From: an uncultured Chitinophaga sp.
GTDB taxonomy: Bacteria > Bacteroidota > Bacteroidia > Cytophagales > Cyclobacteriaceae
DNA: 64,000 bases
Direction: 5' to 3'
Assembly: GCA_902168205.1 (NCBI GenBank)
Contig: CABHOK010000018.1
Location: 62,001 to 126,000 of the forward strand
The notes beneath the pieces were generated by a model. It had not been told where the DNA came from, searched no databases, and saw nothing but the letters and a program-made list of their open reading frames with translations. The position numbers and the translations under genes are program-made. This document shows positions 1 through 64,000 of this stretch, piece by piece (position 1 is the stretch's first letter; each line of letters opens with the position of its first letter).

Positions 1-645
1 ACCGTTATTTTCTGGCTGGTATTTTTACACATGGCAGTTTACCTGACTGCATGTTGGGTATATATGGTGCGATCGTTGAAGGGAACGCGGTTGCTACCGT
101 GGTATAGGAATATAACAGCAGGCGTAACCATTATCTGGCTTCTGTATGTGGGCATCTTTGCACGGCTGATTCCATTCTATATACTGGGATCTGTTTTCTT
201 TTCTTTCCTGATGTATATCTTCTCTTATCTTTTGTTGAAGCGACATGTTTTTGCGCTGGAGAAGTATACATCGTCCGGTATGGATACCGTTGCGTCCAGG
301 CGTTTGCTCGAACAGATAAAAGATCTGTTTGCAAACAAAGAGATGTATCTCGAAAGCGATGTGTCGTTGAAGATGGTAGCTGAAAAACTTTCGGTAGGAG
401 CACGTGATGTCTCGCAGGTGATAAACGAATACGAACAAAAAAACTTTGCTGAGTTTGTGAATCAATACCGGATCGCACGTGCGAGAACATTGTTGAGTGC
501 CCCGGATTATGCACGTGAAAAAATTGAAACGATAGCGTACGACTGTGGCTTTGGGAATGTCACTTCATTCAACCTCGCCTTTAAAGCCGAAATGCAAATG
601 ACACCTTCACAATACCGGAACCAGTTCGCGGTCGCAGAAGCGTAA
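1..645 (+). CDS. AraC-family transcriptional regulator with membrane N-terminus (5' end missing)
   Basis: The frame is open to base 1, so the start lies upstream of the window; the first internal ATG is at 31. The visible N-terminal part has at least three hydrophobic segments (around codons 1-20, 35-55 and 60-80 of the visible part), the pattern of Bacteroidota regulators with a multi-pass membrane sensor fused to a cytoplasmic DNA-binding domain. The C-terminal 100 residues form a typical AraC double helix-turn-helix: a first helix pair near LKMVAEKLSVGARDVSQVIN and a second near IAYDCGFGNVTSFNLAFK, ending in the usual MTPSQYRNQF tail. It should bind DNA as a transcription factor. The ligand and targets cannot be told. 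It converges on the SRPBCC gene at 717. Confidence 0.85.
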   Translation, partial: TVIFWLVFLHMAVYLTACWVYMVRSLKGTRLLPWYRNITAGVTIIWLLYVGIFARLIPFYILGSVFFSFLMYIFSYLLLKRHVFALEKYTSSGMDTVASRRLLEQIKDLFANKEMYLESDVSLKMVAEKLSVGARDVSQVINEYEQKNFAEFVNQYRIARARTLLSAPDYAREKIETIAYDCGFGNVTSFNLAFKAEMQMTPSQYRNQFAVAEA

Positions 646-672
646 GAAATATATAGTGCTGTATAAATGTCA

Positions 673-692
673 AGAGGACCAGGTGATCCTCT
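673..692 (+). terminator. weak hairpin after the AraC gene
   Basis: A 6-bp stem (AGAGGA at 673-678 with TCCTCT at 687-692) followed by a T/A-rich stretch lies 28 bp after the AraC stop codon, in the gap between two convergent genes. The stem is short, so this is only a possible terminator. Confidence 0.3.
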
Positions 693-716
693 CTTAATTA
701 GATATCGCGAAACGCT

Positions 717-1211
717 TTAGTTATTAATCATTGGCGTGAGGCTTTCATCCTCGTTTCGTAAATCTATACCTCCTTCCAACACAGATTTAAGATTAGCCAG
801 GTAAAATGTCCAGCCGTTGGAGCAGCCTAATCGCACGAATTGTCGCGAGTGATCGTCTAATGGAATATTGTAATGACGGAGCTCAATGACCGTATATCCC
901 TTCTCTTCACGGAGGTTAACGTCCACCAGGCACTCGCCTTCAAATGTAAATTGCAGGTAATCCTTTCCATTAGCCTCTTTGATAACACCTTCCATCGGAT
1001 CTTTGTATAAATACCAAAGCCACTGATACCGGGTTCCTTTCTGCGCAGGGGTGTTGGCATCCATGCGTGTACCCGTTGCGTTGTAAAACTCTACTTTCTG
1101 TAAAAACCATTTTTCCAACTCACTTGATTTGGTCCAGGCGTCATAGATGTCAACTATACTGGCGCGAATGGCTATCTTTTTTGTGAAGGCTGTCCAATCG
1201 AAATTTTTCAT
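717..1211 (-). CDS. SRPBCC / AHSA1-like domain protein
   Basis: A 164-residue protein of the START-like SRPBCC fold (activator of Hsp90 ATPase homologue 1-like). The family pattern is visible from the N-terminus: an initial strand ending in a helix (IDV/IVDIYDAWTKSSELEKWF), then alternating strands with acidic and aromatic residues and a long C-terminal helix ending NLKSVLEGG. These proteins bind a hydrophobic ligand in a helix-grip cavity; the actual ligand is unknown. The start at 1211 is preferred because the family begins close to this Met. An upstream ATG at 1265 would add 18 residues unlike the family. It lies 60 bp downstream of the dehydrogenase gene on the same strand, so the two are probably co-transcribed. 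Confidence 0.8.
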   Translation of the reverse strand: MKNFDWTAFTKKIAIRASIVDIYDAWTKSSELEKWFLQKVEFYNATGTRMDANTPAQKGTRYQWLWYLYKDPMEGVIKEANGKDYLQFTFEGECLVDVNLREEKGYTVIELRHYNIPLDDHSRQFVRLGCSNGWTFYLANLKSVLEGGIDLRNEDESLTPMINN

Positions 1212-1271
1212 AGGTGGTAATATGAGTGCAAGGTATGATAACGACTGTGTGTGACTGGCGATCAAATTACT

Positions 1272-2147
1272 TTACGAACGGAAGATTTTGATGAGCGATG
1301 CCAGTTCTTCTTTTTCATAACCGGCAACTTGTGCGCGCTTGAAGAAACTCGCACTTAGTTCAGCTACCTCTGTGTTGATGCTATAAGCTTTTGATGATTG
1401 CAAAATTCTTTCGGTTGCTTCCACACTTATCGACAACGGACTTTGTGTTATAGCAAAGTTTCCCGATTGTATCACGCCTGCTTCGTACTGCATGAACTCC
1501 GTAAAACCCGGAGTCACCTCGCGAATGATGCTGCCAAGTAAATCTAACGGAAAACCTTCCGCTTCACTAATGCTTACAGCATGAAAGAAACCCAACAGCG
1601 ATCCATATAAATAGGACAGTGATGCAAGGTCCATTGCAGCCGCTGCACTGACTTTCTCACCAAGGTATTTTATATTTCCTCCGAATATTTTCAACACGGC
1701 TTCGCTAAAATCGAAGGCATTTTTTTTACCGGATACAAATATAGTGGTATCAGGACGCGCCATTTGTTCAGGAGCAACTTGTATGGCGCCATCAATGTAG
1801 TGCGCACCGTGTTTATTCGCCCATGTTTCCAGTTCGCGGGCATCTTCGGGACTACCGGTGGTTAACTGAATAATTGTTTTTCCCGCCAGGCCATCCGTAA
1901 CCGGTTTGTTGAAGAGTATATCTTTCGTGGCAGCATAATCGAGCACACAAATGATAATGATATTACTGGCGTTGATAGCATCAGAAACGTTTGATAAAAA
2001 TGTTGCACCTTCTTTTACAAGTACATCAGCCTTCTGCTTCGTTCTGTTCCATACTGCGACATTATAATTCTGCTTCATTAAGAGTCTGGCCAGCGTTATA
2101 CCCATTTGTCCTAAGCCAACAACCGTTGCATTTTTAATCGTCTTCAT
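1272..2147 (-). CDS. NADP-binding dehydrogenase, imine reductase / 3-hydroxyisobutyrate dehydrogenase-like
   Basis: A 291-residue soluble oxidoreductase. The Rossmann glycine motif is GLGQMG at residues 11-16, and NRT at 34-36 after the second strand suggests a preference for NADP(H). The N-terminal 160 residues are the 6-phosphogluconate dehydrogenase-type NAD-binding domain. The C-terminal half, starting near AAAAMDLASLSYLYG, resembles the all-helical dimerisation domain of imine reductases more than that of classical beta-hydroxyacid dehydrogenases. It probably reduces an imine or carbonyl substrate, but the substrate cannot be read from sequence. It is divergent from an HxlR regulator 144 bp away, and it is the first gene of a likely two-gene operon with the SRPBCC gene. 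HxlR regulators commonly control a divergent oxidoreductase gene, so local regulation is plausible. Confidence 0.8.
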   Translation of the reverse strand: MKTIKNATVVGLGQMGITLARLLMKQNYNVAVWNRTKQKADVLVKEGATFLSNVSDAINASNIIIICVLDYAATKDILFNKPVTDGLAGKTIIQLTTGSPEDARELETWANKHGAHYIDGAIQVAPEQMARPDTTIFVSGKKNAFDFSEAVLKIFGGNIKYLGEKVSAAAAMDLASLSYLYGSLLGFFHAVSISEAEGFPLDLLGSIIREVTPGFTEFMQYEAGVIQSGNFAITQSPLSISVEATERILQSSKAYSINTEVAELSASFFKRAQVAGYEKEELASLIKIFRS

Positions 2148-2267
2148 TTTATTCGTGTTTAAATTTTTGATGACTCAAAATTGAAGACTGTCACCTTTCA
2201 GCTCAACGTGAGAAAATTTATTCAGCGGAATAATTTTTCCCTATAGAAAGGTGTTCCCGGTGATGAT

Positions 2268-2275
2268 TAAATTTG
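2268..2275 (+). promoter_or_regulatory. -7 box of the HxlR gene promoter
   Basis: TAAATTTG matches the Bacteroidota -7 consensus TAnnTTTG and ends 16 bp before the ATG at 2292. No convincing -33 TTTG is seen at the expected distance. The 144-bp divergent region around it (2148-2291) is the natural place for an HxlR operator. Confidence 0.5.
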
Positions 2276-2291
2276 TTGAAAAGGAAAGATT

Positions 2292-2669
2292 ATGTATACT
2301 CGAAAGAAGCCCGAAGACCTTGATTGCGGCATTGAAGTTGCCATGCGCGTATTTGGTGGCAAATGGAAACCGTGTATCATCGATATAATCAACAAGGGCA
2401 AAAAGAGACCAAGCGAAATACACCGAGCTATAGCTTCGGCCACTCCGCGTGTCCTCAACATTCAACTTAAGGAACTTGAGAACTATAAAGTGATAAGTAA
2501 AACTATTTACCCTAGTCTGCCACCAAAAGTAGAATATACTCTTACCGAAATGGGCAAGAGTATATTACCACTTGTTGCATTAATCGATGCATGGGGCCAA
2601 CGCAACAGTGAAGAAGTAAAAAAGATCAGCGATATGCTGAAAGTGGTGGGGAAGATGAAGATTACATGA
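2292..2669 (+). CDS. HxlR-family winged helix transcriptional regulator
   Basis: A 125-residue single-domain regulator. It has the diagnostic HxlR opening: Cys at residue 12 (DCGIEVAMRVFGGKWKPCII), then a winged helix with recognition helix region PRVLNIQLKELENYKVI and the wing PSLPPKVEYTLTEMGKSILP. Family members are small dimeric DNA-binding proteins. Some sense electrophiles or oxidants through the conserved N-terminal Cys. The gene is divergent from the dehydrogenase/SRPBCC pair and probably regulates it. The ATG at 2292 fits the family start and follows a good -7 box. Confidence 0.88.
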   Translation: MYTRKKPEDLDCGIEVAMRVFGGKWKPCIIDIINKGKKRPSEIHRAIASATPRVLNIQLKELENYKVISKTIYPSLPPKVEYTLTEMGKSILPLVALIDAWGQRNSEEVKKISDMLKVVGKMKIT

Positions 2670-2796
2670 ATTCAAAGAAATACATAATCCAACTAAAGAA
2701 ACAATCCAGTGCTCAGCAACGCTCTAAGAGCCCATCTATGAAGTCATCGCTGAGACCGGATGTTTACAAATCGGATACAACGGGGGAGGGTATATA

Positions 2797-4146
2797 TCAG
2801 AATCGTGATTTCTTTTGTATAGCGTATTTGAGACCGAACTGCGGAACTACACGGGTATTATCATTACCTTCGAGAAATTTCTGTCCGCCAACGGCTAGTT
2901 CCAGCCAAAGTCCTTCATCAATTTTCATTTCACCGCCAATGGTGTAGCGTATATACTCACTCTTCTCAAGAGTCTCTCCGCGAAGAGATGCCTGACTATA
3001 TAAGAACTCTGCCGATAATCGTTTGTCAGCTTTGCCAAGCAACAATCTTCCTCCTGTGGAGAATTCCCATTTCAAAGGCATGGAACTGTCTTTGTAGTTG
3101 ATGTAGCTTGCCTGGTATATTACCTGCGAACGTTTAGCGAATGTGGAGTTACTGTTGCCAAGTCCGGGAATGCGTCCTGCTATACCGCCAAAAAGACGCC
3201 AGTTAAGAAGTGCTAAATCTTTAATTGAATTTTCAGCAGAGTTATACTTTGACCCTGCTTTGAATTGAATAACCAGGCGGTTCCAGTTTTCTTCCACGAA
3301 AATTTTCTTTTCCCGCTTCAAAGCTTCGCTAAAGCTTTTTTCAAATTCCTTTTCTTCTTTGAGCTCGGTAAATGTGAGCTTTGCATTTTGAGCAACAAGC
3401 GTTGATAACGTCTGCGCCTGGCTATTATTTATAGTGATACTGAGTGTTGACATTTTCCGGAGTACTGTATCTTCGAGCGCCATTGTATATAGCTGATTAT
3501 CTGTTGAGTCATAGCGAAGTAATCGGGTCCGATAACCACCACCAAAGTATTGTAGTATAGCTACTCTGGTTGCGGCTGGCAATGGACCCGCTGGTGTTGA
3601 CAACGTATTAAGAAACAGATTTACATCCCGAAGGTGTTTGTTTCGCTGCCCTGCAAATGACAGTTGATTGGCTATACTATCGCGATTGGCTAAATAATTA
3701 GCGAAGAAATTTTGTAACCTTCGGCTGGCTACCGGATCAGTTCTGTCAATCGGTGTCCAATTGATGCCCCATGCCGCTAATAGATTAGATGAATCGCCTT
3801 GTGCTGTTCCAATGCTGATCTGTAAATTCTTGAGTGATTTATTTTGTTCCCAGGCCGAGCGTACTTTTAACGCTTTCGCGAGAATGCGATAGGGTGCAAT
3901 TTCTATTGCAAGGCCGGGTTTCAGGTTTCCTTCCGCATCAATGTAATTTTGGATGCCTACAGCAAGCTCTTTGATATTTCCAGGCCTTACGACATCATTG
4001 GAGTTTATATCGAGTATAGAGAAGGCTGTAATATCAGGTACCGCGAAATCGACATAGTAGTCGTCTATACTAATGGAATCGGGATTCTGTGCGTAAAGCG
4101 CACTGGTAACAAATCCTGCTATAAGAATGGAGATGATCTTTTTCAT
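2797..4146 (-). CDS. exported protein of unknown function, possible outer-membrane barrel
   Basis: A 449-residue protein with a clear signal peptide (KK, hydrophobic core, cleavage after ALYAQ near residue 20). The middle (about 150-320) is rich in helices and charged residues, including a possible coiled coil around TELKEEKEFEKSFSEALKRE. The last 130 residues alternate in a beta pattern and the protein ends in Phe (KKSRF), typical of Bacteroidota outer-membrane proteins. I do not recognise a named family. It is the last gene of a leftward four-gene operon, 11 bp after the 116-residue gene. The context suggests an envelope component working with the membrane protein at 4531 and the HEVLE protein at 5208; that is inference. 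Confidence 0.7.
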   Translation of the reverse strand: MKKIISILIAGFVTSALYAQNPDSISIDDYYVDFAVPDITAFSILDINSNDVVRPGNIKELAVGIQNYIDAEGNLKPGLAIEIAPYRILAKALKVRSAWEQNKSLKNLQISIGTAQGDSSNLLAAWGINWTPIDRTDPVASRRLQNFFANYLANRDSIANQLSFAGQRNKHLRDVNLFLNTLSTPAGPLPAATRVAILQYFGGGYRTRLLRYDSTDNQLYTMALEDTVLRKMSTLSITINNSQAQTLSTLVAQNAKLTFTELKEEKEFEKSFSEALKREKKIFVEENWNRLVIQFKAGSKYNSAENSIKDLALLNWRLFGGIAGRIPGLGNSNSTFAKRSQVIYQASYINYKDSSMPLKWEFSTGGRLLLGKADKRLSAEFLYSQASLRGETLEKSEYIRYTIGGEMKIDEGLWLELAVGGQKFLEGNDNTRVVPQFGLKYAIQKKSRF

Positions 4147-4157
4147 ATATAGGTTTC

Positions 4158-4508
4158 TTAATTGGTAGCGTCTAAAAGAGCGTCATCAGAAATTTTTGTT
4201 GCTGCACCCGCGGGTACATTTACTTGTCGTGTCCACACATTCAGAACCTGACCATCCTGCTTCCAGGTTATCGTTACGGTTACAGTCACATTATTGGTAC
4301 CGATGTTACCAAGTCTGATGTCCCAGGAATTAATATCGTCATCGAGATTGACAGGAAGTCCTAGTGTATGCTGCGAAGGATTGCCGGTTGAACTTTTGTT
4401 GGTGAACGTCAGGTCACTCACATATATATAGCTCCATACATTTGTATCCTCAATATCAATATCAATTGATACAGGGCCACCGTTTTTATTGAATTGAACT
4501 AGTTCCAT
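4158..4508 (-). CDS. small beta-rich protein of unknown function
   Basis: A 116-residue protein without signal peptide or membrane segment. The sequence is rich in Thr, Val, Ile and Asn in alternating pattern (IDIDIEDTNVWSYIYVSDL; NVTVTVTITWKQDGQVLNVW), as expected for an all-beta sandwich domain. No family is recognised. It sits in a tight leftward operon: 22 bp after the membrane protein gene and 11 bp before the exported 449-residue gene. Because it lacks a signal, it is probably cytoplasmic while its neighbours are in the envelope. Confidence 0.65.
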   Translation of the reverse strand: MELVQFNKNGGPVSIDIDIEDTNVWSYIYVSDLTFTNKSSTGNPSQHTLGLPVNLDDDINSWDIRLGNIGTNNVTVTVTITWKQDGQVLNVWTRQVNVPAGAATKISDDALLDATN

Positions 4509-4530
4509 GGTTTGAGTCTTTTGGGATTAT

Positions 4531-5154
4531 TTATTTTTTCTCATTTATAATTTTGGTAGCATAAGGCACTACTCCTATACCGAGTGATGCCAGTATAGGC
4601 CAGAGCTCTTCGAATTTTGGTACAGCAAGTCCTTTGATAGCGAAATACATATAATAGCTTGTTATACATATCGCGATAATGACAGCTGAGAGACCGGAGA
4701 AGAATGCGATTAATCTGCTGCTACTTCTTTTTAATACGGGCTGTTGTGGCGCTTCTCCGGTAGCAAGCGAAGTGCGCTGTAACTGCTCAACTTGTTCATC
4801 AGACATGTCCACTGAAAGTGCGTCAGCTATTTTATAGTTGTCTTTTTTCAGCCAGCGCAAGAAATACCACAGCAAGAGTATAAATAGTATTACTGGTAAC
4901 AGGATCAATAACCATTGTATAAAGTCAGGCTTTGTAACACAATCTATACAGGGATGTACAGGTGGCCTACTTATCACGGCGCGTTTGATCGAATCCGATT
5001 TTATGACAAGCGTTTTTAACGATCGATTCGATTCTGTATTTACCTTGATTATCTTGTTTAGTCGGTTCGTGACGACAGTGTCGCTCGGTGCTGACTGACT
5101 GTGTGCAGTATAAACACACATCATCAGCATTAGTATATAGACAGGTATTTTCAT
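4531..5154 (-). CDS. membrane protein with signal peptide and three transmembrane helices, unknown function
   Basis: A 207-residue protein. The start at 5154 is chosen because it gives a clean signal peptide (MKIPVYILMLMMCVYTAHSQ). The ATG at 5193 would add 13 polar residues in front of it. After the signal comes a periplasmic segment of about 60 residues with a CIDC pair, one transmembrane helix (WLLILLPVILFILLLWYFL), an acidic cytoplasmic loop, and two more helices near the C-terminus, ending with a lysine-rich tail. I do not recognise the family. It lies 53 bp downstream of the HEVLE gene in the same operon. Confidence 0.65.
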   Translation of the reverse strand: MKIPVYILMLMMCVYTAHSQSAPSDTVVTNRLNKIIKVNTESNRSLKTLVIKSDSIKRAVISRPPVHPCIDCVTKPDFIQWLLILLPVILFILLLWYFLRWLKKDNYKIADALSVDMSDEQVEQLQRTSLATGEAPQQPVLKRSSSRLIAFFSGLSAVIIAICITSYYMYFAIKGLAVPKFEELWPILASLGIGVVPYATKIINEKK

Positions 5155-5207
5155 GTCGGTAATAGCTTCGGATAACTTTTTATGGTGAGGCAACTGGTAT
5201 AATAATG

Positions 5208-6023
5208 TTAAGCGCGTTGTCCGTTTGTTACTTCGTTTATCTGTTCTTGTTTGGCGAGCCGTACGTTCGGCTGAGCGATATTACTGTGGCGTTGGTACCG
5301 GATGGCTCTGCGTGCACCTTTCACCTTACTTTTAACAGCCATTCTTGCACTGGCCAGTGTGTCGCGACTATAGGTTTCGTGGCTGCCACTGCCGGGGTTG
5401 AAGAAGCCTATATATCCTCCCGGATTTACTCCGAATGATTTCAGAGAAGATCCGTCCGGGTTAATGGTGCCCAGAAAATCATTGCGACCTTCAAACTCAT
5501 CACCGCCTGTGAAATATAATGGCAATACAAAATTGGAGACGAGTACTCCATCTATTTCATACGTTTCTGATTGGACAGCATCGCACATCTCATACCAGTG
5601 GAATACATCACTGTCGTTGGTTGGATCAGGGTGTGGACCCGCCACCAGAAGATTTACTTCTGCATCACCAATCAATTCGAGTACTTCATGTGAAAGTGTT
5701 ACAGACCACGGTTCATTCAATTGCGCTGCTATATCGAGGAAGACAAAACCGAACGGTATGCCCCGGTTGTTGAGATCGTGATAGCCGAGAGCACCATCGA
5801 TGTCTGAACGGTCCCATATATATACAATAGCGTCACCGCGCATGTCAATCAAATCTTGCTTGTCTGGATTGGAAGCACTTCGTCCTTCCAGGCGAAGTGT
5901 GGCACCGAGGCTCCAGTAGGGTTCAAAATCTTCGCAAATCTGCCTGCGGATAGCACGTATAACCGTTTGAAGTTCAGCATCTGAAACTTTTCCATTGCTG
6001 TGGTTGAGGATAGAGATTAGCAT
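5208..6023 (-). CDS. zincin-like protein with HEVLE motif, unknown function
   Basis: A 271-residue protein with no signal peptide. The centre carries SHEVLELIGD, with HEVLE at residues 112-116. This is a variant of the HExxH zinc-peptidase helix in which the second His is replaced by Glu. It is followed by WYEMCDAVQ (about 143-151) and by VSNFVLPLYF (about 162-171). I recall uncharacterised proteins with the same order of motifs, but know no tested function. The last 45 residues are basic (KSKVKGARRAIRYQR). A metallopeptidase-like activity is plausible, not shown. It is the first gene of the leftward operon ending at 2797 and is divergent from the small-protein gene at 6278, so it borders the peptidase locus. 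Confidence 0.6.
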   Translation of the reverse strand: MLISILNHSNGKVSDAELQTVIRAIRRQICEDFEPYWSLGATLRLEGRSASNPDKQDLIDMRGDAIVYIWDRSDIDGALGYHDLNNRGIPFGFVFLDIAAQLNEPWSVTLSHEVLELIGDAEVNLLVAGPHPDPTNDSDVFHWYEMCDAVQSETYEIDGVLVSNFVLPLYFTGGDEFEGRNDFLGTINPDGSSLKSFGVNPGGYIGFFNPGSGSHETYSRDTLASARMAVKSKVKGARRAIRYQRHSNIAQPNVRLAKQEQINEVTNGQRA

Positions 6024-6277
6024 ACAATATATAGTATAGATAACAGCTTACTCTTTACAGGATTTTCAGCGATCTCCTTGGGTTTAGAGATTTATTCTCT
6101 GACAACGAGAACAAAGTTCATTCAGCAAGTGCTGCCTATCAATGTGAAAAGGGCCGTGCGTATGCCGTGAAAAACCCCGTTTTTGCAGAATGTAAATTGT
6201 AGGAATATAGTATTGCAATTCCGGAACACGTGTTGTTTCGGGTATAAACAAACTATCTAACCTAAAATAAAAAGTGT

Positions 6278-6634
6278 ATGCAAAGAAGATTTAAACTCGG
6301 TGACAAAATTGCTTCCACGGAGCAAACACCATCGTTAACAATTTCGGAAGATGGAAAGCGAATGATCTTTACGTTCCCCATCATTTCAACTGAAACACCT
6401 GATACGGAACCGTTCGAACGTGACAACAGCAAGCGGCACACACACCGCGATCTTTTTGAACCGGTCGGAGGAACTATATATAGCAGTGGTTTGAAAGCTT
6501 CGCTTACGAGCGCAGGTGCCAGTGGTGAAACAGTACTGAATCTTACCATGAGACTTAATTCGAAAGTGCCCGGCACCGGAACTGCCTTTGCCCTGGGAGC
6601 CAGCTCTACCAATGGTAATGGACATCATTCATAG
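6278..6634 (+). CDS. small protein A1, paralogue of the gene at 8958, unknown function
   Basis: A 118-residue protein, clearly paralogous to the protein at 8958-9311. Both begin MQRR.KLG, share the basic motif K-R-x-T-H-R-D at residues 52-58, and share LNSKVPGTG near residues 91-101. There is no signal peptide or membrane segment; the predicted make-up is beta-rich with a flexible Gly/Ser/His tail. Each copy is convergent with a C11 peptidase-like gene on the opposite strand, so the pair is a repeated two-gene unit. I infer it could be a substrate, inhibitor or partner of the peptidase: C11 enzymes cut after Arg or Lys, and the conserved KR.THR motif would suit that. No known family is recognised. 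A strong terminator follows. Confidence 0.7.
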   Translation: MQRRFKLGDKIASTEQTPSLTISEDGKRMIFTFPIISTETPDTEPFERDNSKRHTHRDLFEPVGGTIYSSGLKASLTSAGASGETVLNLTMRLNSKVPGTGTAFALGASSTNGNGHHS

Positions 6635-6657
6635 GAACTAACCTCTCTACAAAACAG

Positions 6658-6686
6658 AAGCTGCCTCACACGAGGCAGCTTTTTTG
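6658..6686 (+). terminator. Rho-independent terminator after small protein A1
   Basis: A perfect 10-bp stem (6658-6667 with 6672-6681), loop ACAC, followed by TTTTTTG. It lies 24 bp after the stop codon at 6634 and separates this gene from the convergent peptidase gene. Confidence 0.85.
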
Positions 6687-6715
6687 TTTAGATAAACCAA
6701 CGGTATATAGACAGT

Positions 6716-8071
6716 TTACACAATGACTTCTTCGGCCTGTATATAGCTCTTTATAAATTGATCCCATCCAAAATGTTGAATAAACTCAGTTGGTGAAAGT
6801 GACGATTCAGTCATAAAGTTATCGAGGAATGATGTTCGATAGTCCTCTGAGAAAATAGGGAAGTAAATTGAAAAGCCAGATGGATTTACCCCTGGTAGAT
6901 TGCCAGCTTCCAGAAACTCTTTTCCAATGAACGAACTAACCACAACCTGGTCCATCATAGCGATGAGTGTATTGAAAAATTTTTCAGGAATGAGTTCCGG
7001 CATCTCGTGGTAAAAATTTACAACGAGATTGCGAAAATCGAGAAGACAGAACATCGGGATGCCGGGTGATATATACCCGCATTTACTTGCAGCCCTGAAT
7101 ATTTTTTCGCGATGATCCGGTATGGCGGCTGTTAGCATACCGGCAAGTCGGTCAATCATCCGCGCCAATGCCGGATACCATGAGAGATCATTTGCAAATA
7201 AAGCAACCTCATCACGAGATTCAGCATTGTCGGGAAACGTGGCAGCAAAGTCGTTAACTATAATTTTGGATAAAGTTTCCGGTGTCATGGCAGAATTGTC
7301 AGCCATAGCTTGTAGTATATTTTTATAGTTGAATGAATTGTTGAAGTACATGATAGTCTCGAATGTAACCAGGTAATCGGTGCACCTGCTTAGTTCATAC
7401 CCGGTATCAAAGAACTGGAGAAAGCAATTGGACATAACCAAAACATCTAAGTTCTGTCCATCGAAAGCCCATTGAATAGCTTGCTTTAACTCCGTTGCTG
7501 TCAGCATAGGCAACGCATCATCTGCAGGCATAGGAGCCGCTGCTCTGACTAATCGTTCTGTTTGTAATTGTTTTTGTTGAAGAAAGTGAAATGCATTTAA
7601 GTGAAGGTTTTCCAGGGGCGATCTTGCTACTGAATTCTGATTTGTATCCGGAAAGATTCCAAACGGTTGGCCATGATCCCAGGTGAATAGTATATACCGC
7701 TCGGCAGCAAATTGAGACAGCACCCGTTGCTTGAAGAAAACTGTGATATCTTCTTCCTTGTCCATTCTGAACTCACGGCTCTCGCAAATGGGATTGAATA
7801 TATTGTTTCCATCTGCTACAGATTCAAGATTACAGAACAAGGTAGTCCAACCGGGTTTTCGGATCAGCGTATCATTTGGTCCAAGCACAGTGGCCAACGG
7901 TAATGTTGTTGGTGCTATCTCGGCACGTATGTTAATGCAAAGCACTACGGCTACATCAGGCGACAAGTTAGTAGTAGCGAGTTGGTCGAGCATTTGTGTA
8001 AATGCCCGGAGGTTGTCGGCTGCACCTTTAATAAGAAAGATGGCTGTCCATTTGAATTTTTTTGGTGTCAT
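6716..8071 (-). CDS. clostripain-like (C11, caspase-fold) cysteine peptidase P1
   Basis: A 451-residue cytoplasmic protein. Two motifs match the C11/clostripain catalytic dyad: the His loop WDHGQPFGIF with His133, and the Cys loop MSNCFLQFFDTGYEL with Cys216, followed by the family's YLVTFET. The N-terminal FKWTAIFLIKG leads into the first caspase-fold strand. C11 enzymes usually cleave after Arg or Lys and are often self-activated. The start at 8071 is chosen because the second copy (9331-10668) begins at the equivalent place; the ATG at 8128 would add 19 unlike residues. No signal peptide is present. It converges on small protein A1 and is divergent from the response regulator gene 211 bp away. 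The C-terminal 200 residues are conserved between the two copies but otherwise unfamiliar. Confidence 0.75.
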   Translation of the reverse strand: MTPKKFKWTAIFLIKGAADNLRAFTQMLDQLATTNLSPDVAVVLCINIRAEIAPTTLPLATVLGPNDTLIRKPGWTTLFCNLESVADGNNIFNPICESREFRMDKEEDITVFFKQRVLSQFAAERYILFTWDHGQPFGIFPDTNQNSVARSPLENLHLNAFHFLQQKQLQTERLVRAAAPMPADDALPMLTATELKQAIQWAFDGQNLDVLVMSNCFLQFFDTGYELSRCTDYLVTFETIMYFNNSFNYKNILQAMADNSAMTPETLSKIIVNDFAATFPDNAESRDEVALFANDLSWYPALARMIDRLAGMLTAAIPDHREKIFRAASKCGYISPGIPMFCLLDFRNLVVNFYHEMPELIPEKFFNTLIAMMDQVVVSSFIGKEFLEAGNLPGVNPSGFSIYFPIFSEDYRTSFLDNFMTESSLSPTEFIQHFGWDQFIKSYIQAEEVIV

Positions 8072-8282
8072 AAGAGGTAGGGTTTTGAATATAGTAATAA
8101 AGGTGCTGTCATTCGTGCTGTGTAACAAGGTGAGAATATCCGGTCGACAACGGGAAAAATCCCGTTATCTCGAAAATCTTAAAACCGGAATATTGTAGAG
8201 TTAACACGGAAGATGTATATTCCATACATGTTCCGATACTTTACTGGTTAACGTTTGGCACTACAACCTTAATGAGACTATA

Positions 8283-8924
8283 ATGAAAGTGATGATCGGA
8301 ATTGCTGATGATCAGCAGTTATTTTTAAAGTCACTGGTAACGCTCGTCAATACCTTTGGCCAGTTTACAGTTGTACTGGATGCGCAGAACGGAAACGATC
8401 TTTTGGATAAACTGGAAAGGACGAAGCAAGAACCCAGCATTATTTTATTGGACGTAAACATGCCCGGCATGGACGGTATACATGCGGCCCGGCAGATTTC
8501 GCAACGATACCCTGCTATAAAACTGGTGGCTTTGTCTATGAAGGATGATGACACCACAATTATCAGTATGTTCAAAGCCGGGTGCTGTGCTTACCTGGTA
8601 AAAGATATACATCCCGATGAGTTGGAGAAAGCATTGAGCGAAGTATATAGTAAGGGATTTTATAATGCAGATGCTGTAAATATAAATTTCCGCCGGTTGC
8701 TTGCGCACGGGGATAAGAGTAATGAGACAAGGTTTACAGATCGTGAGATGACGTTTCTGCGATTGGCATGTACTGACATGACCTATAAACAAATTGCTTC
8801 GGAAATGAGTCTTGCCGAGCGCACCATTGACGGTTATCGTGAAGCGTTGTTCGAAAAGCTTAATGTGCAGAGCAGGGTAGGGATGGCGATGGAAGCTATA
8901 CGGAGAAAGTTGGTGGAGATTTAG
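8283..8924 (+). CDS. NarL/LuxR-type response regulator
   Basis: A 213-residue two-domain regulator. The receiver domain (about 1-120) has the acidic pair D9/D10, phospho-acceptor D57 in ILLDVNMPGMDG, and a conserved Lys in YLVKDIHPDE. The C-terminal domain (about 148-210) is a LuxR-type helix-turn-helix: FTDREMTFLRLACTDMTYKQIA then ERTIDGYREALFEKLNV. Such proteins are phosphorylated by HisKA_3-type kinases. The only such kinase nearby is the one at 10686, two genes downstream, so they are the likely pair. The small protein A2 gene starts 33 bp after its stop on the same strand and may be in the same transcript, which ties the peptidase module to the signalling genes. Confidence 0.9.
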   Translation: MKVMIGIADDQQLFLKSLVTLVNTFGQFTVVLDAQNGNDLLDKLERTKQEPSIILLDVNMPGMDGIHAARQISQRYPAIKLVALSMKDDDTTIISMFKAGCCAYLVKDIHPDELEKALSEVYSKGFYNADAVNINFRRLLAHGDKSNETRFTDREMTFLRLACTDMTYKQIASEMSLAERTIDGYREALFEKLNVQSRVGMAMEAIRRKLVEI

Positions 8925-8957
8925 TATATTCTATTCCTATAACATTATCATATTATT

Positions 8958-9311
8958 ATGCAACGAAGAGTAAAACTTGGTGCCTTTCAGGATTTGGCGA
9001 CAACCACACCTGATGTAAAATTTTCAAGCAACGGAAAAAGTCTGATCATTGCATTTGCATTTAAGTCAGAGGCGATTCCTTCAAATGATCCTGTGACTCC
9101 AACACATCCGAAAAGAAACACGCACCGCGACATTATTGATATTAGTGGATCAGTATACGGTGGAAGTCTGGATGCAACGCTCTATGGTAGTTCTGAAGAT
9201 TCAAGTACTGTTGTTTTAACCTTGAAACTAAATTCCAAAGTTCCGGGAACTGGTGCCGGATTGGTATCGGCAAAGAGAGGTGGGGCGAAGAAGGCTGTGA
9301 AGAGGAAGTAA
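8958..9311 (+). CDS. small protein A2, paralogue of the gene at 6278, unknown function
   Basis: A 117-residue paralogue of small protein A1 with the same start (MQRR.KLG), the K-R-N-T-H-R-D motif at residues 52-58, and LNSKVPGTG at 91-99. It differs at the end, where a strongly basic tail (AKRGGAKKAVKRK) replaces the polar tail of A1. No signal peptide. It follows the response regulator by 33 bp and converges with peptidase P2, with only 19 bp between the two stop codons. A role as substrate, inhibitor or DNA/RNA-binding partner is conceivable; none is supported directly. Confidence 0.7.
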   Translation: MQRRVKLGAFQDLATTTPDVKFSSNGKSLIIAFAFKSEAIPSNDPVTPTHPKRNTHRDIIDISGSVYGGSLDATLYGSSEDSSTVVLTLKLNSKVPGTGAGLVSAKRGGAKKAVKRK

Positions 9312-9330
9312 ATCTTACTTGCCGCAGATA

Positions 9331-10668
9331 TCAAATGTCTGTCTTTTCAGGTGAGGTGATTTCGATCATTTCAATATAGCGTGCTATAAAAGCATCCCAG
9401 GTAAATCTTTTCACAAATTCAGTTGGAGATAACCCCGACTCACGCATATATAGATCGCGAAAGAGCGAATGATATATGCCTGGTGTTTTGGGAAGATATA
9501 TTGAGAAGCACGATGGAGCTTTAAATTCATCAGATGCTTCGTTTGTAAAATCTTCTCCTACGAATGATTCAACCACCACTTTCTCAAGAAACGATTGGAT
9601 TACTTCATAGCCATTGTTTTGAAATAATGCCGGAGCTTCATTGTATAAACAGGTTATGAAATTTCTGAAATCAATGAGTGCAAATATTTCTATGTTGGGT
9701 GCTATATATCCACATTTTGATAAAGCAGTTTTTATTTCCTGGAAATAACGCGGAAGTTCCCGGATAAGCGTCTTGCTCAACTCGTCAAATTGCTTTGCTA
9801 TCGATGGATACCATGATAAGTCATTGGCAAATAAGGCAACGGAACGCTTAAACTCATTTGAATTGTTAGGGTCAGTCTCGTATGAAAAAGTTGTGACAAT
9901 CAACCTGGATAACGACTCTGAGGATATATATGGGTTGCATGAGATTGCCTCCAGTATTGTCTTATGATTAAAGGTATCGGCAAAGTACATCAATGTTTCA
10001 AATGCAACCAGATATTCTGCGCATGAACTCAATTCATATCCGGTGTCAAAAAATTGTAAGTAACAATTCGACATAGCGATAACTCCCATTTTCTTACCAG
10101 AGAAAGAAGACGCAATAGCATTCCGTAACTCAGTTATGTTCAGAATTTGTACATCACTCTCAGTCAGAAACTGTCGTGCTTTGGGTTTTAAGGCTGGAAA
10201 AGCATTATATAGTTTAAAATAAAGGGGCAAAGGATTTTTTGAATTTACTATTCGAGGAGCTTCATCGCTGCCCCCGAAAATTCCAAATGGTTGTCCATGA
10301 TCCCAAGTGAACAATGCATATTGCTCTGCAGGAAAATTGTCCTGCACTATATCTTTGAAGAAGAAAGTAACGCTTGCTTCGTCCAGTATATCAAATTGTG
10401 GATTTTCTGAAATTAACGTTAACGAGTTTTCAGCAATTTCTATCGTGTAGAATAGTGTTGTGAAACCTGCTGATGGCCGGTTCGTGCCCCTGGGAAAATT
10501 GGTTGGGACAAGATTTGAATCAATATTTATACATAAAACGATCGCGATATCTTTTGTTTTCCGGGCTTCCAGGAGTTGATTGATGACTGCTGCCATATCC
10601 TGAACTTGCGCAGACAAGCTTTTCATAAGGAAAATTATGGTCCACTTAAATTCATTTTGTTGGATCAT
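9331..10668 (-). CDS. clostripain-like (C11, caspase-fold) cysteine peptidase P2
   Basis: A 445-residue paralogue of P1, colinear throughout. The catalytic pair is kept: His124 in WDHGQPFGIF and Cys202 in MSNCYLQFFDTGYEL, then YLVAFETLMYF. There is no signal peptide, so it should act in the cytoplasm. The start codon lies only 17 bp from the start of the divergent sensor kinase, so one of the two must be transcribed from a promoter inside the other gene or share a very compact promoter. The tail (EMIEITSPEKTDI) lies beyond the region shared with P1. Confidence in the family is good because both motifs are kept in two diverged copies; the biological role is unknown. Confidence 0.75.
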   Translation of the reverse strand: MIQQNEFKWTIIFLMKSLSAQVQDMAAVINQLLEARKTKDIAIVLCINIDSNLVPTNFPRGTNRPSAGFTTLFYTIEIAENSLTLISENPQFDILDEASVTFFFKDIVQDNFPAEQYALFTWDHGQPFGIFGGSDEAPRIVNSKNPLPLYFKLYNAFPALKPKARQFLTESDVQILNITELRNAIASSFSGKKMGVIAMSNCYLQFFDTGYELSSCAEYLVAFETLMYFADTFNHKTILEAISCNPYISSESLSRLIVTTFSYETDPNNSNEFKRSVALFANDLSWYPSIAKQFDELSKTLIRELPRYFQEIKTALSKCGYIAPNIEIFALIDFRNFITCLYNEAPALFQNNGYEVIQSFLEKVVVESFVGEDFTNEASDEFKAPSCFSIYLPKTPGIYHSLFRDLYMRESGLSPTEFVKRFTWDAFIARYIEMIEITSPEKTDI

Positions 10669-10685
10669 TTTCGTAGCTTACTATT

Positions 10686-13600
10686 TTGGTTGTGAAAAGC
10701 TTTGGCTATTATATACTCCTAACTGTTATACTCTATCCAACGGTCGCGTGTCTTGGCCAGGAGACGAAGTTTGTTACGCCTATTAAATATACCCAAAACG
10801 AAGGACTGTCGAGTTACTACACTACAAAAATTGTTAAGGATTCCTATGGCTTTCTGTGGATTGGGACACAGGAAGGTCTTAACCTTTTCGATGGAAATCG
10901 CTTCCAGACATTCACCAAACGTTCACCTGCCAAGCAAAAGCTAAACGGAAGTTTTGTCTCTGATATTCTCGAGGACAAAAAGAGAAACTGTCTCTGGGTG
11001 TTATTGTCGTATGGTGAAGCATGTTCGATCGACTTGCAAACGCGCAGGGTAACGCGCAGAATTTCACTAGACACCAGTAATCCCGAAAATGTGAAGTGGA
11101 GACGATGTCTGGCGCTGAAAGGTGATACTTTGTGGATTGCCGGATTGGACTTTGCCTATGCCTATCATATACCAGAAGGAAAAAGTTTGTCAATCGATAT
11201 TCATGCAAAGTGTCAGCTTGATAAAGGTGAACTTAATATCTCGATGATATACTTTGATCATCAACAACGGATGATCCTCTGCGTGGATGGATATGGTATC
11301 ATTATACTTGATAAAAACCTGGAGCTTCTTCGCACGTTCCGCGAGACAGAGTTAAACACATCCGGTGCCAATACCCGGCTTCGCTTTTGGGATGCCGTTA
11401 TGTTGAAGCGTACGCTCTACATGGCCAGCAGTATAGGACTGAAAATGCTCGATACTGACAAATTAAAAATCGTACAGCGCTCCGATAATAGAAGCCCGTT
11501 GATATACCATTCAGAAATGCAAAGCATTGCGGCTTCATCTGATTCCTCTTTGTTGCTATCTACATCAAAAGGTATATATGAGTATAACCTGGCATCCAGG
11601 CAAACAACGATATATAGAGATAATAACCCGGATCATAATTTATTTACTTCAACGTATGATATATACTACGACACCGCGACTCATCGGGCATGGCTTGGTA
11701 CATTAGCCGGAATTGCTTCTTTCCCTACACGGGCTACTCACTTTCGATCATTTTCGGAATATGGCTATGAGGTCAAGCTTAAGCACTTATTTTCGTTACT
11801 ACCTGTTTCGAAAGATATACTTTACTGTGGTGATGAGAATGGTATATACAAGGTAAATACCCGTACAAGTGAAATCGTGCAGATAGACAAGGCCAGTTCT
11901 AATCTGATGCTTTTCAAGGATGCCCGGAATCACGTGTTCGTTTCGAACAAGAATGGTTTTTATATCATTGAAGGTGATAAGCTCAAGCCGGCACATACCA
12001 TTATACCATCGTTGAAAATACTGAATTCAGATCACCTTAGCTGCGGCATTCAATACAACGATTCGCTGGTGTTGTTTGGAAGCATTGTGCAGAAGGGACT
12101 GGCGGTTTGGAATACAAACACGAATAAAATCCAGATTTTTCATCGGCAGTCTAAGGAAACATCGATTGACGGACTCTCGATTATCAATTACTTGTATAAA
12201 ACAAAAGGTGAAGATGCAATGATTCTCACCGAACGATCAATAATTGCTTTTAATCCGCTTACTCATAAATATACTACGCATACACTTCGCGATAATCTGA
12301 CACAAGAAGTGATGAGTAACTTTATGGACATGTGCGAAATGGAAGATCGATTTTATATTGCCACATATGGAGATGGATTGATTGAAACAGATAAGAAGTT
12401 TCAGGTTAAGAAAATAATTCGTTCCGAGGACGGGCTAAATAACACCTGTATATATCGGGTTTTTCCTTTTTTGAATAAAGCTATACTGGCTACGACAAAT
12501 GAAGGAATATCGGTTATATATCTGAACCCCTTAAAAGTTAAAAACTATTTTCAGACCGATGGACTTAACACGAACGCTTTTGAGCAGCTCTGCGGTTATC
12601 AGGACGAGCGCTATATACTAGCCGGAGGTATTGATGGTTTTACAATTATAGATCCTGCGCTGCTGCCCCGCAACGAACGACCACCTGATCTATATTTCTG
12701 GAATACAAAAGTGAATGCAAAGTCGCGCGTGATTGATTCATGTCATATCAGGATGAAAGCTATAACTATACCTACTGATGTCTTGCAAACAACAGTATCA
12801 TTTTCTGCACTTAATTTCAGCAATCCCAAGGAAGTAAGGTATGCCTATAAAATCAATGAACTTAACAATGACTGGATTGATTTGGGTAAACAAAATTTTG
12901 TGGACTTGATTGGGCTCTCTCCCGGTAACTACACACTTCAGGTTCGTGCCGCCAACGAAGACGGTATCTGGAGTGAGACACCCCTTGCGTTGAGTCTTAC
13001 CTATATGCCAAAGTGGTACCAGACGGGTATATTTAAATTGGCAATTATACTGATGGGCGGTGTTTTAATTTACGCATTGCTGCGTTACCGCATCGATCAA
13101 TTACGAAAGCAGCAGGAGATACGGAAAGAAATTGGGAACGATTTGCATGATGATATAGGAAGTGTGCTGAATACATTGAAAATCTTTACGCACTTGGCAA
13201 AGCGTGAACCCGAAAATAAACTTCATCTTGATCAAATTGAAGAATCAATAACGCAGGCGACTACAGGCTTGCGTGACATGATTTGGGTATTGGAAGAATC
13301 AGAAGATACAATCTTTGAGTTAATGGAACGCATCAGAAAATTTGCTTTTCCTGTTTGCGTTGCCAACCAGATTGAATTGCATGTAAATATAGCTGCCGAT
13401 AAAAAGACAAAACCTCTCATTAAAACTGAAAAGCGGAACCTGCTGCTTTTTGCCAAGGAAACAATCAACAACAGTATAAAATACGCCCAATGCAAAAATA
13501 TAACAGTATCGCTTGCACAGAATGGGAATGCGATACGACTAAAAATTGTTGATGATGGAATGGGCTTCGATTTGCAACAGATAACCTATGGTAAAGGATT

Positions 13601-13697
13601 AAAAAGCATTCAGCTGAGAGCACTTCAGATAAATTTTAAGTTTGCCATGGTATCGTCACCCGGCAAGGGCACATCAGTTGAAGTGTGGTGCGAGTAA
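10686..13697 (+). CDS. beta-propeller sensor histidine kinase (Reg_prop / Y_Y_Y / HisKA_3)
   Basis: A 1003-residue membrane sensor. A signal sequence (about 1-25) is followed by a periplasmic two-propeller region (about 30-690) with repeated DSYGFLWIGTQEGLNLFDG-type blades. Next come a Y_Y_Y domain (about 700-770), one transmembrane helix (about 780-800), a HisKA_3 dimerisation domain with phospho-acceptor His near residue 821 (GNDLHDDIGS), and a HATPase domain (ETINNSIKYA, DDGMGFDL, GKGLKSI). There is no fused receiver or AraC domain, so it needs a separate regulator; the NarL-type protein at 8283 is the obvious one. The reading frame is closed by a stop at 10674, and only TTG (10686) or GTG (10692) can serve as start. 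Confidence 0.9.
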   Translation: MVVKSFGYYILLTVILYPTVACLGQETKFVTPIKYTQNEGLSSYYTTKIVKDSYGFLWIGTQEGLNLFDGNRFQTFTKRSPAKQKLNGSFVSDILEDKKRNCLWVLLSYGEACSIDLQTRRVTRRISLDTSNPENVKWRRCLALKGDTLWIAGLDFAYAYHIPEGKSLSIDIHAKCQLDKGELNISMIYFDHQQRMILCVDGYGIIILDKNLELLRTFRETELNTSGANTRLRFWDAVMLKRTLYMASSIGLKMLDTDKLKIVQRSDNRSPLIYHSEMQSIAASSDSSLLLSTSKGIYEYNLASRQTTIYRDNNPDHNLFTSTYDIYYDTATHRAWLGTLAGIASFPTRATHFRSFSEYGYEVKLKHLFSLLPVSKDILYCGDENGIYKVNTRTSEIVQIDKASSNLMLFKDARNHVFVSNKNGFYIIEGDKLKPAHTIIPSLKILNSDHLSCGIQYNDSLVLFGSIVQKGLAVWNTNTNKIQIFHRQSKETSIDGLSIINYLYKTKGEDAMILTERSIIAFNPLTHKYTTHTLRDNLTQEVMSNFMDMCEMEDRFYIATYGDGLIETDKKFQVKKIIRSEDGLNNTCIYRVFPFLNKAILATTNEGISVIYLNPLKVKNYFQTDGLNTNAFEQLCGYQDERYILAGGIDGFTIIDPALLPRNERPPDLYFWNTKVNAKSRVIDSCHIRMKAITIPTDVLQTTVSFSALNFSNPKEVRYAYKINELNNDWIDLGKQNFVDLIGLSPGNYTLQVRAANEDGIWSETPLALSLTYMPKWYQTGIFKLAIILMGGVLIYALLRYRIDQLRKQQEIRKEIGNDLHDDIGSVLNTLKIFTHLAKREPENKLHLDQIEESITQATTGLRDMIWVLEESEDTIFELMERIRKFAFPVCVANQIELHVNIAADKKTKPLIKTEKRNLLLFAKETINNSIKYAQCKNITVSLAQNGNAIRLKIVDDGMGFDLQQITYGKGLKSIQLRALQINFKFAMVSSPGKGTSVEVWCE

Positions 13698-13778
13698 ACA
13701 TAAAAGACCCTGAATTTCTTCAGAGCCTTTCCGACCTAAACCTGAGATGTTGTGAGTGTTACCTACGCGTGATCATCT

Positions 13779-16156
13779 CTACTCATCGCGCAGTGTTTTT
13801 ACAGGATCCATCGTGGCGATGGTATATATCTTGTAACCAATGGTAAGACCGCAGATTGTTAATAATAATCCGACTGCCATGGCAGCGGCATATATATCAA
13901 CGCCTTTATAGTATCGCCACATGTTACTCATAATTGTATTTGACCATGTATAGCCGGCCCAGGCTCCCAGTGCTGAGGCTACCAACAGGATGATGATAAA
14001 TTCTGCATTAATAATTCGACTGATATTGAAGACGGAGGCTCCGAGTATTTTTCGAACGCCAATCTCTTTCATACGCTTCACAATATTTAAGGACACCAGG
14101 CTGAATAGTCCTGTAACGGAAAGAAGCAGAGCAAGTGTTCCTAGGAATGTATATCCATACACAACACTCATGTTGAGATTCGTCACTGTCTGCAAATCGG
14201 AAGACAGCATGCGGGGGTATAGCCTGTTGGGAAATATTTTATACCACTCTTTCTGCATGTAGTCCTGAACGGAAGCTATATTTTCAGCCTTTGCATTTAC
14301 AATAATATTACTGTACTGATCGGCCGGTATATAGCGCATCATAAGCGCATCGCGATCACGCCATAATCCCTGTGTATATATGTCTTTTACGACACCAATC
14401 ACAAAAAGACGAATGCTATCGCGCCAAACAATTTCTTTACCCAGCGGCTGCGTGAGTCCAAAGAGTGTAGCCATGTTTTCAGTGATGATCACGGACTCTT
14501 TCATATCTGTTTCTGAGTTGCTGATGAAATCACGACCCTGGGTAAGTTGCAGGTTGAACGTCTTCAGGTAATCATCACCTGCTTCAACGATATCTACTTC
14601 GGCCTTTTTCATTTCATGTTCAACCGCTTCGTGCATTCTGAAAGAACCAATGCTGCTTTTGGCCCCTGCTATCGAAAGTATCTCCGGATTGTTTTGTAAT
14701 GCGTTTCGGTACGTATCAAATTCACTTCTATTGTTTACCGGAGCAATCAGAGAACCGCGAATATCAAAACCAAGATCATACTCCCGTTGGTAACGTGCAT
14801 TTTGTAAGAATGCAAACGCACTGACAATCGAGATCAATGAAATGGCAAATTGCAGGCAGAGCGGGTAAAATAGTTGGTGCCTCCAAACTTGAGTTTGCCC
14901 TTAAGTATACTTACCGGTTGAAATTTACTGATATAAAATGCAGGATAACTTCCCGCTATAATACCGGTAATGATCAGCAACGCGATAATAAAAAATAATA
15001 TAGACGGTTGATCAAAATAGTTTACTTCCAGGTGGATATTATTTCCGGTCATGAGGTTCCAGCCTTCTACGAGGAAGTTTGTCAGCGCGACACCAACGAT
15101 CAGTGCAAGCAGGCAGGCGCAGGTGGTTTCTCCTATAAATTGAATGATGAGTTGTATCCGCACACTTCCCATTACTTTGCGGATGCCAATCTCTTTTAAC
15201 CGTCTGGAAGAAATAGCAATGGCAGTATTGGTCAGGTTAAAGCACGCGATCAACAGAATCAATCCGCTCATAATAACAGACCCAATGATGGCTGCTACGG
15301 GTGGTGCACCCCACGTTTGGGAGCGAACGTCTTCGTCACGGTCATGATGCGCCATACTCAAAAAAGGATCGAGGGCGAACTCGGCCAATTGGAAGTTTTC
15401 CTGGACTTCGTTGTTATTTTTGATATAGGGTTGAAGTTGTTTATATACTATATCTTTTCGATCTGTATGGTTGATCTGGATAAATAATGTTCCCAACTGG
15501 TGCCAGTCATTTTCAGGTGCATGCGGGAACTCATCTTTATAGTTCTCGAAATTCATGAACGCTAAACCGCCTTGCTTGTGGAAAGATGAGTTCATAGGTG
15601 GATCCTGAAATATACCGGCAATCTTTACCTCTTTCAGTTCCTGGCCATACACTTGTGTCATAGTTTTACCCAAGGCTTCTGCCGGACTATTGAATAAACG
15701 CACAGCCATGGACTCACTGATCAGTACATTACTTTTATCGCGAATGACATCGGATGAGCCTGCGATAAAATTGAACGAAAACATCTGGAAGAAATCAGGC
15801 TCTACGTATGAGACCCGCGAAGCAAACAAGTCATCTTCGCGCTTGAAATTTGAATACGAGTCGGTATACAAGGAGGAATGATCTACATCCTGGAAAGTCT
15901 TTTCCATAATTTCGCCCAGTGGAAGCGATGCATAGCCAAAACGTGTAGATGTATTTTCGAACGATCGTATTACACTGACGCGATAAATGTGCTCACCGTT
16001 TTTATGTACCGTATCGAAGTCAGAGTCGTATTGGTAGGCGAGGTAACTCACGATACAACAGGCAAGCGCGATGCCCATGCCGAATACATTGATAATGATG
16101 AAGGCCTTGTTCTTCATCATGCTTCGATAGGTTATGAGCAGGTAATTTTTAATCAT
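13779..16156 (-). pseudogene. MacB/FtsX-type permease disrupted by a frameshift
   Basis: Two reading frames together make one permease of the usual length (about 790 residues). The 5' part (16156 to 14834) has the N-terminal membrane helix, a MacB periplasmic domain and the first FtsX domain, and runs out at YFTRSACNLPFH. The other frame resumes at once with LQFAISLISIVSAFAF, the start of the next membrane helix, then a second MacB domain and FtsX domain ending in PVKTLRDE. Compared with intact copies here (LRKSLVVVQF in 24631-27099), about 7 bases are missing between TRS and LQF near 14850. The downstream frame has no ATG, only a TTG at 14837, so separate translation is unlikely. A sequencing error or programmed shift cannot be excluded from one sequence. 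Confidence 0.75.
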
Positions 16157-16328
16157 GGTTCGGGTATGTCAATATGTATGCCAGTGAGCAGGATATTGCA
16201 AAATAGCGAATTCAGCAAAGTATACCGTTCATTCACATACACTTTTGTCCGCGAATGGACGTGCTTTGGCAATGCTGGTTCATGTGTTTTGCTAAAGTTT
16301 TGATGTGAGCATCGAACAATATTTTACT

Positions 16329-16336
16329 TACATTTG
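16329..16336 (+). promoter_or_regulatory. -7 box of the methyltransferase gene promoter
   Basis: TACATTTG matches TAnnTTTG and ends 20 bp before the ATG at 16357. A TTTG at 16299-16302 is too far upstream for a good -33 box, so only the -7 element is supported. Confidence 0.4.
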
Positions 16337-16356
16337 AACAGATATACTTAGGGTAA

Positions 16357-17109
16357 ATGCACGCTACGAAGAATGCTGGTACAGCCAGCGATACTGTTAA
16401 GTCTGGGGAATGGGGAAAATTTTGGGAAACTCAAAAGACAGCTTTTTACGAAGTGATGAAGATTGCAACGCAGGGTTTTGCAAAGAAGCTCGTTGCTACA
16501 TATCATATCGACAATTCCCATCATATACTTGACTATGGCTGTGGGCCTGCGTTTTTGATTGATGATCTGCAGCGCACCACGCAACATATAGCAGGTGTCG
16601 ATATAAATCCATTTTTTATTGAGCAGGCGAAACAGAATCATCCGCATTATACGTTTGCCCTGATCAGCACTGACATTGGGCAGACGCGCTTAACACTGCA
16701 ACAACAACTCGCGGAAAAGCAATATGATTTTATTATACTGCTCAGCATCTCGCAATATTTTCCGGATGTGCAGTCGTTCAGTCTGGTTATCGATATGTTG
16801 TCAGGTTATCTAACTAACGGGGGCAGAATTATTGTAGCCGATGTGATTGATCAAAAGACGTCATCGTATCGCGATGCGCTGGCGTTGTTATACCAGTGTC
16901 TCAAACGTGGTAAAGTCATTTCGTTCACGCGTTTCGTGCTATATGTTCTATTCTCCTCGTACTCCGAGACGTCAAAGAAAGCAAAGTTACTGACTATATC
17001 GTACCAGGAGGTGAATGCCGTGGCTGCAGGTTGTGGTTTGAAATGTGAATCGGTGCCAGGGTTGACGATTCATCCTTCGCGGAGTAATTATGTTTTAAGT
17101 AAGAAGTAA
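16357..17109 (+). CDS. class I SAM-dependent methyltransferase
   Basis: A 250-residue soluble methyltransferase. Motif I is ILDYGCGPAFLIDDL (about residues 56-70). The acidic residue ending strand 2 is in IAGVDINPFFIEQAK, and motif IV is YDFIILLSISQYFPD. The closing strands GGRIIVADVI complete the Rossmann-like fold. The substrate is unknown; nothing in the surroundings points to a pathway. The gene stands alone, divergent from the frameshifted permease. It is followed by a heptamer repeat patch and a bidirectional-looking terminator before the convergent surface protein gene. Confidence 0.82.
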   Translation: MHATKNAGTASDTVKSGEWGKFWETQKTAFYEVMKIATQGFAKKLVATYHIDNSHHILDYGCGPAFLIDDLQRTTQHIAGVDINPFFIEQAKQNHPHYTFALISTDIGQTRLTLQQQLAEKQYDFIILLSISQYFPDVQSFSLVIDMLSGYLTNGGRIIVADVIDQKTSSYRDALALLYQCLKRGKVISFTRFVLYVLFSSYSETSKKAKLLTISYQEVNAVAAGCGLKCESVPGLTIHPSRSNYVLSKK

Positions 17110-17116
17110 AGAGATG

Positions 17117-17148
17117 GCTGTGAGCAGTTAGCCTCTGGCTGCTAGTGG
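17117..17148. repeat. 7-bp-period intergenic patch
   Basis: Four consecutive heptamers, GCTGTGA GCAGTTA GCCTCTG GCTGCTA, followed by GTGG, directly after the methyltransferase stop codon. It belongs to the dispersed GC(T/A)GCTA-like family listed in the findings. Confidence 0.55.
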
Positions 17149-17234
17149 ATTTTAGTTGAAAATACGTTTCTACTACTTGGCAGAAATAGAGTAAGGAGTA
17201 ATTTTTCTGCAAAAAAAATATTAAAATGTATAGA

Positions 17235-17270
17235 AAAGGAGGCTATGAATGTTCGTAGCCTCCTTTATTT
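17235..17270. terminator. terminator between convergent genes
   Basis: An 11-bp perfect stem (17235-17245 with 17256-17266) with a 10-nt loop. It is followed on the + strand by ATTTTG and on the - strand by TTTTC. It lies just beyond the stop of the surface protein (17273) and can serve both convergent genes. Confidence 0.75.
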
Positions 17271-17272
17271 TG

Positions 17273-20218
17273 TTAGTCCTTTATGAATTTATAGAATCCG
17301 GAGGAGCCGGTGGTGGTTCGTACGCGGAGTATATACATGCCTGTACGAAGGTCTGATACTTTTATTTGTGTGGTGCCATCCGATTCTAGTGAATGTATAT
17401 TTCGATAGAGTGAATTGCCACTTAAATCAATTACCCGTAGTTCAACTTGTTTATCAGATACTATATTTTCTTTGGACAAGTCGATGGTTAGCCAGTCTTT
17501 TACCGGGTTCGGATATAGAACTGATGCGCTGGAGTGGGATGGCTCTTCTTCTATCGCTGCTACTTCACGTGCAACGGCATTGCCATTAGCACAAGTGATA
17601 GCATCCAGGTCAAAACCATCGGAGAGGCCATCAAAGGCAAATGCAGCGGTAGGGCTACACGCACCGTTAAGTATACGTGCATTGCGATCAGTTTTGTCAA
17701 TCAACTTTACATAGCGGAACCATGGTAATTTTCCAGCTATATCAAAAGCATGATCAAGTGTACCCTGGCATGAAGCCGGTGTTGTTAGTCCTAATGTTAC
17801 CCAGGTGGTACCATTCTGTGAGATCTGTACTTCAGCACGTTCCGGATTTTTGGCAAATGTAGGTTCACCATACGAGTATTCATGAACGGTGAAGTCATTG
17901 CCAGGTTCATTATATATATTACTGCTCATGCGGAGTACTATAAATCCGTTATAGCCCAGAGAGTAGTAATTAATGCGAGCAGAATATTCATCATGCGCAT
18001 CGGGATTGCCAAGAGACCTTGTAGTTTTGCTGGCATCGATATCTATGTTATAGCCGTTTTTAGTAAGCCCCTGGTGAACTGTAACTACATCTGAGGCATA
18101 CGCACACGCGGGTGGATCACATAACTCTGTACTGGCAGATTTGGTAATGCTGCGCGGTGTCCCATCCGGATCGGCCCAACTTAATCGGATTGTACCGGGA
18201 AGTGTAGGGGACATAGTTTTATCAGCATAGATTGTAATATAGAATTCACCAGCAGGTGCTATACCAAAAGGGAGGATAGAAACGGTATAGCCATCGTAGT
18301 ATACTGGTCCGTAACGAATAGGAATACCAAAGCCATTGGGATTGTGAACTCTCCAGGTCTTTGACGTCACGTCTTCGGAGCAAACCGGATGTAATGTGAA
18401 CGACTGAAAAGGTGTATTGCCACGAACCACCAGTGTATAGGTTTGTTCATTAATCGTACACTCGGAAATAATGGCACTTACCGTAAATGTATAGCTTCCT
18501 TCGGTGGTTGGTGTACCCTCTATAAATCCGCCTACATAATCGGTATCCCTAAGCGTAAGACCTGGAGGTAACGAACCTTGTGTTACTTCTACACGGAATA
18601 AAGTATAATCTACGTCAACAATCATATAGAGATCTTCGAAGCCTACGTATTGCGAATATGGTTCATGAATAGGGACATAGGGTAGCATATTTGCATCGGG
18701 AATAAAAGGCTGGGACATAAGACATGTGAAATTTTGTCCGATTGTTAACGTGTCCTGGCAGCCCTCCACTGTAGTTCCTGCAATCACAAATTCTTCATAA
18801 CCTTCATAAAGTGCGCGTCCGGATACTTCTATGCTTCCCCCGTAATCCCTGGCTTCAAATCCAACCGGTAAATGGACAGCTTCATAGGTTACAGAATCAA
18901 AATTTGAATAAGTACCTATTAGCACAAACATATTTACCCCCACCATCGTAAATCCAGGCTCACCCATAAGTCCCTGCAGATTAAAAGCATCACACGGATC
19001 TTTTAGAATAAATTGTATGACGTATGATTGTTCATAATATGGACATCCATCTTTTGAAAATGCGCCTATCGTAAAATTCCATGTACGGGCATGATCGATC
19101 TGTCCACTCAGTATATTTCCATTTAAAGTTATGCCATCCGGTAAATTACCTTCGGTCAGTTTAAAACGGGCACTGTCGTCTGTAATGCCACCCATACCGG
19201 CTGATAGGGTAATGTTAAAATTTTTCTTTACGTAGTATGTGTTGGCGGATACCTCGGCCGGTGTTGGCGCTATAGCGTCATAAATTTTACACACTGTATT
19301 AGGAGGTGATACCTCAATATAGTAGGGTTGTTCGATGTATGCGCAAGTTACAACAGGGTGTATAGCGCGAAGTGTAAAATGGTATATACCTACCGTAGTA
19401 GGTGTTCCGATAATGTGTTTATTCTCAAGAGTAAGTCCGGGTGGTAATGAACCTTCTGATAAAACGATGTTATAATCCCGGAAGTACCCATTGTCGAAAG
19501 CTTGATCGTACGATATGCCGATAACGCCGTACGGTAGCTTGGGTTTTCGTGGATTTATGGAGTCGAGTGCAGTTGTTGGACAATATAAATATACTTGCCA
19601 GGTGTAGTGAATGGTATCGCGGCAACCTTTGTTGCTCTGGGCAGCAAGCACAATGGTATATAGTCCTGCATTTTGCGGAGTGCCTGTTACGACCGTCTCG
19701 TAAGAGCCGGGATTATGATTCAGATTGAATCCGGCAGGAAGACTGACGGATGAATATTGAACAGAGTCAAAATGCTCGGTCCTGAAAGTAATAGACCCGC
19801 TAAAGCCTGCTGCTGATGGTGGCGGGCTTGCCGGTGTAATGGCAAATTCGCGGCATGGTAAATTCCATGAAACGTTCAATGTAAATGTTCTCTGAAATAC
19901 AGGACATCCTGCAGCAGACGATGCACCAATCGTAAATATATAGGTGCCGACAGCCGTTGGTATACCGATTATCTTATTCCCTTCAAGAATAACTCCGGGA
20001 GGTAGTGCACCACTCATAACGGTGAATACACCTCTTAGATATATACTTCCATACTCCGCCCGCAGTTCCATCGTGTTTTGTTCACCAATGATGAAGCCGC
20101 TATACAGGAAAGATGAAATTTTGTTAACCGGTGTGCATGGTTGTGCAGACAAGACAAGCGGTAGCAGACAACACAGCAAGCAAAATGCTGTGGAAAAACT
20201 AAACACATGCTTTTTCAT
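17273..20218 (-). CDS. secreted Ig-repeat surface protein with type IX sorting domain (copy 1)
   Basis: A 981-residue exported protein. A signal peptide (cleavage after LSAQ near residue 25) is followed by about six repeats of a putative Ig fold of the He_PIG kind, recognised by the recurring GSLPPGLTL...I.GTPTTVGIYHFTLRA pattern. A Cys-rich module of about 170 residues follows (ACAYASDVVTVHQGL to FDGLSDGFDLDAITC). The C-terminal about 80 residues (VLYPNPVKDWLTIDL to GFYKFIKD) are the Por_Secre_tail type A sorting domain, which directs export by the type IX system and anchoring at the cell surface. A role in adhesion or polymer binding is inferred from architecture. A paralogue of the same design lies directly upstream on the same strand. 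Confidence 0.88.
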   Translation of the reverse strand: MKKHVFSFSTAFCLLCCLLPLVLSAQPCTPVNKISSFLYSGFIIGEQNTMELRAEYGSIYLRGVFTVMSGALPPGVILEGNKIIGIPTAVGTYIFTIGASSAAGCPVFQRTFTLNVSWNLPCREFAITPASPPPSAAGFSGSITFRTEHFDSVQYSSVSLPAGFNLNHNPGSYETVVTGTPQNAGLYTIVLAAQSNKGCRDTIHYTWQVYLYCPTTALDSINPRKPKLPYGVIGISYDQAFDNGYFRDYNIVLSEGSLPPGLTLENKHIIGTPTTVGIYHFTLRAIHPVVTCAYIEQPYYIEVSPPNTVCKIYDAIAPTPAEVSANTYYVKKNFNITLSAGMGGITDDSARFKLTEGNLPDGITLNGNILSGQIDHARTWNFTIGAFSKDGCPYYEQSYVIQFILKDPCDAFNLQGLMGEPGFTMVGVNMFVLIGTYSNFDSVTYEAVHLPVGFEARDYGGSIEVSGRALYEGYEEFVIAGTTVEGCQDTLTIGQNFTCLMSQPFIPDANMLPYVPIHEPYSQYVGFEDLYMIVDVDYTLFRVEVTQGSLPPGLTLRDTDYVGGFIEGTPTTEGSYTFTVSAIISECTINEQTYTLVVRGNTPFQSFTLHPVCSEDVTSKTWRVHNPNGFGIPIRYGPVYYDGYTVSILPFGIAPAGEFYITIYADKTMSPTLPGTIRLSWADPDGTPRSITKSASTELCDPPACAYASDVVTVHQGLTKNGYNIDIDASKTTRSLGNPDAHDEYSARINYYSLGYNGFIVLRMSSNIYNEPGNDFTVHEYSYGEPTFAKNPERAEVQISQNGTTWVTLGLTTPASCQGTLDHAFDIAGKLPWFRYVKLIDKTDRNARILNGACSPTAAFAFDGLSDGFDLDAITCANGNAVAREVAAIEEEPSHSSASVLYPNPVKDWLTIDLSKENIVSDKQVELRVIDLSGNSLYRNIHSLESDGTTQIKVSDLRTGMYILRVRTTTGSSGFYKFIKD

Positions 20219-20301
20219 GATAAATGAGTTTTAGTGTGATGTATAGCTGCCAACTCTGTTTTTGGACAAGAGTGAGCAGTTTATACTTATAGTGCATAGG
20301 T

Positions 20302-20334
20302 AAAGGCGACTATCCTGAAACGATAGCCACCTTT
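20302..20334 (-). terminator. hairpin between the two surface protein genes
   Basis: In the leftward transcript, 20334-20322 can pair with 20314-20302 over 13 positions, including two G-U pairs. It sits 6 bp after the stop of copy 2 and upstream of copy 1. No long U tract follows, so it may be a processing or stability hairpin rather than a strong terminator. Confidence 0.5.
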
Positions 20335-20340
20335 AATGTT

Positions 20341-23274
20341 TTAGTCTTTTAGAAATTTGTAAAACCGTGAACGCCCGGCAGCGGTTTGTACACGGAGTAT
20401 ATACATGCCCGTGCGAAGTTCTGATACTTTTAATTGCGTGGTGCCGTTTGGCTCGAGTGAATGTATATTTCGATAGCGTGAATTGCCGCTGAGATCGATT
20501 ACGTGCAACTCGATCTGTTTATCGGTTGCTATATTTTCTTCCGACAGGTCAACGGTGAGCCAGTCTTTTACGGGGTTCGGGTATAGAACTGATGTGCTGT
20601 TGAATGATGACTCTTCTTCCTGTACATCCTTCCGCGCAAGGGTGCTACTATTTATACATGTTACGGCGTCAAGATCAAACCCATCGGATACACCATCGAA
20701 AGCAAATACAGCGGTAGGGCTACACGCGCCATTCAGGATGCGGGCATTACGATCGGTTTTGTCAATTACTTTCACATAGCGGAACCATGGTAATTTTCCG
20801 GCTATATCAAATGCATGATCAAGAGTGCCCTGGCATGAAGAAGGCGTTGTTAATCCCAGCGACACCCAATTTGTACCGTTCTGCGAGATCTGTACTTCAG
20901 CGCGCTCCGGATTTTTGGCAAATGCAGGTTCACCATACGAGTATTCGTATACCATGAAGTCGTTACCGGGTTCGTTATATATAGCACTGCTCATGCGTAA
21001 TACTATAAAACCATTGTAACCCAATGAATACGAACGTATGGAGGGCCAGTATTCATCCTGTGAGTCTGGTGTGCCGAGCGCCCATACAGTCCTGCTTAAA
21101 TCTAGGTCGATACTATATCCGCTTTTTGTTAATCCCTGGTGAAGCGTAACTATATCAGAAGCATACGCACAGGCCGGAGGATTACATAGTTCTGTGCTCG
21201 CTGATTTAAGCAGGCTTCGTGGTGTACCATCGCCATCGACCCATTTTACCTGTACTGTATAGGGTAAGCTTGGTTCGGAGCTGTTATAGGTTCCCAATAT
21301 TATATAGCTGTTCCCCGGTGTGGCAACGTGGTTTATTGGCCCATAGTTATAAAAATAGTAGGGCTGGTAGGTTATCGGGATATTAAAATTGTTGGGATTG
21401 TTGATACGCCATTTTTTATACGATATATCTTCAGAGCATTCAGCATATATAGTGAGCGATTTAAATGGTACAGGTTCGCGTACCACGAATGTATAAGCTT
21501 GTTCTGTTATAGCGCATGTTTCAATCATGGCCGTTACTGTAAATGGATAGGTTCCTGCTGTGGTTGGTGTTCCGTGGAGATAACCCCACACCAGGGTTGT
21601 GTCTGACAGTGTTATACCAGGAGGTAAAGCACCTTCTGTTATCTCAAAACGAAAATTGTCATAGTCCGCATCAAAATTTATATAGGGCGATTCAAAGCCT
21701 ATAGATTGATAATATGCTTCATTGATATGAAGGTAACCAATGTCTTTCGGTTCTGGATATATAGGTTGTGGAAAGGGACATGTAAAATTAAGACCAACCA
21801 CCAATGTATCCTGGCAACCTTCTGGTGTGGTCGCGGCAATTACAAATTCATCATAGCCTACATGCAGGGCATGTCCAAACACGTGTATCTGGTAGTAAGA
21901 AGGTTCAGCCTGAAAACCAGGCGGCAGATGCACGGCTTCAAATGTTGCAGAATCGAAGTCGCCACCAACACTACTTATACCTATATAGCTGAACATATTT
22001 ACGCCCACCATGGTGAACCCCGGTTCGCCCCAAGTAGTAACTATATTAAAAGCATCACAAGGCTCTTCCAGGATAAATTGTATAGAATACTGCTGCTGGT
22101 AATATGGGCATCCATCTTTGGAAAATGCGCCAATTGTAAAATTCCAGTTCCTTTCGTAATCAACTGCTCCACTCAGTATATTCCCATTTAACGTTATCCC
22201 ATCGGGCAGATAACCTTCTGTTAATACAAACTGCGCGCTGTCGTCCACAACGCCACTCCGGCTGGCCGAGAACATAATGGAGAATTTTTTCTTTACATAA
22301 TAGGTAGTGGCAGAAACCTCTGCAGGTGTTGGTGCTATAGCATCATAACTTTTGCAAATGGTATTAGGTGGAACTACTTCAATGTAGTAGGCTTGCTCGA
22401 TAGATTCGGAGCAACGTCCGGTGGCGCGCAGCTTAAAATGATATATACCGGTAGCGCTGGGTGTACCTGTGATGCGCCTATTCTCGAAAGTAAGGCCGGG
22501 AGGTAATGATCCCTCTGATACAGTCATGGTGATACTGGGCACTAACCCTGTGCTGAAGAATTGATCGTACGGTATACCCAAAATGCCGTATAGTAGTTTA
22601 GGACCTCGTGGTGTTATAGAATCCAGACGAGGTGCTAAACAAGGAGGCGATTGCACGTACCACTCGAAACGAATAGTGTCGCGACAGCCTTTGTTGCTTT
22701 GCGCGGCCAGCACAATTACGTTAAGCCCTGGATATGGCATACCACTTACTATAGCCTGCGCTGACCCTTCTACATGGCTAAATGAAAATCGTGGCGGTAT
22801 AGTTACCACAGTATATTGAACGGAATCAAAATGCTCTGTTTTAAAAACGATGGATCCAGAGCTAGTGCTTGACGTGGGCGGATTACTGGTTGATGTAATA
22901 GCAAACTCGCTACAGGGCAGATCGCTCACTATTTTTATTGTAAACGTTCGCTGAAATATAGGACAACCCGGAGCCGATGATGCACCTATGGAAAAGGTAT
23001 AGGTTCCTACTGTGTTAGGTATACCTGTAATTTTGTTTCCGATAAGCGATAGCCCCGGAGGAAGCGTTCCGCTGGTAACGGTGAATACACCATTCAGATA
23101 TATACTTCCGTACTCTGCCCTGAGTTCCATGGTATTTTGTTCGCCCAGAAAAAATGCAGTGTAAAGAAAGGATGATATTTTGTTAACCGGTGTGCAAGGC
23201 TGTGCAGACAAGGCAAACGCGAGCATACTACATAGCCAAACGGCTATGAATGAACCGAATAAAATTCTTTTCAT
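20341..23274 (-). CDS. secreted Ig-repeat surface protein with type IX sorting domain (copy 2)
   Basis: A 977-residue paralogue of the protein at 17273, colinear over the whole length: signal peptide (to about residue 25, ALSAQ), six He_PIG-like Ig repeats, the Cys-rich module (ACAYASDIVTLHQGL to FDGVSDGFDLDAVTC) and the Por_Secre_tail ending FYKFLKD. The first mature residues (PCTPVNKISSFLY) and the last 250 residues are nearly identical between the copies, while repeats 2, 3 and 6 are most diverged. It should be exported by the type IX system and displayed at the surface. It is the upstream gene of the tandem pair, 122 bp from copy 1, so the two may be co-transcribed. Confidence 0.88.
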   Translation of the reverse strand: MKRILFGSFIAVWLCSMLAFALSAQPCTPVNKISSFLYTAFFLGEQNTMELRAEYGSIYLNGVFTVTSGTLPPGLSLIGNKITGIPNTVGTYTFSIGASSAPGCPIFQRTFTIKIVSDLPCSEFAITSTSNPPTSSTSSGSIVFKTEHFDSVQYTVVTIPPRFSFSHVEGSAQAIVSGMPYPGLNVIVLAAQSNKGCRDTIRFEWYVQSPPCLAPRLDSITPRGPKLLYGILGIPYDQFFSTGLVPSITMTVSEGSLPPGLTFENRRITGTPSATGIYHFKLRATGRCSESIEQAYYIEVVPPNTICKSYDAIAPTPAEVSATTYYVKKKFSIMFSASRSGVVDDSAQFVLTEGYLPDGITLNGNILSGAVDYERNWNFTIGAFSKDGCPYYQQQYSIQFILEEPCDAFNIVTTWGEPGFTMVGVNMFSYIGISSVGGDFDSATFEAVHLPPGFQAEPSYYQIHVFGHALHVGYDEFVIAATTPEGCQDTLVVGLNFTCPFPQPIYPEPKDIGYLHINEAYYQSIGFESPYINFDADYDNFRFEITEGALPPGITLSDTTLVWGYLHGTPTTAGTYPFTVTAMIETCAITEQAYTFVVREPVPFKSLTIYAECSEDISYKKWRINNPNNFNIPITYQPYYFYNYGPINHVATPGNSYIILGTYNSSEPSLPYTVQVKWVDGDGTPRSLLKSASTELCNPPACAYASDIVTLHQGLTKSGYSIDLDLSRTVWALGTPDSQDEYWPSIRSYSLGYNGFIVLRMSSAIYNEPGNDFMVYEYSYGEPAFAKNPERAEVQISQNGTNWVSLGLTTPSSCQGTLDHAFDIAGKLPWFRYVKVIDKTDRNARILNGACSPTAVFAFDGVSDGFDLDAVTCINSSTLARKDVQEEESSFNSTSVLYPNPVKDWLTVDLSEENIATDKQIELHVIDLSGNSRYRNIHSLEPNGTTQLKVSELRTGMYILRVQTAAGRSRFYKFLKD

Positions 23275-23797
23275 AAACGAGGGGTTTTTACTTTAATGAA
23301 AAAATGACAGGGAAGTAGCTTAAATTTAATAGCTATGCGATCGGGCATAACGATAGCAATAAGGTCACGCAGACCCTATGGTACATAACATAGTGCTTTT
23401 CATAAAATGTGGGTTTTGAAAAGGCGAATGGTACAACAGGAAGGAAACCGCAGCCGGGAACAAAAGGATATCTAACCAACGCTGAAAGTATCAGGATGAT
23501 TAAAGACTGGTATACTATAGACTAAATTGAGGAAACGTATCGGGTATGCTATACCATACACGATCGGAGTTGCGGAGTCGTTGATCCTGGTGGTGTCGTG
23601 CCAAGCCGACAGGCATGCCTATTGGCTGCTAACGTGGGTTGTTTGTTTTTCATATCGAGGGGGATTTTTATAAAGTATATCGAACTTAGCTAAAAGGTTT
23701 ATGATTGACAACAGAAGCGTAATATTTAAAATTACTATAGCCTCCTGATGTAAAAACTGCAAATTGTGGAGGGTATATTTGCATGAAGAGTATTTGA
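23275..23797. other. long intergenic region without a gene
   Basis: No convincing reading frame on either strand. It holds a GC-rich patch around 23560-23640 with a GGCATGCC palindrome nested inside a GCCAA/TTGGC inverted repeat, and a TATATTTG promoter-like box at 23774-23781 that could serve the hydrolase gene with a leader of over 100 nt. The rest shows nothing I can name. Confidence 0.5.
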
Positions 23798-23904
23798 CTA
23801 CTGGCTGCTAGCTCCTGGCTTTTGTGGAATCTTGGTTTCATGGTATATATAGTAGCGATTGATTCATGTAATTCTACTTTTCCAGCAACCAGTAGTCAGA
23901 AGCC
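23798..23904. repeat. pair of inverted 7-bp-period patches upstream of the hydrolase
   Basis: At 23798-23818 the heptamers are CTACTGG CTGCTAG CTCCTGG. At 23882-23902 they are CCAGCAA CCAGTAG TCAGAAG. The second block is essentially the first in reverse complement (ACTACTGG against CCAGTAGT), so the two can pair into a hairpin that spans the leader of the hydrolase gene. Confidence 0.55.
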
Positions 23905-23928
23905 ATGCAACCAATATTATATTATCCG

Positions 23929-24576
23929 ATGAGACTTGCACTGATACTATTATTGACGAGCACCAAAGTTGTTGCTCAGACAGTGGGTATATATTTGCCC
24001 GATAAATTTAGCAGGACTGACCGTTTCATATTTTACCAACACGGTGGAGTGGTGACTATACTCGGTAATAATGCCGTTAATCAGTCCGTGCCTGAATGGG
24101 GACCGTATGAGTATCTGAATATTTTAGATTCGTTGAGCAAGCGCGGTTTTCACGTTATCAGCGAAAATCGTAAACCGGATATTGACGACTCTGTGTATGT
24201 CAATAGAGTAGTGTCGCAAATAGACTCTTTACTTCGTAAAAACGTCAAGGCTGAAAATATACTGGTGCTGGGTGCCTCTGCCGGTTGGAACATTACACTG
24301 CATGTATCTGCACGACTCCAGAACAAAAGCATCCGGTATGTGGTGATGGGCGGTTGCTGGCCTGATACATATAAAGAGTACCAACATCTTACACTATATG
24401 GGCACTTCCTCTCAATAATTGAGTCAACGGACCCGCACGGAACCTGTGGCTCTATTTTTACAGGTAGAAAAACGCTGGCAACCTATAAAGAGATAAAACT
24501 CAATACAGGCCGCAGCCATGGGTTCATATATAAAGGGTATCGCGAGTGGATCGACCCAGTAGTAGATTGGAGATAG
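23929..24576 (+). CDS. exported alpha/beta hydrolase
   Basis: A 215-residue protein (223 from the alternative ATG at 23905). The start at 23929 gives a compact signal peptide, MRLALILLLTSTKVVAQ; the upstream ATG adjoins a repeat block. Numbering from 23905, the oxyanion-type QHGG is near residue 45, the nucleophile elbow GASAG has Ser125, and the catalytic His is probably His205 in GRSHGF. The size and strand order fit a small secreted esterase or lipase-like alpha/beta hydrolase acting in the periplasm. The substrate is unknown. The gene stands alone. Confidence 0.75.
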   Translation: MRLALILLLTSTKVVAQTVGIYLPDKFSRTDRFIFYQHGGVVTILGNNAVNQSVPEWGPYEYLNILDSLSKRGFHVISENRKPDIDDSVYVNRVVSQIDSLLRKNVKAENILVLGASAGWNITLHVSARLQNKSIRYVVMGGCWPDTYKEYQHLTLYGHFLSIIESTDPHGTCGSIFTGRKTLATYKEIKLNTGRSHGFIYKGYREWIDPVVDWR

Positions 24577-24592
24577 CTTAGAGCCTTGCGCT

Positions 24593-24623
24593 GTAGCTAC
24601 TGGAAGCTCAAAGCTCGAAGCTA
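24593..24623. repeat. 7-bp-period intergenic patch
   Basis: GTAGCTA, a 3-bp break, then GAAGCTC AAAGCTC GAAGCTA, ending 7 bp before the stop codon of the convergent permease gene. The unit is nnAGCTn. Confidence 0.6.
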
Positions 24624-24630
24624 ATTAATA

Positions 24631-27099
24631 CTATTCGCTTCGCAAGGACTTCACCGGGTTTGCGCGCGCAGCCTTAATGGTCTGAAAGCTCACGGTGAGC
24701 ATGGCCATGGTAAGCACAAAACACCCTGCTATAACAAATACTTCAGCCTGTATAGTTACGTGGTATGAGAAACTTTGTATCCATTCGTTCATCACGAAAT
24801 ATACCAGAGGCACCGCCAAAACGGTTGCAAGCAGAATGAGTCTGATATATTCTTTGGACAGGTGAAAGAAAATTCCAATTTCGCTCGACCCTAGTACTTT
24901 TCGTATGCCAATCTCCTTGGTGCGTTGCATCGTGGTATAGGCCGCAAGCCCTAACAATCCAAGACAACCAATGGCCAGCGCCAACGCAGCAAAGGTGGTG
25001 AACAGTAGGCCGAATTGGCGCTCATTTTTATATTGTGCGTTGAAATAGTCATCGAGGAAAAAGTATTCGAATGGATTGCCCGGAAAAGCTTTGATATATG
25101 CTTTCTCAATCTGTGCGATTGTCTCCGTAATATTTTTGGAGTGAATACGCAGCGAATAGTATTCTCCGTTTTCGATGTCGCAGTAAAAGACTGTAGGTTG
25201 CAGTGGATTCTTTAGCGATACCTGGTGGTAATCATTCACAACGCCTACAATGATCGGATCATACCAATCCGGAATGGACAGTGTTTGTCCTATAGCATCT
25301 TCAGGATCCTTAAACCCTAACTGTTTTACCAGTGACGCTGTAATTACAACCGATGTGTCCACATCCTGCACATGCTCGTGTGAAAATACTCTGCCGGCCA
25401 GCAGATTCATTTTATAGACATCTGCAAACTCGTAGTCCATGCTGTTGGTGAGAACAGACATAAGTTGGTCGTCAGAGGTGCCGTAACGCTTTACGTCTAT
25501 TTTGTACTGACGCTGTTTGCCGGGTATAGTATATGACATGCTGAACGATTCTACCGCAGCACTACCTTTTAATTCGTTTCGAAATGCTTCTACCGATGCA
25601 TTGAATCCTGGCAATCTTGGCCCTATACCCGGACGCTCTACTACCAGCACCTGATCTATATTTACCCCTATATTTTGATTCAGCATGTGGTTCAGCTGAC
25701 TATACACAATGAGGGTTCCGGCAATCAGTGATACTGAAGCTACGAATTGAACCACTACCAATGACTTACGCAATAATACACCCCTGGAACTGTTTTTCAT
25801 TCTTCCTTTAACAATCAACAATGGACTGAAAGATGATAGTATCATAGCCGGGTAAAAACCTGCAAGTATTGTGCCTCCCATCCAAAGTATAAATAGCAAA
25901 ACCACAAACCAGGTTTGCAGTAAATAATTTACATCGAGCGGTAAGCCGGATATGGAGTTGAATATCGGTAGTATAGCGCTCACGAGTGTAAGCGACAGAA
26001 TAATGCCAGCAAGATTGATGAGCGAAGCCTCGGTAAGAAATTGTTTTACGATTTGAACTTTCAGCGCACCCATGATTTTACGAACACCTACTTCACGTGC
26101 ACGCTCCATGGCTTGTGCGGTGGCGAGGTTTACATAGTTGATTAACGATATACCCAATACGAACAACCCGATTAATCCCATAAAGTATAGGATGCGTCCA
26201 TCGCTGTTCAGTTCGGCTTCGTCTGCCAGTTGAGATGTAAGGTGTATATCATGCAGCGGTTGTACTGTAAATACATTTCGCTGTTCACTTTGCGCGATGT
26301 TTGGATTATACTTTTTTTCAAGTGTATTAAGGCGTTTGGTGAAGTCGTTCACATCTGTACCAGGACGAAGCTTTACATAGGTATACATGTCGTTGCGTGT
26401 CCAGCTCAGGTCAAAGCGAGGTATCCCGCCATAGGCATAATACCTTGGATCACCCTGTCGCGCGAATAGTGTTTTATACGAGAAGAGTATATCAAATTTC
26501 AAATGCGTATTGTCATGTGTCTCATCCACTACTCCGGTTACGTGCACAAGTTCATCGTTGCTGTCATCATCATGCATGTGTAATTCTTTGCCAATCGGAT
26601 TCTCGTCACCAAAATATAGCCTTGCATATTCCCGGGTGATCACCGCTTTGTTGGGTTCTGCCAGAGCTGTGGCAATATCACCAGCGGATAACGTATAGCC
26701 CATTACCGACAGAAACGAAGAATCAGCATAGAGAAATCTTTTTTGCTTGATGGCCACAGGTCCGTGTGAGCCATGCTCATTCGTGATGATCACATTATTC
26801 TTGTAGCCTAAATTATAAGCACGTGTAACATCCAGCACTTCGGGGAGATCGGCCAGTGCATGCGTAAGTGCCGGATAATTCTCCGCACTTGCCTGCAGGC
26901 GTTCTTCGTTCCGGTATACTTCCAATGCAATGCGATAGATAGAAGATGCAGAAGGATTGAAGTCTTCGTAGCTGCTTTCGAATTTTATATATAGAGCGAT
27001 GAGTAGGAAAACACTCATGCCGAGAGCGAGTCCGAATACATTGAGGAGCGAGAAGAAACGGTTTTTCTTAAACGTGCGGACAAAGGTTTTCAGGAACAT
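24631..27099 (-). CDS. MacB/FtsX-type ABC transporter permease
   Basis: An 822-residue inner-membrane permease with the double layout typical of Bacteroidota: N-terminal helix (VFGLALGMSVFLLIALYI), MacB-type periplasmic domain (about 45-260), FtsX domain with three helices (about 285-425), a second transmembrane helix and periplasmic domain (about 430-680), and a final FtsX domain ending ANPVKSLRSE. The cytoplasmic coupling motif ..REVGVRKIMGA / KEIGIRKVLGSS is present in both halves. These proteins work with a separate ATPase, often in mechanotransmission or export of peptides; no ATPase gene is in this window. The gene stands alone. It is the intact counterpart of the broken copy at 13779. 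Confidence 0.9.
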   Translation of the reverse strand: MFLKTFVRTFKKNRFFSLLNVFGLALGMSVFLLIALYIKFESSYEDFNPSASSIYRIALEVYRNEERLQASAENYPALTHALADLPEVLDVTRAYNLGYKNNVIITNEHGSHGPVAIKQKRFLYADSSFLSVMGYTLSAGDIATALAEPNKAVITREYARLYFGDENPIGKELHMHDDDSNDELVHVTGVVDETHDNTHLKFDILFSYKTLFARQGDPRYYAYGGIPRFDLSWTRNDMYTYVKLRPGTDVNDFTKRLNTLEKKYNPNIAQSEQRNVFTVQPLHDIHLTSQLADEAELNSDGRILYFMGLIGLFVLGISLINYVNLATAQAMERAREVGVRKIMGALKVQIVKQFLTEASLINLAGIILSLTLVSAILPIFNSISGLPLDVNYLLQTWFVVLLFILWMGGTILAGFYPAMILSSFSPLLIVKGRMKNSSRGVLLRKSLVVVQFVASVSLIAGTLIVYSQLNHMLNQNIGVNIDQVLVVERPGIGPRLPGFNASVEAFRNELKGSAAVESFSMSYTIPGKQRQYKIDVKRYGTSDDQLMSVLTNSMDYEFADVYKMNLLAGRVFSHEHVQDVDTSVVITASLVKQLGFKDPEDAIGQTLSIPDWYDPIIVGVVNDYHQVSLKNPLQPTVFYCDIENGEYYSLRIHSKNITETIAQIEKAYIKAFPGNPFEYFFLDDYFNAQYKNERQFGLLFTTFAALALAIGCLGLLGLAAYTTMQRTKEIGIRKVLGSSEIGIFFHLSKEYIRLILLATVLAVPLVYFVMNEWIQSFSYHVTIQAEVFVIAGCFVLTMAMLTVSFQTIKAARANPVKSLRSE

Positions 27100-27216
27100 A
27101 GGGTTGGGTTTGCGTTTCTATTGCAAGCTTAATGCCGGGGGTAAGGTGTTGCAAATCAACGGGGTAGCTATACTATGCTGGCCGAATGCGGACGAAAACG
27201 TTCGGTAGCGGAAATA

Positions 27217-27361
27217 GCTGCTGGCCGCGAGCCGGGTCGAGAGAGTTGGAATGGTGTCAGGATATATAGGACTCAAGACTTTGAGACAACGATTTTGTTA
27301 GTAGTTTCCTGATCAAAAATATGCATTTTACTAGTAGCTTGCAGCTAACAGTCAGAACTCG
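27217..27361. repeat. two 7-bp-period patches between the permease and the DUF4261 gene
   Basis: GCTGCTG GCCGCGA GCCGGGT at 27217-27237, and GTAGCTT GCAGCTA ACAGTCA GAACTCG at 27334-27361. The second ends 30 bp before the ATG at 27392. Confidence 0.5.
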
Positions 27362-27391
27362 ATTTGCTATACTATAAATTAAAATCCACAC

Positions 27392-28186
27392 ATGGGACTT
27401 TTTGATATTTTTAAAAAGAAAGAAACTCCTTCATCTGCACAACCTGAAAGTAAGACACTGCTCGCTATGCCGATGTTTAACAATGGCGAACAATATAATT
27501 TGAATAGTGTTCTGGGGAACCTGAAAAGTTTTTGGGGACTAAATGTGACTGACTTGCAAGGGGATGACAATACCGCTGTGTTCAGGATTAACAGTGAGAT
27601 GGTTGCCATTGCCTATATGCCTGCTCAAATACCCTGGGGCGATATCGAGGGAACGGCACAATATGCGTACAACTGGCAAACGGCCGCACAGGATTTAAAA
27701 GAACACAATGGACACGCTATTGTTTCCATGATGTCAGGAAGCAAAAGCGCTGTGGAGCGTTATCGGATTTTTAGTAAAGTACTTTGCGCTATATTATCAA
27801 CATCTAATGCGATTGGAGTTTATCAGGGGAGTCAGACGTTGTTGATTCCAAGGGAGCAGTACCTGGATTTCGTAACGGATTTGAAAGATGACAGGACGCC
27901 TATACCGCTTTGGGTATATATTGGTTTGCGTGGTTCACAAGCTGGCAATAGTATATATACGTATGGATTATCAGTCTTTGGAAAGCAGGAAATTGAAGTG
28001 ATTGATTCGAAGTTGAAACTGGAGGAGCTCTATAATTTTATTCTTAATATTAGTGCATATGTAGCAGGTAGCGATGTTACACTTAGAGATGGTGAAACAC
28101 TTGGCTACACGGCCGATCAAAAGATAAAGATCACGTCTTCCAAAGGTAAATTTATAGAAGGAGAGTCGTTGAAGCTGGAGATGTAA
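27392..28186 (+). CDS. DUF4261 domain protein
   Basis: A 264-residue soluble protein. After a short basic lead (GLFDIFKKKE) it shows the DUF4261 layout: an N-terminal segment with ALVAMPMFNN-like start, a central AYMPAQIPWGDIEGTAQYAYNWQ, the helix region HAIVSMMSGSKSAVERYRIFSKV, and the C-terminal PLWVYIGLRG...YGLSVFGKQEIEV. The family is found in many bacteria and often near toxin/immunity loci, but has no assigned biochemical role. Here it stands alone between a permease and a GH43 lipoprotein gene. Confidence 0.75.
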   Translation: MGLFDIFKKKETPSSAQPESKTLLAMPMFNNGEQYNLNSVLGNLKSFWGLNVTDLQGDDNTAVFRINSEMVAIAYMPAQIPWGDIEGTAQYAYNWQTAAQDLKEHNGHAIVSMMSGSKSAVERYRIFSKVLCAILSTSNAIGVYQGSQTLLIPREQYLDFVTDLKDDRTPIPLWVYIGLRGSQAGNSIYTYGLSVFGKQEIEVIDSKLKLEELYNFILNISAYVAGSDVTLRDGETLGYTADQKIKITSSKGKFIEGESLKLEM

Positions 28187-28271
28187 CAGTTTACAGCGAA
28201 TAAAAAATATTAAAGTCTATGCAGGATTTAGTAATAGGTGTTAAATTTACACATAATACTAAATCAACCCG

Positions 28272-30005
28272 ATGAAAGCAGTAAAGCAAGCAGTTATCTT
28301 CCTGGCACTGGTATGTTGCCTCGCAGCATGCAAAAAGAATGAACCTGAAGCTGTTGTAGATACTCCACAAACATTTTGCAATCCTATTGATATAAGTTAC
28401 AGGTTTTGCCTGGATGAACCTTCGAGAAGAGAGGCCGCCGATCCTTCGATCGTCTGGTTTAAAGACCGCTATTTCTTGTTTGCATCCAAGTCAGGTGGGT
28501 ATTGGTATTCGAATGACCTGGTTAATTGGACATTCGTTGAAACCAGTGAGATACCGGTAGAAGAATATGCGCCTACTGCTATCGCCATTCAGGATACACT
28601 ATATTTCCTGGCTTCGTCCAACGAGAAGAGTACGTTGTATAAATCATCCGATCCGCTTAGTGGTAAGTGGACTATTGCACGTGAGAAGCTTGAACGCCCC
28701 GTATGGGATCCTGCCTTCTATCTCGATGACGATAAAAAACTATATCTATACTGGGGATGCTCGGATGTAAACCCTATATATGGCGTTGAGGTAGATTACA
28801 AAAAGAACTTTTCATTTATAGGACAACCAAAAGAACTGCTTCGTGCGGATACTGCCAATCATGGATGGGAAGTGCCGGGCGATAATAACACGCGGAAGAA
28901 GCAGGCTCCGTGGATTGAAGGCGCATGGGTAAATAAACACAATGGTAAATATTACCTGCAGTATGCGGGCCCGGGTACAGAATACAAAAGCTATAGCGAT
29001 GCTGTATATATAGGAGACAGTCCGTTGGGACCATTTACGATTCAGCCCCATAATCCGTTTGCCTATAAGCCGGGCGGTTTTGCTGCTGCTGCCGGTCATG
29101 GAAGTACATTTGCTGATCCCTATCAAAATTACTGGCATATAGGCACGAGTACAATCTCGGTAAAACACATGTTTGAGCGCAGGTTGGTGTTATATCCTAC
29201 ATTTTTCGATGAGCAAGGTACACTTCATGCAACCACCAAGTATGGCGATTACCCGATGATCATGCCGAAGAAGCAAATCAGCAACTTCGAAGAGATTTTC
29301 CCGGGATGGATGTTGCTATCCTATAATAAACCGGTTCAGGTGTCATCGTCTATCGATTCACTTCCGGCCAGCTATATAACCGATGAGAACATGCGAACCT
29401 ACTGGTCAGCGCAAAGCGGAAATGCAGGCGAGCACGTGGTACTCGATCTGGAAAAGACCGTAGATGTATATGCTGTCCAGATCAACTTTGCAGAACACAA
29501 TACAAAAATCTTCGGCAGACAAAAAGATATTTTTCACAGATATACCGTTGAGTATTCTGACAACGGCACCGATTGGACAATGCTGATCGACCAATCGAAA
29601 AGCGAAACTGATAAATCGCATCCATACTTCCCGTTGAAACAGAAGATAGCTTGTCGGTATATTAAACTTTCAAATGTCCAGGTACCGGATGGTAATTTTG
29701 CTGTGAGCGGATTGCGAGTTTTCGGTAAAGCAAATGGCGATCTTCCCGCTAAAGTCACAAACTTGCAAGCGCAACGCAACGCGAACGACAAACGCAGCGT
29801 AACCCTCACCTGGGACAAAGCCGCCAATACTACCGGCTACGTTATTAGCTATGGTCTCGCCAAAAATAAGCTATATCAAAGCTATATGGTATACGATGCC
29901 ACTACCGTGACGATCAATAGCCTTAATGCTAAAGAGAAGTATTACTATACGATCGAGGCGTTTAATGAGAGTGGCATTACGAAGAGCGAGACGGTTGTTG
30001 AATAA
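28272..30005 (+). CDS. GH43-type glycoside hydrolase lipoprotein with F5/8-C and Fn3 domains
   Basis: A 577-residue lipoprotein: lipobox LAAC with Cys20. The five-bladed propeller domain (about 40-330) keeps the GH43/GH117-type acidic residues: Asp57 in EAADPSIVWF (general base), Asp in WDPAFYLDDD, and Glu in APWIEGAWV (general acid). It is followed by a coagulation factor 5/8 type C carbohydrate-binding domain (about 345-485; DENMRTYWSAQSG, RYIKLSNV) and a fibronectin type III domain (about 490-575; VTNLQAQ, TGYVISYG, YYTIEAFNESG). It probably trims arabinose, xylose or related sugars from polysaccharides at the cell surface. No SusC/SusD genes are nearby, so it is not in a classical utilisation locus. 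Confidence 0.85.
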   Translation: MKAVKQAVIFLALVCCLAACKKNEPEAVVDTPQTFCNPIDISYRFCLDEPSRREAADPSIVWFKDRYFLFASKSGGYWYSNDLVNWTFVETSEIPVEEYAPTAIAIQDTLYFLASSNEKSTLYKSSDPLSGKWTIAREKLERPVWDPAFYLDDDKKLYLYWGCSDVNPIYGVEVDYKKNFSFIGQPKELLRADTANHGWEVPGDNNTRKKQAPWIEGAWVNKHNGKYYLQYAGPGTEYKSYSDAVYIGDSPLGPFTIQPHNPFAYKPGGFAAAAGHGSTFADPYQNYWHIGTSTISVKHMFERRLVLYPTFFDEQGTLHATTKYGDYPMIMPKKQISNFEEIFPGWMLLSYNKPVQVSSSIDSLPASYITDENMRTYWSAQSGNAGEHVVLDLEKTVDVYAVQINFAEHNTKIFGRQKDIFHRYTVEYSDNGTDWTMLIDQSKSETDKSHPYFPLKQKIACRYIKLSNVQVPDGNFAVSGLRVFGKANGDLPAKVTNLQAQRNANDKRSVTLTWDKAANTTGYVISYGLAKNKLYQSYMVYDATTVTINSLNAKEKYYYTIEAFNESGITKSETVVE

Positions 30006-30006
30006 T

Positions 30007-30038
30007 GTGTTTACGTGTGTAGGTGTTTACGTGTGTAC
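30007..30038. repeat. 8-bp-period patch after the GH43 gene
   Basis: Four exact-period octamers, GTGTTTAC GTGTGTAG GTGTTTAC GTGTGTAC, starting 1 bp after the stop codon of the GH43 gene. Confidence 0.65.
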
Positions 30039-30123
30039 GTAGTTTGAGTCTTTTAATTATGTGTGCTTTACCTGGTGACATAAAGTTTGAAGTATATCGT
30101 TAAATTAGTGTAATCAAACTGGC

Positions 30124-30151
30124 GGCCAGCAGCTCGAAGCCAGCAGCTCTA
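30124..30151. repeat. 7-bp-period patch upstream of the DUF1330 gene
   Basis: GGCCAGC AGCTCGA AGCCAGC AGCTCTA, ending 7 bp before the ATG at 30159. Confidence 0.6.
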
Positions 30152-30158
30152 AAAAAGA

Positions 30159-30461
30159 ATGCTCTACATCACGCAACTCATCTACATCGTTCCGGGGCAG
30201 GAGGATGTCTTCGATCAATTCGAGGCTGTTGCTATACCCATTATTGCAAAGTATAACGGGCGACTGTTGTTTCGCGTAAGGCCGGACGATGACGCATATA
30301 TTGAGTATAGCACTGATAAACCGTACGAGATACATCTCGTGGAGTTTGATTCACAGCAGGACTTTGAGAACTTCAAACTCGATGAAGAGAGGAAGAAATT
30401 TTTACATCTGAAGGATAAATCTATCAGGGCTTCAATTCTTATTCAGGGAACGAAGCTCTGA
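30159..30461 (+). CDS. DUF1330 family protein
   Basis: A 100-residue protein of the ferredoxin-like alpha/beta-barrel dimer kind. It shows the DUF1330 layout: first strand LYITQLIYIVPGQEDVFDQFE, central strand GRLLFRVRP, and the FDSQQDFENFKLDEERKKFLHLK helix. The family has no defined activity. The start is fixed by the ATG immediately after a repeat patch. It is followed by an octamer patch and a convergent gene. Confidence 0.7.
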   Translation: MLYITQLIYIVPGQEDVFDQFEAVAIPIIAKYNGRLLFRVRPDDDAYIEYSTDKPYEIHLVEFDSQQDFENFKLDEERKKFLHLKDKSIRASILIQGTKL

Positions 30462-30466
30462 TGGAT

Positions 30467-30503
30467 GTGTTGAGGTGTTAATGTGTTGGGTGTTGATGTT
30501 GTG
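30467..30503. repeat. 8-bp-period patch
   Basis: GTGTTGAG GTGTTAAT GTGTTGG GTGTTGAT GTTGTG, one unit being 7 bp, starting 5 bp after the DUF1330 stop codon. Confidence 0.6.
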
Positions 30504-30532
30504 AACTAAACACCGTTTAATATATAGTATAA

Positions 30533-31144
30533 TTATAAACGCTCCAGGTTGTCAGGTAGTCTACCGGCAAGGAAGTCTGCACGGTGTTGTGGGTTGTCGA
30601 GTTCTATTTCGTAGTTTACCCATTCTCCATTTTCATCCAGGGTGCCTACGTGGCGCGGGCCATTCGCGTGTTCATCGAAGTGCCAGAGTATAAGGAAGCC
30701 GTCTTCGTTGGAGAAGCCTTCGTGGTCGGCTTGAAATATACCCTGGGTGATGTCCCAGAATAACATTTTCAGTTCGGTTACAACGTCCCAGTAATTTTCT
30801 TCGCCTATCTCCCGACTTACGATCTCGAAAGTATATACCACTTTAATCTGGTCGAAATAATTTATCAGCCACGCAGCAGCGTTGTCGGGTTTGTCTCCGT
30901 ATACAGCATCTTTAAAGGCCTGCATTTGTTCTTCCCCTCGTGCACCAGGTTGTATTTCCGTCTTCTCAATCAACACAAGGTCTGTTCCCCGTTGACTTTT
31001 CAAAATGATCTGTTCCCAATTGTCAGCTACACCACGTTGAAGATGAAAGTCAGCCTGCAGGTTTTCTCCTGCTAATTTTTCATGTATATCACCCACGGTG
31101 ATGTTCGGATTTACTTTACCTAATATGCGAAACGAATAAGCCAC
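30533..31144 (-). CDS. hypothetical soluble protein
   Basis: A 203-residue acidic protein without signal peptide or membrane segment. Mixed alpha/beta pattern with Trp-rich segments (NAAAWLINYFDQIKVVYTFEIVS; LKMLFWDITQGIFQADHEGF). I do not recognise the family. The frame has no ATG near the N-terminus; the GTG at 31144 is the best start, with the frame closed about 45 bases upstream. It is convergent with the DUF1330 gene and divergent from the glycosidase gene at 31281. Its size and position among immunity-like genes make an immunity-type role possible but unsupported. Confidence 0.6.
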   Translation of the reverse strand: MAYSFRILGKVNPNITVGDIHEKLAGENLQADFHLQRGVADNWEQIILKSQRGTDLVLIEKTEIQPGARGEEQMQAFKDAVYGDKPDNAAAWLINYFDQIKVVYTFEIVSREIGEENYWDVVTELKMLFWDITQGIFQADHEGFSNEDGFLILWHFDEHANGPRHVGTLDENGEWVNYEIELDNPQHRADFLAGRLPDNLERL

Positions 31145-31178
31145 TTGGTTGCCGTTTATCCAGCAAGATACTCTTTTT

Positions 31179-31202
31179 GTGTTGATGTGTTAAGGTGTTG
31201 AA
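31179..31202. repeat. 8-bp-period patch
   Basis: Three exact octamers, GTGTTGAT GTGTTAAG GTGTTGAA, in the divergent gap between the genes at 31144 and 31281. Confidence 0.6.
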
Positions 31203-31280
31203 GTTACAGAATTTGGAAAATGTCGATGGAAAAGTATAAGCGGCTTTTATATATTAGTATTTATATAATTATAAGATTTA

Positions 31281-31985
31281 ATGCTTAACAGGTTTAGTTT
31301 TTTTGCCGTTCTTACTTTTTTACTCCTCGCAGGTGCTTCACAAATCACGGAGGATTCAAAATTTGTAAGTTTCATTACCAGCGCCTCAAGTCTCAGATTC
31401 TATTGGAAAGATGATAATGGACAAATTTTTAAAAGTATTCAAAATCTGAAGACTTATATTGAGAGTGGCGATAAGGAATTAAGATTTGCAATGAATGGAG
31501 GTATGTATATGAAAAACAATTCTCCGCAGGGACTTTATATTGAAAATGGTATTACATCTACACCTCTCGATACACTTAAGGGTGCTGGTAATTTTTATTT
31601 GAAGCCTAATGGCGTGTTTTATATAACAAAAGATAATAACGCAGTTGTTTGCCGAACGGAGGATTTTATAGATAAAGGGCAAGTTAATTTTGCAACACAG
31701 TCTGGACCTATGTTGTTAATTGATGGACAAGTGCATCCTGCATTTAAGAAAGGTTCCGTCAACCTGAATATCAGAAATGGAGTGGGCATTCTTCCTGATA
31801 ACAGAGTGGTCTTTGCTATGTCTAAACAGGAAGTTAATTTTTACGACTTTGCCGAGTTCTTCAAGAGCATGGGCTGTAAGAACGCACTTTACCTGGATGG
31901 TTTTGTTTCTCGTACCTATTTGCCAGAGCAAGAATGGAAACAGCTGGATGGGAACTTTGGTGTTATTATTGGTGTGCTGAGATAG
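31281..31985 (+). CDS. phosphodiester glycosidase (NAGPA / DUF2233) family protein, exported
   Basis: A 234-residue protein with a signal peptide (MLNRFSFFAVLTFLLLAGAS). The family hallmarks are FAMNGGMYMKNNSPQGLYIENG (about 72-95), GPMLLIDGQVHPAF, RNGVGI and the late CKNALYLDGFVSRTYLP. The mammalian relative removes GlcNAc from phosphodiester-linked glycans. Bacterial members are thought to act on envelope or exopolysaccharide phosphodiesters. The conserved Asp in YLDG and the Asn in MNGGMY support an active enzyme. It is not in an obvious operon, although a TIMP-like gene follows 49 bp later on the same strand. Confidence 0.8.
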   Translation: MLNRFSFFAVLTFLLLAGASQITEDSKFVSFITSASSLRFYWKDDNGQIFKSIQNLKTYIESGDKELRFAMNGGMYMKNNSPQGLYIENGITSTPLDTLKGAGNFYLKPNGVFYITKDNNAVVCRTEDFIDKGQVNFATQSGPMLLIDGQVHPAFKKGSVNLNIRNGVGILPDNRVVFAMSKQEVNFYDFAEFFKSMGCKNALYLDGFVSRTYLPEQEWKQLDGNFGVIIGVLR

Positions 31986-32034
31986 CAGGATTGAATCCTA
32001 TAATCCATAGGACGGATACTAAATTGTTTAGACT

Positions 32035-32571
32035 ATGAAATCGGTATTACTAGTAGCTTTAATGGTGTCAATAAGCCAGGCATTTGCATGTAAGTGTAGT
32101 GAAACATGGACCGTTCGGGAATCATTTAAGTATGTACCTATAATTATATCAGGAAAGGTGTTGAAAAGGAAAGTTGTTTCTTTTGCCGAGACGATTCGAA
32201 CGGACAAGTTGCACCATATAGAAAAGGACATTGCAGGAGATTTGCAGAAACTTAGGATGTTTGAAATGAATTTTATTTTTGAAGTTCAATTCTTAGTAAC
32301 GGAACGTTTTAAGGAATTGAATATTCCGGACACCATTACGATTTACACTACTATAACATCCGGTTCTTGTGGCTTTAGATTTGAAGAAGGAAAGGAATAT
32401 ATAGTTTATGGAACGAAGAAGGGATTCTATCCTTTCATGTTAACAGAGGTAATGAAGAAAGAAATGATAGAAAGAGAAAATACCTATTGGACGACTCATT
32501 GCACTCGGACTCAACTATATAATGACCTTGAAGCAAAGGAATTGAGAACGTTAAGAAAAAGAATGGAATAG
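32035..32571 (+). CDS. exported TIMP/netrin-like OB-fold protein
   Basis: A 178-residue protein with a signal peptide (MKSVLLVALMVSISQAFA) cleaved just before CKC. Tissue-inhibitor-of-metalloproteinase-like domains begin in this way with a Cys-x-Cys. Further marks are PIIISGKVLKRKVVSF, the strand FEVQFLVTERFK, and the disulphide-region ITSGSCGFRFEEGKEYIVYG. It is expected in the periplasm or at the surface. Whether bacterial members inhibit proteases is not known. It lies 17 bp upstream of the DUF1851 gene on the same strand, and probably forms an operon with it and possibly with the glycosidase gene. Confidence 0.7.
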   Translation: MKSVLLVALMVSISQAFACKCSETWTVRESFKYVPIIISGKVLKRKVVSFAETIRTDKLHHIEKDIAGDLQKLRMFEMNFIFEVQFLVTERFKELNIPDTITIYTTITSGSCGFRFEEGKEYIVYGTKKGFYPFMLTEVMKKEMIERENTYWTTHCTRTQLYNDLEAKELRTLRKRME

Positions 32572-32587
32572 TAACTGAATTATAATA

Positions 32588-33076
32588 ATGAAAATTACGT
32601 GGGACGACTTACAAATTGATTTTGACGAGAACACCTCTGATAAACTGATTGCGGATTGGAAATGGCTTATTGGTGAGAATAAGACACCTGTACTTGTTAC
32701 AAGTATTGGAGATATATTTCTTAAAGACGATAAGGATAAAATATACTGGTTAAATGTTGGTGAAGGAACTGTAGCAGTTGCTGCTGATAACGTGGGAGAG
32801 TTTAAGGAAAAGTTGCAAGATCATGAACAAGTGAATCACTGGTTCCTGGTTGATCTGGTGGCAGCACTAAAGAAAGCTGGTCTGGAATTAGACAAAGGAG
32901 AGATATACTCATATATAAAACTCCCAGTTTTAGGTGGTGACTACACTGTAGATAATTTTGAAGTGACGTCCATGGAAGTTCATTTCTCTTTCGCTGGTCA
33001 AATTCATAGACAGGTAAAGGATTTGCCGGATGGTACGAAGATTAATGCCATTAAATTTAAACCGAACCACAACTAA
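32588..33076 (+). CDS. DUF1851 / Tdi1-type immunity-like protein
   Basis: A 162-residue soluble acidic protein. The second half matches the DUF1851 (T6SS_Tdi1_C) pattern: SIGDIFLKDDKDKIYWLNVGEGTVAVAADNVGEFKEKL, then HWFLVDLVAALKKAGLELDKGEIYSYIKLPVLGGDYTVDNFEV. In Agrobacterium the related Tdi1 neutralises a type VI DNase effector. No toxin gene is visible here, so this would be an orphan immunity gene or a family member with another role. The ATG at 32588 follows the TIMP-like gene by 17 bp. Confidence 0.72.
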   Translation: MKITWDDLQIDFDENTSDKLIADWKWLIGENKTPVLVTSIGDIFLKDDKDKIYWLNVGEGTVAVAADNVGEFKEKLQDHEQVNHWFLVDLVAALKKAGLELDKGEIYSYIKLPVLGGDYTVDNFEVTSMEVHFSFAGQIHRQVKDLPDGTKINAIKFKPNHN

Positions 33077-33146
33077 TTTTTTAAAGACAAGCATTCAGGC
33101 TTTGTGCCTTCAGTTCTGAGCAATTGAATTTACATCCGCGCACAAA

Positions 33147-33174
33147 TAACGGATAACAATCACCGAATAACAAG
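33147..33174. repeat. 7-bp-period patch, TAACGAn unit
   Basis: TAACGGA TAACAAT CACCGAA TAACAAG. It runs into the last codons of the lipoprotein gene that ends at 33160. Confidence 0.5.
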
Positions 33175-34095
33175 CCGCAACGGCAAACTCTCCTCCGTCT
33201 TCACAAAAGCAATCTCCTTTACTTGTTTGATGTTGATGCTGTCGAATTCTACAATGCAGTCGTTTAGCTTGTAAAGGGTATCGACTATTTCTCCGTGTTC
33301 AGCTTTGTTGTACAGGTATGGTCTCTTCAGGTATATTTCGTTGTTGTTGGTAACGTGAATTTTTCCCATGTCGGCAAGTTCCTGTTTGTTTGCACCTGCC
33401 AGTAGTGCGCCTCCATTCACAAATATATAGTCTGCGTTGGTGAGTGTAGTGAGGTGTTGCTTCAGTATAAACTCGATGTAGTGTTTGTCGCGGTTCAGTG
33501 GTATGGTGTTCTTTGTAAATTCGTCAACGGTGTATAATTTGTAGGATGACAACATGGTGGGATTGCCGCCATTGTTACCTGATTGTACGCCTTTGCGCAT
33601 ATACCCATCTGCATCAACGGACTGCTCCGGTTTTTCATGGATATAGAAATACCAGTCGTTGATAATTACATCGTCTGTTAATGAAAAGTGTCCGCCATAA
33701 CGCAAGCTGTCGATAATCATCGTTGTTAAGGGTATAGTATAATCTTCGTCTGATGCCTTACCGTTTTTTATATACTCTGTCTGGTATAGCATCTCGCTTT
33801 TAATAAGTTTTGCCTGGGTAGGATTTATCAATATGTTGCTTCTTCCGGTTACATCAAGTGAGTCAACACGGTCGTTGTATTTTACAGTGTGTTTCCCGAT
33901 ATCAATTGTCTTGCGAATGGAGGAGTCTGCCGGTACTGCCACCGGTTCATTATCGATCGTGATTGTTATTGCATTCTTTGAAGGATTATAGATATAGATT
34001 GTGTCGCGCCCGGGGCCAGAGCAGGCAAATAACAAACTTGCTGTACAAACAACGATTGATAATTGATAGAAGAATTTGGGTAAGGTAAGGTTCAT
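33160..34095 (-). CDS. lipoprotein of unknown function
   Basis: A 311-residue lipoprotein: the signal sequence ends in the lipobox LLFAC (Cys25). The N-terminal part of the mature protein (TIYIYNPSKNAITITIDNEP) resembles a small beta domain; the remainder is alpha/beta with no motif I can name. It is likely anchored in a membrane facing the periplasm. The stop codon lies within a short-period repeat patch. It is convergent with the DUF1851 gene and divergent from the DUF6882 gene at 34239. Confidence 0.7.
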   Translation of the reverse strand: MNLTLPKFFYQLSIVVCTASLLFACSGPGRDTIYIYNPSKNAITITIDNEPVAVPADSSIRKTIDIGKHTVKYNDRVDSLDVTGRSNILINPTQAKLIKSEMLYQTEYIKNGKASDEDYTIPLTTMIIDSLRYGGHFSLTDDVIINDWYFYIHEKPEQSVDADGYMRKGVQSGNNGGNPTMLSSYKLYTVDEFTKNTIPLNRDKHYIEFILKQHLTTLTNADYIFVNGGALLAGANKQELADMGKIHVTNNNEIYLKRPYLYNKAEHGEIVDTLYKLNDCIVEFDSINIKQVKEIAFVKTEESLPLRLVIR

Positions 34096-34194
34096 GGTAA
34101 GAGCTATTCGGTAGATTTCTTTATCAAATTAATATTAATGAACCGATTTAACTATCGAAGTTTCGGGAGACTGTCGGAAGTCCATACAAAGCGC

Positions 34195-34223
34195 CTTGAA
34201 ATCATGACAATTGTTTAAGTTTG
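34195..34223 (+). promoter_or_regulatory. promoter of the DUF6882 gene
   Basis: A -7 box TAAGTTTG (34216-34223) matches TAnnTTTG, with a CTTG upstream at 34195-34198 (17-bp gap, slightly short). Transcription would start about 34230, a few bases before the ATG at 34239, which supports that start over the TTG at 34221 that lies inside the box. Confidence 0.55.
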
Positions 34224-34238
34224 GCGAAAATAGAATCT

Positions 34239-35012
34239 ATGTCCGTTGATACATTTGAAATCTTTGCGGATGAATGCTGCCAACAGATTTCTGCTATACA
34301 GAATTCATTTCTGGAATCATATGACATGGATAGTTATGAAAACTGGTTCTTTGATAAAGACTTTGGTGTGTTCCATTTTCAATCAAATGACGGGCGCAAT
34401 CTTTATTTCAATTATACATTAGCCGGGTCATTTTCAACGAAAACAAATACGTGGAAATGGTCATGGGCTAACGAGTACCTGAAAGACTCTGAACGAAGAG
34501 ATATTGAAAAAGTGCGAGCATTCGGTCTTGATAAAGGCTATACACAACTCTTCACCGGCCTGATTGATGGCGATGAATATACAGGTTGGGCTATGACTTC
34601 AGTAGCAGCCAAAGTATTGGATGCGATTGGTGTATATAGATTTTCCGAAGATCATCTCTTCTTCTATTTTGTATTTACCGGTGTGGTAAGTGAAGAAGAA
34701 TATACGAAACGGAAAGAGAAATATAATGTGACCTGTGGAGCACATGGTGCAAGAAGGGCTGCGTTTGTTTGTCAACATTTAAACAGTTATACGCGTACCG
34801 GTTTTCACGAGCCTTTTGATTCAGACCCGTCAATAGAAGCAGACGATGATTACCAGGCGTGGTGTGATGCGTGTGAGAAGGTTAGATTACACGAAGGCGA
34901 ATGGAACGATGTCTCGGAAGGATTTGCGAAGATCAGACTTGTTTGTGATCAATGTTTCTTCGAGATCAAGGCGAAGAACGTGGATGAAGACTCCAACGAT
35001 AATAACCGCTGA
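34239..35012 (+). CDS. DUF6882 domain protein with C-terminal Cys-rich tail
   Basis: A 257-residue soluble protein. The first 150 residues match DUF6882: FADECCQQISAIQNSFLESYDMDSYENWFFDKDFGVFHF, GSFSTKTNTWKWSWANEYL and the GLDKGYTQL helix. The last 100 residues contain CGAHGARRAAFVCQH, CDACEKV and CDQC pairs, which look like one or two small zinc-binding modules. DUF6882 proteins turn up as immunity-like or stand-alone proteins; the activity is unknown. The start at 34239 is used because the upstream TTG lies in the promoter box. Confidence 0.75.
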   Translation: MSVDTFEIFADECCQQISAIQNSFLESYDMDSYENWFFDKDFGVFHFQSNDGRNLYFNYTLAGSFSTKTNTWKWSWANEYLKDSERRDIEKVRAFGLDKGYTQLFTGLIDGDEYTGWAMTSVAAKVLDAIGVYRFSEDHLFFYFVFTGVVSEEEYTKRKEKYNVTCGAHGARRAAFVCQHLNSYTRTGFHEPFDSDPSIEADDDYQAWCDACEKVRLHEGEWNDVSEGFAKIRLVCDQCFFEIKAKNVDEDSNDNNR

Positions 35013-35333
35013 CTATTTGAAAAAATGAGTGAAAATATACCTCGAATTGTTGTATTAGTTTGTGCGGTGTTGTGAAGTATATATTTCAAGTATTAATGCA
35101 TTTGACCCGATAAACTTCAATTAAAATTTCAAAAGCATCACTTCATCGTTCAATATATGTTGTTAAAAGATAAACCGATGCTAGATACGATATATACCTA
35201 TACTTTTGAGTCATCTATTGCCCCGCATAGGCAAGGTTAGGAATCAAGGCCGGCAAATCCAGACGGGAAACTGCCGGTCTTATGTTTTTAAAGGGACTTA
35301 TTCATTCTCCGTATATAGTTTCTTCCACACGTA
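35013..35333. other. intergenic region between convergent genes, no gene seen
   Basis: About 320 bp between the DUF6882 stop and the SDR stop. No credible reading frame. A CCGGCA/TGCCGG inverted repeat at about 35250-35278 with a 16-nt loop could be a weak terminator; nothing else is recognisable. Confidence 0.45.
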
Positions 35334-36173
35334 TTATCGACTTGTAACTAACGCTGCACCAGCCGAGTGGGCTTCCTTGATCTTTGGTGCGCGATAATTC
35401 AATCCGACAGTTGTACCCCCGGTTACGTCCACAGTCACCCCGGTAATCATGTTTGCCAACTCAGATGACAGGAAAACTGCAACCTGCGCTATATCATTCA
35501 TCATCGGAAGTTTTTTGAGCATGGTATCATTCTTCATGCTTTGCAATACATGCTCCATCTCCTGCGGAACGGCATCTATAGCCTGCTTAAACACCTGTGA
35601 ATCAGGTGAGCCTGCGGAACGTATATTTACAACCCGGACGTTATAAGCACCTACCTCCGAGGCGAGGTTGGTAACGAAAGTTTCCATAGCAACACAGGCC
35701 GAAGAAAAGCCTCCGGTATAGGGATAGCCAATGCCACCCGGTGTTGCTGTTAATGAGAGTATAACTCCGGATTGTTGCTTCATCATTTTTCGCGCAGCCG
35801 CAGTTGATGTAAGGAATTGTGATTGCAGCGCGATGGTTATAGGCCGCATGTAATCGTCTGCCTTCATGTCGACCAAAGGTATATCTTGTACCGACTGAAA
35901 GTCGATGGCGCAGAACGATATATCAATGGTAGTTCCGTCATTGCTAAGTTTATCGAGATATGCCTGAATTGATTTTTCGTTGAGTGCATCTACAATGGCT
36001 ATTTCTGCTTTGCCACCGATGGCTATAATTTCATCAGCAACTTTTTGCAAGCGATCGGCTGTGCGTCCGGTTAAGAATATTTTAGCACCTGCCTGTGCAA
36101 GTGTGTGTGCAACAGTGCTGCCGAGCGAGCCTGCGGCACCATAGATGATGGCATTTTTATTTTGGAGTAACAT
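35334..36173 (-). CDS. short-chain dehydrogenase/reductase family protein lacking the catalytic Tyr/Lys
   Basis: A 279-residue protein. The Rossmann glycine-rich motif is present (YGAAGSLGSTVA, about 11-22) with TGR after the second strand, suggesting NADP(H) binding. At the active-site position the usual YxxxK is replaced by FSSAC in GGFSSACVAMETF, and the expected Ser is in ILSLTATPGG. The C-terminus has NIRSAGSPDSQVF and ends with a GVTVDVTGGTTVGLNYR cap typical of SDRs. I recall related proteins with the same replacement, so this is a subfamily feature, not a local mutation. It may bind a nucleotide cofactor without classical catalysis, or use another mechanism. Confidence 0.8.
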   Translation of the reverse strand: MLLQNKNAIIYGAAGSLGSTVAHTLAQAGAKIFLTGRTADRLQKVADEIIAIGGKAEIAIVDALNEKSIQAYLDKLSNDGTTIDISFCAIDFQSVQDIPLVDMKADDYMRPITIALQSQFLTSTAAARKMMKQQSGVILSLTATPGGIGYPYTGGFSSACVAMETFVTNLASEVGAYNVRVVNIRSAGSPDSQVFKQAIDAVPQEMEHVLQSMKNDTMLKKLPMMNDIAQVAVFLSSELANMITGVTVDVTGGTTVGLNYRAPKIKEAHSAGAALVTSR

Positions 36174-36300
36174 GTGTTTGGGGGGTTATGTAAATATAGA
36201 TACGCTACTCCCAAAAATACGGGTAACACTTTTAAAGTAACGTGGCGGTTTGCGGCAGGTTAGGGTTGTGCATGCGACAACATTTGTATGTGAAACTTTA

Positions 36301-37623
36301 TTACCGGGGCAACTCGTCCAGTTTTAATTCGTGCCCGTTCAGATACCGGTGATAAAACCGAATGACGATGCCTGACATATCATCGGGATGAAACACACCA
36401 AGTTTGTTGAAGTGATTGGATAACCGCGAGCCTTTCCAAAGTCCCCAGTTGTTACGGATCCAGAGTCCTAATCCCATGTGGTATTTGTCCAACGAATTTT
36501 CACTTGCGTTGGCGAAAGATTGTTTATCAGCGGATGATAATAGTTTGTCAAGTTGTTTAAAGCAATCCTGCAGATCAGCCGGAATATATACATGATCAAT
36601 GGAATCCTGCTGGATGCGTTTTTTATATTCAAGTTTGTCTTGCTTGATCTCCTGCTTCCGTTCTTTTCTCGCGACTGATGCCGATTTTTTTCTGAACCCG
36701 GTAATATAGCGGAAGTACCATTTCTCAATTCCATCCGGAATTTCTTCTTTATTGAACCGGAGTGTTCTGAATAATTTTGAGATCTCTTCGCGATAGAAGT
36801 TGTCGAGCATTTCAATTTGTAGTTCTTCGCACTTGCCGGTTGAATCAATGGCTATCAAAATTTCGAACATGTAGTGTTTATAATTTTGTTCGAAATCCCG
36901 GTTGTTGCCTTCCAGGAAAACTACATTCATTTTTTCTTCGAGCACGGTCCAATACTCTCTTCCATTTTCAAGTTTAGGAAGTCCGAATTGAGTGGGTATA
37001 TCAATCGTATAGTTTTTAGTTCTTCGTTTGGCTGGCTGCACCGTATGGCTGCTGAGAAAACTTGTAAGCAACTCTTTCTTCATGATCTCTCCCGTTGCAA
37101 TCGAGAATGTATATACCATTCCACTTTCCAACAGCAACGACAAGGTATCACCACTTACCTGCACATTGTTGCTTTTGTTGATGAAGGGAAACTGAATGGC
37201 GCTGTCGGACTCGCTATAGGAATTATATAACAGCGCAGGTGTGAGCGTTGAATCCGTGAGGTTGAAGTCGCTCAGGGTATATATATGGTTGACTGCTCCC
37301 CGATGATAATGTGTGAGGATGCCTGATTCATCCGTTACGGAGGGATCAATCCAGTTGTCCAGATAAAACAGCGATTGTCCATCGTTACTGAGAAACAAAT
37401 AGTCGGGCGAAAAGTACCGGTTAATTGTTATGATCGGTTTCAACGTGTCGTCCGCTGAAACAACAACGGTCTTCCCGAGATCTGTCCAGACCTGGTCCGA
37501 GAAGGGTGTAGAATTTACAAAGAATTTTTCATTCTCTGAATATACCTTGTAAGGATACGCCAGCTGAGCAACACAGTGAAGATGCAGGCATGCCAGTATT
37601 GTTAAAAGTATAGCCTTGGACAT
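36301..37623 (-). CDS. exported protein with C-terminal DUF6794-like domain
   Basis: A 440-residue protein with a signal peptide (ILLTILACLHLHCVAQ). The C-terminal about 90 residues match DUF6794: VYIPADLQDCFKQLDKLLS, then YHMGLGLWIRNNWGLWKGS and HPDDMSGIVIRFYHRYLNG. The middle has a Lys/Glu/Arg-rich stretch (about 320-345) that may be a charged helix linking two parts. The N-terminal 200 residues are beta-like. DUF6794 has no known role; members are common in Bacteroidota. It stands alone. Confidence 0.7.
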   Translation of the reverse strand: MSKAILLTILACLHLHCVAQLAYPYKVYSENEKFFVNSTPFSDQVWTDLGKTVVVSADDTLKPIITINRYFSPDYLFLSNDGQSLFYLDNWIDPSVTDESGILTHYHRGAVNHIYTLSDFNLTDSTLTPALLYNSYSESDSAIQFPFINKSNNVQVSGDTLSLLLESGMVYTFSIATGEIMKKELLTSFLSSHTVQPAKRRTKNYTIDIPTQFGLPKLENGREYWTVLEEKMNVVFLEGNNRDFEQNYKHYMFEILIAIDSTGKCEELQIEMLDNFYREEISKLFRTLRFNKEEIPDGIEKWYFRYITGFRKKSASVARKERKQEIKQDKLEYKKRIQQDSIDHVYIPADLQDCFKQLDKLLSSADKQSFANASENSLDKYHMGLGLWIRNNWGLWKGSRLSNHFNKLGVFHPDDMSGIVIRFYHRYLNGHELKLDELPR

Positions 37624-37753
37624 GGATAAATATAGGACATTTCAGGTTTATTTTAGTATCTGTATCCATCCCTTTTGTTCTTGACGATTTGTAAAGTCAC
37701 CGTTGGGCATTCAGAGTTTCTGCTATATTGCAATTGTCTTACGAAAAAATATC

Positions 37754-38635
37754 ATGATACATAAAGGATTGATGTCTGTACTTGGCGCTATTGTCATTTT
37801 AACCATCACAGCACAGCGTGCCGATGCGCAGAAGGCTGTGAAACATCCGATTGCCAATGAAGAATGGTCGCGTGACTATCAGCCCTTTCGTATTGCGGGT
37901 AATCTGTACTACGTTGGTACGTATGATCTGGCGGCATACCTGATCACTACACCGCAGGGTCATATACTTATTAACACGGGGCTTGATGACTCCGAAGCCC
38001 TGATCCGTGCACACATAAATACACTTGGCTTCAAGTTCAAGGATATAAAACTACTACTGGCTACGCATGTGCACTTTGATCATGTGGGAGCTATGGCTGC
38101 TATAAAAAAGCAAACCGGGGCCAGGCTGATGATCAACGAAAAAGATGCACCGTTGTTGGTCGATGGTGGTGACTCTGACTATATATTGGGAGGGAAGGGA
38201 GCCACATTTGTGCCTGTGAAAGCGGATCGTTTGTTACACGACCGCGATACAATAAAGTTAGGTGACATGAATATAGTGATGTTGCATCATCCCGGTCACA
38301 CACCCGGTGCCAGCAGCTTTCTGTTTGATGTGAAAGATGAAAAGCATACATATAGGGTGCTGATTGCAAACATGCCCTCGATACTCGATGAGACAAACCT
38401 GGCCGGCATGCCGCGTTACGCAGATGTTGGTAAGGATTATGCCTATACTCTGAAAGCAATGAAAGCTTTGCAGTTCGATTTGTGGTTGTCTTCGCACGCC
38501 AGTCAGTTTGACCTGCACAAAAAGCATAAGCCGGGGGACGCTTACAAACCGGAGGTGTTTAGCGATCGTTCAGGTTATGATGAATCGCTGACGGAATGGG
38601 AGAAGGTATATAGCGAACGGTCGGGAAGTAAATAA
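37754..38635 (+). CDS. subclass B3-like metallo-beta-lactamase fold hydrolase
   Basis: A 293-residue exported protein. The start at 37754 gives a proper signal peptide (to about residue 26, RADAQ); an upstream TTG frame does not. The zinc ligands of subclass B3 are all present: His105, His107, Asp109 and His110 in THVHFDHVG; His182 in HHPGHTPGASSF; His248 in LSSHASQFDL. The order and spacing match B3 enzymes, which hydrolyse most beta-lactams in the periplasm, but many environmental B3-like proteins have low or other activity. No ampR-like regulator is adjacent. Confidence 0.82.
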   Translation: MIHKGLMSVLGAIVILTITAQRADAQKAVKHPIANEEWSRDYQPFRIAGNLYYVGTYDLAAYLITTPQGHILINTGLDDSEALIRAHINTLGFKFKDIKLLLATHVHFDHVGAMAAIKKQTGARLMINEKDAPLLVDGGDSDYILGGKGATFVPVKADRLLHDRDTIKLGDMNIVMLHHPGHTPGASSFLFDVKDEKHTYRVLIANMPSILDETNLAGMPRYADVGKDYAYTLKAMKALQFDLWLSSHASQFDLHKKHKPGDAYKPEVFSDRSGYDESLTEWEKVYSERSGSK

Positions 38636-38639
38636 GTTC

Positions 38640-38928
38640 GTGACTGACGCATTGAGAAAATTTCTGTTCACGTTCTCTGTTTTCAATTCGCAGGAAATCG
38701 AAGCTGTGATCGACAGTGTGAAGATCATCACTCAATATAATTTCGGCCGATGCTGCTTTAACGAATCTGGATTTTTCTTTCAGGCAGGTTTAATTGGATG
38801 CACAAAAATTGTTCATCGTTGAACGTTGTGCCTTGACTTTGGGTGAGAAAATTGAAACACGGCAATACTCCGGGCAAGGCATTGAAATTTATTTCCATCC
38901 GGTCGTATTCAAAGAAAGTTTTGCCTGA
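38640..38928 (+). pseudogene. possible remnant of a CRP/FNR-type regulator
   Basis: A first frame (from the GTG at 38640) reads TDALRKFLFTFSVFNSQEIEAVID, like the N-terminus of Bacteroidota CRP-type proteins. After about 38822 a second frame continues with FIVERCALTLGEKIETRQYS...FKESFA, reminiscent of the cNMP-binding barrel (GEEIT.QF...SFV), then stops at 38926. No DNA-binding domain follows. The match is weak and by eye only; it could equally be non-coding sequence. Confidence 0.25.
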
Positions 38929-39114
38929 AAGAAAAATTTAAATGACAGGGCAGATCACCAGTATATATAGAAAATTTTACCACGATTTAATAATAAATAG
39001 ACGAGGCATCATGGTTGACTTTTAAAAGTCCCGAAAAAAAGATGTAGGCAGCAGAAATATTTTTCAAAAAAAATATTTCAGAGAAATGATAGTGACAGAA
39101 CGGCTGTAAAATGA

Positions 39115-39148
39115 AAAAAGCTTCGAGAAGGTTTCTTCGAAGCTTTTT
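39115..39148 (-). terminator. terminator downstream of tRNA-Lys
   Basis: A perfect 12-bp stem (39115-39126 with 39137-39148), 10-nt loop, and in the leftward direction a run of T after the stem. It begins 5 bp beyond the 3' end of the tRNA. Confidence 0.85.
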
Positions 39149-39152
39149 GAAG

Positions 39153-39225
39153 TGATCCCGCTGGGATTCGAACCCAGGACCCATACATTAAAAGTGTATT
39201 GCTCTACCAGCTGAGCTACGGAATC
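39153..39225 (-). tRNA. tRNA-Lys (anticodon TTT)
   Basis: Read on the minus strand the 73 nt fold into a standard cloverleaf: acceptor stem GATTCCG/CGGGATC (one G-U pair), D-loop with AGCTGGTAGAGC, anticodon loop CTTTTAA with anticodon TTT, T-arm GGTTCGAATCC, discriminator A. CCA is not encoded. The gene is between a Bacteroidota promoter and a hairpin terminator, so it is a single-gene transcript. Confidence 0.93.
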
Positions 39226-39261
39226 TTGTCAATTTTGCGGTTTTTCCCGTAATTGAGGGCA

Positions 39262-39292
39262 CAAAGGTAATCCAATCTGAATTATATGCAAA
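39262..39292 (-). promoter_or_regulatory. promoter of tRNA-Lys
   Basis: On the minus strand TTTG (39292-39289), 19 bp, then TACCTTTG (39269-39262), an exact match to the Bacteroidota TTTG-N19-TAnnTTTG form. Transcription would begin about 30 nt before the tRNA. The -33 box overlaps the first codons of the divergent gene at 39286. Confidence 0.75.
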
Positions 39293-40020
39293 GGTGCGTT
39301 TCAAAAAATCTTATTATTCTTTTCATAAATATTTTTTGCGCGAGCTATACGCTTCTCGCTCAGACTTCTACACATCGGCTGAGTCAGGCAGATTCTCTTT
39401 TTAAAGAGAAACGCTACGTGCAATCACTCGATCATTATAAAGCAATCTTTGAACAACATGAATATTCTCCTGCTATGTTGCTGAAAATGGCATACATAGA
39501 AGAAGGATTGCAGCAAACCGGAGCAGCACTTTATTACCTGAATCTCTATTACAATGTAACAAACGACAAGTCGGTACTCGAAAAAATGGAAGAGCTGGCC
39601 GACAAGCATAATCTGGAAGGTTATAAACAAACAGATGCCGGCAGATTTTTGTCGTTCTACAACGATTATCATTGGCCTGTAGGCATTGCGTTAATGGCCA
39701 TTGCTTTTTTGTTGTTAGGACTGAGCTTTTATTTAAAAAGAAGAAAGCACTTGTACTGGCCCTCGCTCGTGGTGATGGTGCTTGTGCTGGGAGCGCTGGT
39801 GGTGCATAATACGGTTGGGACAAAAGTTGCTATGGGTATTGTAGCAAACACCAACACCTATATTATGGACGGACCTTCACCGGGTGCTTCTGTTGTCTCT
39901 GTTATTCAATCCGGGCACCGTGTGGAAATTGTAGGAAAAAAAGATGTTTGGATAAAAATTATGTGGCAGGGCGAGACAGCTTATATAAAAGAGAATAACC
40001 TGTTACCGTTGAGCCTGTGA
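39286..40020 (+). CDS. exported TPR / SH3b membrane protein
   Basis: A 244-residue protein. Signal peptide (IILFINIFCASYTLLAQ), then about 90 periplasmic residues that read as TPR-like helices (LSQADSLFKEKRYVQSLDHYKAIFEQ; MAYIEEGLQQTGAALYYLNLYY), two transmembrane helices (WPVGIALMAIAFLLLGLSFYL; LYWPSLVVMVLVLGALVVHNTV), and a C-terminal SH3b domain (GIVANTNTYIMDGPSPGASVVSVIQSGHRVEIVGKKDVWIKI). The layout resembles BatE-type aerotolerance proteins, but it lacks neighbouring Bat genes. SH3b domains often bind peptidoglycan. Its last 18 bp overlap the 3' end of the convergent gene at 40003. Confidence 0.75.
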   Translation: MQRCVSKNLIILFINIFCASYTLLAQTSTHRLSQADSLFKEKRYVQSLDHYKAIFEQHEYSPAMLLKMAYIEEGLQQTGAALYYLNLYYNVTNDKSVLEKMEELADKHNLEGYKQTDAGRFLSFYNDYHWPVGIALMAIAFLLLGLSFYLKRRKHLYWPSLVVMVLVLGALVVHNTVGTKVAMGIVANTNTYIMDGPSPGASVVSVIQSGHRVEIVGKKDVWIKIMWQGETAYIKENNLLPLSL

Positions 40021-42753
40021 TTCATCATCCCAGTACGAAACCGTAACAACGCCTTTATATTCTTTGTCTGAATATTTCACGAGGTAATAATATACTCCGG
40101 ATGCTTCACCGATGGCGTACCATTTGAACTCGCGGTCGGCACTGGCAAAAACTTCTTTGCCCCAGCGGTTATATATGGTAATGCCTTCGAAATGTCCTGC
40201 ACAGTTATCGAGCGGGAGAATATTGAGAAGTTCTCCGGTAGTAGCATCACGTTTCATCATGGCGAAGTAGTCATTCTTTAAATCACCATTTGGTGAAACG
40301 AAGTTGGGTGGGAGAAACTCGGTATCGCTTCCGTCTATGTCTTTGATCTTGATATTTACTTCTACAGTATCACCTTTCCCGTTAAAGCAGCGGTCGTCTG
40401 TAACCAGGAATGTAAATATGTAGTCATTTTCATATTGCCCGTTGGTAAAGATGTTGCATTCAGGTTTCCACGTAAAGGGCGATTGGACAGTGCCGCGACC
40501 TTCCGCGCCTGTAAACGTGTAGCCCTCGGGTTGTACGTTGCCGGTCGCTGAAAGTAATTTCAGCTGCAACATATCGGCTTCAGGGTAGGTGTCTGGATCA
40601 ATGCCATTCAGACTAAGGTCTATCTGCTGACCAAGTGTAACCACCATCGAGTTATTAAGACTCAAGGCTATAGCGGGGTTGACGCTGGATACGAACAGCT
40701 GGGGTTCGGTATTATCAGGTGGCATTAATTTTACATTCACTACCAGTGTATCATAATATAGAAAGCGACATTTGTTTTCGTTATCCGCTACCAGGAAGTG
40801 AAAAGTAAATTCATCTTTTACATCCAGGTCTACATTATCGCACCGTATATTCCAGGTAAAGAGTGAGCTTACATTTTCATAGTCAACATCCTGTGGAAAT
40901 GAAATAGAGTAATCAGCCATGCTGAAATTTTTTCCGGCTCCCGTCAGCACGAGTTTATCCTTGTCAAGATCTTTCCCATTGACATGAAATATCAGCGACT
41001 GATTTACCTTTCTTTCCAGGTTTACAGTATCAATCAATGTACTGTTGTTGGTAAGCTCGGGCGATGATATAAGAGGTTTGCTGTTGCCGGGCAATTGTAT
41101 GGTGAGATTTACTTTCATCCGGTCAGGATGATTGAAGGCGCATTGATCTTCGTCTTCAACCTGCAAGGCTATATCGAAGTTGGTGCGATTGGTGAAATTG
41201 AATACATCACACCGCGGGTCCCATGTCAACTCCGTAAACAACGTGTCGCCAACTTGTCCTAATGATTTAAAAGACATACCGGCACTGGCCAAGTCGACAC
41301 CGATGCCAGGTATAATTACCTGGTTCATTTTATCACCATCTTCGTCAACAGCTTTAATCAACCATTTCTGTACAGGCGATCCTTCCGTTACGGTCTTCGT
41401 AATATCCGCTGTAGAATAATAGGGATTGTGATTAACCGGAGGCGTGATGTTTACCAATACCCGAAGTGTATCAAAGTATGGAAGGCTACACGCATCATCA
41501 AACGCAACAATGCCAACAGTATAGGGCCCTTCTATATAGGGACACTCATCAAAACATATCCGAAATGTTTTTGTCGGCGCAGATGCTGTAAGTGTTACCG
41601 AGGTAATGGCCGGAAGTATACCGCTGATATCTTTTTTGAAACCGATCGGTATAGCTTTGATCGTAACGTTCTCCATAAAGTTATCGGAACTCTTCAAAGC
41701 ATCCGGATCAGACACCTGTACTTCAATGCAGCGATTGGCATCTGTTACTGTATTGCTGAATGTAACGTTCATCGTTTCATCATAGGTGAAACTTGCATCG
41801 GCTAATTTCTTTCCGAGTATTTGTGGCGGATCGGCCTGCGGACAAGCATCTACTACCAGCATCTGGAAGTCGCGTCTTACTTCACCAAGCTTTACACCTT
41901 TTCTATACTCTTCGCACTTCACCGCAAAAACATATAGTCCTTGTGTTTTTGGTGTAACCGTCAATAAACCATCCGTGCTGATCTTCAGATCAGGAGAACC
42001 ACCAATGATATTCGTAAGACTAAAAGGCGATCGCCATGTTACCAGAGGATAGGGTGCAGGACTTGGTCCTCCGGAAGGAATAGCTTCTGCTGTATGTGTA
42101 TTAAATGGCGTGACTAAAGTATATACCAGCGAATCGCCATCGACATCGGAACCGGCAAAATCTGCATAGTAAAATTTATTAGGACATGCATAATCATTCA
42201 GAGGAGGGAAGAGGCGTGGTGTTGAGTTAACGAAAGGCTCACCGTTTTTTACCACCGGAGGAAACTCCAGGTAAAAAGTTTGTCCTGCAGCATTCGGATA
42301 ATCGATAACACCTGGGGGCGGTTCTTCACTTATAATGTTAAGCAAGCCTTTACTGTTATAGTTACGGCAGCAACGTTCCCATACAATATAGTATCCCTGG
42401 GCATCGCCATATTGGCTGTTGGAAAAAGTTACCTGCGTTTTATAGATCAGTTTGTTGGTTTGAATTTCACCGTTGGAGCATTCAGGTTGTGTATACGAAA
42501 CGCGCGAGATACTATCGAGCGGCAGAAAAACGTCTTGCATAAAGGCATTATCGCGTTTACGGAAAATGCGCGCGTTTACAAAATCATCCTGCGCTCCCGG
42601 ATTTCCGTTTTGCAGATCGAAATAAAGAATGAGTCGCACTTCGTAGCGATTGGCGGATATATACCGGATTTCAAACTCTCCGCCCACAATGTGCGAGGCA
42701 AGGGAAGGAAACGCCACCACAACCAATACCAGCAGCAGTAAATATCTTTTCAT
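40003..42753 (-). CDS. large secreted protein with gliding-motility-type (CHU_C) C-terminal domain
   Basis: A 916-residue exported protein. Signal peptide ending SLASHIVGG, then several beta-sandwich, cadherin-like repeats with a recurrent LVYTLVTPF / GKDLDKDKLVL / GIDPDTYPEADMLQLK pattern (ND- and DxD-rich, probably calcium-binding). The C-terminal 100 residues (LPPNFVSPNGDLKNDYFAM to YKGVVTVSYWDDE) are the gliding motility-associated C-terminal domain, a type B sorting signal for the type IX secretion system. It should be displayed on or released from the cell surface. It is probably monocistronic, and convergent with the SH3b gene by an 18-bp overlap. Confidence 0.88.
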   Translation of the reverse strand: MKRYLLLLVLVVVAFPSLASHIVGGEFEIRYISANRYEVRLILYFDLQNGNPGAQDDFVNARIFRKRDNAFMQDVFLPLDSISRVSYTQPECSNGEIQTNKLIYKTQVTFSNSQYGDAQGYYIVWERCCRNYNSKGLLNIISEEPPPGVIDYPNAAGQTFYLEFPPVVKNGEPFVNSTPRLFPPLNDYACPNKFYYADFAGSDVDGDSLVYTLVTPFNTHTAEAIPSGGPSPAPYPLVTWRSPFSLTNIIGGSPDLKISTDGLLTVTPKTQGLYVFAVKCEEYRKGVKLGEVRRDFQMLVVDACPQADPPQILGKKLADASFTYDETMNVTFSNTVTDANRCIEVQVSDPDALKSSDNFMENVTIKAIPIGFKKDISGILPAITSVTLTASAPTKTFRICFDECPYIEGPYTVGIVAFDDACSLPYFDTLRVLVNITPPVNHNPYYSTADITKTVTEGSPVQKWLIKAVDEDGDKMNQVIIPGIGVDLASAGMSFKSLGQVGDTLFTELTWDPRCDVFNFTNRTNFDIALQVEDEDQCAFNHPDRMKVNLTIQLPGNSKPLISSPELTNNSTLIDTVNLERKVNQSLIFHVNGKDLDKDKLVLTGAGKNFSMADYSISFPQDVDYENVSSLFTWNIRCDNVDLDVKDEFTFHFLVADNENKCRFLYYDTLVVNVKLMPPDNTEPQLFVSSVNPAIALSLNNSMVVTLGQQIDLSLNGIDPDTYPEADMLQLKLLSATGNVQPEGYTFTGAEGRGTVQSPFTWKPECNIFTNGQYENDYIFTFLVTDDRCFNGKGDTVEVNIKIKDIDGSDTEFLPPNFVSPNGDLKNDYFAMMKRDATTGELLNILPLDNCAGHFEGITIYNRWGKEVFASADREFKWYAIGEASGVYYYLVKYSDKEYKGVVTVSYWDDESQAQR

Positions 42754-42816
42754 AACGTTCCGGCTAGAGATTAAATATAGGGAATAAGGATGAAGCGAAA
42801 AACTCCGGCAGGTTTG

Positions 42817-42824
42817 TATTTTTG
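42817..42824 (+). promoter_or_regulatory. -7 box of the rlmD promoter
   Basis: TATTTTTG matches TAnnTTTG. A transcript from it would start close to the ATG at 42832, giving a leaderless or nearly leaderless message. That favours 42832 over the ATG at 42790. Confidence 0.45.
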
Positions 42825-42831
42825 CGCCCGT

Positions 42832-44280
42832 ATGCGAAAAGGAGACATAATCGAAAATCTTGTAGTCGAAACCATGGCATCTGAGGGCAAATGCGTTTCG
42901 CGTGTGGATGGCAAAGTGATTTTTTTACAGGGCGGAGCTCCGGGCGACACTGTAGATGCACGCCTTACGAAAATAAAAAGCAGCTTCCTGGAAGGCACGG
43001 TTACGGCGATAAAGAAATTCTCGGCCGATCGCGAAACACCTTTTTGTATTCACTTCGGATTGTGCGGAGGTTGCTCCTGGCAACATATTAACTATCCTAC
43101 ACAGTTGTTATACAAGCAAAAGCAGGTAGTAGATAACCTGGAGCGATTGGGTGGACTAACACTCCCTGCGATCAGTCCAATTGTTGGATCTGCCAAAACA
43201 AGATTCTATCGCAATAAACTGGACTATACATTTTCTGCAGAACGCTGGCTCACCAAAGAGGAACTTCACGAGCGTAAAGAGGCGCAGCCCGATGCACGCA
43301 TGCACCAGTTATATACTCCGGAAGATGTAGCGTTGGGGTATCATATACCGCGTAAATATGATTTGGTTTTCGATGTAGAGGAATGTCACCTGCAGCCCGA
43401 TCCGTCCAATGCTATACGCCTCGCGGTGAAGGATGAGGCAATGAAAGCATCCATTCCATTCTTTGATCTGCGCAAGCAAATTGGTTTTCTGCGCACCATT
43501 ACCATTCGCACTGCGAACACAGGCGAGACCATGATTATTCTGCAGGTAACGTACGATAAGATGGAATGGATCGAGTGTATACTTCATCGTCTTGAAAAAG
43601 ATTTTCCACAGATCACTTCTTTCAATTATGTTATCAATGGTAAGAAGAATGATACGTTTGCTGATCTGAATATAGTTTGCTGGAAAGGTAATCCCTATAT
43701 AACGGAATCCATGCCAAAGCCTGATGGTTCGGGTACACTTCAGTTTCGTGTAGGTCCTAAATCATTTTACCAAACAAACTCCGAGCAGGCTTACGAACTA
43801 TATAGAATTGCCTGGGAGATGGCCGAGTTGAAAGGTGATGAACTGGTATATGATTTATATACAGGAACCGGTACCATTGCAAATTTCGTAGCGGGTCAGG
43901 CAAAGAAAGTGATAGGACTTGAATATGTAGCCGCAGCCATTGAAGATGCAAAAGTAAATTCGCAGATCAATAATATTTCCAATACTGACTTTTACGCAGG
44001 CGATATAAAAGATTTACTGGACGATGATTTTCTAAGTAAGCATGGAAGACCTGATACGGTAATTACTGATCCGCCCCGCGCAGGCATGCACGAGGATGTT
44101 TGCAAAATGCTTTTGAAGGCAGAGCCTAAAAAAATTGTATATGTGAGTTGTAACCCCGCCACGCAGGCCCGCGACCTGAGTATACTTTCCGAGAAATATA
44201 CCCTTGCAGCTGTACAGCCGGTTGATATGTTTCCGCACACTATGCATGTGGAGAATGTAGTGAGCCTGGTAAGGAAGTAA
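42832..44280 (+). CDS. rlmD: 23S rRNA (uracil-C5)-methyltransferase, RlmD/RumA family
   Basis: A 482-residue RNA methyltransferase. The order is: N-terminal TRAM domain (RKGDIIENLVVETMASEGKCVSRVDGKVIFLQGGAPGD), a Fe-S cluster region CIHFGLCGGCSWQH, then the Rossmann-type methyltransferase with LVYDLYTGTGTIA, DPPRAGMH and the catalytic Cys about residue 440 in VSCNPATQARD. RlmD methylates U1939 of 23S rRNA using SAM; the Cys forms the covalent adduct. All key motifs are intact. The start at 42832 fits the TRAM domain; the ATG at 42790 would add 14 residues. It is a single housekeeping gene. Confidence 0.85.
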   Translation: MRKGDIIENLVVETMASEGKCVSRVDGKVIFLQGGAPGDTVDARLTKIKSSFLEGTVTAIKKFSADRETPFCIHFGLCGGCSWQHINYPTQLLYKQKQVVDNLERLGGLTLPAISPIVGSAKTRFYRNKLDYTFSAERWLTKEELHERKEAQPDARMHQLYTPEDVALGYHIPRKYDLVFDVEECHLQPDPSNAIRLAVKDEAMKASIPFFDLRKQIGFLRTITIRTANTGETMIILQVTYDKMEWIECILHRLEKDFPQITSFNYVINGKKNDTFADLNIVCWKGNPYITESMPKPDGSGTLQFRVGPKSFYQTNSEQAYELYRIAWEMAELKGDELVYDLYTGTGTIANFVAGQAKKVIGLEYVAAAIEDAKVNSQINNISNTDFYAGDIKDLLDDDFLSKHGRPDTVITDPPRAGMHEDVCKMLLKAEPKKIVYVSCNPATQARDLSILSEKYTLAAVQPVDMFPHTMHVENVVSLVRK

Positions 44281-44441
44281 TGCATGGTCTGGGTCTTTTT
44301 ACAGAGACAACAGGAACAGCGGAAAACATGTAAACTGTTATGTTCGTTGCTACCAAACACTTGTTCCAGAAAATTTTTTATTGATTATACTTGAATCCTT
44401 CCTGCAAAACTCTCAACATCGCTGCTTGAAAATTTTTAATC

Positions 44442-45764
44442 ATGCGGCAGAAGTTATTAAGTGAAGGTGCAAAGGAATTAAGCTATGAGATCCGTGAGAT
44501 CGTAAAGAAGGCTGACCAGTTAAAGAAACTTGGTGTGGCCATCTCGTGGGAGAATATTGGCGACCCTATACAGAAGCATCACAAACTTCCGCAGTGGATA
44601 AAGGATATCATTTCTGATATGATGAAACAGGATGATACCTATAGCTACTGTCCTTCCAAAGGGATGCTGGAAACAAGAGAATTCCTGGCCAAACAAACCA
44701 ATGCCATGGGCGGTGTGCAAATTACCGCGGAAGACATCTGTTTCTTTAACGGACTGGGCGATGCTATTTCCAAAGCATACCAGTTCATATCTCGTACGTC
44801 ACGGGTAATCGGTCCATCACCGGCTTACTCTACACACTCGAGTGCCGAAGCCGCCCACGCGGCACATGAACCGCTAACCTATAAGCTGGATCCAAACAAC
44901 AAATGGTATCCGGACCTCGATGATCTATACAACAAGGTAAAGTATAATCCGAACGTAGTGGGTATACTCATCATCAATCCCGATAACCCAACGGGAATGG
45001 TATATCCGCTGGAAACCCTGAAGCGCATTGTAGAGATCGCAAAGGAGTTTAATCTCTTTCTGCTCGCGGACGAGATCTATATTAATATCACCTATAACGG
45101 AGCGCGAGCATATTCATTGGCGGAGATCATTGAAGATGTACCAGGTATATCCATGAAAGGTATATCCAAAGAATTACCGTGGCCGGGCGCACGCTGCGGC
45201 TGGATGGAATACTACAACCGCGATAAGGATGAAGACTTCAACCGATTTTGCCAGGCGTTGGACAATGCCAAGATGATTGAAGTGTGTTCTACCAAACTAC
45301 CGCAGCTTACTATACCGAAGATATTGGGCGACCCGCGCTTTAAAGTATATCGCGAAGAGACCAATAAAAATATAGGACGCAGAAGTAAAATCATCTCGGA
45401 TATACTCAGTACGGTGCCTCAGCTCACGTTCAACGAAACGTTTGGTGCTTTTTACAACACCATTATTTTCCGTGATGGAAGTTTAAAGCCTACACAAAAG
45501 CTGACGGTTACCAATACACAAGTTGGCAGTCTTGTTGACAGTTGGGTAAACAATGCCGATGGCACTCCCCGGAAAGATATAGCATTGGATAAGCGTTTTG
45601 TATACTACCTGCTTGCAGCCAAAGGAGTTTGTGTAGTACCGATATCATCATTCTGTTCCGAGCTGCAAGGCTTTCGCGTTACGTTGCTCGAAGAAGATGA
45701 AGATACACTCATCAAAACCTTCACAGCCATCCGTGATGGTATAGTGGAGTACCTGCAATCATAG
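44442..45764 (+). CDS. PLP-dependent aminotransferase (class I/II)
   Basis: A 440-residue fold-type I aminotransferase. Landmarks are NGLGDAISKAYQFI (cofactor phosphate region), NPDNPTGMVYP (Asn that binds the PLP ring and the NPTG motif), LADEIYINITYNG (Asp), and the Schiff-base Lys in KGISKELPWPGARCGW. The C-terminal domain ends SFCSELQGFRVTLLE, with Arg binding the carboxylate. The long form with the N-terminal RQKLLSEGAKELSYEIREIV is common in Bacteroidota and resembles alanine/aspartate-type transaminases. The substrate is not fixed by sequence. It is a lone gene upstream of the permeases and is not part of the ilv operon. Confidence 0.82.
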   Translation: MRQKLLSEGAKELSYEIREIVKKADQLKKLGVAISWENIGDPIQKHHKLPQWIKDIISDMMKQDDTYSYCPSKGMLETREFLAKQTNAMGGVQITAEDICFFNGLGDAISKAYQFISRTSRVIGPSPAYSTHSSAEAAHAAHEPLTYKLDPNNKWYPDLDDLYNKVKYNPNVVGILIINPDNPTGMVYPLETLKRIVEIAKEFNLFLLADEIYINITYNGARAYSLAEIIEDVPGISMKGISKELPWPGARCGWMEYYNRDKDEDFNRFCQALDNAKMIEVCSTKLPQLTIPKILGDPRFKVYREETNKNIGRRSKIISDILSTVPQLTFNETFGAFYNTIIFRDGSLKPTQKLTVTNTQVGSLVDSWVNNADGTPRKDIALDKRFVYYLLAAKGVCVVPISSFCSELQGFRVTLLEEDEDTLIKTFTAIRDGIVEYLQS

Positions 45765-45978
45765 TTTTCTCGTTGCCCGCAGAATGACCGATAAACGTAT
45801 TTGATTTTTTCAGATTTGTTCTGCGTTTATCTGCTACATCTGCGGGCTTGAAATTTCAGAATCGGACACATACCGATAGATACCGTACGCTTCGCTTTTT
45901 TCGAACTTGCATTTAAGCGTTGATTTTGCAGAATTGCAGAGTGGTATATGCTTTGTCTTTTTAGCAGAAACTACTTGT

Positions 45979-48477
45979 ATGCTGAAGTATTATCTCTTGC
46001 TGTTCTTTCGTAACATCAAACGTCAAAAATTATTTTCATTTATAAACCTCCTTGGTCTTACAGCCGGTATAGTCAGCACACTGGTTATATACCTGTATGT
46101 AACGGACCAATTCAGTCACGATCGTTTTCATAAACACGCTGAACATATTTTTCGTATCAACCAGACCTTTATCTGGGGTGAGAACGATGAGCATCAATTC
46201 TCATCTACCGGTCCGGGTGTAGCCTTCGCGTTGCAAGCCGAAATTCCGGAAGTAAAAGAAGTAACCCGCGTGCATCCGCCGGGCAAATTCCTGGTATCCT
46301 ATACCAATCCACAACACGAGGCATTGGCGTTTGATGAGGGCGGTATATTAGCGGTTGATTCGAACTTTCTCAAAGTATTTACTTTCCCGTTACTAAAAGG
46401 AGATACCGAATCATCGCTTCGCTATCCAAACAGTGTAGTGGTAACTGAAACTACAGCACGTAAATATTTTGGGGATGAAGAGCCAGTCGGAAAATTGCTG
46501 GAGGTAGCTGATATCAACACCGATCATTATAATGGAACTTCCGCGGGGTCCAAGCAGGTATACCAGATTACCGGTGTTGTGCAAGATCCTCCTGCAAATT
46601 CATACTTCCAGTTTGATATGCTGATATCCATGAGTAGTCTGCCGAAAGTAAAACAACGCAGTTGGAGCTGGATATGGACAACTTTTGAAACTTTTGTGCT
46701 GCTTGATGAACGTGCTACTATAGATGCCGTGCGTTCCAAACTACCAGCGCTTCCACGCAAGTATGCGGAGACTACGTTGCAAAACGTAATGAACCAGTCG
46801 TTTGATGACTATATTAAGAGTGGTAAAAAATGGGAGCTGTTTGTGCAGCCACTTACAGCGATACATTTACACTCGTCCAATATATACAATCGGGTTGGTA
46901 CTGTCGGGAGCATTACAACACTCTATATACTGATAGGAGTTGAAGCATTTATCGTGCTGTTGTCGTGCATCAATTTTATGAATTTGTCAACGGCACAATA
47001 TACTCGCAGGATAAGGGAATCCAGCCTTCGTAAAATATTGGGTTCTGCACGTTCTCAGCTGGCCTTTCATTTTTTCTCAGAAGCTTTTATGTTTTGTTTC
47101 ATTGCTGCCACGATAGGTTTTGGTGTAACACAACTTGTGCTGCCTTACTTTAATGTGCTAACGAACAATGACCTCCATTTGAATATACTTCGCCAACCCG
47201 TTGTCCTGGTCGTGTTGGGAACCCTCATCGTAGCCATGAGTTTGCTCTCAGGAAGTTACCCGGCAATTTTCCTGAGCAAGTTTGCCCCGGTGGAAGCGAT
47301 GAAAGGAAAACTGCGCACTGGTAAACAAGGAAAAGCGCTACGCAATACATTGGTAACGTTTCAGTTTGTTATATCCATGGTGTTAGTGGTTTGTACACTC
47401 GTTGTGTTTCAGCAGCTTCGTTACCTGTCGCAAAAAGATATAGGCTTTAATCGTGAAAATCTGGTAGTAATTGATCGGGCAGAGTGGATATCCGATAAGA
47501 AAACTTTTTTACACGAACTCGGCAATATACCAAATGTAGAAGCGGCATCATGGGCTACATCGGTTCCTCCGAGAATATACGATGCCGATCAGTTTAACAG
47601 CGAAGGTTCTGCTGATAAAAAGGTATCGCTGAATTATGTAAAAGCAGATCAGCATTACCTGCCAACCTTAAACCTGGAAATGAAAGTTGGTCGCAATTTT
47701 TCTGAAAATATACCGGCTGATAAAGAACGCGTTATTCTGAATGAGACAGCTGTAAAAGAATTCGGCTGGACTGTCGATGAAAGCGTGATCGGAAAGAAAG
47801 TGCAATATCCCGGACAGGAAAAGGAGTTTGAAGTAATTGGCGTGGTAAAAGATTTCAACTATTGGACTTTGCAGGCACCTATTGAAGCTCTGGGTATATT
47901 TCATGTGGAAGGTAGTATTGCAACCAATGGTCATCAGTCCATGACAGTTCGTATTATACCAGGCGATCTTGATGCATGGAATAAATGTATAGCATCCTTG
48001 CAAACCAGTTGGAAACATCATGCCGGTGATGCTCCTTTTCAGTATGAGTTTGTTGATCAGGCTTTCGCGGAAAGCTATAAAGCAGAAGAACAATTCGGGA
48101 AAGCGCTTATTGTATTTGCCGTACTCGCGATTATGATTGCATGCTTTGGATTGCTGGGGATGATCATCTATACATTGGAACAGCGTACCAAGGAGATTGG
48201 TATTCGTAAAGTTGTAGGTGCATCGGCATTCAGCATCTGGATAATGATCGTGAAAGACTATACCACGCTCATTATACTCGCGATAGTATTAAGCACTCCA
48301 TTTTGTATATGGTTCCTCAACAACTGGCTCGAAGATTTCAATTACAGGATCAGTATATCTCCATGGGCGTTTGCTGTTGCTGGCGGCAGTATGTTGCTGG
48401 CTGCAATAACTATTACAGGCTATCATGTGATGAGAGCTGCTCGCATGAATCCGGTGACTGTCCTTAAAGACGAGTAA
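45979..48477 (+). CDS. MacB/FtsX-type ABC transporter permease (first of a tandem pair)
   Basis: An 832-residue inner-membrane permease. The start at 45979 (MLKYYLLLFFRNIKRQKLF) matches the start of the next gene; the ATG at 45907 would add 24 unrelated residues. Layout: N-terminal helix, MacB periplasmic domain (about 45-280), FtsX domain (about 300-430; RESSLRKILGS), second helix and periplasmic domain, final FtsX domain (KEIGIRKVVGAS) ending MNPVTVLKDE. No ATPase is encoded next to it. Followed 208 bp later by a close paralogue; both intergenic gaps carry similar TCTGCG-type short repeats, so the whole unit looks duplicated. Confidence 0.9.
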   Translation: MLKYYLLLFFRNIKRQKLFSFINLLGLTAGIVSTLVIYLYVTDQFSHDRFHKHAEHIFRINQTFIWGENDEHQFSSTGPGVAFALQAEIPEVKEVTRVHPPGKFLVSYTNPQHEALAFDEGGILAVDSNFLKVFTFPLLKGDTESSLRYPNSVVVTETTARKYFGDEEPVGKLLEVADINTDHYNGTSAGSKQVYQITGVVQDPPANSYFQFDMLISMSSLPKVKQRSWSWIWTTFETFVLLDERATIDAVRSKLPALPRKYAETTLQNVMNQSFDDYIKSGKKWELFVQPLTAIHLHSSNIYNRVGTVGSITTLYILIGVEAFIVLLSCINFMNLSTAQYTRRIRESSLRKILGSARSQLAFHFFSEAFMFCFIAATIGFGVTQLVLPYFNVLTNNDLHLNILRQPVVLVVLGTLIVAMSLLSGSYPAIFLSKFAPVEAMKGKLRTGKQGKALRNTLVTFQFVISMVLVVCTLVVFQQLRYLSQKDIGFNRENLVVIDRAEWISDKKTFLHELGNIPNVEAASWATSVPPRIYDADQFNSEGSADKKVSLNYVKADQHYLPTLNLEMKVGRNFSENIPADKERVILNETAVKEFGWTVDESVIGKKVQYPGQEKEFEVIGVVKDFNYWTLQAPIEALGIFHVEGSIATNGHQSMTVRIIPGDLDAWNKCIASLQTSWKHHAGDAPFQYEFVDQAFAESYKAEEQFGKALIVFAVLAIMIACFGLLGMIIYTLEQRTKEIGIRKVVGASAFSIWIMIVKDYTTLIILAIVLSTPFCIWFLNNWLEDFNYRISISPWAFAVAGGSMLLAAITITGYHVMRAARMNPVTVLKDE

Positions 48478-48685
48478 TCTTTTGGCCCGTAGAATGCGTT
48501 GACAATCGCAGATAAAATGCATTTTATTTTTCTGCACTGTCAGCGAATTCTGCGGGCATGAAATTCCGGAATCGAACACCCTGCGCTATTACCGGACGTC
48601 AGTTTCGTCAAAAAATGCCTTATTTTGATCATTTTAGCGATGGTATGACCTTTGTCTCAACTACAGTCAAATCCTAAACGCAGGT

Positions 48686-51151
48686 ATGATCAAGTATTAT
48701 CTTCTCCTTTTTGTCCGGAACATCAAACGTCAGAGATTATTTTCTGCCATTAACTTATTAGGTCTTACTGCCGGTATCGTTAGTACTCTGCTAATATACC
48801 TGTATGTAGATCGTGAATTCAGCTACGATCGCTTCCATGGAAACGCAGAGAATATATACCGCATCAACCAGACATTTATCTGGGGCGAGAATGATAACAA
48901 CCAGTTTGCTTCCCTTGGCCCTGGTGTAGCCTATGCTATAAAAACAGATATACCCGAAGCAACGGAAGTGACGCGCGTACAACCTCCCGGAGATTTTCTG
49001 GTAACGAACGCTGAAGATAAAAACAACATACGTGCATTCGATGAATCCAATATACTCGCAGTTGATTCCAACTTCTTCGAGGTATTTACTTTCCCATTGG
49101 TAAAGGGTGATATAAAAACGGCTTTACAAAAACCACACTCCGCTATACTTACGGAGTCGACAGCAAAGAAATATTTCGGATCGAAAGAACCTATAGGAAA
49201 GTTGCTGCAATTCGGTGAAGACAGTGTAACCGAAACATATGAAGTTACCGCGATCGTGAGAGATGTTCCCGATAACTCTTATATCGAATTTGATATACTG
49301 GTGTCGATGAGCAGCTTTCCCCGCATCATGCAATCCAACGATCTTTGGCTTTGGACAACTTTCGAAACGTTTGTCTTATTGGACAAGCAAGCTTCCGTAC
49401 CGGCATTCGAAGCGAAATTGCAGACATTGCCACGCAAGTATGCGGAAGGAACGTTGCAGCGCATCATGAATCAGTCGTTTGATGACTATATCAAAAGCGG
49501 AAAAAAATGGGATCTTTTTGCTCAACCGCTTACTTCTATCCGCCTTCATTCAACCAATGTATATAACCGCCTGAACAATGTAGGCAATGCTAACACAGTA
49601 TATATATTGATGGGCGTTGAGGTGCTTATCATCTTACTCTCGTGTATCAATTTCATGAATCTTTCTACAGCACAGTATACACGCAGAATAAAAGAATCCA
49701 GTCTGCGCAAGATCATGGGCTCTGATAAAATTCAACTAGCATTGCATTTCTTTTCGGAAGCCTTTATGTTTTGCTGTCTCGCAGCATTAATCGGATTAGG
49801 ACTGGTGCAGTTACTGCTGCCGTTCTTCAACGTGCTTACGGAAAGTCAACTTTCATTGAACCTGTTGCAGCATCCGGATATACTATGGGTGTTGTTGGGA
49901 TTGATTGTAGTGATGAGTTTATTATCCGGGAGTTACCCCGCTATATTTCTCAGCAAGTTCTCTCCGGTAGAAGCGATGAAAGGAAAATTGAGAACCGGTA
50001 AACAAGGTAAGACTTTGCGTAACGGTCTGGTAACTTTTCAATTTGTTATTTCGATGGTGTTGATTGTTTGTACCATCGTTGTGTTTCAGCAACTGCGATT
50101 TTTAGGACAAAAAGATATAGGCTTCGATCGCGAAAATCTGATGATAGTAAACCGCGTGGAGTGGATTAATGATGCGGAGAACTTTGTTCATGCGCTTGAA
50201 AATATACCGGGTGTTGAAAAAGCATCGTGGTGCAGCGGGGTGCCACCGTATCTTGCCGATGGCGATCAGTTCAGCGGTGAAGACTCCGGTGGAAAAATCA
50301 CACCGCTAAACTATATCAAAGCAGACGAGCACTACGCAGCCACCTTAAGTATCAATCTGAAGGTAGGACGTAACTTTTCCAAAGATATACCGGGTGACAA
50401 AGATCGAATCATTCTCAATGAAACAGCCGTAAATGCATTGGGCTGGAACGTAGATGAAAGCGTATTGGGTAAAAAGGTAGATTACCCGGGCCGCGGTCGC
50501 TATGAAGTAATTGGTGTTGTAAAAGATTTCCACTACTGGTCAATCAATCAACCTATACAGCCGATGGCAATCTTCCATATCAAGAACGATATATTTACCA
50601 TTGGAAAGAAGTATGCTGTATTGCGTGTTACTCCGGGCAGTGAAGAGTCGTTGACAAAATTGATTGCTTCTGTACAAAAGAATTGGCAATTACATGCTGG
50701 CAATCACCCGTTTCAGTATGATTTTGTTGATGATTCTTTCGAGCGCAATTTCCGTTCACAGGAAAAATTCGGACAGGCGCTTACTGTCTTCTCAGCGCTT
50801 GCCATTATGATAGCTTGCTTCGGTTTACTCGGTATGATTATATATACTTTGGAACAACGCACGAAAGAGATCGGAATCCGTAAAGTAGTAGGCGCATCGG
50901 TATGGAATATATGGATGCTGGTAGTGAAAGATTATACATTACTGATAATGGCCGCTATTGCTCTGAGTACACCATTATGTATATGGGGACTCAACAGCTG
51001 GCTCGAAGCGTTTCAATATAGGGTACCGATTTCTCCATGGGCATTTATTATAGCCGGAGGAAGTATACTCGCCACAGCATGGACTATAACAAGTTATCAC
51101 GTAATTAAAGCAGCACTAACGAATCCCGTAACAGTCTTAAAAGACGAATAA
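48686..51151 (+). CDS. MacB/FtsX-type ABC transporter permease (second of a tandem pair)
   Basis: An 821-residue paralogue of the preceding gene, colinear throughout: both begin M(L/I)KYYLLLF(F/V)R, share SFDDYIKSGKKW, FMNLSTAQYTRRI(R/K)ESSLRKI and KEIGIRKVVGAS, and end NPVTVLKDE. It should sit in the inner membrane with two large periplasmic domains and need a separate ATPase. The most diverged stretch is the second periplasmic domain (about 480-650), the likely substrate-contact part. A good terminator follows, so the tandem pair is a closed unit ending before the ilv leader. Confidence 0.9.
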   Translation: MIKYYLLLFVRNIKRQRLFSAINLLGLTAGIVSTLLIYLYVDREFSYDRFHGNAENIYRINQTFIWGENDNNQFASLGPGVAYAIKTDIPEATEVTRVQPPGDFLVTNAEDKNNIRAFDESNILAVDSNFFEVFTFPLVKGDIKTALQKPHSAILTESTAKKYFGSKEPIGKLLQFGEDSVTETYEVTAIVRDVPDNSYIEFDILVSMSSFPRIMQSNDLWLWTTFETFVLLDKQASVPAFEAKLQTLPRKYAEGTLQRIMNQSFDDYIKSGKKWDLFAQPLTSIRLHSTNVYNRLNNVGNANTVYILMGVEVLIILLSCINFMNLSTAQYTRRIKESSLRKIMGSDKIQLALHFFSEAFMFCCLAALIGLGLVQLLLPFFNVLTESQLSLNLLQHPDILWVLLGLIVVMSLLSGSYPAIFLSKFSPVEAMKGKLRTGKQGKTLRNGLVTFQFVISMVLIVCTIVVFQQLRFLGQKDIGFDRENLMIVNRVEWINDAENFVHALENIPGVEKASWCSGVPPYLADGDQFSGEDSGGKITPLNYIKADEHYAATLSINLKVGRNFSKDIPGDKDRIILNETAVNALGWNVDESVLGKKVDYPGRGRYEVIGVVKDFHYWSINQPIQPMAIFHIKNDIFTIGKKYAVLRVTPGSEESLTKLIASVQKNWQLHAGNHPFQYDFVDDSFERNFRSQEKFGQALTVFSALAIMIACFGLLGMIIYTLEQRTKEIGIRKVVGASVWNIWMLVVKDYTLLIMAAIALSTPLCIWGLNSWLEAFQYRVPISPWAFIIAGGSILATAWTITSYHVIKAALTNPVTVLKDE

Positions 51152-51170
51152 CATATTTCGATATATAGGG

Positions 51171-51200
51171 AGGCCAGCACATAAAATGTGTTGGCCTTTT
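51171..51200 (+). terminator. terminator after the tandem permease genes
   Basis: A 12-bp stem with one G-U pair (51171-51182 with 51186-51197), a 3-nt loop AAA, then TTTT. It is 20 bp after the stop codon at 51151. Confidence 0.7.
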
Positions 51201-51393
51201 ATCTGCGTCTATCTGTGAGATCTGTGGGCCAAAAAGACACAGAATCTACCGTCATCATCCCCCGAAATTCAAACTTTACGAACGCCTGTAAGTAGTAGCT
51301 AACATTCGTTTTTAGCGAAATTTTCAAATATTTTTCTCATTTCACTTGAATCGTAATTGATTATTTGTGACAATTGTACTCGCACAGAATTTT

Positions 51394-51516
51394 ATGATGA
51401 ACAATCACCAAATCACCGAACGCTTGTTAAACTCTACGGAGTTGAACAGACTTTCTGTGCTTGTAATTATTGTCAGCATTCTACTTGTCAAACCCGCGGG
51501 GGCGATAGTGGTATAA
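51394..51516 (+). CDS. ilv operon leader peptide (attenuation), 40 residues
   Basis: An ATG at 51394 (second ATG at 51397) opens a 40-codon frame ending with TAA at 51514-51516. The peptide has 7 Leu, 6 Val and 5 Ile, nearly half branched-chain residues, with a dense block LSVLVIIVSILLV (residues 20-32) and a second IVV at the end. It precedes a perfect terminator hairpin and the first ilv gene. This is the classical design of the ilv leader: ribosome stalling at Leu/Val/Ile codons when charged tRNA is scarce would decide between terminator and antiterminator. It has the composition of the enterobacterial IlvL peptide but is not aligned to it. The call rests on position, composition and the hairpin; expression is not shown. 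Confidence 0.8.
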   Translation: MMNNHQITERLLNSTELNRLSVLVIIVSILLVKPAGAIVV

Positions 51517-51570
51517 TTTTTTAATAAAAAAATCACAAACCGCCCCGATAGCCTCGGGGCGGTTTTGTTT
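51498..51570 (+). promoter_or_regulatory. ilv attenuator: terminator hairpin with competing antiterminator
   Basis: The terminator is a perfect 12-bp stem (51537-51548 with 51554-51565), loop TAGCC, followed by TTTTGTTTT; it lies 36 bp before the ilvE start. Its 5' arm contains CGCCCC (51541-51546), which can instead pair with GGGGCG at 51499-51504 in the last codons of the leader ORF. A ribosome reaching the leader stop would mask 51499-51504 and allow termination. A ribosome stalled at the upstream Leu/Val/Ile block would leave it free to form the antiterminator. Confidence 0.75.
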
Positions 51571-51603
51571 TATATAAAAAACTACAAACTAACAGTTGTA
51601 AAT

Positions 51604-52491
51604 ATGTACTACACGAAAGACACGATCTTATTCCTGAATGGCAAGTTCATAAAGGCTGTTGATGCGCATACGGATTTGTATAGTCAATCGCTTCACTATG
51701 GATTTGGTGCATTCGAAGGGATCCGTGCCTATCAAACCATGAATGGTGTAAAGATCTTCAAAGCGTATGAACACTTTGAACGTCTGAAGAAAAGTTGTGC
51801 GTTAGTTGGAATACCATTCCACTACGAAACCGAAGAACTCATCCAGATAGCATATCAGTTACTGGAGAAGAATGATATGAGTGATGCCTATATCAGACCG
51901 TTGGTATACTGCGGACCCAACATGCAGCTTACACATACCGATGAAGTTTACCTGATGATGTGTACCTGGGAGTGGGATAAATATCATGGTGAGAAACAAC
52001 TGAAGATGTGTGTTTCATCCTACCAGCGCCCCAACCCGAACTCACTCAAGATGGAAGCAAAAGTTACCGGTCATTATGTAAACTCAATCCTGGCAACAAG
52101 CGAAGCAAAAGTTAGAGGCTATGATGAAGCACTGATGCTCGATATGAATGGCTTTGTTGCTGAAGCACCCGGAGCAAATTTTTTCATGGAGAAAGATGGA
52201 GTGTTATATACTCCTTCACTCGGACATATACTTCCGGGTATAACACGTCAAACAGTAATTAACATTTGCCGTGAGTTAGATATACCGGTGAAAGAAAAAC
52301 AAATCAAAGTAGAAGAACTCGAAACTGCAGACAGCGCATTTTTGTGTGGCACCGCTGCTGAAATAGCAGGCATTGAATCGATCGATGCAAAGCCATTCAA
52401 AAAAGAATGGTTTGATAGTCTGGGTGCTACCGTGCAGGAAGCCTATAAATGTCAGGTACTCGAGAAATCATTTAGTTACGTTATCATCTAA
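51604..52491 (+). CDS. ilvE: branched-chain amino acid aminotransferase
   Basis: A 295-residue fold-type IV aminotransferase. The start at 51604 (MYYTKDTILFLNGKFIKA) matches the family; an upstream TTG lies inside the attenuator hairpin. Landmarks: LHYGFGAFEGIRAYQT, the cofactor Lys in VTGHYVNSILATSEAK, DEALMLDMNGFVAEAPGANFFM and GITRQTVINICRELDIPV, FLCGTAAEIAGI. It carries out the last step of Leu, Ile and Val synthesis and the first step of breakdown. It is the first structural gene behind the attenuator, so the whole downstream set is likely under that control. Confidence 0.9.
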   Translation: MYYTKDTILFLNGKFIKAVDAHTDLYSQSLHYGFGAFEGIRAYQTMNGVKIFKAYEHFERLKKSCALVGIPFHYETEELIQIAYQLLEKNDMSDAYIRPLVYCGPNMQLTHTDEVYLMMCTWEWDKYHGEKQLKMCVSSYQRPNPNSLKMEAKVTGHYVNSILATSEAKVRGYDEALMLDMNGFVAEAPGANFFMEKDGVLYTPSLGHILPGITRQTVINICRELDIPVKEKQIKVEELETADSAFLCGTAAEIAGIESIDAKPFKKEWFDSLGATVQEAYKCQVLEKSFSYVII

Positions 52492-52508
52492 ACAACCAGA
52501 TGTCCGTG

Positions 52509-52592
52509 GATGAGGAGTATCCTTCGGGATACTTCCATCATCTGCGAGATAATAGAACTTAACAATGCAGACATCCCGGTTTGTAGCGGGAT
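52509..52592 (+). other. two RNA hairpins in the ilvE-ilvD gap
   Basis: The first (52509-52539) is a long stem of about 13 pairs with one bulge, closed by the extra-stable cUUCGg tetraloop. The second (52573-52592) is a 6-bp stem ATCCCG/CGGGAT. Neither is followed by a T tract, so they look like stability or processing elements rather than terminators, in a 151-bp intercistronic gap. Confidence 0.5.
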
Positions 52593-52642
52593 ACGACTCA
52601 GAAGGGAAGAAAATTTTTTTAACTAATCATTAACCAAAAAAC

Positions 52643-54328
52643 GTGAGTAAAGAACTTAACAAGTACAGCAAGACCTTAACGCAAGATCCAACCTTGCCTG
52701 CTGCCCAAGCCATGTTATACGGAATCGGCCTTACCGATGAAGACATGCAAAAAGCACAGGTCGGTATAGTCAGTACAGGGTATGATGGCAACACCTGCAA
52801 CATGCACCTGAACAAACTTGCACAGGATGTAAAAACGGCTGTATGGAATAACGAACTCGTTGGCTTGATCTTCAACACCATTGGTGTAAGCGATGGTATG
52901 AGTAATGGTACGGAAGGTATGCGTTACTCACTCGTGAGTCGCGAGATTATCGCTGACTCTATCGAAGCTGTATGTGGTGCTCAATACTACGATGGATTGA
53001 TTGCTGTAGTAGGTTGCGATAAAAATATGCCCGGAGCGTTGATCGCCATGGGAAGATTGAATCGTCCTGCCATCATGGTATATGGTGGTACCATCGCTGG
53101 TGGAGACTGGAAAGGGCAAGAGCTCAACATCATCTCTGCGTTCGAAGCATTAGGACAGAAGATGGCCGGTAAACTTTCACCGGAAGATTTCAAAGGTATA
53201 GTTAAGAATTCATGTCCGGGTGCCGGTGCGTGTGGTGGTATGTATACTGCTAACACCATGGCTTCCGCTATAGAAGCACTCGGTATGTCATTGCCGTACT
53301 CATCATCAAACCCTGCTACCAGCAAGGACAAGATCGATGAATGTATAGCATCCGGTAAAGCTATACACAATCTGCTTGCACTGGATCTGAAGCCGCGCGA
53401 CATCATGACGTTCAAAGCATTTGAAAATGCAATTACCGTAGTGATGGCGTTGGGTGGATCGACCAATGCAGTACTTCACCTCATCGCGATGGCGAAGTCT
53501 GTAGATGTAAAGATTACACAGGAAGATTTCCAGCGTATATCAGATAAAACTCCATTAATCGCTGACTTCAAACCAAGTGGTAAATATCTGATGGAGGCAC
53601 TGCACAAGATTGGTGGTGTTCCTTCGGTGATGAAGTATTTATTGGAGAAAGGATTTTTACATGGCGACTGTATAACCGTAACTGGTAAAACACTTGCTGA
53701 AAATGTGAAAGATGCTCCGTCACTTGACTTCGCGAAGCAGGATGTTATACACCCGATCGAAACTCCGCTCAAGCCTACAGCACACTTGCAGATACTCTAT
53801 GGTAATCTTGCCGAGAAAGGTTCTGTAGCAAAGATCACCGGTAAAGAAGGCGAACGATTCAAAGGACCAGCAAGAGTATTCAACGGCGAGTTCGAACTCG
53901 TGGCCGGCATACAAAGCGGTCGTGTGAAAGAAGGCGATGTAGTTGTGATACGCTATGTAGGACCGAAAGGTGCACCGGGTATGCCGGAGATGTTGAAGCC
54001 AACATCGGCTATCATGGGAGCAGGTCTCGGTAAATCTGTAGCCATGATTACAGACGGACGTTTCTCCGGAGGTTCACACGGATTTGTAATTGGCCACATT
54101 ACACCCGAAGGATACGAGGGAGGATTGATCGCTCTTGTAGAAGAAAATGATCTCATCGAAATAGACATACAGAAACATACCATTAACCTGTTGGTGGATG
54201 AGAAGACGATAGCCCAGCGTAGAGCAGCCTGGAAAAAACCAGGACTGAATGCTAAGAACGGAATTTTATTGAAGTATGCTAAACAAGTAAAAACTGCTGC
54301 TGATGGATGCGTTACTGACGAAGACTAA
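52643..54328 (+). CDS. ilvD: dihydroxy-acid dehydratase
   Basis: A 561-residue Fe-S dehydratase, starting at GTG. The three cluster Cys are Cys52 (NTCNMH), Cys125 (VGCDKNMPG) and Cys197 ([12 protein letters not shown]). The C-terminal domain has [20 protein letters not shown]. It converts 2,3-dihydroxy acids to 2-keto acids in valine and isoleucine synthesis. Its 3' end overlaps the ilvB start by 26 bp, so the two are translated from one message. Confidence 0.95.
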
Positions 54329-56057
54329 ACCTGCTGCCGAAAAAGGAATTCAGGAAAAGAAAAAGATTACTGGTTCAGAAGTCTTATTGAATTCTCTTGT
54401 CGCAGAAGGAGTCGATATAATTTTTGGATACCCGGGCGGAGCGATCATGCCGGTATACGATGCGTTGTACGGCTATGCCGACAAACTCAATCATATACTG
54501 GTTCGTCATGAGCAGGGCGCTATACATGCAGCACAAGGCTATGCCCGCGTATCGGGAAGAACAGGGGTTGTATTTGCAACGTCCGGGCCAGGCGCCACAA
54601 ACCTGGTAACAGGTCTTGCAGACGCAGCGATCGATTCAACACCATTGGTATGTATCACCGGTCAGGTATTTGCACACCTGTTGGGAACAGATGCTTTCCA
54701 GGAAACCGATGTGATAAACACAACCCTGCCGGTAACAAAATGGAATGTACAGGTTGCTGAAGCTAAAGATATAGCACCTGCTGTTGCCAAAGCATTCTAT
54801 ATCGCAAAAACCGGTCGTCCGGGACCTGTGCTCATCGATATCACGAAGAATGCACAGAACGAATTGATCGAAGAAGTTGAGTATAAAAAATGCGATCACA
54901 TCCGTACCTATAAACCGAAGCCGGTTCTTCAACCTTTACAAGTTGAAAAGGCTGCTGAGTTGATCAACGGAGCGAAACGTCCCTATATATTGGCCGGACA
55001 AGGTATATTGTTGTCAGGTGCTACGAAAGAGTTGATCGCATTTTCCGAGAAGACGGGTATACCAGTAGCCTGTACGTTGCTTGGTCTGGGAGCATTCCCG
55101 ACTGACCATCCAAACTATGTAGGTTATCTCGGCATGCATGGTAATTATGGTCCGAATATCAATACCAATGAGTGCGATGTACTCATCGGCATCGGTATGC
55201 GTTTTGACGATCGTGTAACTGGCAACGTAAGTAAATATGCTACCCAAGCCAAAGTAGTACACATCGATATCGATAAAGCAGAGATCAACAAGATCATCAA
55301 GACAGAAGCCTTTATCCATGCCGATGCAAAAGAAGCATTGGAAGCACTCATACAGAAATGTAATGCAGGCAAACACACCGAGTGGGTTGACAGCTTCCAC
55401 AAGCTTAATGACATCGAGTATAATAAAGTCATACACCGTGAATGTAATCCTACAGAGAAAATCACGATGGGTGAAGTGATCTATAATCTTTCGAACTTAT
55501 CGAAAGGTGAAGCGATCGTTGTTACTGATGTAGGACAGCATCAAATGGTAACATCGCGTTACTATAAATATAAGAATCCTAGAACCAACGTAACATCAGG
55601 TGGCGCAGGTACCATGGGCTTTGCATTACCGGCAGCATTGGGCGCTAAACTTGCAAAACCTCAAAACCAGGTTATTGCAGTTATAGGTGATGGCGGATAT
55701 CAGATGACGGTTCAGGAATTAGGAACGATCATGCAGTATGAAATACCGGTAAAGATAATGGTGTTGAATAACAGCTTTCTCGGCATGGTACGCCAGTGGC
55801 AGCAGCTGTTCCACGGCAAGCGTTACTCGTTTACCGAGATGACAAACCCTGACTTCATTAAACTGGCGGGTGCGTACAACATCAAGGCGCGTAAGGTTGA
55901 AGTTCGTGATGATCTGAATGAAGCACTGCAGGAAATGCTTGACTCGAAAACTTCATACTTCCTCGAAGTAGTAGTAGGTAAAGAAGACAACGTATTCCCG
56001 ATGGTACCCGCAGGTGCAGGAGTATCGGATGTACTATTGGAAGCACCTCCTTGCTAA
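54303..56057 (+). CDS. ilvB: acetolactate synthase large subunit
   Basis: A 584-residue ThDP enzyme. The N-terminal domain has [15 protein letters not shown] and the conserved Glu in [14 protein letters not shown]; the central domain has the FAD-related [16 protein letters not shown]; the C-terminal domain has [18 protein letters not shown] with the metal-binding [12 protein letters not shown]. It condenses pyruvate with pyruvate or 2-oxobutanoate. It needs the small subunit gene that follows 72 bp later. Translation probably starts at the ATG at 54303, inside the ilvD frame. Confidence 0.95.
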
Positions 56058-56098
56058 ACCATTAACTCACACACTATATCTCACACCTCACACTCCTA

Positions 56099-56126
56099 GT
56101 GGCTAGCAGCCAGTAACTAGAAACTA
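56099..56126. repeat. 7-bp-period patch upstream of ilvN
   Basis: GTGGCTA GCAGCCA GTAACTA GAAACTA, ending 3 bp before the ATG of ilvN at 56130. Confidence 0.6.
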
Positions 56127-56129
56127 ATT

Positions 56130-56423
56130 ATGAAACAGGACTTCACATTAGAAATACATTCAGATAATAACTTTTCGGTTTTGAACCGGATCGTTAATAT
56201 ACTGAACCGGAGAAGAGTAAGGATAAAACGACTGATCGCGCACGAAGCAGAAGATGATTTCCGCAGAGGTGTTGCCGTATTGTTGCTTTTCACAACCGAA
56301 GACATGATGGAAAAAGTAAAACATCAGCTTGAAAAACTGATCGAAGTAGAGCATGCACTATATTATTCTGGCAGCGATCTTTACTGCGAACTCAGCGCTA
56401 AACACAACGAACAGGCGGTATAG
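56130..56423 (+). CDS. ilvN: acetolactate synthase small (regulatory) subunit, short form
   Basis: A 97-residue protein consisting of a single ACT-type domain (FTLEIHSDNNFSVLNRIVNILNRRRVRIKRLIAHEAEDD). It matches the short enterobacterial regulatory subunit in length; many other bacteria have a second C-terminal domain that is absent here. It should bind the large subunit made from the previous gene and may mediate feedback by valine. Its start lies right behind a heptamer patch. Confidence 0.85.
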   Translation: MKQDFTLEIHSDNNFSVLNRIVNILNRRRVRIKRLIAHEAEDDFRRGVAVLLLFTTEDMMEKVKHQLEKLIEVEHALYYSGSDLYCELSAKHNEQAV

Positions 56424-56435
56424 TATATATAACTG

Positions 56436-56485
56436 CACTAAAAAACTAAAACTCATAAACACGTAAAAACTTAAACACAATAAAA
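56436..56485. repeat. 8-bp-period patch directly upstream of ilvC
   Basis: CACTAAAA AACTAAAA CTCATAAA CACGTAAA AACTTAAA CACAATAA, ending 2 bp before the ilvC ATG. The unit CACGTAAA is the reverse complement of the TTTACGTG octamer seen at 30007-30038. Confidence 0.6.
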
Positions 56486-57556
56486 ATGGCAAAGATTAAT
56501 TTCGGCGGAACCATAGAAGAAGTAGTAACTCGCGAAGAGTTCCCAATGGAAAAAGCTCTGGACGTAATGAAGAATGAAACCATTGCAATCATTGGATACG
56601 GTGTACAAGGTCCTGCACAGGCTCTTAACCTTCGTGACAATGGTTTTAAAGTAATCATTGGTCAGCGTAAAGGATCAAAGACCTGGGATAAAGCAGTTGA
56701 ACACGGATGGGTTCCTGGCGAAACATTGTTCGAGATTGAAGAAGCAGCAAAAAAAGGAACCGTTATTCAATTCCTTCTTTCAGATGCTGGTCAGATCGAA
56801 CTGTGGCCTACTATTAAGCCCTATATCACAAAAGGAAAGACCCTATATTTCTCTCACGGCTTCGGTATAACTTTCAAAGATCAGACAAACATTATTCCTT
56901 CTGCTGATGTAGATGTAATTCTGGCTGCTCCAAAAGGATCCGGTACATCGGTACGCAGATTGTTCCTGCAAGGTAAAGGTATCAACGCCAGCTACGCTGT
57001 ATTCCAGGATGCAACCGGCAATGCTAAAACAAAAGCTATAGCATTGGGTATCGGTGTAGGTGCAGGTTACTTGTTTGAGACAGACTTCAGAAAAGAAGTA
57101 TACTCTGATCTTACCGGTGAGCGCGGAACATTGATGGGTGCTATCGCAGGTATATTCGAAGCTCAATACGAAGTGCTGCGTTCAAAAGGTCACACACCTT
57201 CAGAAGCATTCAACGAAACCGTTGAAGAATTAACACAGTCACTCATGCCACTGGTTGCTGAGAACGGTATGGACTGGATGTACGCTAACTGTTCTACAAC
57301 AGCACAGCGTGGCGCGCTTGACTGGAAGAAGAAATTCAAGGCTGCTACACTTCCTGTGTTCAAAGAACTTTACGAAAGCGTAGAGTCAGGTGCTGAAGCA
57401 AAACGTACGATCGATACTTGCAGCAAGCCTGACTACCGCGAGAAACTCGCAGAAGAATTGAAAGAACTTCGCGAAAGCGAACTGTGGCAAGCCGGTGCTG
57501 CCGTACGCAAACTGCGTCCGGAGAAGCAGCAGGTTGAAGCCAGCATGATAAACTAA
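56486..57556 (+). CDS. ilvC: ketol-acid reductoisomerase (class I)
   Basis: A 356-residue enzyme. The N-terminal Rossmann domain has GYGVQGPAQALNLRDNGFKVIIGQRKGSKTWDKA; the basic residues after the second strand suggest NADPH. The C-terminal knotted domain has YSDLTGERGTLMGAIAGIFEAQYEVL with the magnesium-binding Asp and Glu. It isomerises and reduces acetolactate and acetohydroxybutyrate. Its Rossmann start MAKINFGGTIEEVV is the usual Bacteroidota form. A strong hairpin follows in the gap to ilvA. Confidence 0.95.
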   Translation: MAKINFGGTIEEVVTREEFPMEKALDVMKNETIAIIGYGVQGPAQALNLRDNGFKVIIGQRKGSKTWDKAVEHGWVPGETLFEIEEAAKKGTVIQFLLSDAGQIELWPTIKPYITKGKTLYFSHGFGITFKDQTNIIPSADVDVILAAPKGSGTSVRRLFLQGKGINASYAVFQDATGNAKTKAIALGIGVGAGYLFETDFRKEVYSDLTGERGTLMGAIAGIFEAQYEVLRSKGHTPSEAFNETVEELTQSLMPLVAENGMDWMYANCSTTAQRGALDWKKKFKAATLPVFKELYESVESGAEAKRTIDTCSKPDYREKLAEELKELRESELWQAGAAVRKLRPEKQQVEASMIN

Positions 57557-57570
57557 TTTATATATAGCTA

Positions 57571-57603
57571 TACCACTTGCTGCATGTAAAGCAGCAAGTG
57601 GTA
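57571..57603 (+). other. perfect 13-bp hairpin between ilvC and ilvA
   Basis: 13 perfect pairs (57571-57583 with 57591-57603) and a 7-nt loop, but no T tract follows. It may be a stability element, or allow partial termination, between ilvC and ilvA. Confidence 0.6.
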
Positions 57604-57619
57604 AGCTTTGAAGATCACT

Positions 57620-58873
57620 ATGTCAACAACAACACAAACATATACCCTGAATGTCAACGCAGCCGCGGAAGTATTAAAATCCGTAGTGCTGAAAACACCG
57701 TTGCAGTACCATCGCAAGCTTTCTGAAAAATTCAAGGCAGAGATTTACGTAAAACGTGAAGACCTGCAGGTAGTGCGCTCTTATAAATTGCGAGGTGCCT
57801 ATAATTTGATTCAAAGCTTAACGGAAGAACAACGTAAACGTGGTGTAGTTTGTGCCAGTGCCGGGAACCATGCGCAAGGTGTAGCGTTCTCGTGCAAACA
57901 TCTGGATATAAAAGGTGTGATCTATATGCCGGCCATTACGCCCAAGCAGAAGATTAACCAGGTAAAAATGTTCGGTGGCGATAACATCGAGATTGTACTC
58001 ACGGGTGATACATTTGACGAATGCCAGGCGCATGCGTTAGAGTTTACACAGAAGAACAACATGGTGTTCATTCCGCCATTCGATCATGTGAAAGTGATTG
58101 AAGGACAAGGAACCGTTGCCAAAGAAATACTCGATGAAGTATCCGGTATAGATTACGTCTTCGTACCTATCGGTGGAGGTGGATTGTGTGCCGGCCTGGG
58201 TGAATACTTCAGAACATATTCTCCTCAAACAAAAATTATAGGTGTAGAGCCAACCGGTGCGCCTTCTATGAAGGAAGCACTGAAAGAAGGTAAACCTGTA
58301 AAACTTGAAAAGATACAACGCTTCGTAGATGGAGCATCTGTACAACGTGTAGGTGACTTAACATTTTCATTCTGCAAAGAAATACTGGCTGACATGCTGC
58401 TGGTGCCGGAAGGAAAAGTGAGCTCTACTATACTTCAGCTCTATAACCAGGATGCTATTGTAGCAGAACCTGCCGGAGCGCTTTCAATTGCTGCACTGGA
58501 TCAGTATGCAGAACAGATCAAAGGTAAAAAAGTTGTGTGTATACTCAGCGGTGGTAACAACGACATCGATCGCATGCAGGAGATCAAAGAACGATCACTG
58601 CTATACGAAGGACTAAAACATTATTTCATCGTGCGCTTTGCACAGCGCCCTGGTGCACTGAAAGAATTTGTGAACCAGATACTCGGTCCCACCGATGATA
58701 TTGTTCGCTTCGAATTCATTCAAAAACATAACAAAGAAACAGGTCCGGCATTGATCGGTATTGAAGTGAAATCAACCGAAGACTTCAAATCATTGATCGA
58801 GCGCATGGATAGTCACAAGCTGAATTATACGCTTGTGAATCAGAACGAAAACCTGTTCGAATATTTAGTGTAG
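57620..58873 (+). CDS. ilvA: threonine ammonia-lyase (threonine dehydratase)
   Basis: A 417-residue PLP enzyme starting at ATG 57620; the TTG at 57608 is less likely. The catalytic Lys56 is in RSYKLRGAYN, followed by the substrate-binding CASAGNHAQGVAFSC and the PLP phosphate loop PIGGGGLCAGL. The C-terminal about 80 residues (HYFIVRFAQRPGALKEFVNQIL) form one ACT-like regulatory domain, shorter than the two in the E. coli enzyme. It makes 2-oxobutanoate from threonine for isoleucine synthesis. A clear terminator follows. Confidence 0.92.
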   Translation: MSTTTQTYTLNVNAAAEVLKSVVLKTPLQYHRKLSEKFKAEIYVKREDLQVVRSYKLRGAYNLIQSLTEEQRKRGVVCASAGNHAQGVAFSCKHLDIKGVIYMPAITPKQKINQVKMFGGDNIEIVLTGDTFDECQAHALEFTQKNNMVFIPPFDHVKVIEGQGTVAKEILDEVSGIDYVFVPIGGGGLCAGLGEYFRTYSPQTKIIGVEPTGAPSMKEALKEGKPVKLEKIQRFVDGASVQRVGDLTFSFCKEILADMLLVPEGKVSSTILQLYNQDAIVAEPAGALSIAALDQYAEQIKGKKVVCILSGGNNDIDRMQEIKERSLLYEGLKHYFIVRFAQRPGALKEFVNQILGPTDDIVRFEFIQKHNKETGPALIGIEVKSTEDFKSLIERMDSHKLNYTLVNQNENLFEYLV

Positions 58874-58900
58874 AATTTTTATATCCCGCATATATACTTG

Positions 58901-58930
58901 AATGCCACTACCTCAGTGGCATTTTTGTTT
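58901..58930 (+). terminator. terminator after ilvA
   Basis: A perfect 9-bp stem (58901-58909 with 58915-58923), 5-nt loop, then TTTTTGTTT. It closes the ilvE-ilvA unit. Confidence 0.85.
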
Positions 58931-58964
58931 AGATCGAGTCTGGTGTAGCAACGATTTTTGGTTT

Positions 58965-59035
58965 CCGCAAAGGGCGCAGAGATACGCAGATTAAATGCAT
59001 TGTCTGCGAAAATCTGTCCCGATAACTATCGGGAC
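58965..59035. repeat. 9-bp-period patch and palindrome before the helicase gene
   Basis: CCGCAAAGG GCGCAGAGA TACGCAGAT at 58965-58991 (period 9), then GTCCCGATA/TATCGGGAC as an inverted repeat at 59016-59035. Confidence 0.5.
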
Positions 59036-59068
59036 GGACAACAAAATTTTAATTACCTTCACACGGTG

Positions 59069-60937
59069 ATGCAGAATATAGCAGGCATGATAACCCCGTT
59101 AGACAGTAACCCGATTTTTGATTTAGCTGCAAACCTTGTCAACCAAACAAACCGGCATATTTTTCTTACCGGTAAAGCCGGTACCGGTAAAACAACTTTT
59201 CTGAAGTATATAAAAGAGCATTCTCCCAAGAAGAGCATTATAGTAGCACCCACCGGTATAGCTGCGATCAATTGTGGAGGCGTAACGATTCACTCGTTTT
59301 TTCAATTGCCGTTTGGTCCATTTATACCCGTGCCACAGCGAGTGGATAATGATTCTGCTGAGTTATCGGATGCCTATACCTTGCTGCAAAATCTTCGTAT
59401 TCACAATGAAAAGCGTGAACTGTTTGAAGAGATTGAGTTGCTGATCATTGATGAGATTTCCATGGTGCGATGTGATGTGCTTGATGCGATCGATGTTGTG
59501 CTTCGCCACGTTCGCAAGAAGCGGGGTATTCCGTTCGGTGGTGTACAAATGATTTATATAGGTGATCTCTTTCAATTGCCGCCTGTTGTGCAGGAACACG
59601 AGTGGAGTATACTTCGTAATTTCTATCGTACACCTTTTTTCTTTCATGCTAAAGTTATCGAGCAGATACCACCGCTCATTATTGAATTGCAAAAGATATA
59701 TAGGCAGCAGGATCCGTTGTTTATCGATCTACTGAATCGTGTTCGAAATAATATAACTTCTCAGGAGGATTTGGAATTACTGAATAGCTGCCACAACAAA
59801 TCACTTATTCCAAATGAAACCGAAGCTGTTATTACATTAACGTCACACAACTACCTCGCAGACCGCATCAATACCGAAGAACTTGCCAAGTTACCGGGAG
59901 AACCATCTTTGTTTGATGGAACCGTGGATGGTGATTTTCCTGCCAAATCTTATCCAACAGAAAAGCAGCTGGTTTTGAAGGAAGGCGTTCAGATCATGTT
60001 TATTAAAAATGACATGAAGCAGAAGGAGAGGAGGTATTACAATGGTAAACTCGGACGTATATCCTGTATTAATGGTGAAAAGGTATATGTAGAATTTCCG
60101 GGTGAATCGGAACATCTCGTGCTGGAGCGTGAAGTGTGGAGGAATATCCGATATGTATATAATCCGAAAGAGCAACTGGTGGAAGAGCAGGAATTAGGAC
60201 AATTCAGCCAGTTCCCGATACGACTGGCCTGGGCGATTACGATTCATAAAAGTCAGGGACTTACGTTTCAGAAAATAGTTATTGACGCTGCCAATTCATT
60301 CTCTGCCGGACAGGTATATGTAGCATTGAGCCGCTGTACTTCGCTGCAAGGTATAGCACTGAAATCATCGATAACGAACAAAAGCATTCAAACTGATGAA
60401 CGTATTCTGAGCTTTATGCAGCAGAGTACATCCGTGCAGGAATTGCAACGTATATACCAAGACGAAAAGCATCAATACTTATATAGCATTCTGATAAAAG
60501 CTTTTGAATGGAATGCCGTTTCGAATCAGATCGATGCGATCATGCATGTATTCGATAAGCGAAACATCCCTCACAAAGAAGAGGCTGTAGCGCTGATGCA
60601 GACTATATATACCTGGATTGAAGAGAATAAAAAAGTAAGCCGGATTTTTCAGCGGCATTTATATGCCTGGATGAAAGAAGCATCTGACCAGGAAGATTAC
60701 ACACATGTACACCAACGCGTAGACGATGCATCAAAATACTTTTCAACAAAAATGAATGAAGAAGTTATAGGGCCTTTGGAGCGACATATAGATGCAACAC
60801 GCAAGATGAAGAAAGTACGCAAGTACCTGAAGGATGTTCAACTCCTGCTTCGTATACTTTTGTTACAGCAAAAATCGATGGTACAATCCAAAGAATTACT
60901 CTTGGTTAGTAATCCTCAACAACCAATCAGTCGTTAG
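59069..60937 (+). CDS. Pif1/RecD-like superfamily 1 DNA helicase
   Basis: A 622-residue ATPase. The Walker A is GKAGTGKT (35-42), the Walker B is LLIIDEISMVRCDVLDAID, followed by GDLFQLPPVV. The C-terminal SF1 motifs are RLAWAITIHKSQGLTF and GQVYVALSRCTSLQGIAL. This is the Pif1-like layout common in Bacteroidota; such helicases unwind DNA 5' to 3' in replication or repair. The start at 59069 fits the family; the ATG at 59087 is an alternative. The gene has no link to amino acid synthesis although it lies between ilvA and leuC. It has its own flanking terminators, so it is an independent unit. Confidence 0.85.
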   Translation: MQNIAGMITPLDSNPIFDLAANLVNQTNRHIFLTGKAGTGKTTFLKYIKEHSPKKSIIVAPTGIAAINCGGVTIHSFFQLPFGPFIPVPQRVDNDSAELSDAYTLLQNLRIHNEKRELFEEIELLIIDEISMVRCDVLDAIDVVLRHVRKKRGIPFGGVQMIYIGDLFQLPPVVQEHEWSILRNFYRTPFFFHAKVIEQIPPLIIELQKIYRQQDPLFIDLLNRVRNNITSQEDLELLNSCHNKSLIPNETEAVITLTSHNYLADRINTEELAKLPGEPSLFDGTVDGDFPAKSYPTEKQLVLKEGVQIMFIKNDMKQKERRYYNGKLGRISCINGEKVYVEFPGESEHLVLEREVWRNIRYVYNPKEQLVEEQELGQFSQFPIRLAWAITIHKSQGLTFQKIVIDAANSFSAGQVYVALSRCTSLQGIALKSSITNKSIQTDERILSFMQQSTSVQELQRIYQDEKHQYLYSILIKAFEWNAVSNQIDAIMHVFDKRNIPHKEEAVALMQTIYTWIEENKKVSRIFQRHLYAWMKEASDQEDYTHVHQRVDDASKYFSTKMNEEVIGPLERHIDATRKMKKVRKYLKDVQLLLRILLLQQKSMVQSKELLLVSNPQQPISR

Positions 60938-61087
60938 TTTTGTTAAATATTTTTTAACAATTCGTTGATGTACCCCTTAACTTTTTCCATCTTCGTGTTT
61001 CAGGAGCCCCTCTGTGTAGAAAAGATTTTTTAAATGATCAAATCATCTGAAAGTGATGTTTTGAAATAAAGTATAAAGCATTCGTAT

Positions 61088-61129
61088 CGTCCCGTCTGAG
61101 CATTGCCCAGACGGGACGTTTCGTTTTTT
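61088..61129 (+). terminator. terminator between the helicase gene and leuC
   Basis: A perfect 11-bp stem (61088-61098 with 61108-61118), 9-nt loop, then TTTCGTTTTTT. It is 150 bp after the helicase stop codon and 76 bp before the leuC ATG. It could terminate the helicase message; no competing antiterminator was found upstream, so a leu attenuator is not supported. Confidence 0.8.
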
Positions 61130-61204
61130 AGGGATCAGGACAAACTAACACTTGTTCTATTCCGAGTTATAAACAGTAAAATAAATTAAGACTTAAACTG
61201 AGAC

Positions 61205-62611
61205 ATGAGTCAACCGAAAACACTGTTCGACAAAATCTGGGATGCACATGTGGTGAAGAAAAGTGAAGGGTACCCGGATGTAGTGTACATCGACCGTCAC
61301 TTCATTCACGAAGTAACCAGCCCGCAAGCTTTTGATGGATTACGCAAACGTGGCATCAAAGTTTTTAATCCGGCCCGTACAACGGCTACACCGGATCACA
61401 ACGTACCAACCAAAGATCAGCACCTTCCGATCAAGGAAGCACTCTCTCGCCACCAGGTAGAAACACTTCGAAAAAATACAGCCGAGTTTGGCGTAACACT
61501 TTACGATCTTGGACATCCATTCCAGGGAATCGTTCACATCATTGGTCCGGAGTTGGGATTAACCTTGCCGGGCATGACCATCGTATGTGGTGATAGTCAT
61601 ACATCTACACACGGTGCTTTTGGAAGTATAGCATTTGGTATAGGTACCAGCGAAGTAGAGCAGGTGCTGGCTACACAATGTATACTGCAGTATCGTCCGA
61701 AGACCATGCGCATCGAGATCAACGGTAAGCTTGGTAAAGGCGTAGTATCAAAAGATATTATCCTATATATCATTTCTAAAATTTCTGCGAGTGGTGCCAC
61801 CGGATTCTTTGTTGAGTATGCCGGTGAAGCAATTCGTAATCTCTCCATGGAGGCGCGTATGACCATCTGTAACATGAGCATCGAAATGGGTGCACGTGGT
61901 GGTTTGATTGCTCCGGATGAGACAACGTTCAATTATATCAAAGGAAGAAAGTTCGCACCACAGGGAGCAGAGTTTGATAAACTTGTTGAGAAGTGGAGTG
62001 CATTGAAAACAGACGAAGGTGCTAAATACGATCAGGTATTAACCTATGATGCTGCAGATATAGCACCGATGATTACCTACGGAACCAATCCGGGTATGGG
62101 TATAAAGGTTACAGACCGTATCCCTACCGTTGCAGAACTCAGCGACATCAGCGAACAAAATTCATTTACAAAGTCATTGGAGTATATGGGCCTTGAACAA
62201 GGTTCACAACTTCTTGGTAAATCAGTTGACTATGTGTTCATCGGAAGCTGTACCAATGCGCGCATTGAAGACTTAAGACTTGTTGCTTCCATCGTGAAAG
62301 GCAAGAAGAAAGCAGAAGGCGTTGAAGTATGGGTAGTGCCTGGTTCAAAACAAGTAGAAGAGCAGGCGCGCAAAGAAGGTCTGCACAAAATATTTGAAGA
62401 AGCAGGTTTTGAATTACGCGAACCCGGATGTTCAGCTTGCCTTGGTATGAACGAAGATAAAATTCCTGCCGGCAAATATTGCATCAGTACATCGAACCGA
62501 AACTTCGAAGGGAGACAAGGACCGAAGTCCAGAACATTCCTGGCAAGTCCGCTAAGTGCAGCCGCTGCGGCTATAACAGGAAAAGTGACAGACGTACGCG
62601 AACTGGTATAA
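61205..62611 (+). CDS. leuC: 3-isopropylmalate dehydratase large subunit
   Basis: A 468-residue aconitase-type Fe-S enzyme. The cluster Cys are Cys349 ([12 protein letters not shown]), Cys409 and Cys412 ([10 protein letters not shown]). Other landmarks are [26 protein letters not shown] and the closing [20 protein letters not shown]. It isomerises 2- to 3-isopropylmalate in leucine synthesis together with LeuD, whose gene follows 39 bp later. leuA is not seen in the window. Confidence 0.95.
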
Positions 62612-62646
62612 TTACGATTAACGTTTAACGAATAACTGATAACGAA
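62612..62646. repeat. 7-bp-period patch between leuC and leuD
   Basis: Five heptamers, TTACGAT TAACGTT TAACGAA TAACTGA TAACGAA, filling the gap to 4 bp before the leuD ATG. Confidence 0.65.
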
Positions 62647-62650
62647 CATC

Positions 62651-63238
62651 ATGGCAAAAGAGAAATTCACAACGTTAAAAAGTCGCGCAGTACCGCTGTC
62701 GATTGAAAATATAGATACTGACCAGATCATTCCTGCACGTTTCCTGAAAGCTACTACACGCGATGGCTTCGGAGAAAATTTATTCAGAGACTGGCGCTAT
62801 AACAGCGACAATACTCCGAAAGCAGATTTTGTTCTGAACGATAATACATACTCCGGACAAATACTGGTAGCCGGCAAAAACTTCGGCTGTGGCAGTAGTC
62901 GTGAGCACGCAGCGTGGGCTATAGCTGACTATGGCTTTCGCGTAGTGATCTCCAGCTTCTTTGCAGACATATTCAAGAACAATGCATTGAACAACGCTAC
63001 ACTTCCGGTACAGGTAACAGATGCATTTCTGAAAAAAATATTTGCAGCGATCGAGAAAAATCCTGCCACTACCATCACTGTAGATCTCGAAAATCAGAAA
63101 GTAACACTTGAAGATGGCTCATCCGAATCATTTGATATCAATGCCTATAAAAAGATCTGTCTTGCAAATGGCTACGATGATATCGACTATCTGCTAAGCC
63201 TTCGCGAAGAAATAAAACAATTCGAAACCGCGCGCTAG
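62651..63238 (+). CDS. leuD: 3-isopropylmalate dehydratase small subunit
   Basis: A 195-residue swivelling-domain subunit: [47 protein letters not shown] and [18 protein letters not shown] are all present. It completes LeuC. It is followed 76 bp later by leuB with a heptamer patch in between. Confidence 0.95.
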
Positions 63239-63270
63239 GTATATACTGGCATCAACACACTCACATTACT

Positions 63271-63298
63271 CGAAGCTCGCAACTGGCAGCTCACAGCT
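63271..63298. repeat. 7-bp-period patch upstream of leuB
   Basis: CGAAGCT CGCAACT GGCAGCT CACAGCT, ending 16 bp before the leuB ATG. Confidence 0.6.
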
Positions 63299-63314
63299 TA
63301 AAAAGAATTTTGTA

Positions 63315-64000
63315 ATGAAAAAGAAAATCGTAATACTCCCCGGAGACGGAATCGGAAAAGAAGTAACGGCTTGTGGCAAGAAAGTGCTCGAGCAGGTAGC
63401 CGAATGCTTTGGGCATCAATTTTCATTTGACTATGCTACGATCGGTCACGAAGCCATCGAAGCTACTGGCAATCCTCTGCCGGATGAATCGCTTGAGAAA
63501 ATGAAGAACTCGGATGCTATACTCTTCGGAGCTGTAGGACATCCTAAATATGATAACGACCCTACTGCAAAGGTTCGTCCGGAGCAAGGTCTTTTGAAGA
63601 TGCGTAAAGAATTGGGACTATATGCCAACCTTCGCCCGATAAAACTTTTTGATGAACTCCTCGCAGCTTCCAGCATCAAACCTGAGATTCTGAAAGGTGC
63701 CGATATACTCTTCTTCCGTGAACTTACCGGAGATGTATACTTTGGTGAGCGCGGACGCAAGGAGCAAGGTGCAACAGCGTACGATACAATGATATACTCT
63801 CGCTACGAAGTAGAGCGTATAGCTCACAAAGCTTTTAAAGCTGCGCTTACACGTGGAAAGAAAGTTACATCCGTTGATAAGGCTAACGTACTGGAAAGCT
63901 CACGACTGTGGAGAGAAGTAGTGCAGGAAGTTGCCAAGCAATATCCGGATGTAACGGTAGAGCACATGTTTGTAGATGCTGCTGCCATGAAGCTCATTCA
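63315..64000 (+). CDS. leuB: 3-isopropylmalate dehydrogenase (3' end missing)
   Basis: The ATG at 63315 opens a frame that is still open at the right edge; 228 codons are visible of about 350. The start reads KKKIVILPGDGIGKEV. Further on come AVGHPKYDN, PEQGLLKMRKELGLYANLRP, the substrate-binding RELTGDVYFGERGR and SVDKANVLESSRLWREVV. It oxidises and decarboxylates 3-isopropylmalate with NAD. It is the third gene of the leu group. Confidence 0.93.
   Translation, partial: MKKKIVILPGDGIGKEVTACGKKVLEQVAECFGHQFSFDYATIGHEAIEATGNPLPDESLEKMKNSDAILFGAVGHPKYDNDPTAKVRPEQGLLKMRKELGLYANLRPIKLFDELLAASSIKPEILKGADILFFRELTGDVYFGERGRKEQGATAYDTMIYSRYEVERIAHKAFKAALTRGKKVTSVDKANVLESSRLWREVVQEVAKQYPDVTVEHMFVDAAAMKLI

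Follow-up and report, generated by a model that had tools for sequence, protein, structure and literature searches.

Leader-peptide attenuators control the ilv, leu, his and trp operons of enterobacteria. The locus described here resembles them in having a frame rich in the regulated residues, a strand that competes for the 5' arm of the terminator, and a terminator placed before the first gene. A study by Vitreschak in 2004 is said to have named attenuators in the phylum Bacteroidota as well.

Passages of PMC9723704 report strong clues for leader-peptide attenuation ahead of amino-acid operons in Flavobacterium psychrophilum, and a passage of PMC7366714 mentions short leader-like frames in B. 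thetaiotaomicron. The excerpts of PMC4833913 and PMC8305728 hold no ilv leaders of this phylum, and a worked-out ilv leader from Bacteroidota is not among the literature matches listed. A first-pass annotation of the DNA had remarked that few such leaders have been worked out in the phylum; this is fair, the literature giving hints and no worked-out ilv case.

Results

The ilv leader lies in a 64-kb stretch of DNA, analysed as a whole and referred to below as the window. It belongs to a genome of 7.3 Mb whose closest titled relatives are Ohtaekwangia, Chryseolinea and other Cytophagales. Features of the locus are collected in Table 1. The leader starts at an ATG at 51394, with a second ATG at 51397, and stops at a TAA at 51514-51516; it encodes the peptide MMNNHQITERLLNSTELNRLSVLVIIVSILLVKPAGAIVV. 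Direct reading bears out the 18 Leu, Val or Ile residues among 40 codons that the first-pass annotation had counted, and its placement of GGGGCG at 51499-51504, in the last leader codons, is accurate. The same is true of the gap of 20 bases from the leader stop to the 12-bp stem (51537-51565). The distance from stem to ilvE, given as 36, amounts to 38 bases when counted to the ilvE ATG. As for the terminator with a T tract, the stem stands and the tract is broken up, reading TGTTTTAT.

Table 1. Coordinates of the ilv leader, its candidate control signals and the downstream genes in the window.
Feature	Positions	Strand	Basis or remark
Hairpin GGCCAGCACAT-AAA-ATGTGTTGGCC then TTTTAT, likely terminator of upstream gene	51172..51196	+	read by eye in sequence
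CTAACATTCGTTTT, upstream copy of operator-like palindrome CTAAC-N4-GTTAG (putative)	51299..51312	.	conserved in relatives
Putative promoter: TTG (51346-51348), 21 bases, ACAATTG (51370-51376)	51346..51376	+	layout shared by relatives
GCACAGAA, 5' strand pairing with TTCTGTGC at 51453-51460, encloses leader start	51382..51389	+	folding
Leader-peptide frame, 40 codons plus TAA	51394..51516	+	sequence read, conservation, coding selection
Regulatory codons LSVLVIIVSILLV	51451..51489	+	I/L/V kept at leader residues 19-32
Antiterminator 5' strand: GGGGCG (51499-51504) and GTGGT (51508-51512)	51499..51512	+	folding, pairing tests
Antiterminator 3' strand: ATCAC (51532-51536) and CGCCCC (51541-51546), overlaps terminator 5' arm	51532..51546	+	folding
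Intrinsic terminator: 12-bp stem, loop TAGCC, T-rich tail	51537..51573	+	terminator scan, folding
Element ACAAACTAACAGTTGT next to ilvE start	51584..51599	.	genome search
ilvE, branched-chain aminotransferase (Aminotran_4)	51604..52491	+	
ilvD, dihydroxy-acid dehydratase	52643..54328	+	
ilvB, acetolactate synthase large subunit	54303..56057	+	TPP enzyme domains; name from position and family
ilvN-like small subunit, ACT domain, 97 aa	56130..56423	+	
ilvC, ketol-acid reductoisomerase	56486..57556	+	
ilvA, threonine dehydratase	57620..58873	+	frame opens at 57608

Folding of the full leader is 4.1 sd more stable than that of its dinucleotide shuffles, none of 200 shuffles equalling it. Across the window, 3 of 61 terminator-like sites on the + strand and 0 of 48 on the - strand follow a short frame with at least 8 I/L/V in 12 residues; one of these three + strand sites reaches 10 in 12, and the ilv leader scores 10. 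Upstream, the preceding gene (48686-51151) is followed by a hairpin of its own with T's, noted by eye and absent from the computed terminator list, which suggests that the ilv genes probably form a separate unit. Within the gene set itself, the acetolactate synthase small-subunit-like protein is short, and its Pfam matches are to the ACT domain only.

The conserved short frame that the first-pass annotation had proposed to look for in relatives is present: an I/L/V-rich frame (at least 8 in 12 residues) with a terminator precedes ilvE in all 25 of the titled relatives' loci L025-L049. The leaders of L026-L049 were additionally checked by eye, and several of the 25 loci come from genomes already represented in another set of relatives' loci. 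The peptide ends vary by clade (KPAGAIVI, RKPG, QPAGW), with the G-rich strand kept in each as judged by eye. In an alignment of 14 leaders, whose rows are related so that gap and codon counts are not independent events, all 19 gap runs inside the frame are of 3 bases and all 61 after it are of 1-2 bases, and 478 of 514 pairwise changes in I/L/V codons at leader residues 19-32 remain I/L/V; the branched-chain codons are thus conserved, as had been expected of an attenuator. By codon position, the differences amount to 0.40, 0.28 and 0.47. In the same alignment, I, L and V make up 43% of the residues in the leader frame as against 14% and 11% in the two other frames. By these measures the leader frame is evolving as a coding sequence, and its conservation in relatives settles the reality of the leader-terminator arrangement.

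The arrangement was surveyed more widely with ilvD as the anchor. The order sample comprised 194 genomes, 124 of them with an ilvD match, from which 100 loci were taken roughly down the list and hence non-randomly. In 50 of these 100 loci, the 3 kb ahead of ilvD contain an I/L/V-rich frame with a terminator, as against 6 on the reverse strand; since the reverse-strand and shuffle controls are nonzero, some of these 50, though only a few, are due to chance. Counted by terminator, such a frame precedes 56 of 354 on the forward strand and 6 of 331 reverse-strand ones; three shuffle controls gave 8 of 262, 2 of 250 and 4 of 236. For the phylum, 47 of 118 genomes match ilvD, and 28 of 30 loci were analysed, two of the same order being excluded. 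The layout is found within about 1.5 kb of ilvD in 15 of these 28 loci outside the order (reverse strand, 1 of 28), of which at least L225 looks like a chance match, its stop overlapping the stem. At the threshold of at least 8 I/L/V in 12, the remaining 50 loci of the order and the remaining 13 of the phylum yielded no such leader. Tandem leader-terminator units were seen ahead of ilv in L015, L016, L022, L069, L071, L085 and L162 (threshold of at least 7 in 12), and further ones before ilv genes in the phylum loci L220 and L226.

Folding indicates two competing structures. A transcript ending at 51552 adopts the antiterminator, in which GGGGCG...GUGGU pairs with AUCAC...CGCCCC, and the full-length leader transcript folds as the terminator. 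The ability of GGGGCG to pair with CGCCCC in the terminator 5' arm, claimed at the outset, is thus reproduced by the truncated transcript. Among 101 leader-terminator pairs of the order, the duplex between each leader's tail and its own arm averages -16.1 versus -10.8 kcal/mol for permuted pairs (sd 0.31), the lowest of 2000 permutations being -11.7. Ten of the 101 pairs were removed by eye as chance before the 36-genus test and the permutation test of the 5' stem described below. The former used one locus per genus and took genus-labelled loci only, with L026-L050 outside it; in its 36 pairs, own arms average -17.2 versus -11.5 kcal/mol for the arms of other genera (sd 0.51), with -13.7 as the lowest value in 10,000 permutations. 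The own arm is best or tied in 11 of the 36 rows and within the top tenth in 25. The median position of the pairing strand relative to the leader stop, -5.5 to +9 in the 36 genera, is mild evidence, since the searched tail was itself centred near the stop.

Closer to the window, variation is scarce. GGGGCG/CGCCCC is nearly invariant in the nearest clade, where a single cell is broken. The outer helix is paired in 85% of cells with one both-side change, a result matched by 209 of 500 shuffles. Given this invariance and a single both-side change that does no better than shuffles, the clade is uninformative on covariation. Compensatory changes in the terminator were counted in the sister clade only, not in the window's own clade: both-side changes occur there at 3 of 11 pairs, a number reached by 49 of 500 shuffles, and the covariation score is reached by none of 500. 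For the compensatory changes that the first-pass annotation had called for, support comes from the comparison across genera of the order; inside the nearest clade they are not shown. A competing pairing left unconserved in relatives had been named as evidence against attenuation; within the clade this pairing is kept, and the duplex energies support its covariation across genera of the order.

In 21 of 25 loci, the leader start is preceded by a promoter-like layout of the form TTG-N-A..TTG, a loose fit to a pattern derived from these same sequences. Four of the 25 lack it; the match in L046, which sits downstream of the leader, was not counted. Transcription is predicted to begin at about 51381-51384. 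A start downstream of 51394 had been put forward as an argument against the leader; the putative promoter, resting on a pattern drawn from the loci themselves, would place the start upstream in those 21 loci.

The segment 51382-51470 folds with z = -3.3. Pair counts gave no covariation for the stem 51382-51389/51453-51460, and its permutation test showed no excess over the whole set (own -7.4 versus permuted -7.5), permutations being as good in 483 of 2000 and 120 of 2000 cases for two near clades and in 1998 of 2000 for the rest. The by-eye impression that GCACAG/CTGTGC forms a covarying pause hairpin was dropped for want of support from pair counts and permutations. The stem is thereby reduced to a conserved complementarity and a possible pause hairpin.

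Besides the leader, the locus shares sequence elements with leu. The element ACAAACTAACNNTTGT, at 51584-51599 and 61140-61155, sits directly 3' of the ilv terminator and the leu terminator, respectively. Allowing one mismatch, the sole other genome match of ACAAACTAACRRTTGT is at 61140-61155, after the terminator preceding leuC, and CAAACTAACNNTTGT has only two matches in the window's genome, directly after the ilv and leu terminators. CAAACTAACNNTTGT is matched in 16 of 59 relatives and unmatched in 43; nine of the 16 (seven of the genus, G021 and G030) have it exactly twice, at ilv and leu, and each of the remaining seven has one match, which by eye seems unrelated. In the genomes of L049, L042, L044, L030, L031, L035, L037 and L046, the element is at ilv and leu in 7 of 8, G235 having it at ilv only; G230 carries two extra matches at other places. 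G020, G022, G036, G039, G050 and G058 have ilv-type leaders and no match to the element. A role of the element before ilvE as a promoter was considered and dropped by eye, the spacing being wrong and leu having no upstream TTG.

An operator-like palindrome accompanies the element. CTAACATT[CT]GT is found at a similar upstream place in 23 of 25 ilv loci (it is missing in L039 and L046). The best CTAAC-N4-GTTAG sites upstream of the ilv promoter have 1-3 mismatches in 24 of 24 loci (L043 excluded), with a mean of 2.3 versus 4.3 in base shuffles, and those upstream of leu have a mean of 2.5 versus 4.2 in 16 loci, L206 having none; the comparison is partly circular, since the pattern was drawn from the tested sequences. 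In 5 of the 24 ilv loci (the window, L026, L027, L032 and L033) the best-matching site is found at a different position. Over the whole genome, the palindrome has 20 matches within one mismatch, at 17 places, versus 80 for the reversed pattern. A TetR-family gene (L255:1627-2217, in the region L255:1501-2241, G000:C17:101254-101994) is flanked on each side by a CTAAC-N4-GTTAG-like site in 7 of 7 genus genomes, with one mismatch and once two. In the window's genome, the only one in which this was observed, the gene adjoins the phenylacetate gene paaA.

Two related sites were noted in passing. CTAACTTTCGTTAG, an exact match to CTAACNNTYGTTAG, occurs in 4 of 7 genus genomes (L240:1501; G001, G005, G006), where a nearby frame reads ESAKARGTGIAKRSP. 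At L252:1501, CTAACATTCGTTTG differs by one base from the window's ilv upstream site; an acyl-CoA dehydrogenase frame follows, with its first ATG 58 bases further on.

Ahead of leuC, the region 60955-61205 combines a conserved block with a leader about 100 bases long and a terminator at 61088-61118; the sequence of this terminator varies from relative to relative, and its hairpin, as judged by eye, is maintained. Neither a Leu-rich frame common to the 16 leu loci nor an antiterminator could be detected before leuC. In the seven loci with the correct terminator, the best preceding frame has only 3-5 I/L/V in 12; in the other nine, the terminator is visible by eye and was missed or misplaced by the automatic search. 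Over the 260 bases preceding the element, the stop-to-stop stretches of the 16 loci attain maxima of 5-8 I/L/V and 2-5 Leu in 12, and the peptides differ. Of eight leu loci, none has the ilv promoter pattern at the conserved block: six are unmatched and two are matched elsewhere.

Discussion

We interpret the locus as a ribosome-mediated transcription attenuator of ilvEDBNCA that would sense charged Leu, Val and Ile tRNA, with a probability of about 0.9. Attenuation is supported because the leader is under coding selection, all parts are conserved, the pairing covaries across genera and the unit stands before ilv genes; the conserved frame, the conserved codons and the covarying pairing uphold the leader-peptide reading first proposed for this DNA. 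The attenuator would presumably control the entire set from ilvE to ilvA.

The start site, translation of the leader in the cell, stalling and the response to amino acids are inferred, and the mechanism may be pictured as follows. Transcription would begin just upstream of the leader frame. With amino acids plentiful, the ribosome would arrive at the stop at 51514 and cover GGGGCG, the terminator would form and transcription would end; a ribosome ending there should have a footprint spanning about 51496-51528, hiding GGGGCG. When Leu, Val or Ile is scarce, the ribosome would stall in the codons at about 51451-51480 and leave GGGGCG free. The freed GGGGCG and GTGGT would then pair with ATCAC and CGCCCC, no terminator would form and RNA polymerase would enter ilvE. 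A stall at the last three leader codons, which are also I/V, would not relieve termination. The mechanism requires coupling of ribosome and polymerase, of which the literature searched offered no demonstration for this phylum.

Other explanations of the conserved terminator fare less well. Its control by a small-molecule riboswitch of a known family or by a T-box would suit a structured 5' leader with a terminator, and is very improbable in view of the Rfam results: no family reaches its gathering score in the leader, the sole family in the window that does being a tRNA elsewhere, and loose limits brought up 25 weak and mixed matches, of which that with the lowest E-value (0.0086) is to the Pseudomonas rnk leader, at 27.6 bits versus 55. 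The T-box is absent from strict and loose matches alike. Phe_leader (22.9 bits versus 55) and His_leader (18.3 versus 49) are also below their gathering cut-offs. We give as little credence to a small hydrophobic, possibly membrane, protein with its own terminator, independent of ilv control. The block LSVLVIIVSILLV is indeed as hydrophobic as a membrane segment; however, I, L and V interchange freely in it, the remaining peptide is very different between loci, and both the position before ilv and the pairing of the frame's end with the terminator are preserved.

A trans-acting protein that binds ACAAACTAACNNTTGT or its upstream partner, chiefly regulating the terminator and making the leader peptide secondary, is somewhat more probable and still unlikely. 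Such a protein would account for an element that comes after the terminator at both ilv and leu, for the failure to detect a shared I/L/V-rich frame before the leu terminator, and for the related palindrome around the TetR-family gene in all seven genus genomes. It is at odds with the strong selection on leader frame, codons and antiterminator, and with the lack of the element in the six leader-bearing genomes named above and in 43 of 59 relatives altogether. It is possible that a second regulator acts at ilv besides the leader. Tentatively, and with odds clearly against it, one may imagine a double lock in this clade: the ilv promoter and attenuator would be flanked by two palindromic operators to which a repressor, possibly the TetR-family protein, would bind, and the same operator pair and a terminator would control leu without a detected leader peptide, so that acyl-CoA breakdown and amino-acid supply would be weighed together.

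Attenuation of the ilv operon by its leader peptide would provide a clean, conserved example of ribosome-mediated control of branched-chain synthesis in Bacteroidota. Bacteria of this phylum make little use of Shine-Dalgarno sequences, and attenuation in them would imply a ribosome near enough behind RNA polymerase. A passage of PMC9723704 also mentions the absence of Shine-Dalgarno sequences. The many divergent leaders are ready-made reporters with which coupling in the phylum could be tested. Two leads emerge besides, the tandem leaders and the element that ilv and leu share; neither is described among the literature matches listed, from searches that were not aimed at the element itself.

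Set beside the enterobacterial attenuators, the leader has no clear protector hairpin, and the strand forming its antiterminator falls within the last codons or around the stop. The proposal for F. psychrophilum (PMC9723704) concerns the same phylum, the same proposed mechanism and likewise operons for amino-acid biosynthesis; it differs in that the organism belongs to the Flavobacteriaceae and in that the main text mentions no ilv gene, the string 'ilv' being absent from it. The Bacteroid-trp motif (RF01692), listed in a table of PMC2864571, is also a candidate structured RNA of Bacteroidetes, but its name refers to trp, another amino acid, and it has no match in the window. Among ilv operons, Corynebacterium ilvBNC is likewise under leader attenuation according to excerpts of PMC11857589 and PMC10272879; it belongs to another phylum, and the title of PMC11857589 carries a three-hairpin model. 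The tandem attenuators of Salmonella mgtCBR, as outlined in part of PMC3641672, have two short frames per leader and so recall the tandem leaders of the relatives, in an operon that does not serve amino-acid biosynthesis. Leader-peptide attenuation has thus already been suggested in this phylum, and the ilv leader described here is a new and well-supported case of it.
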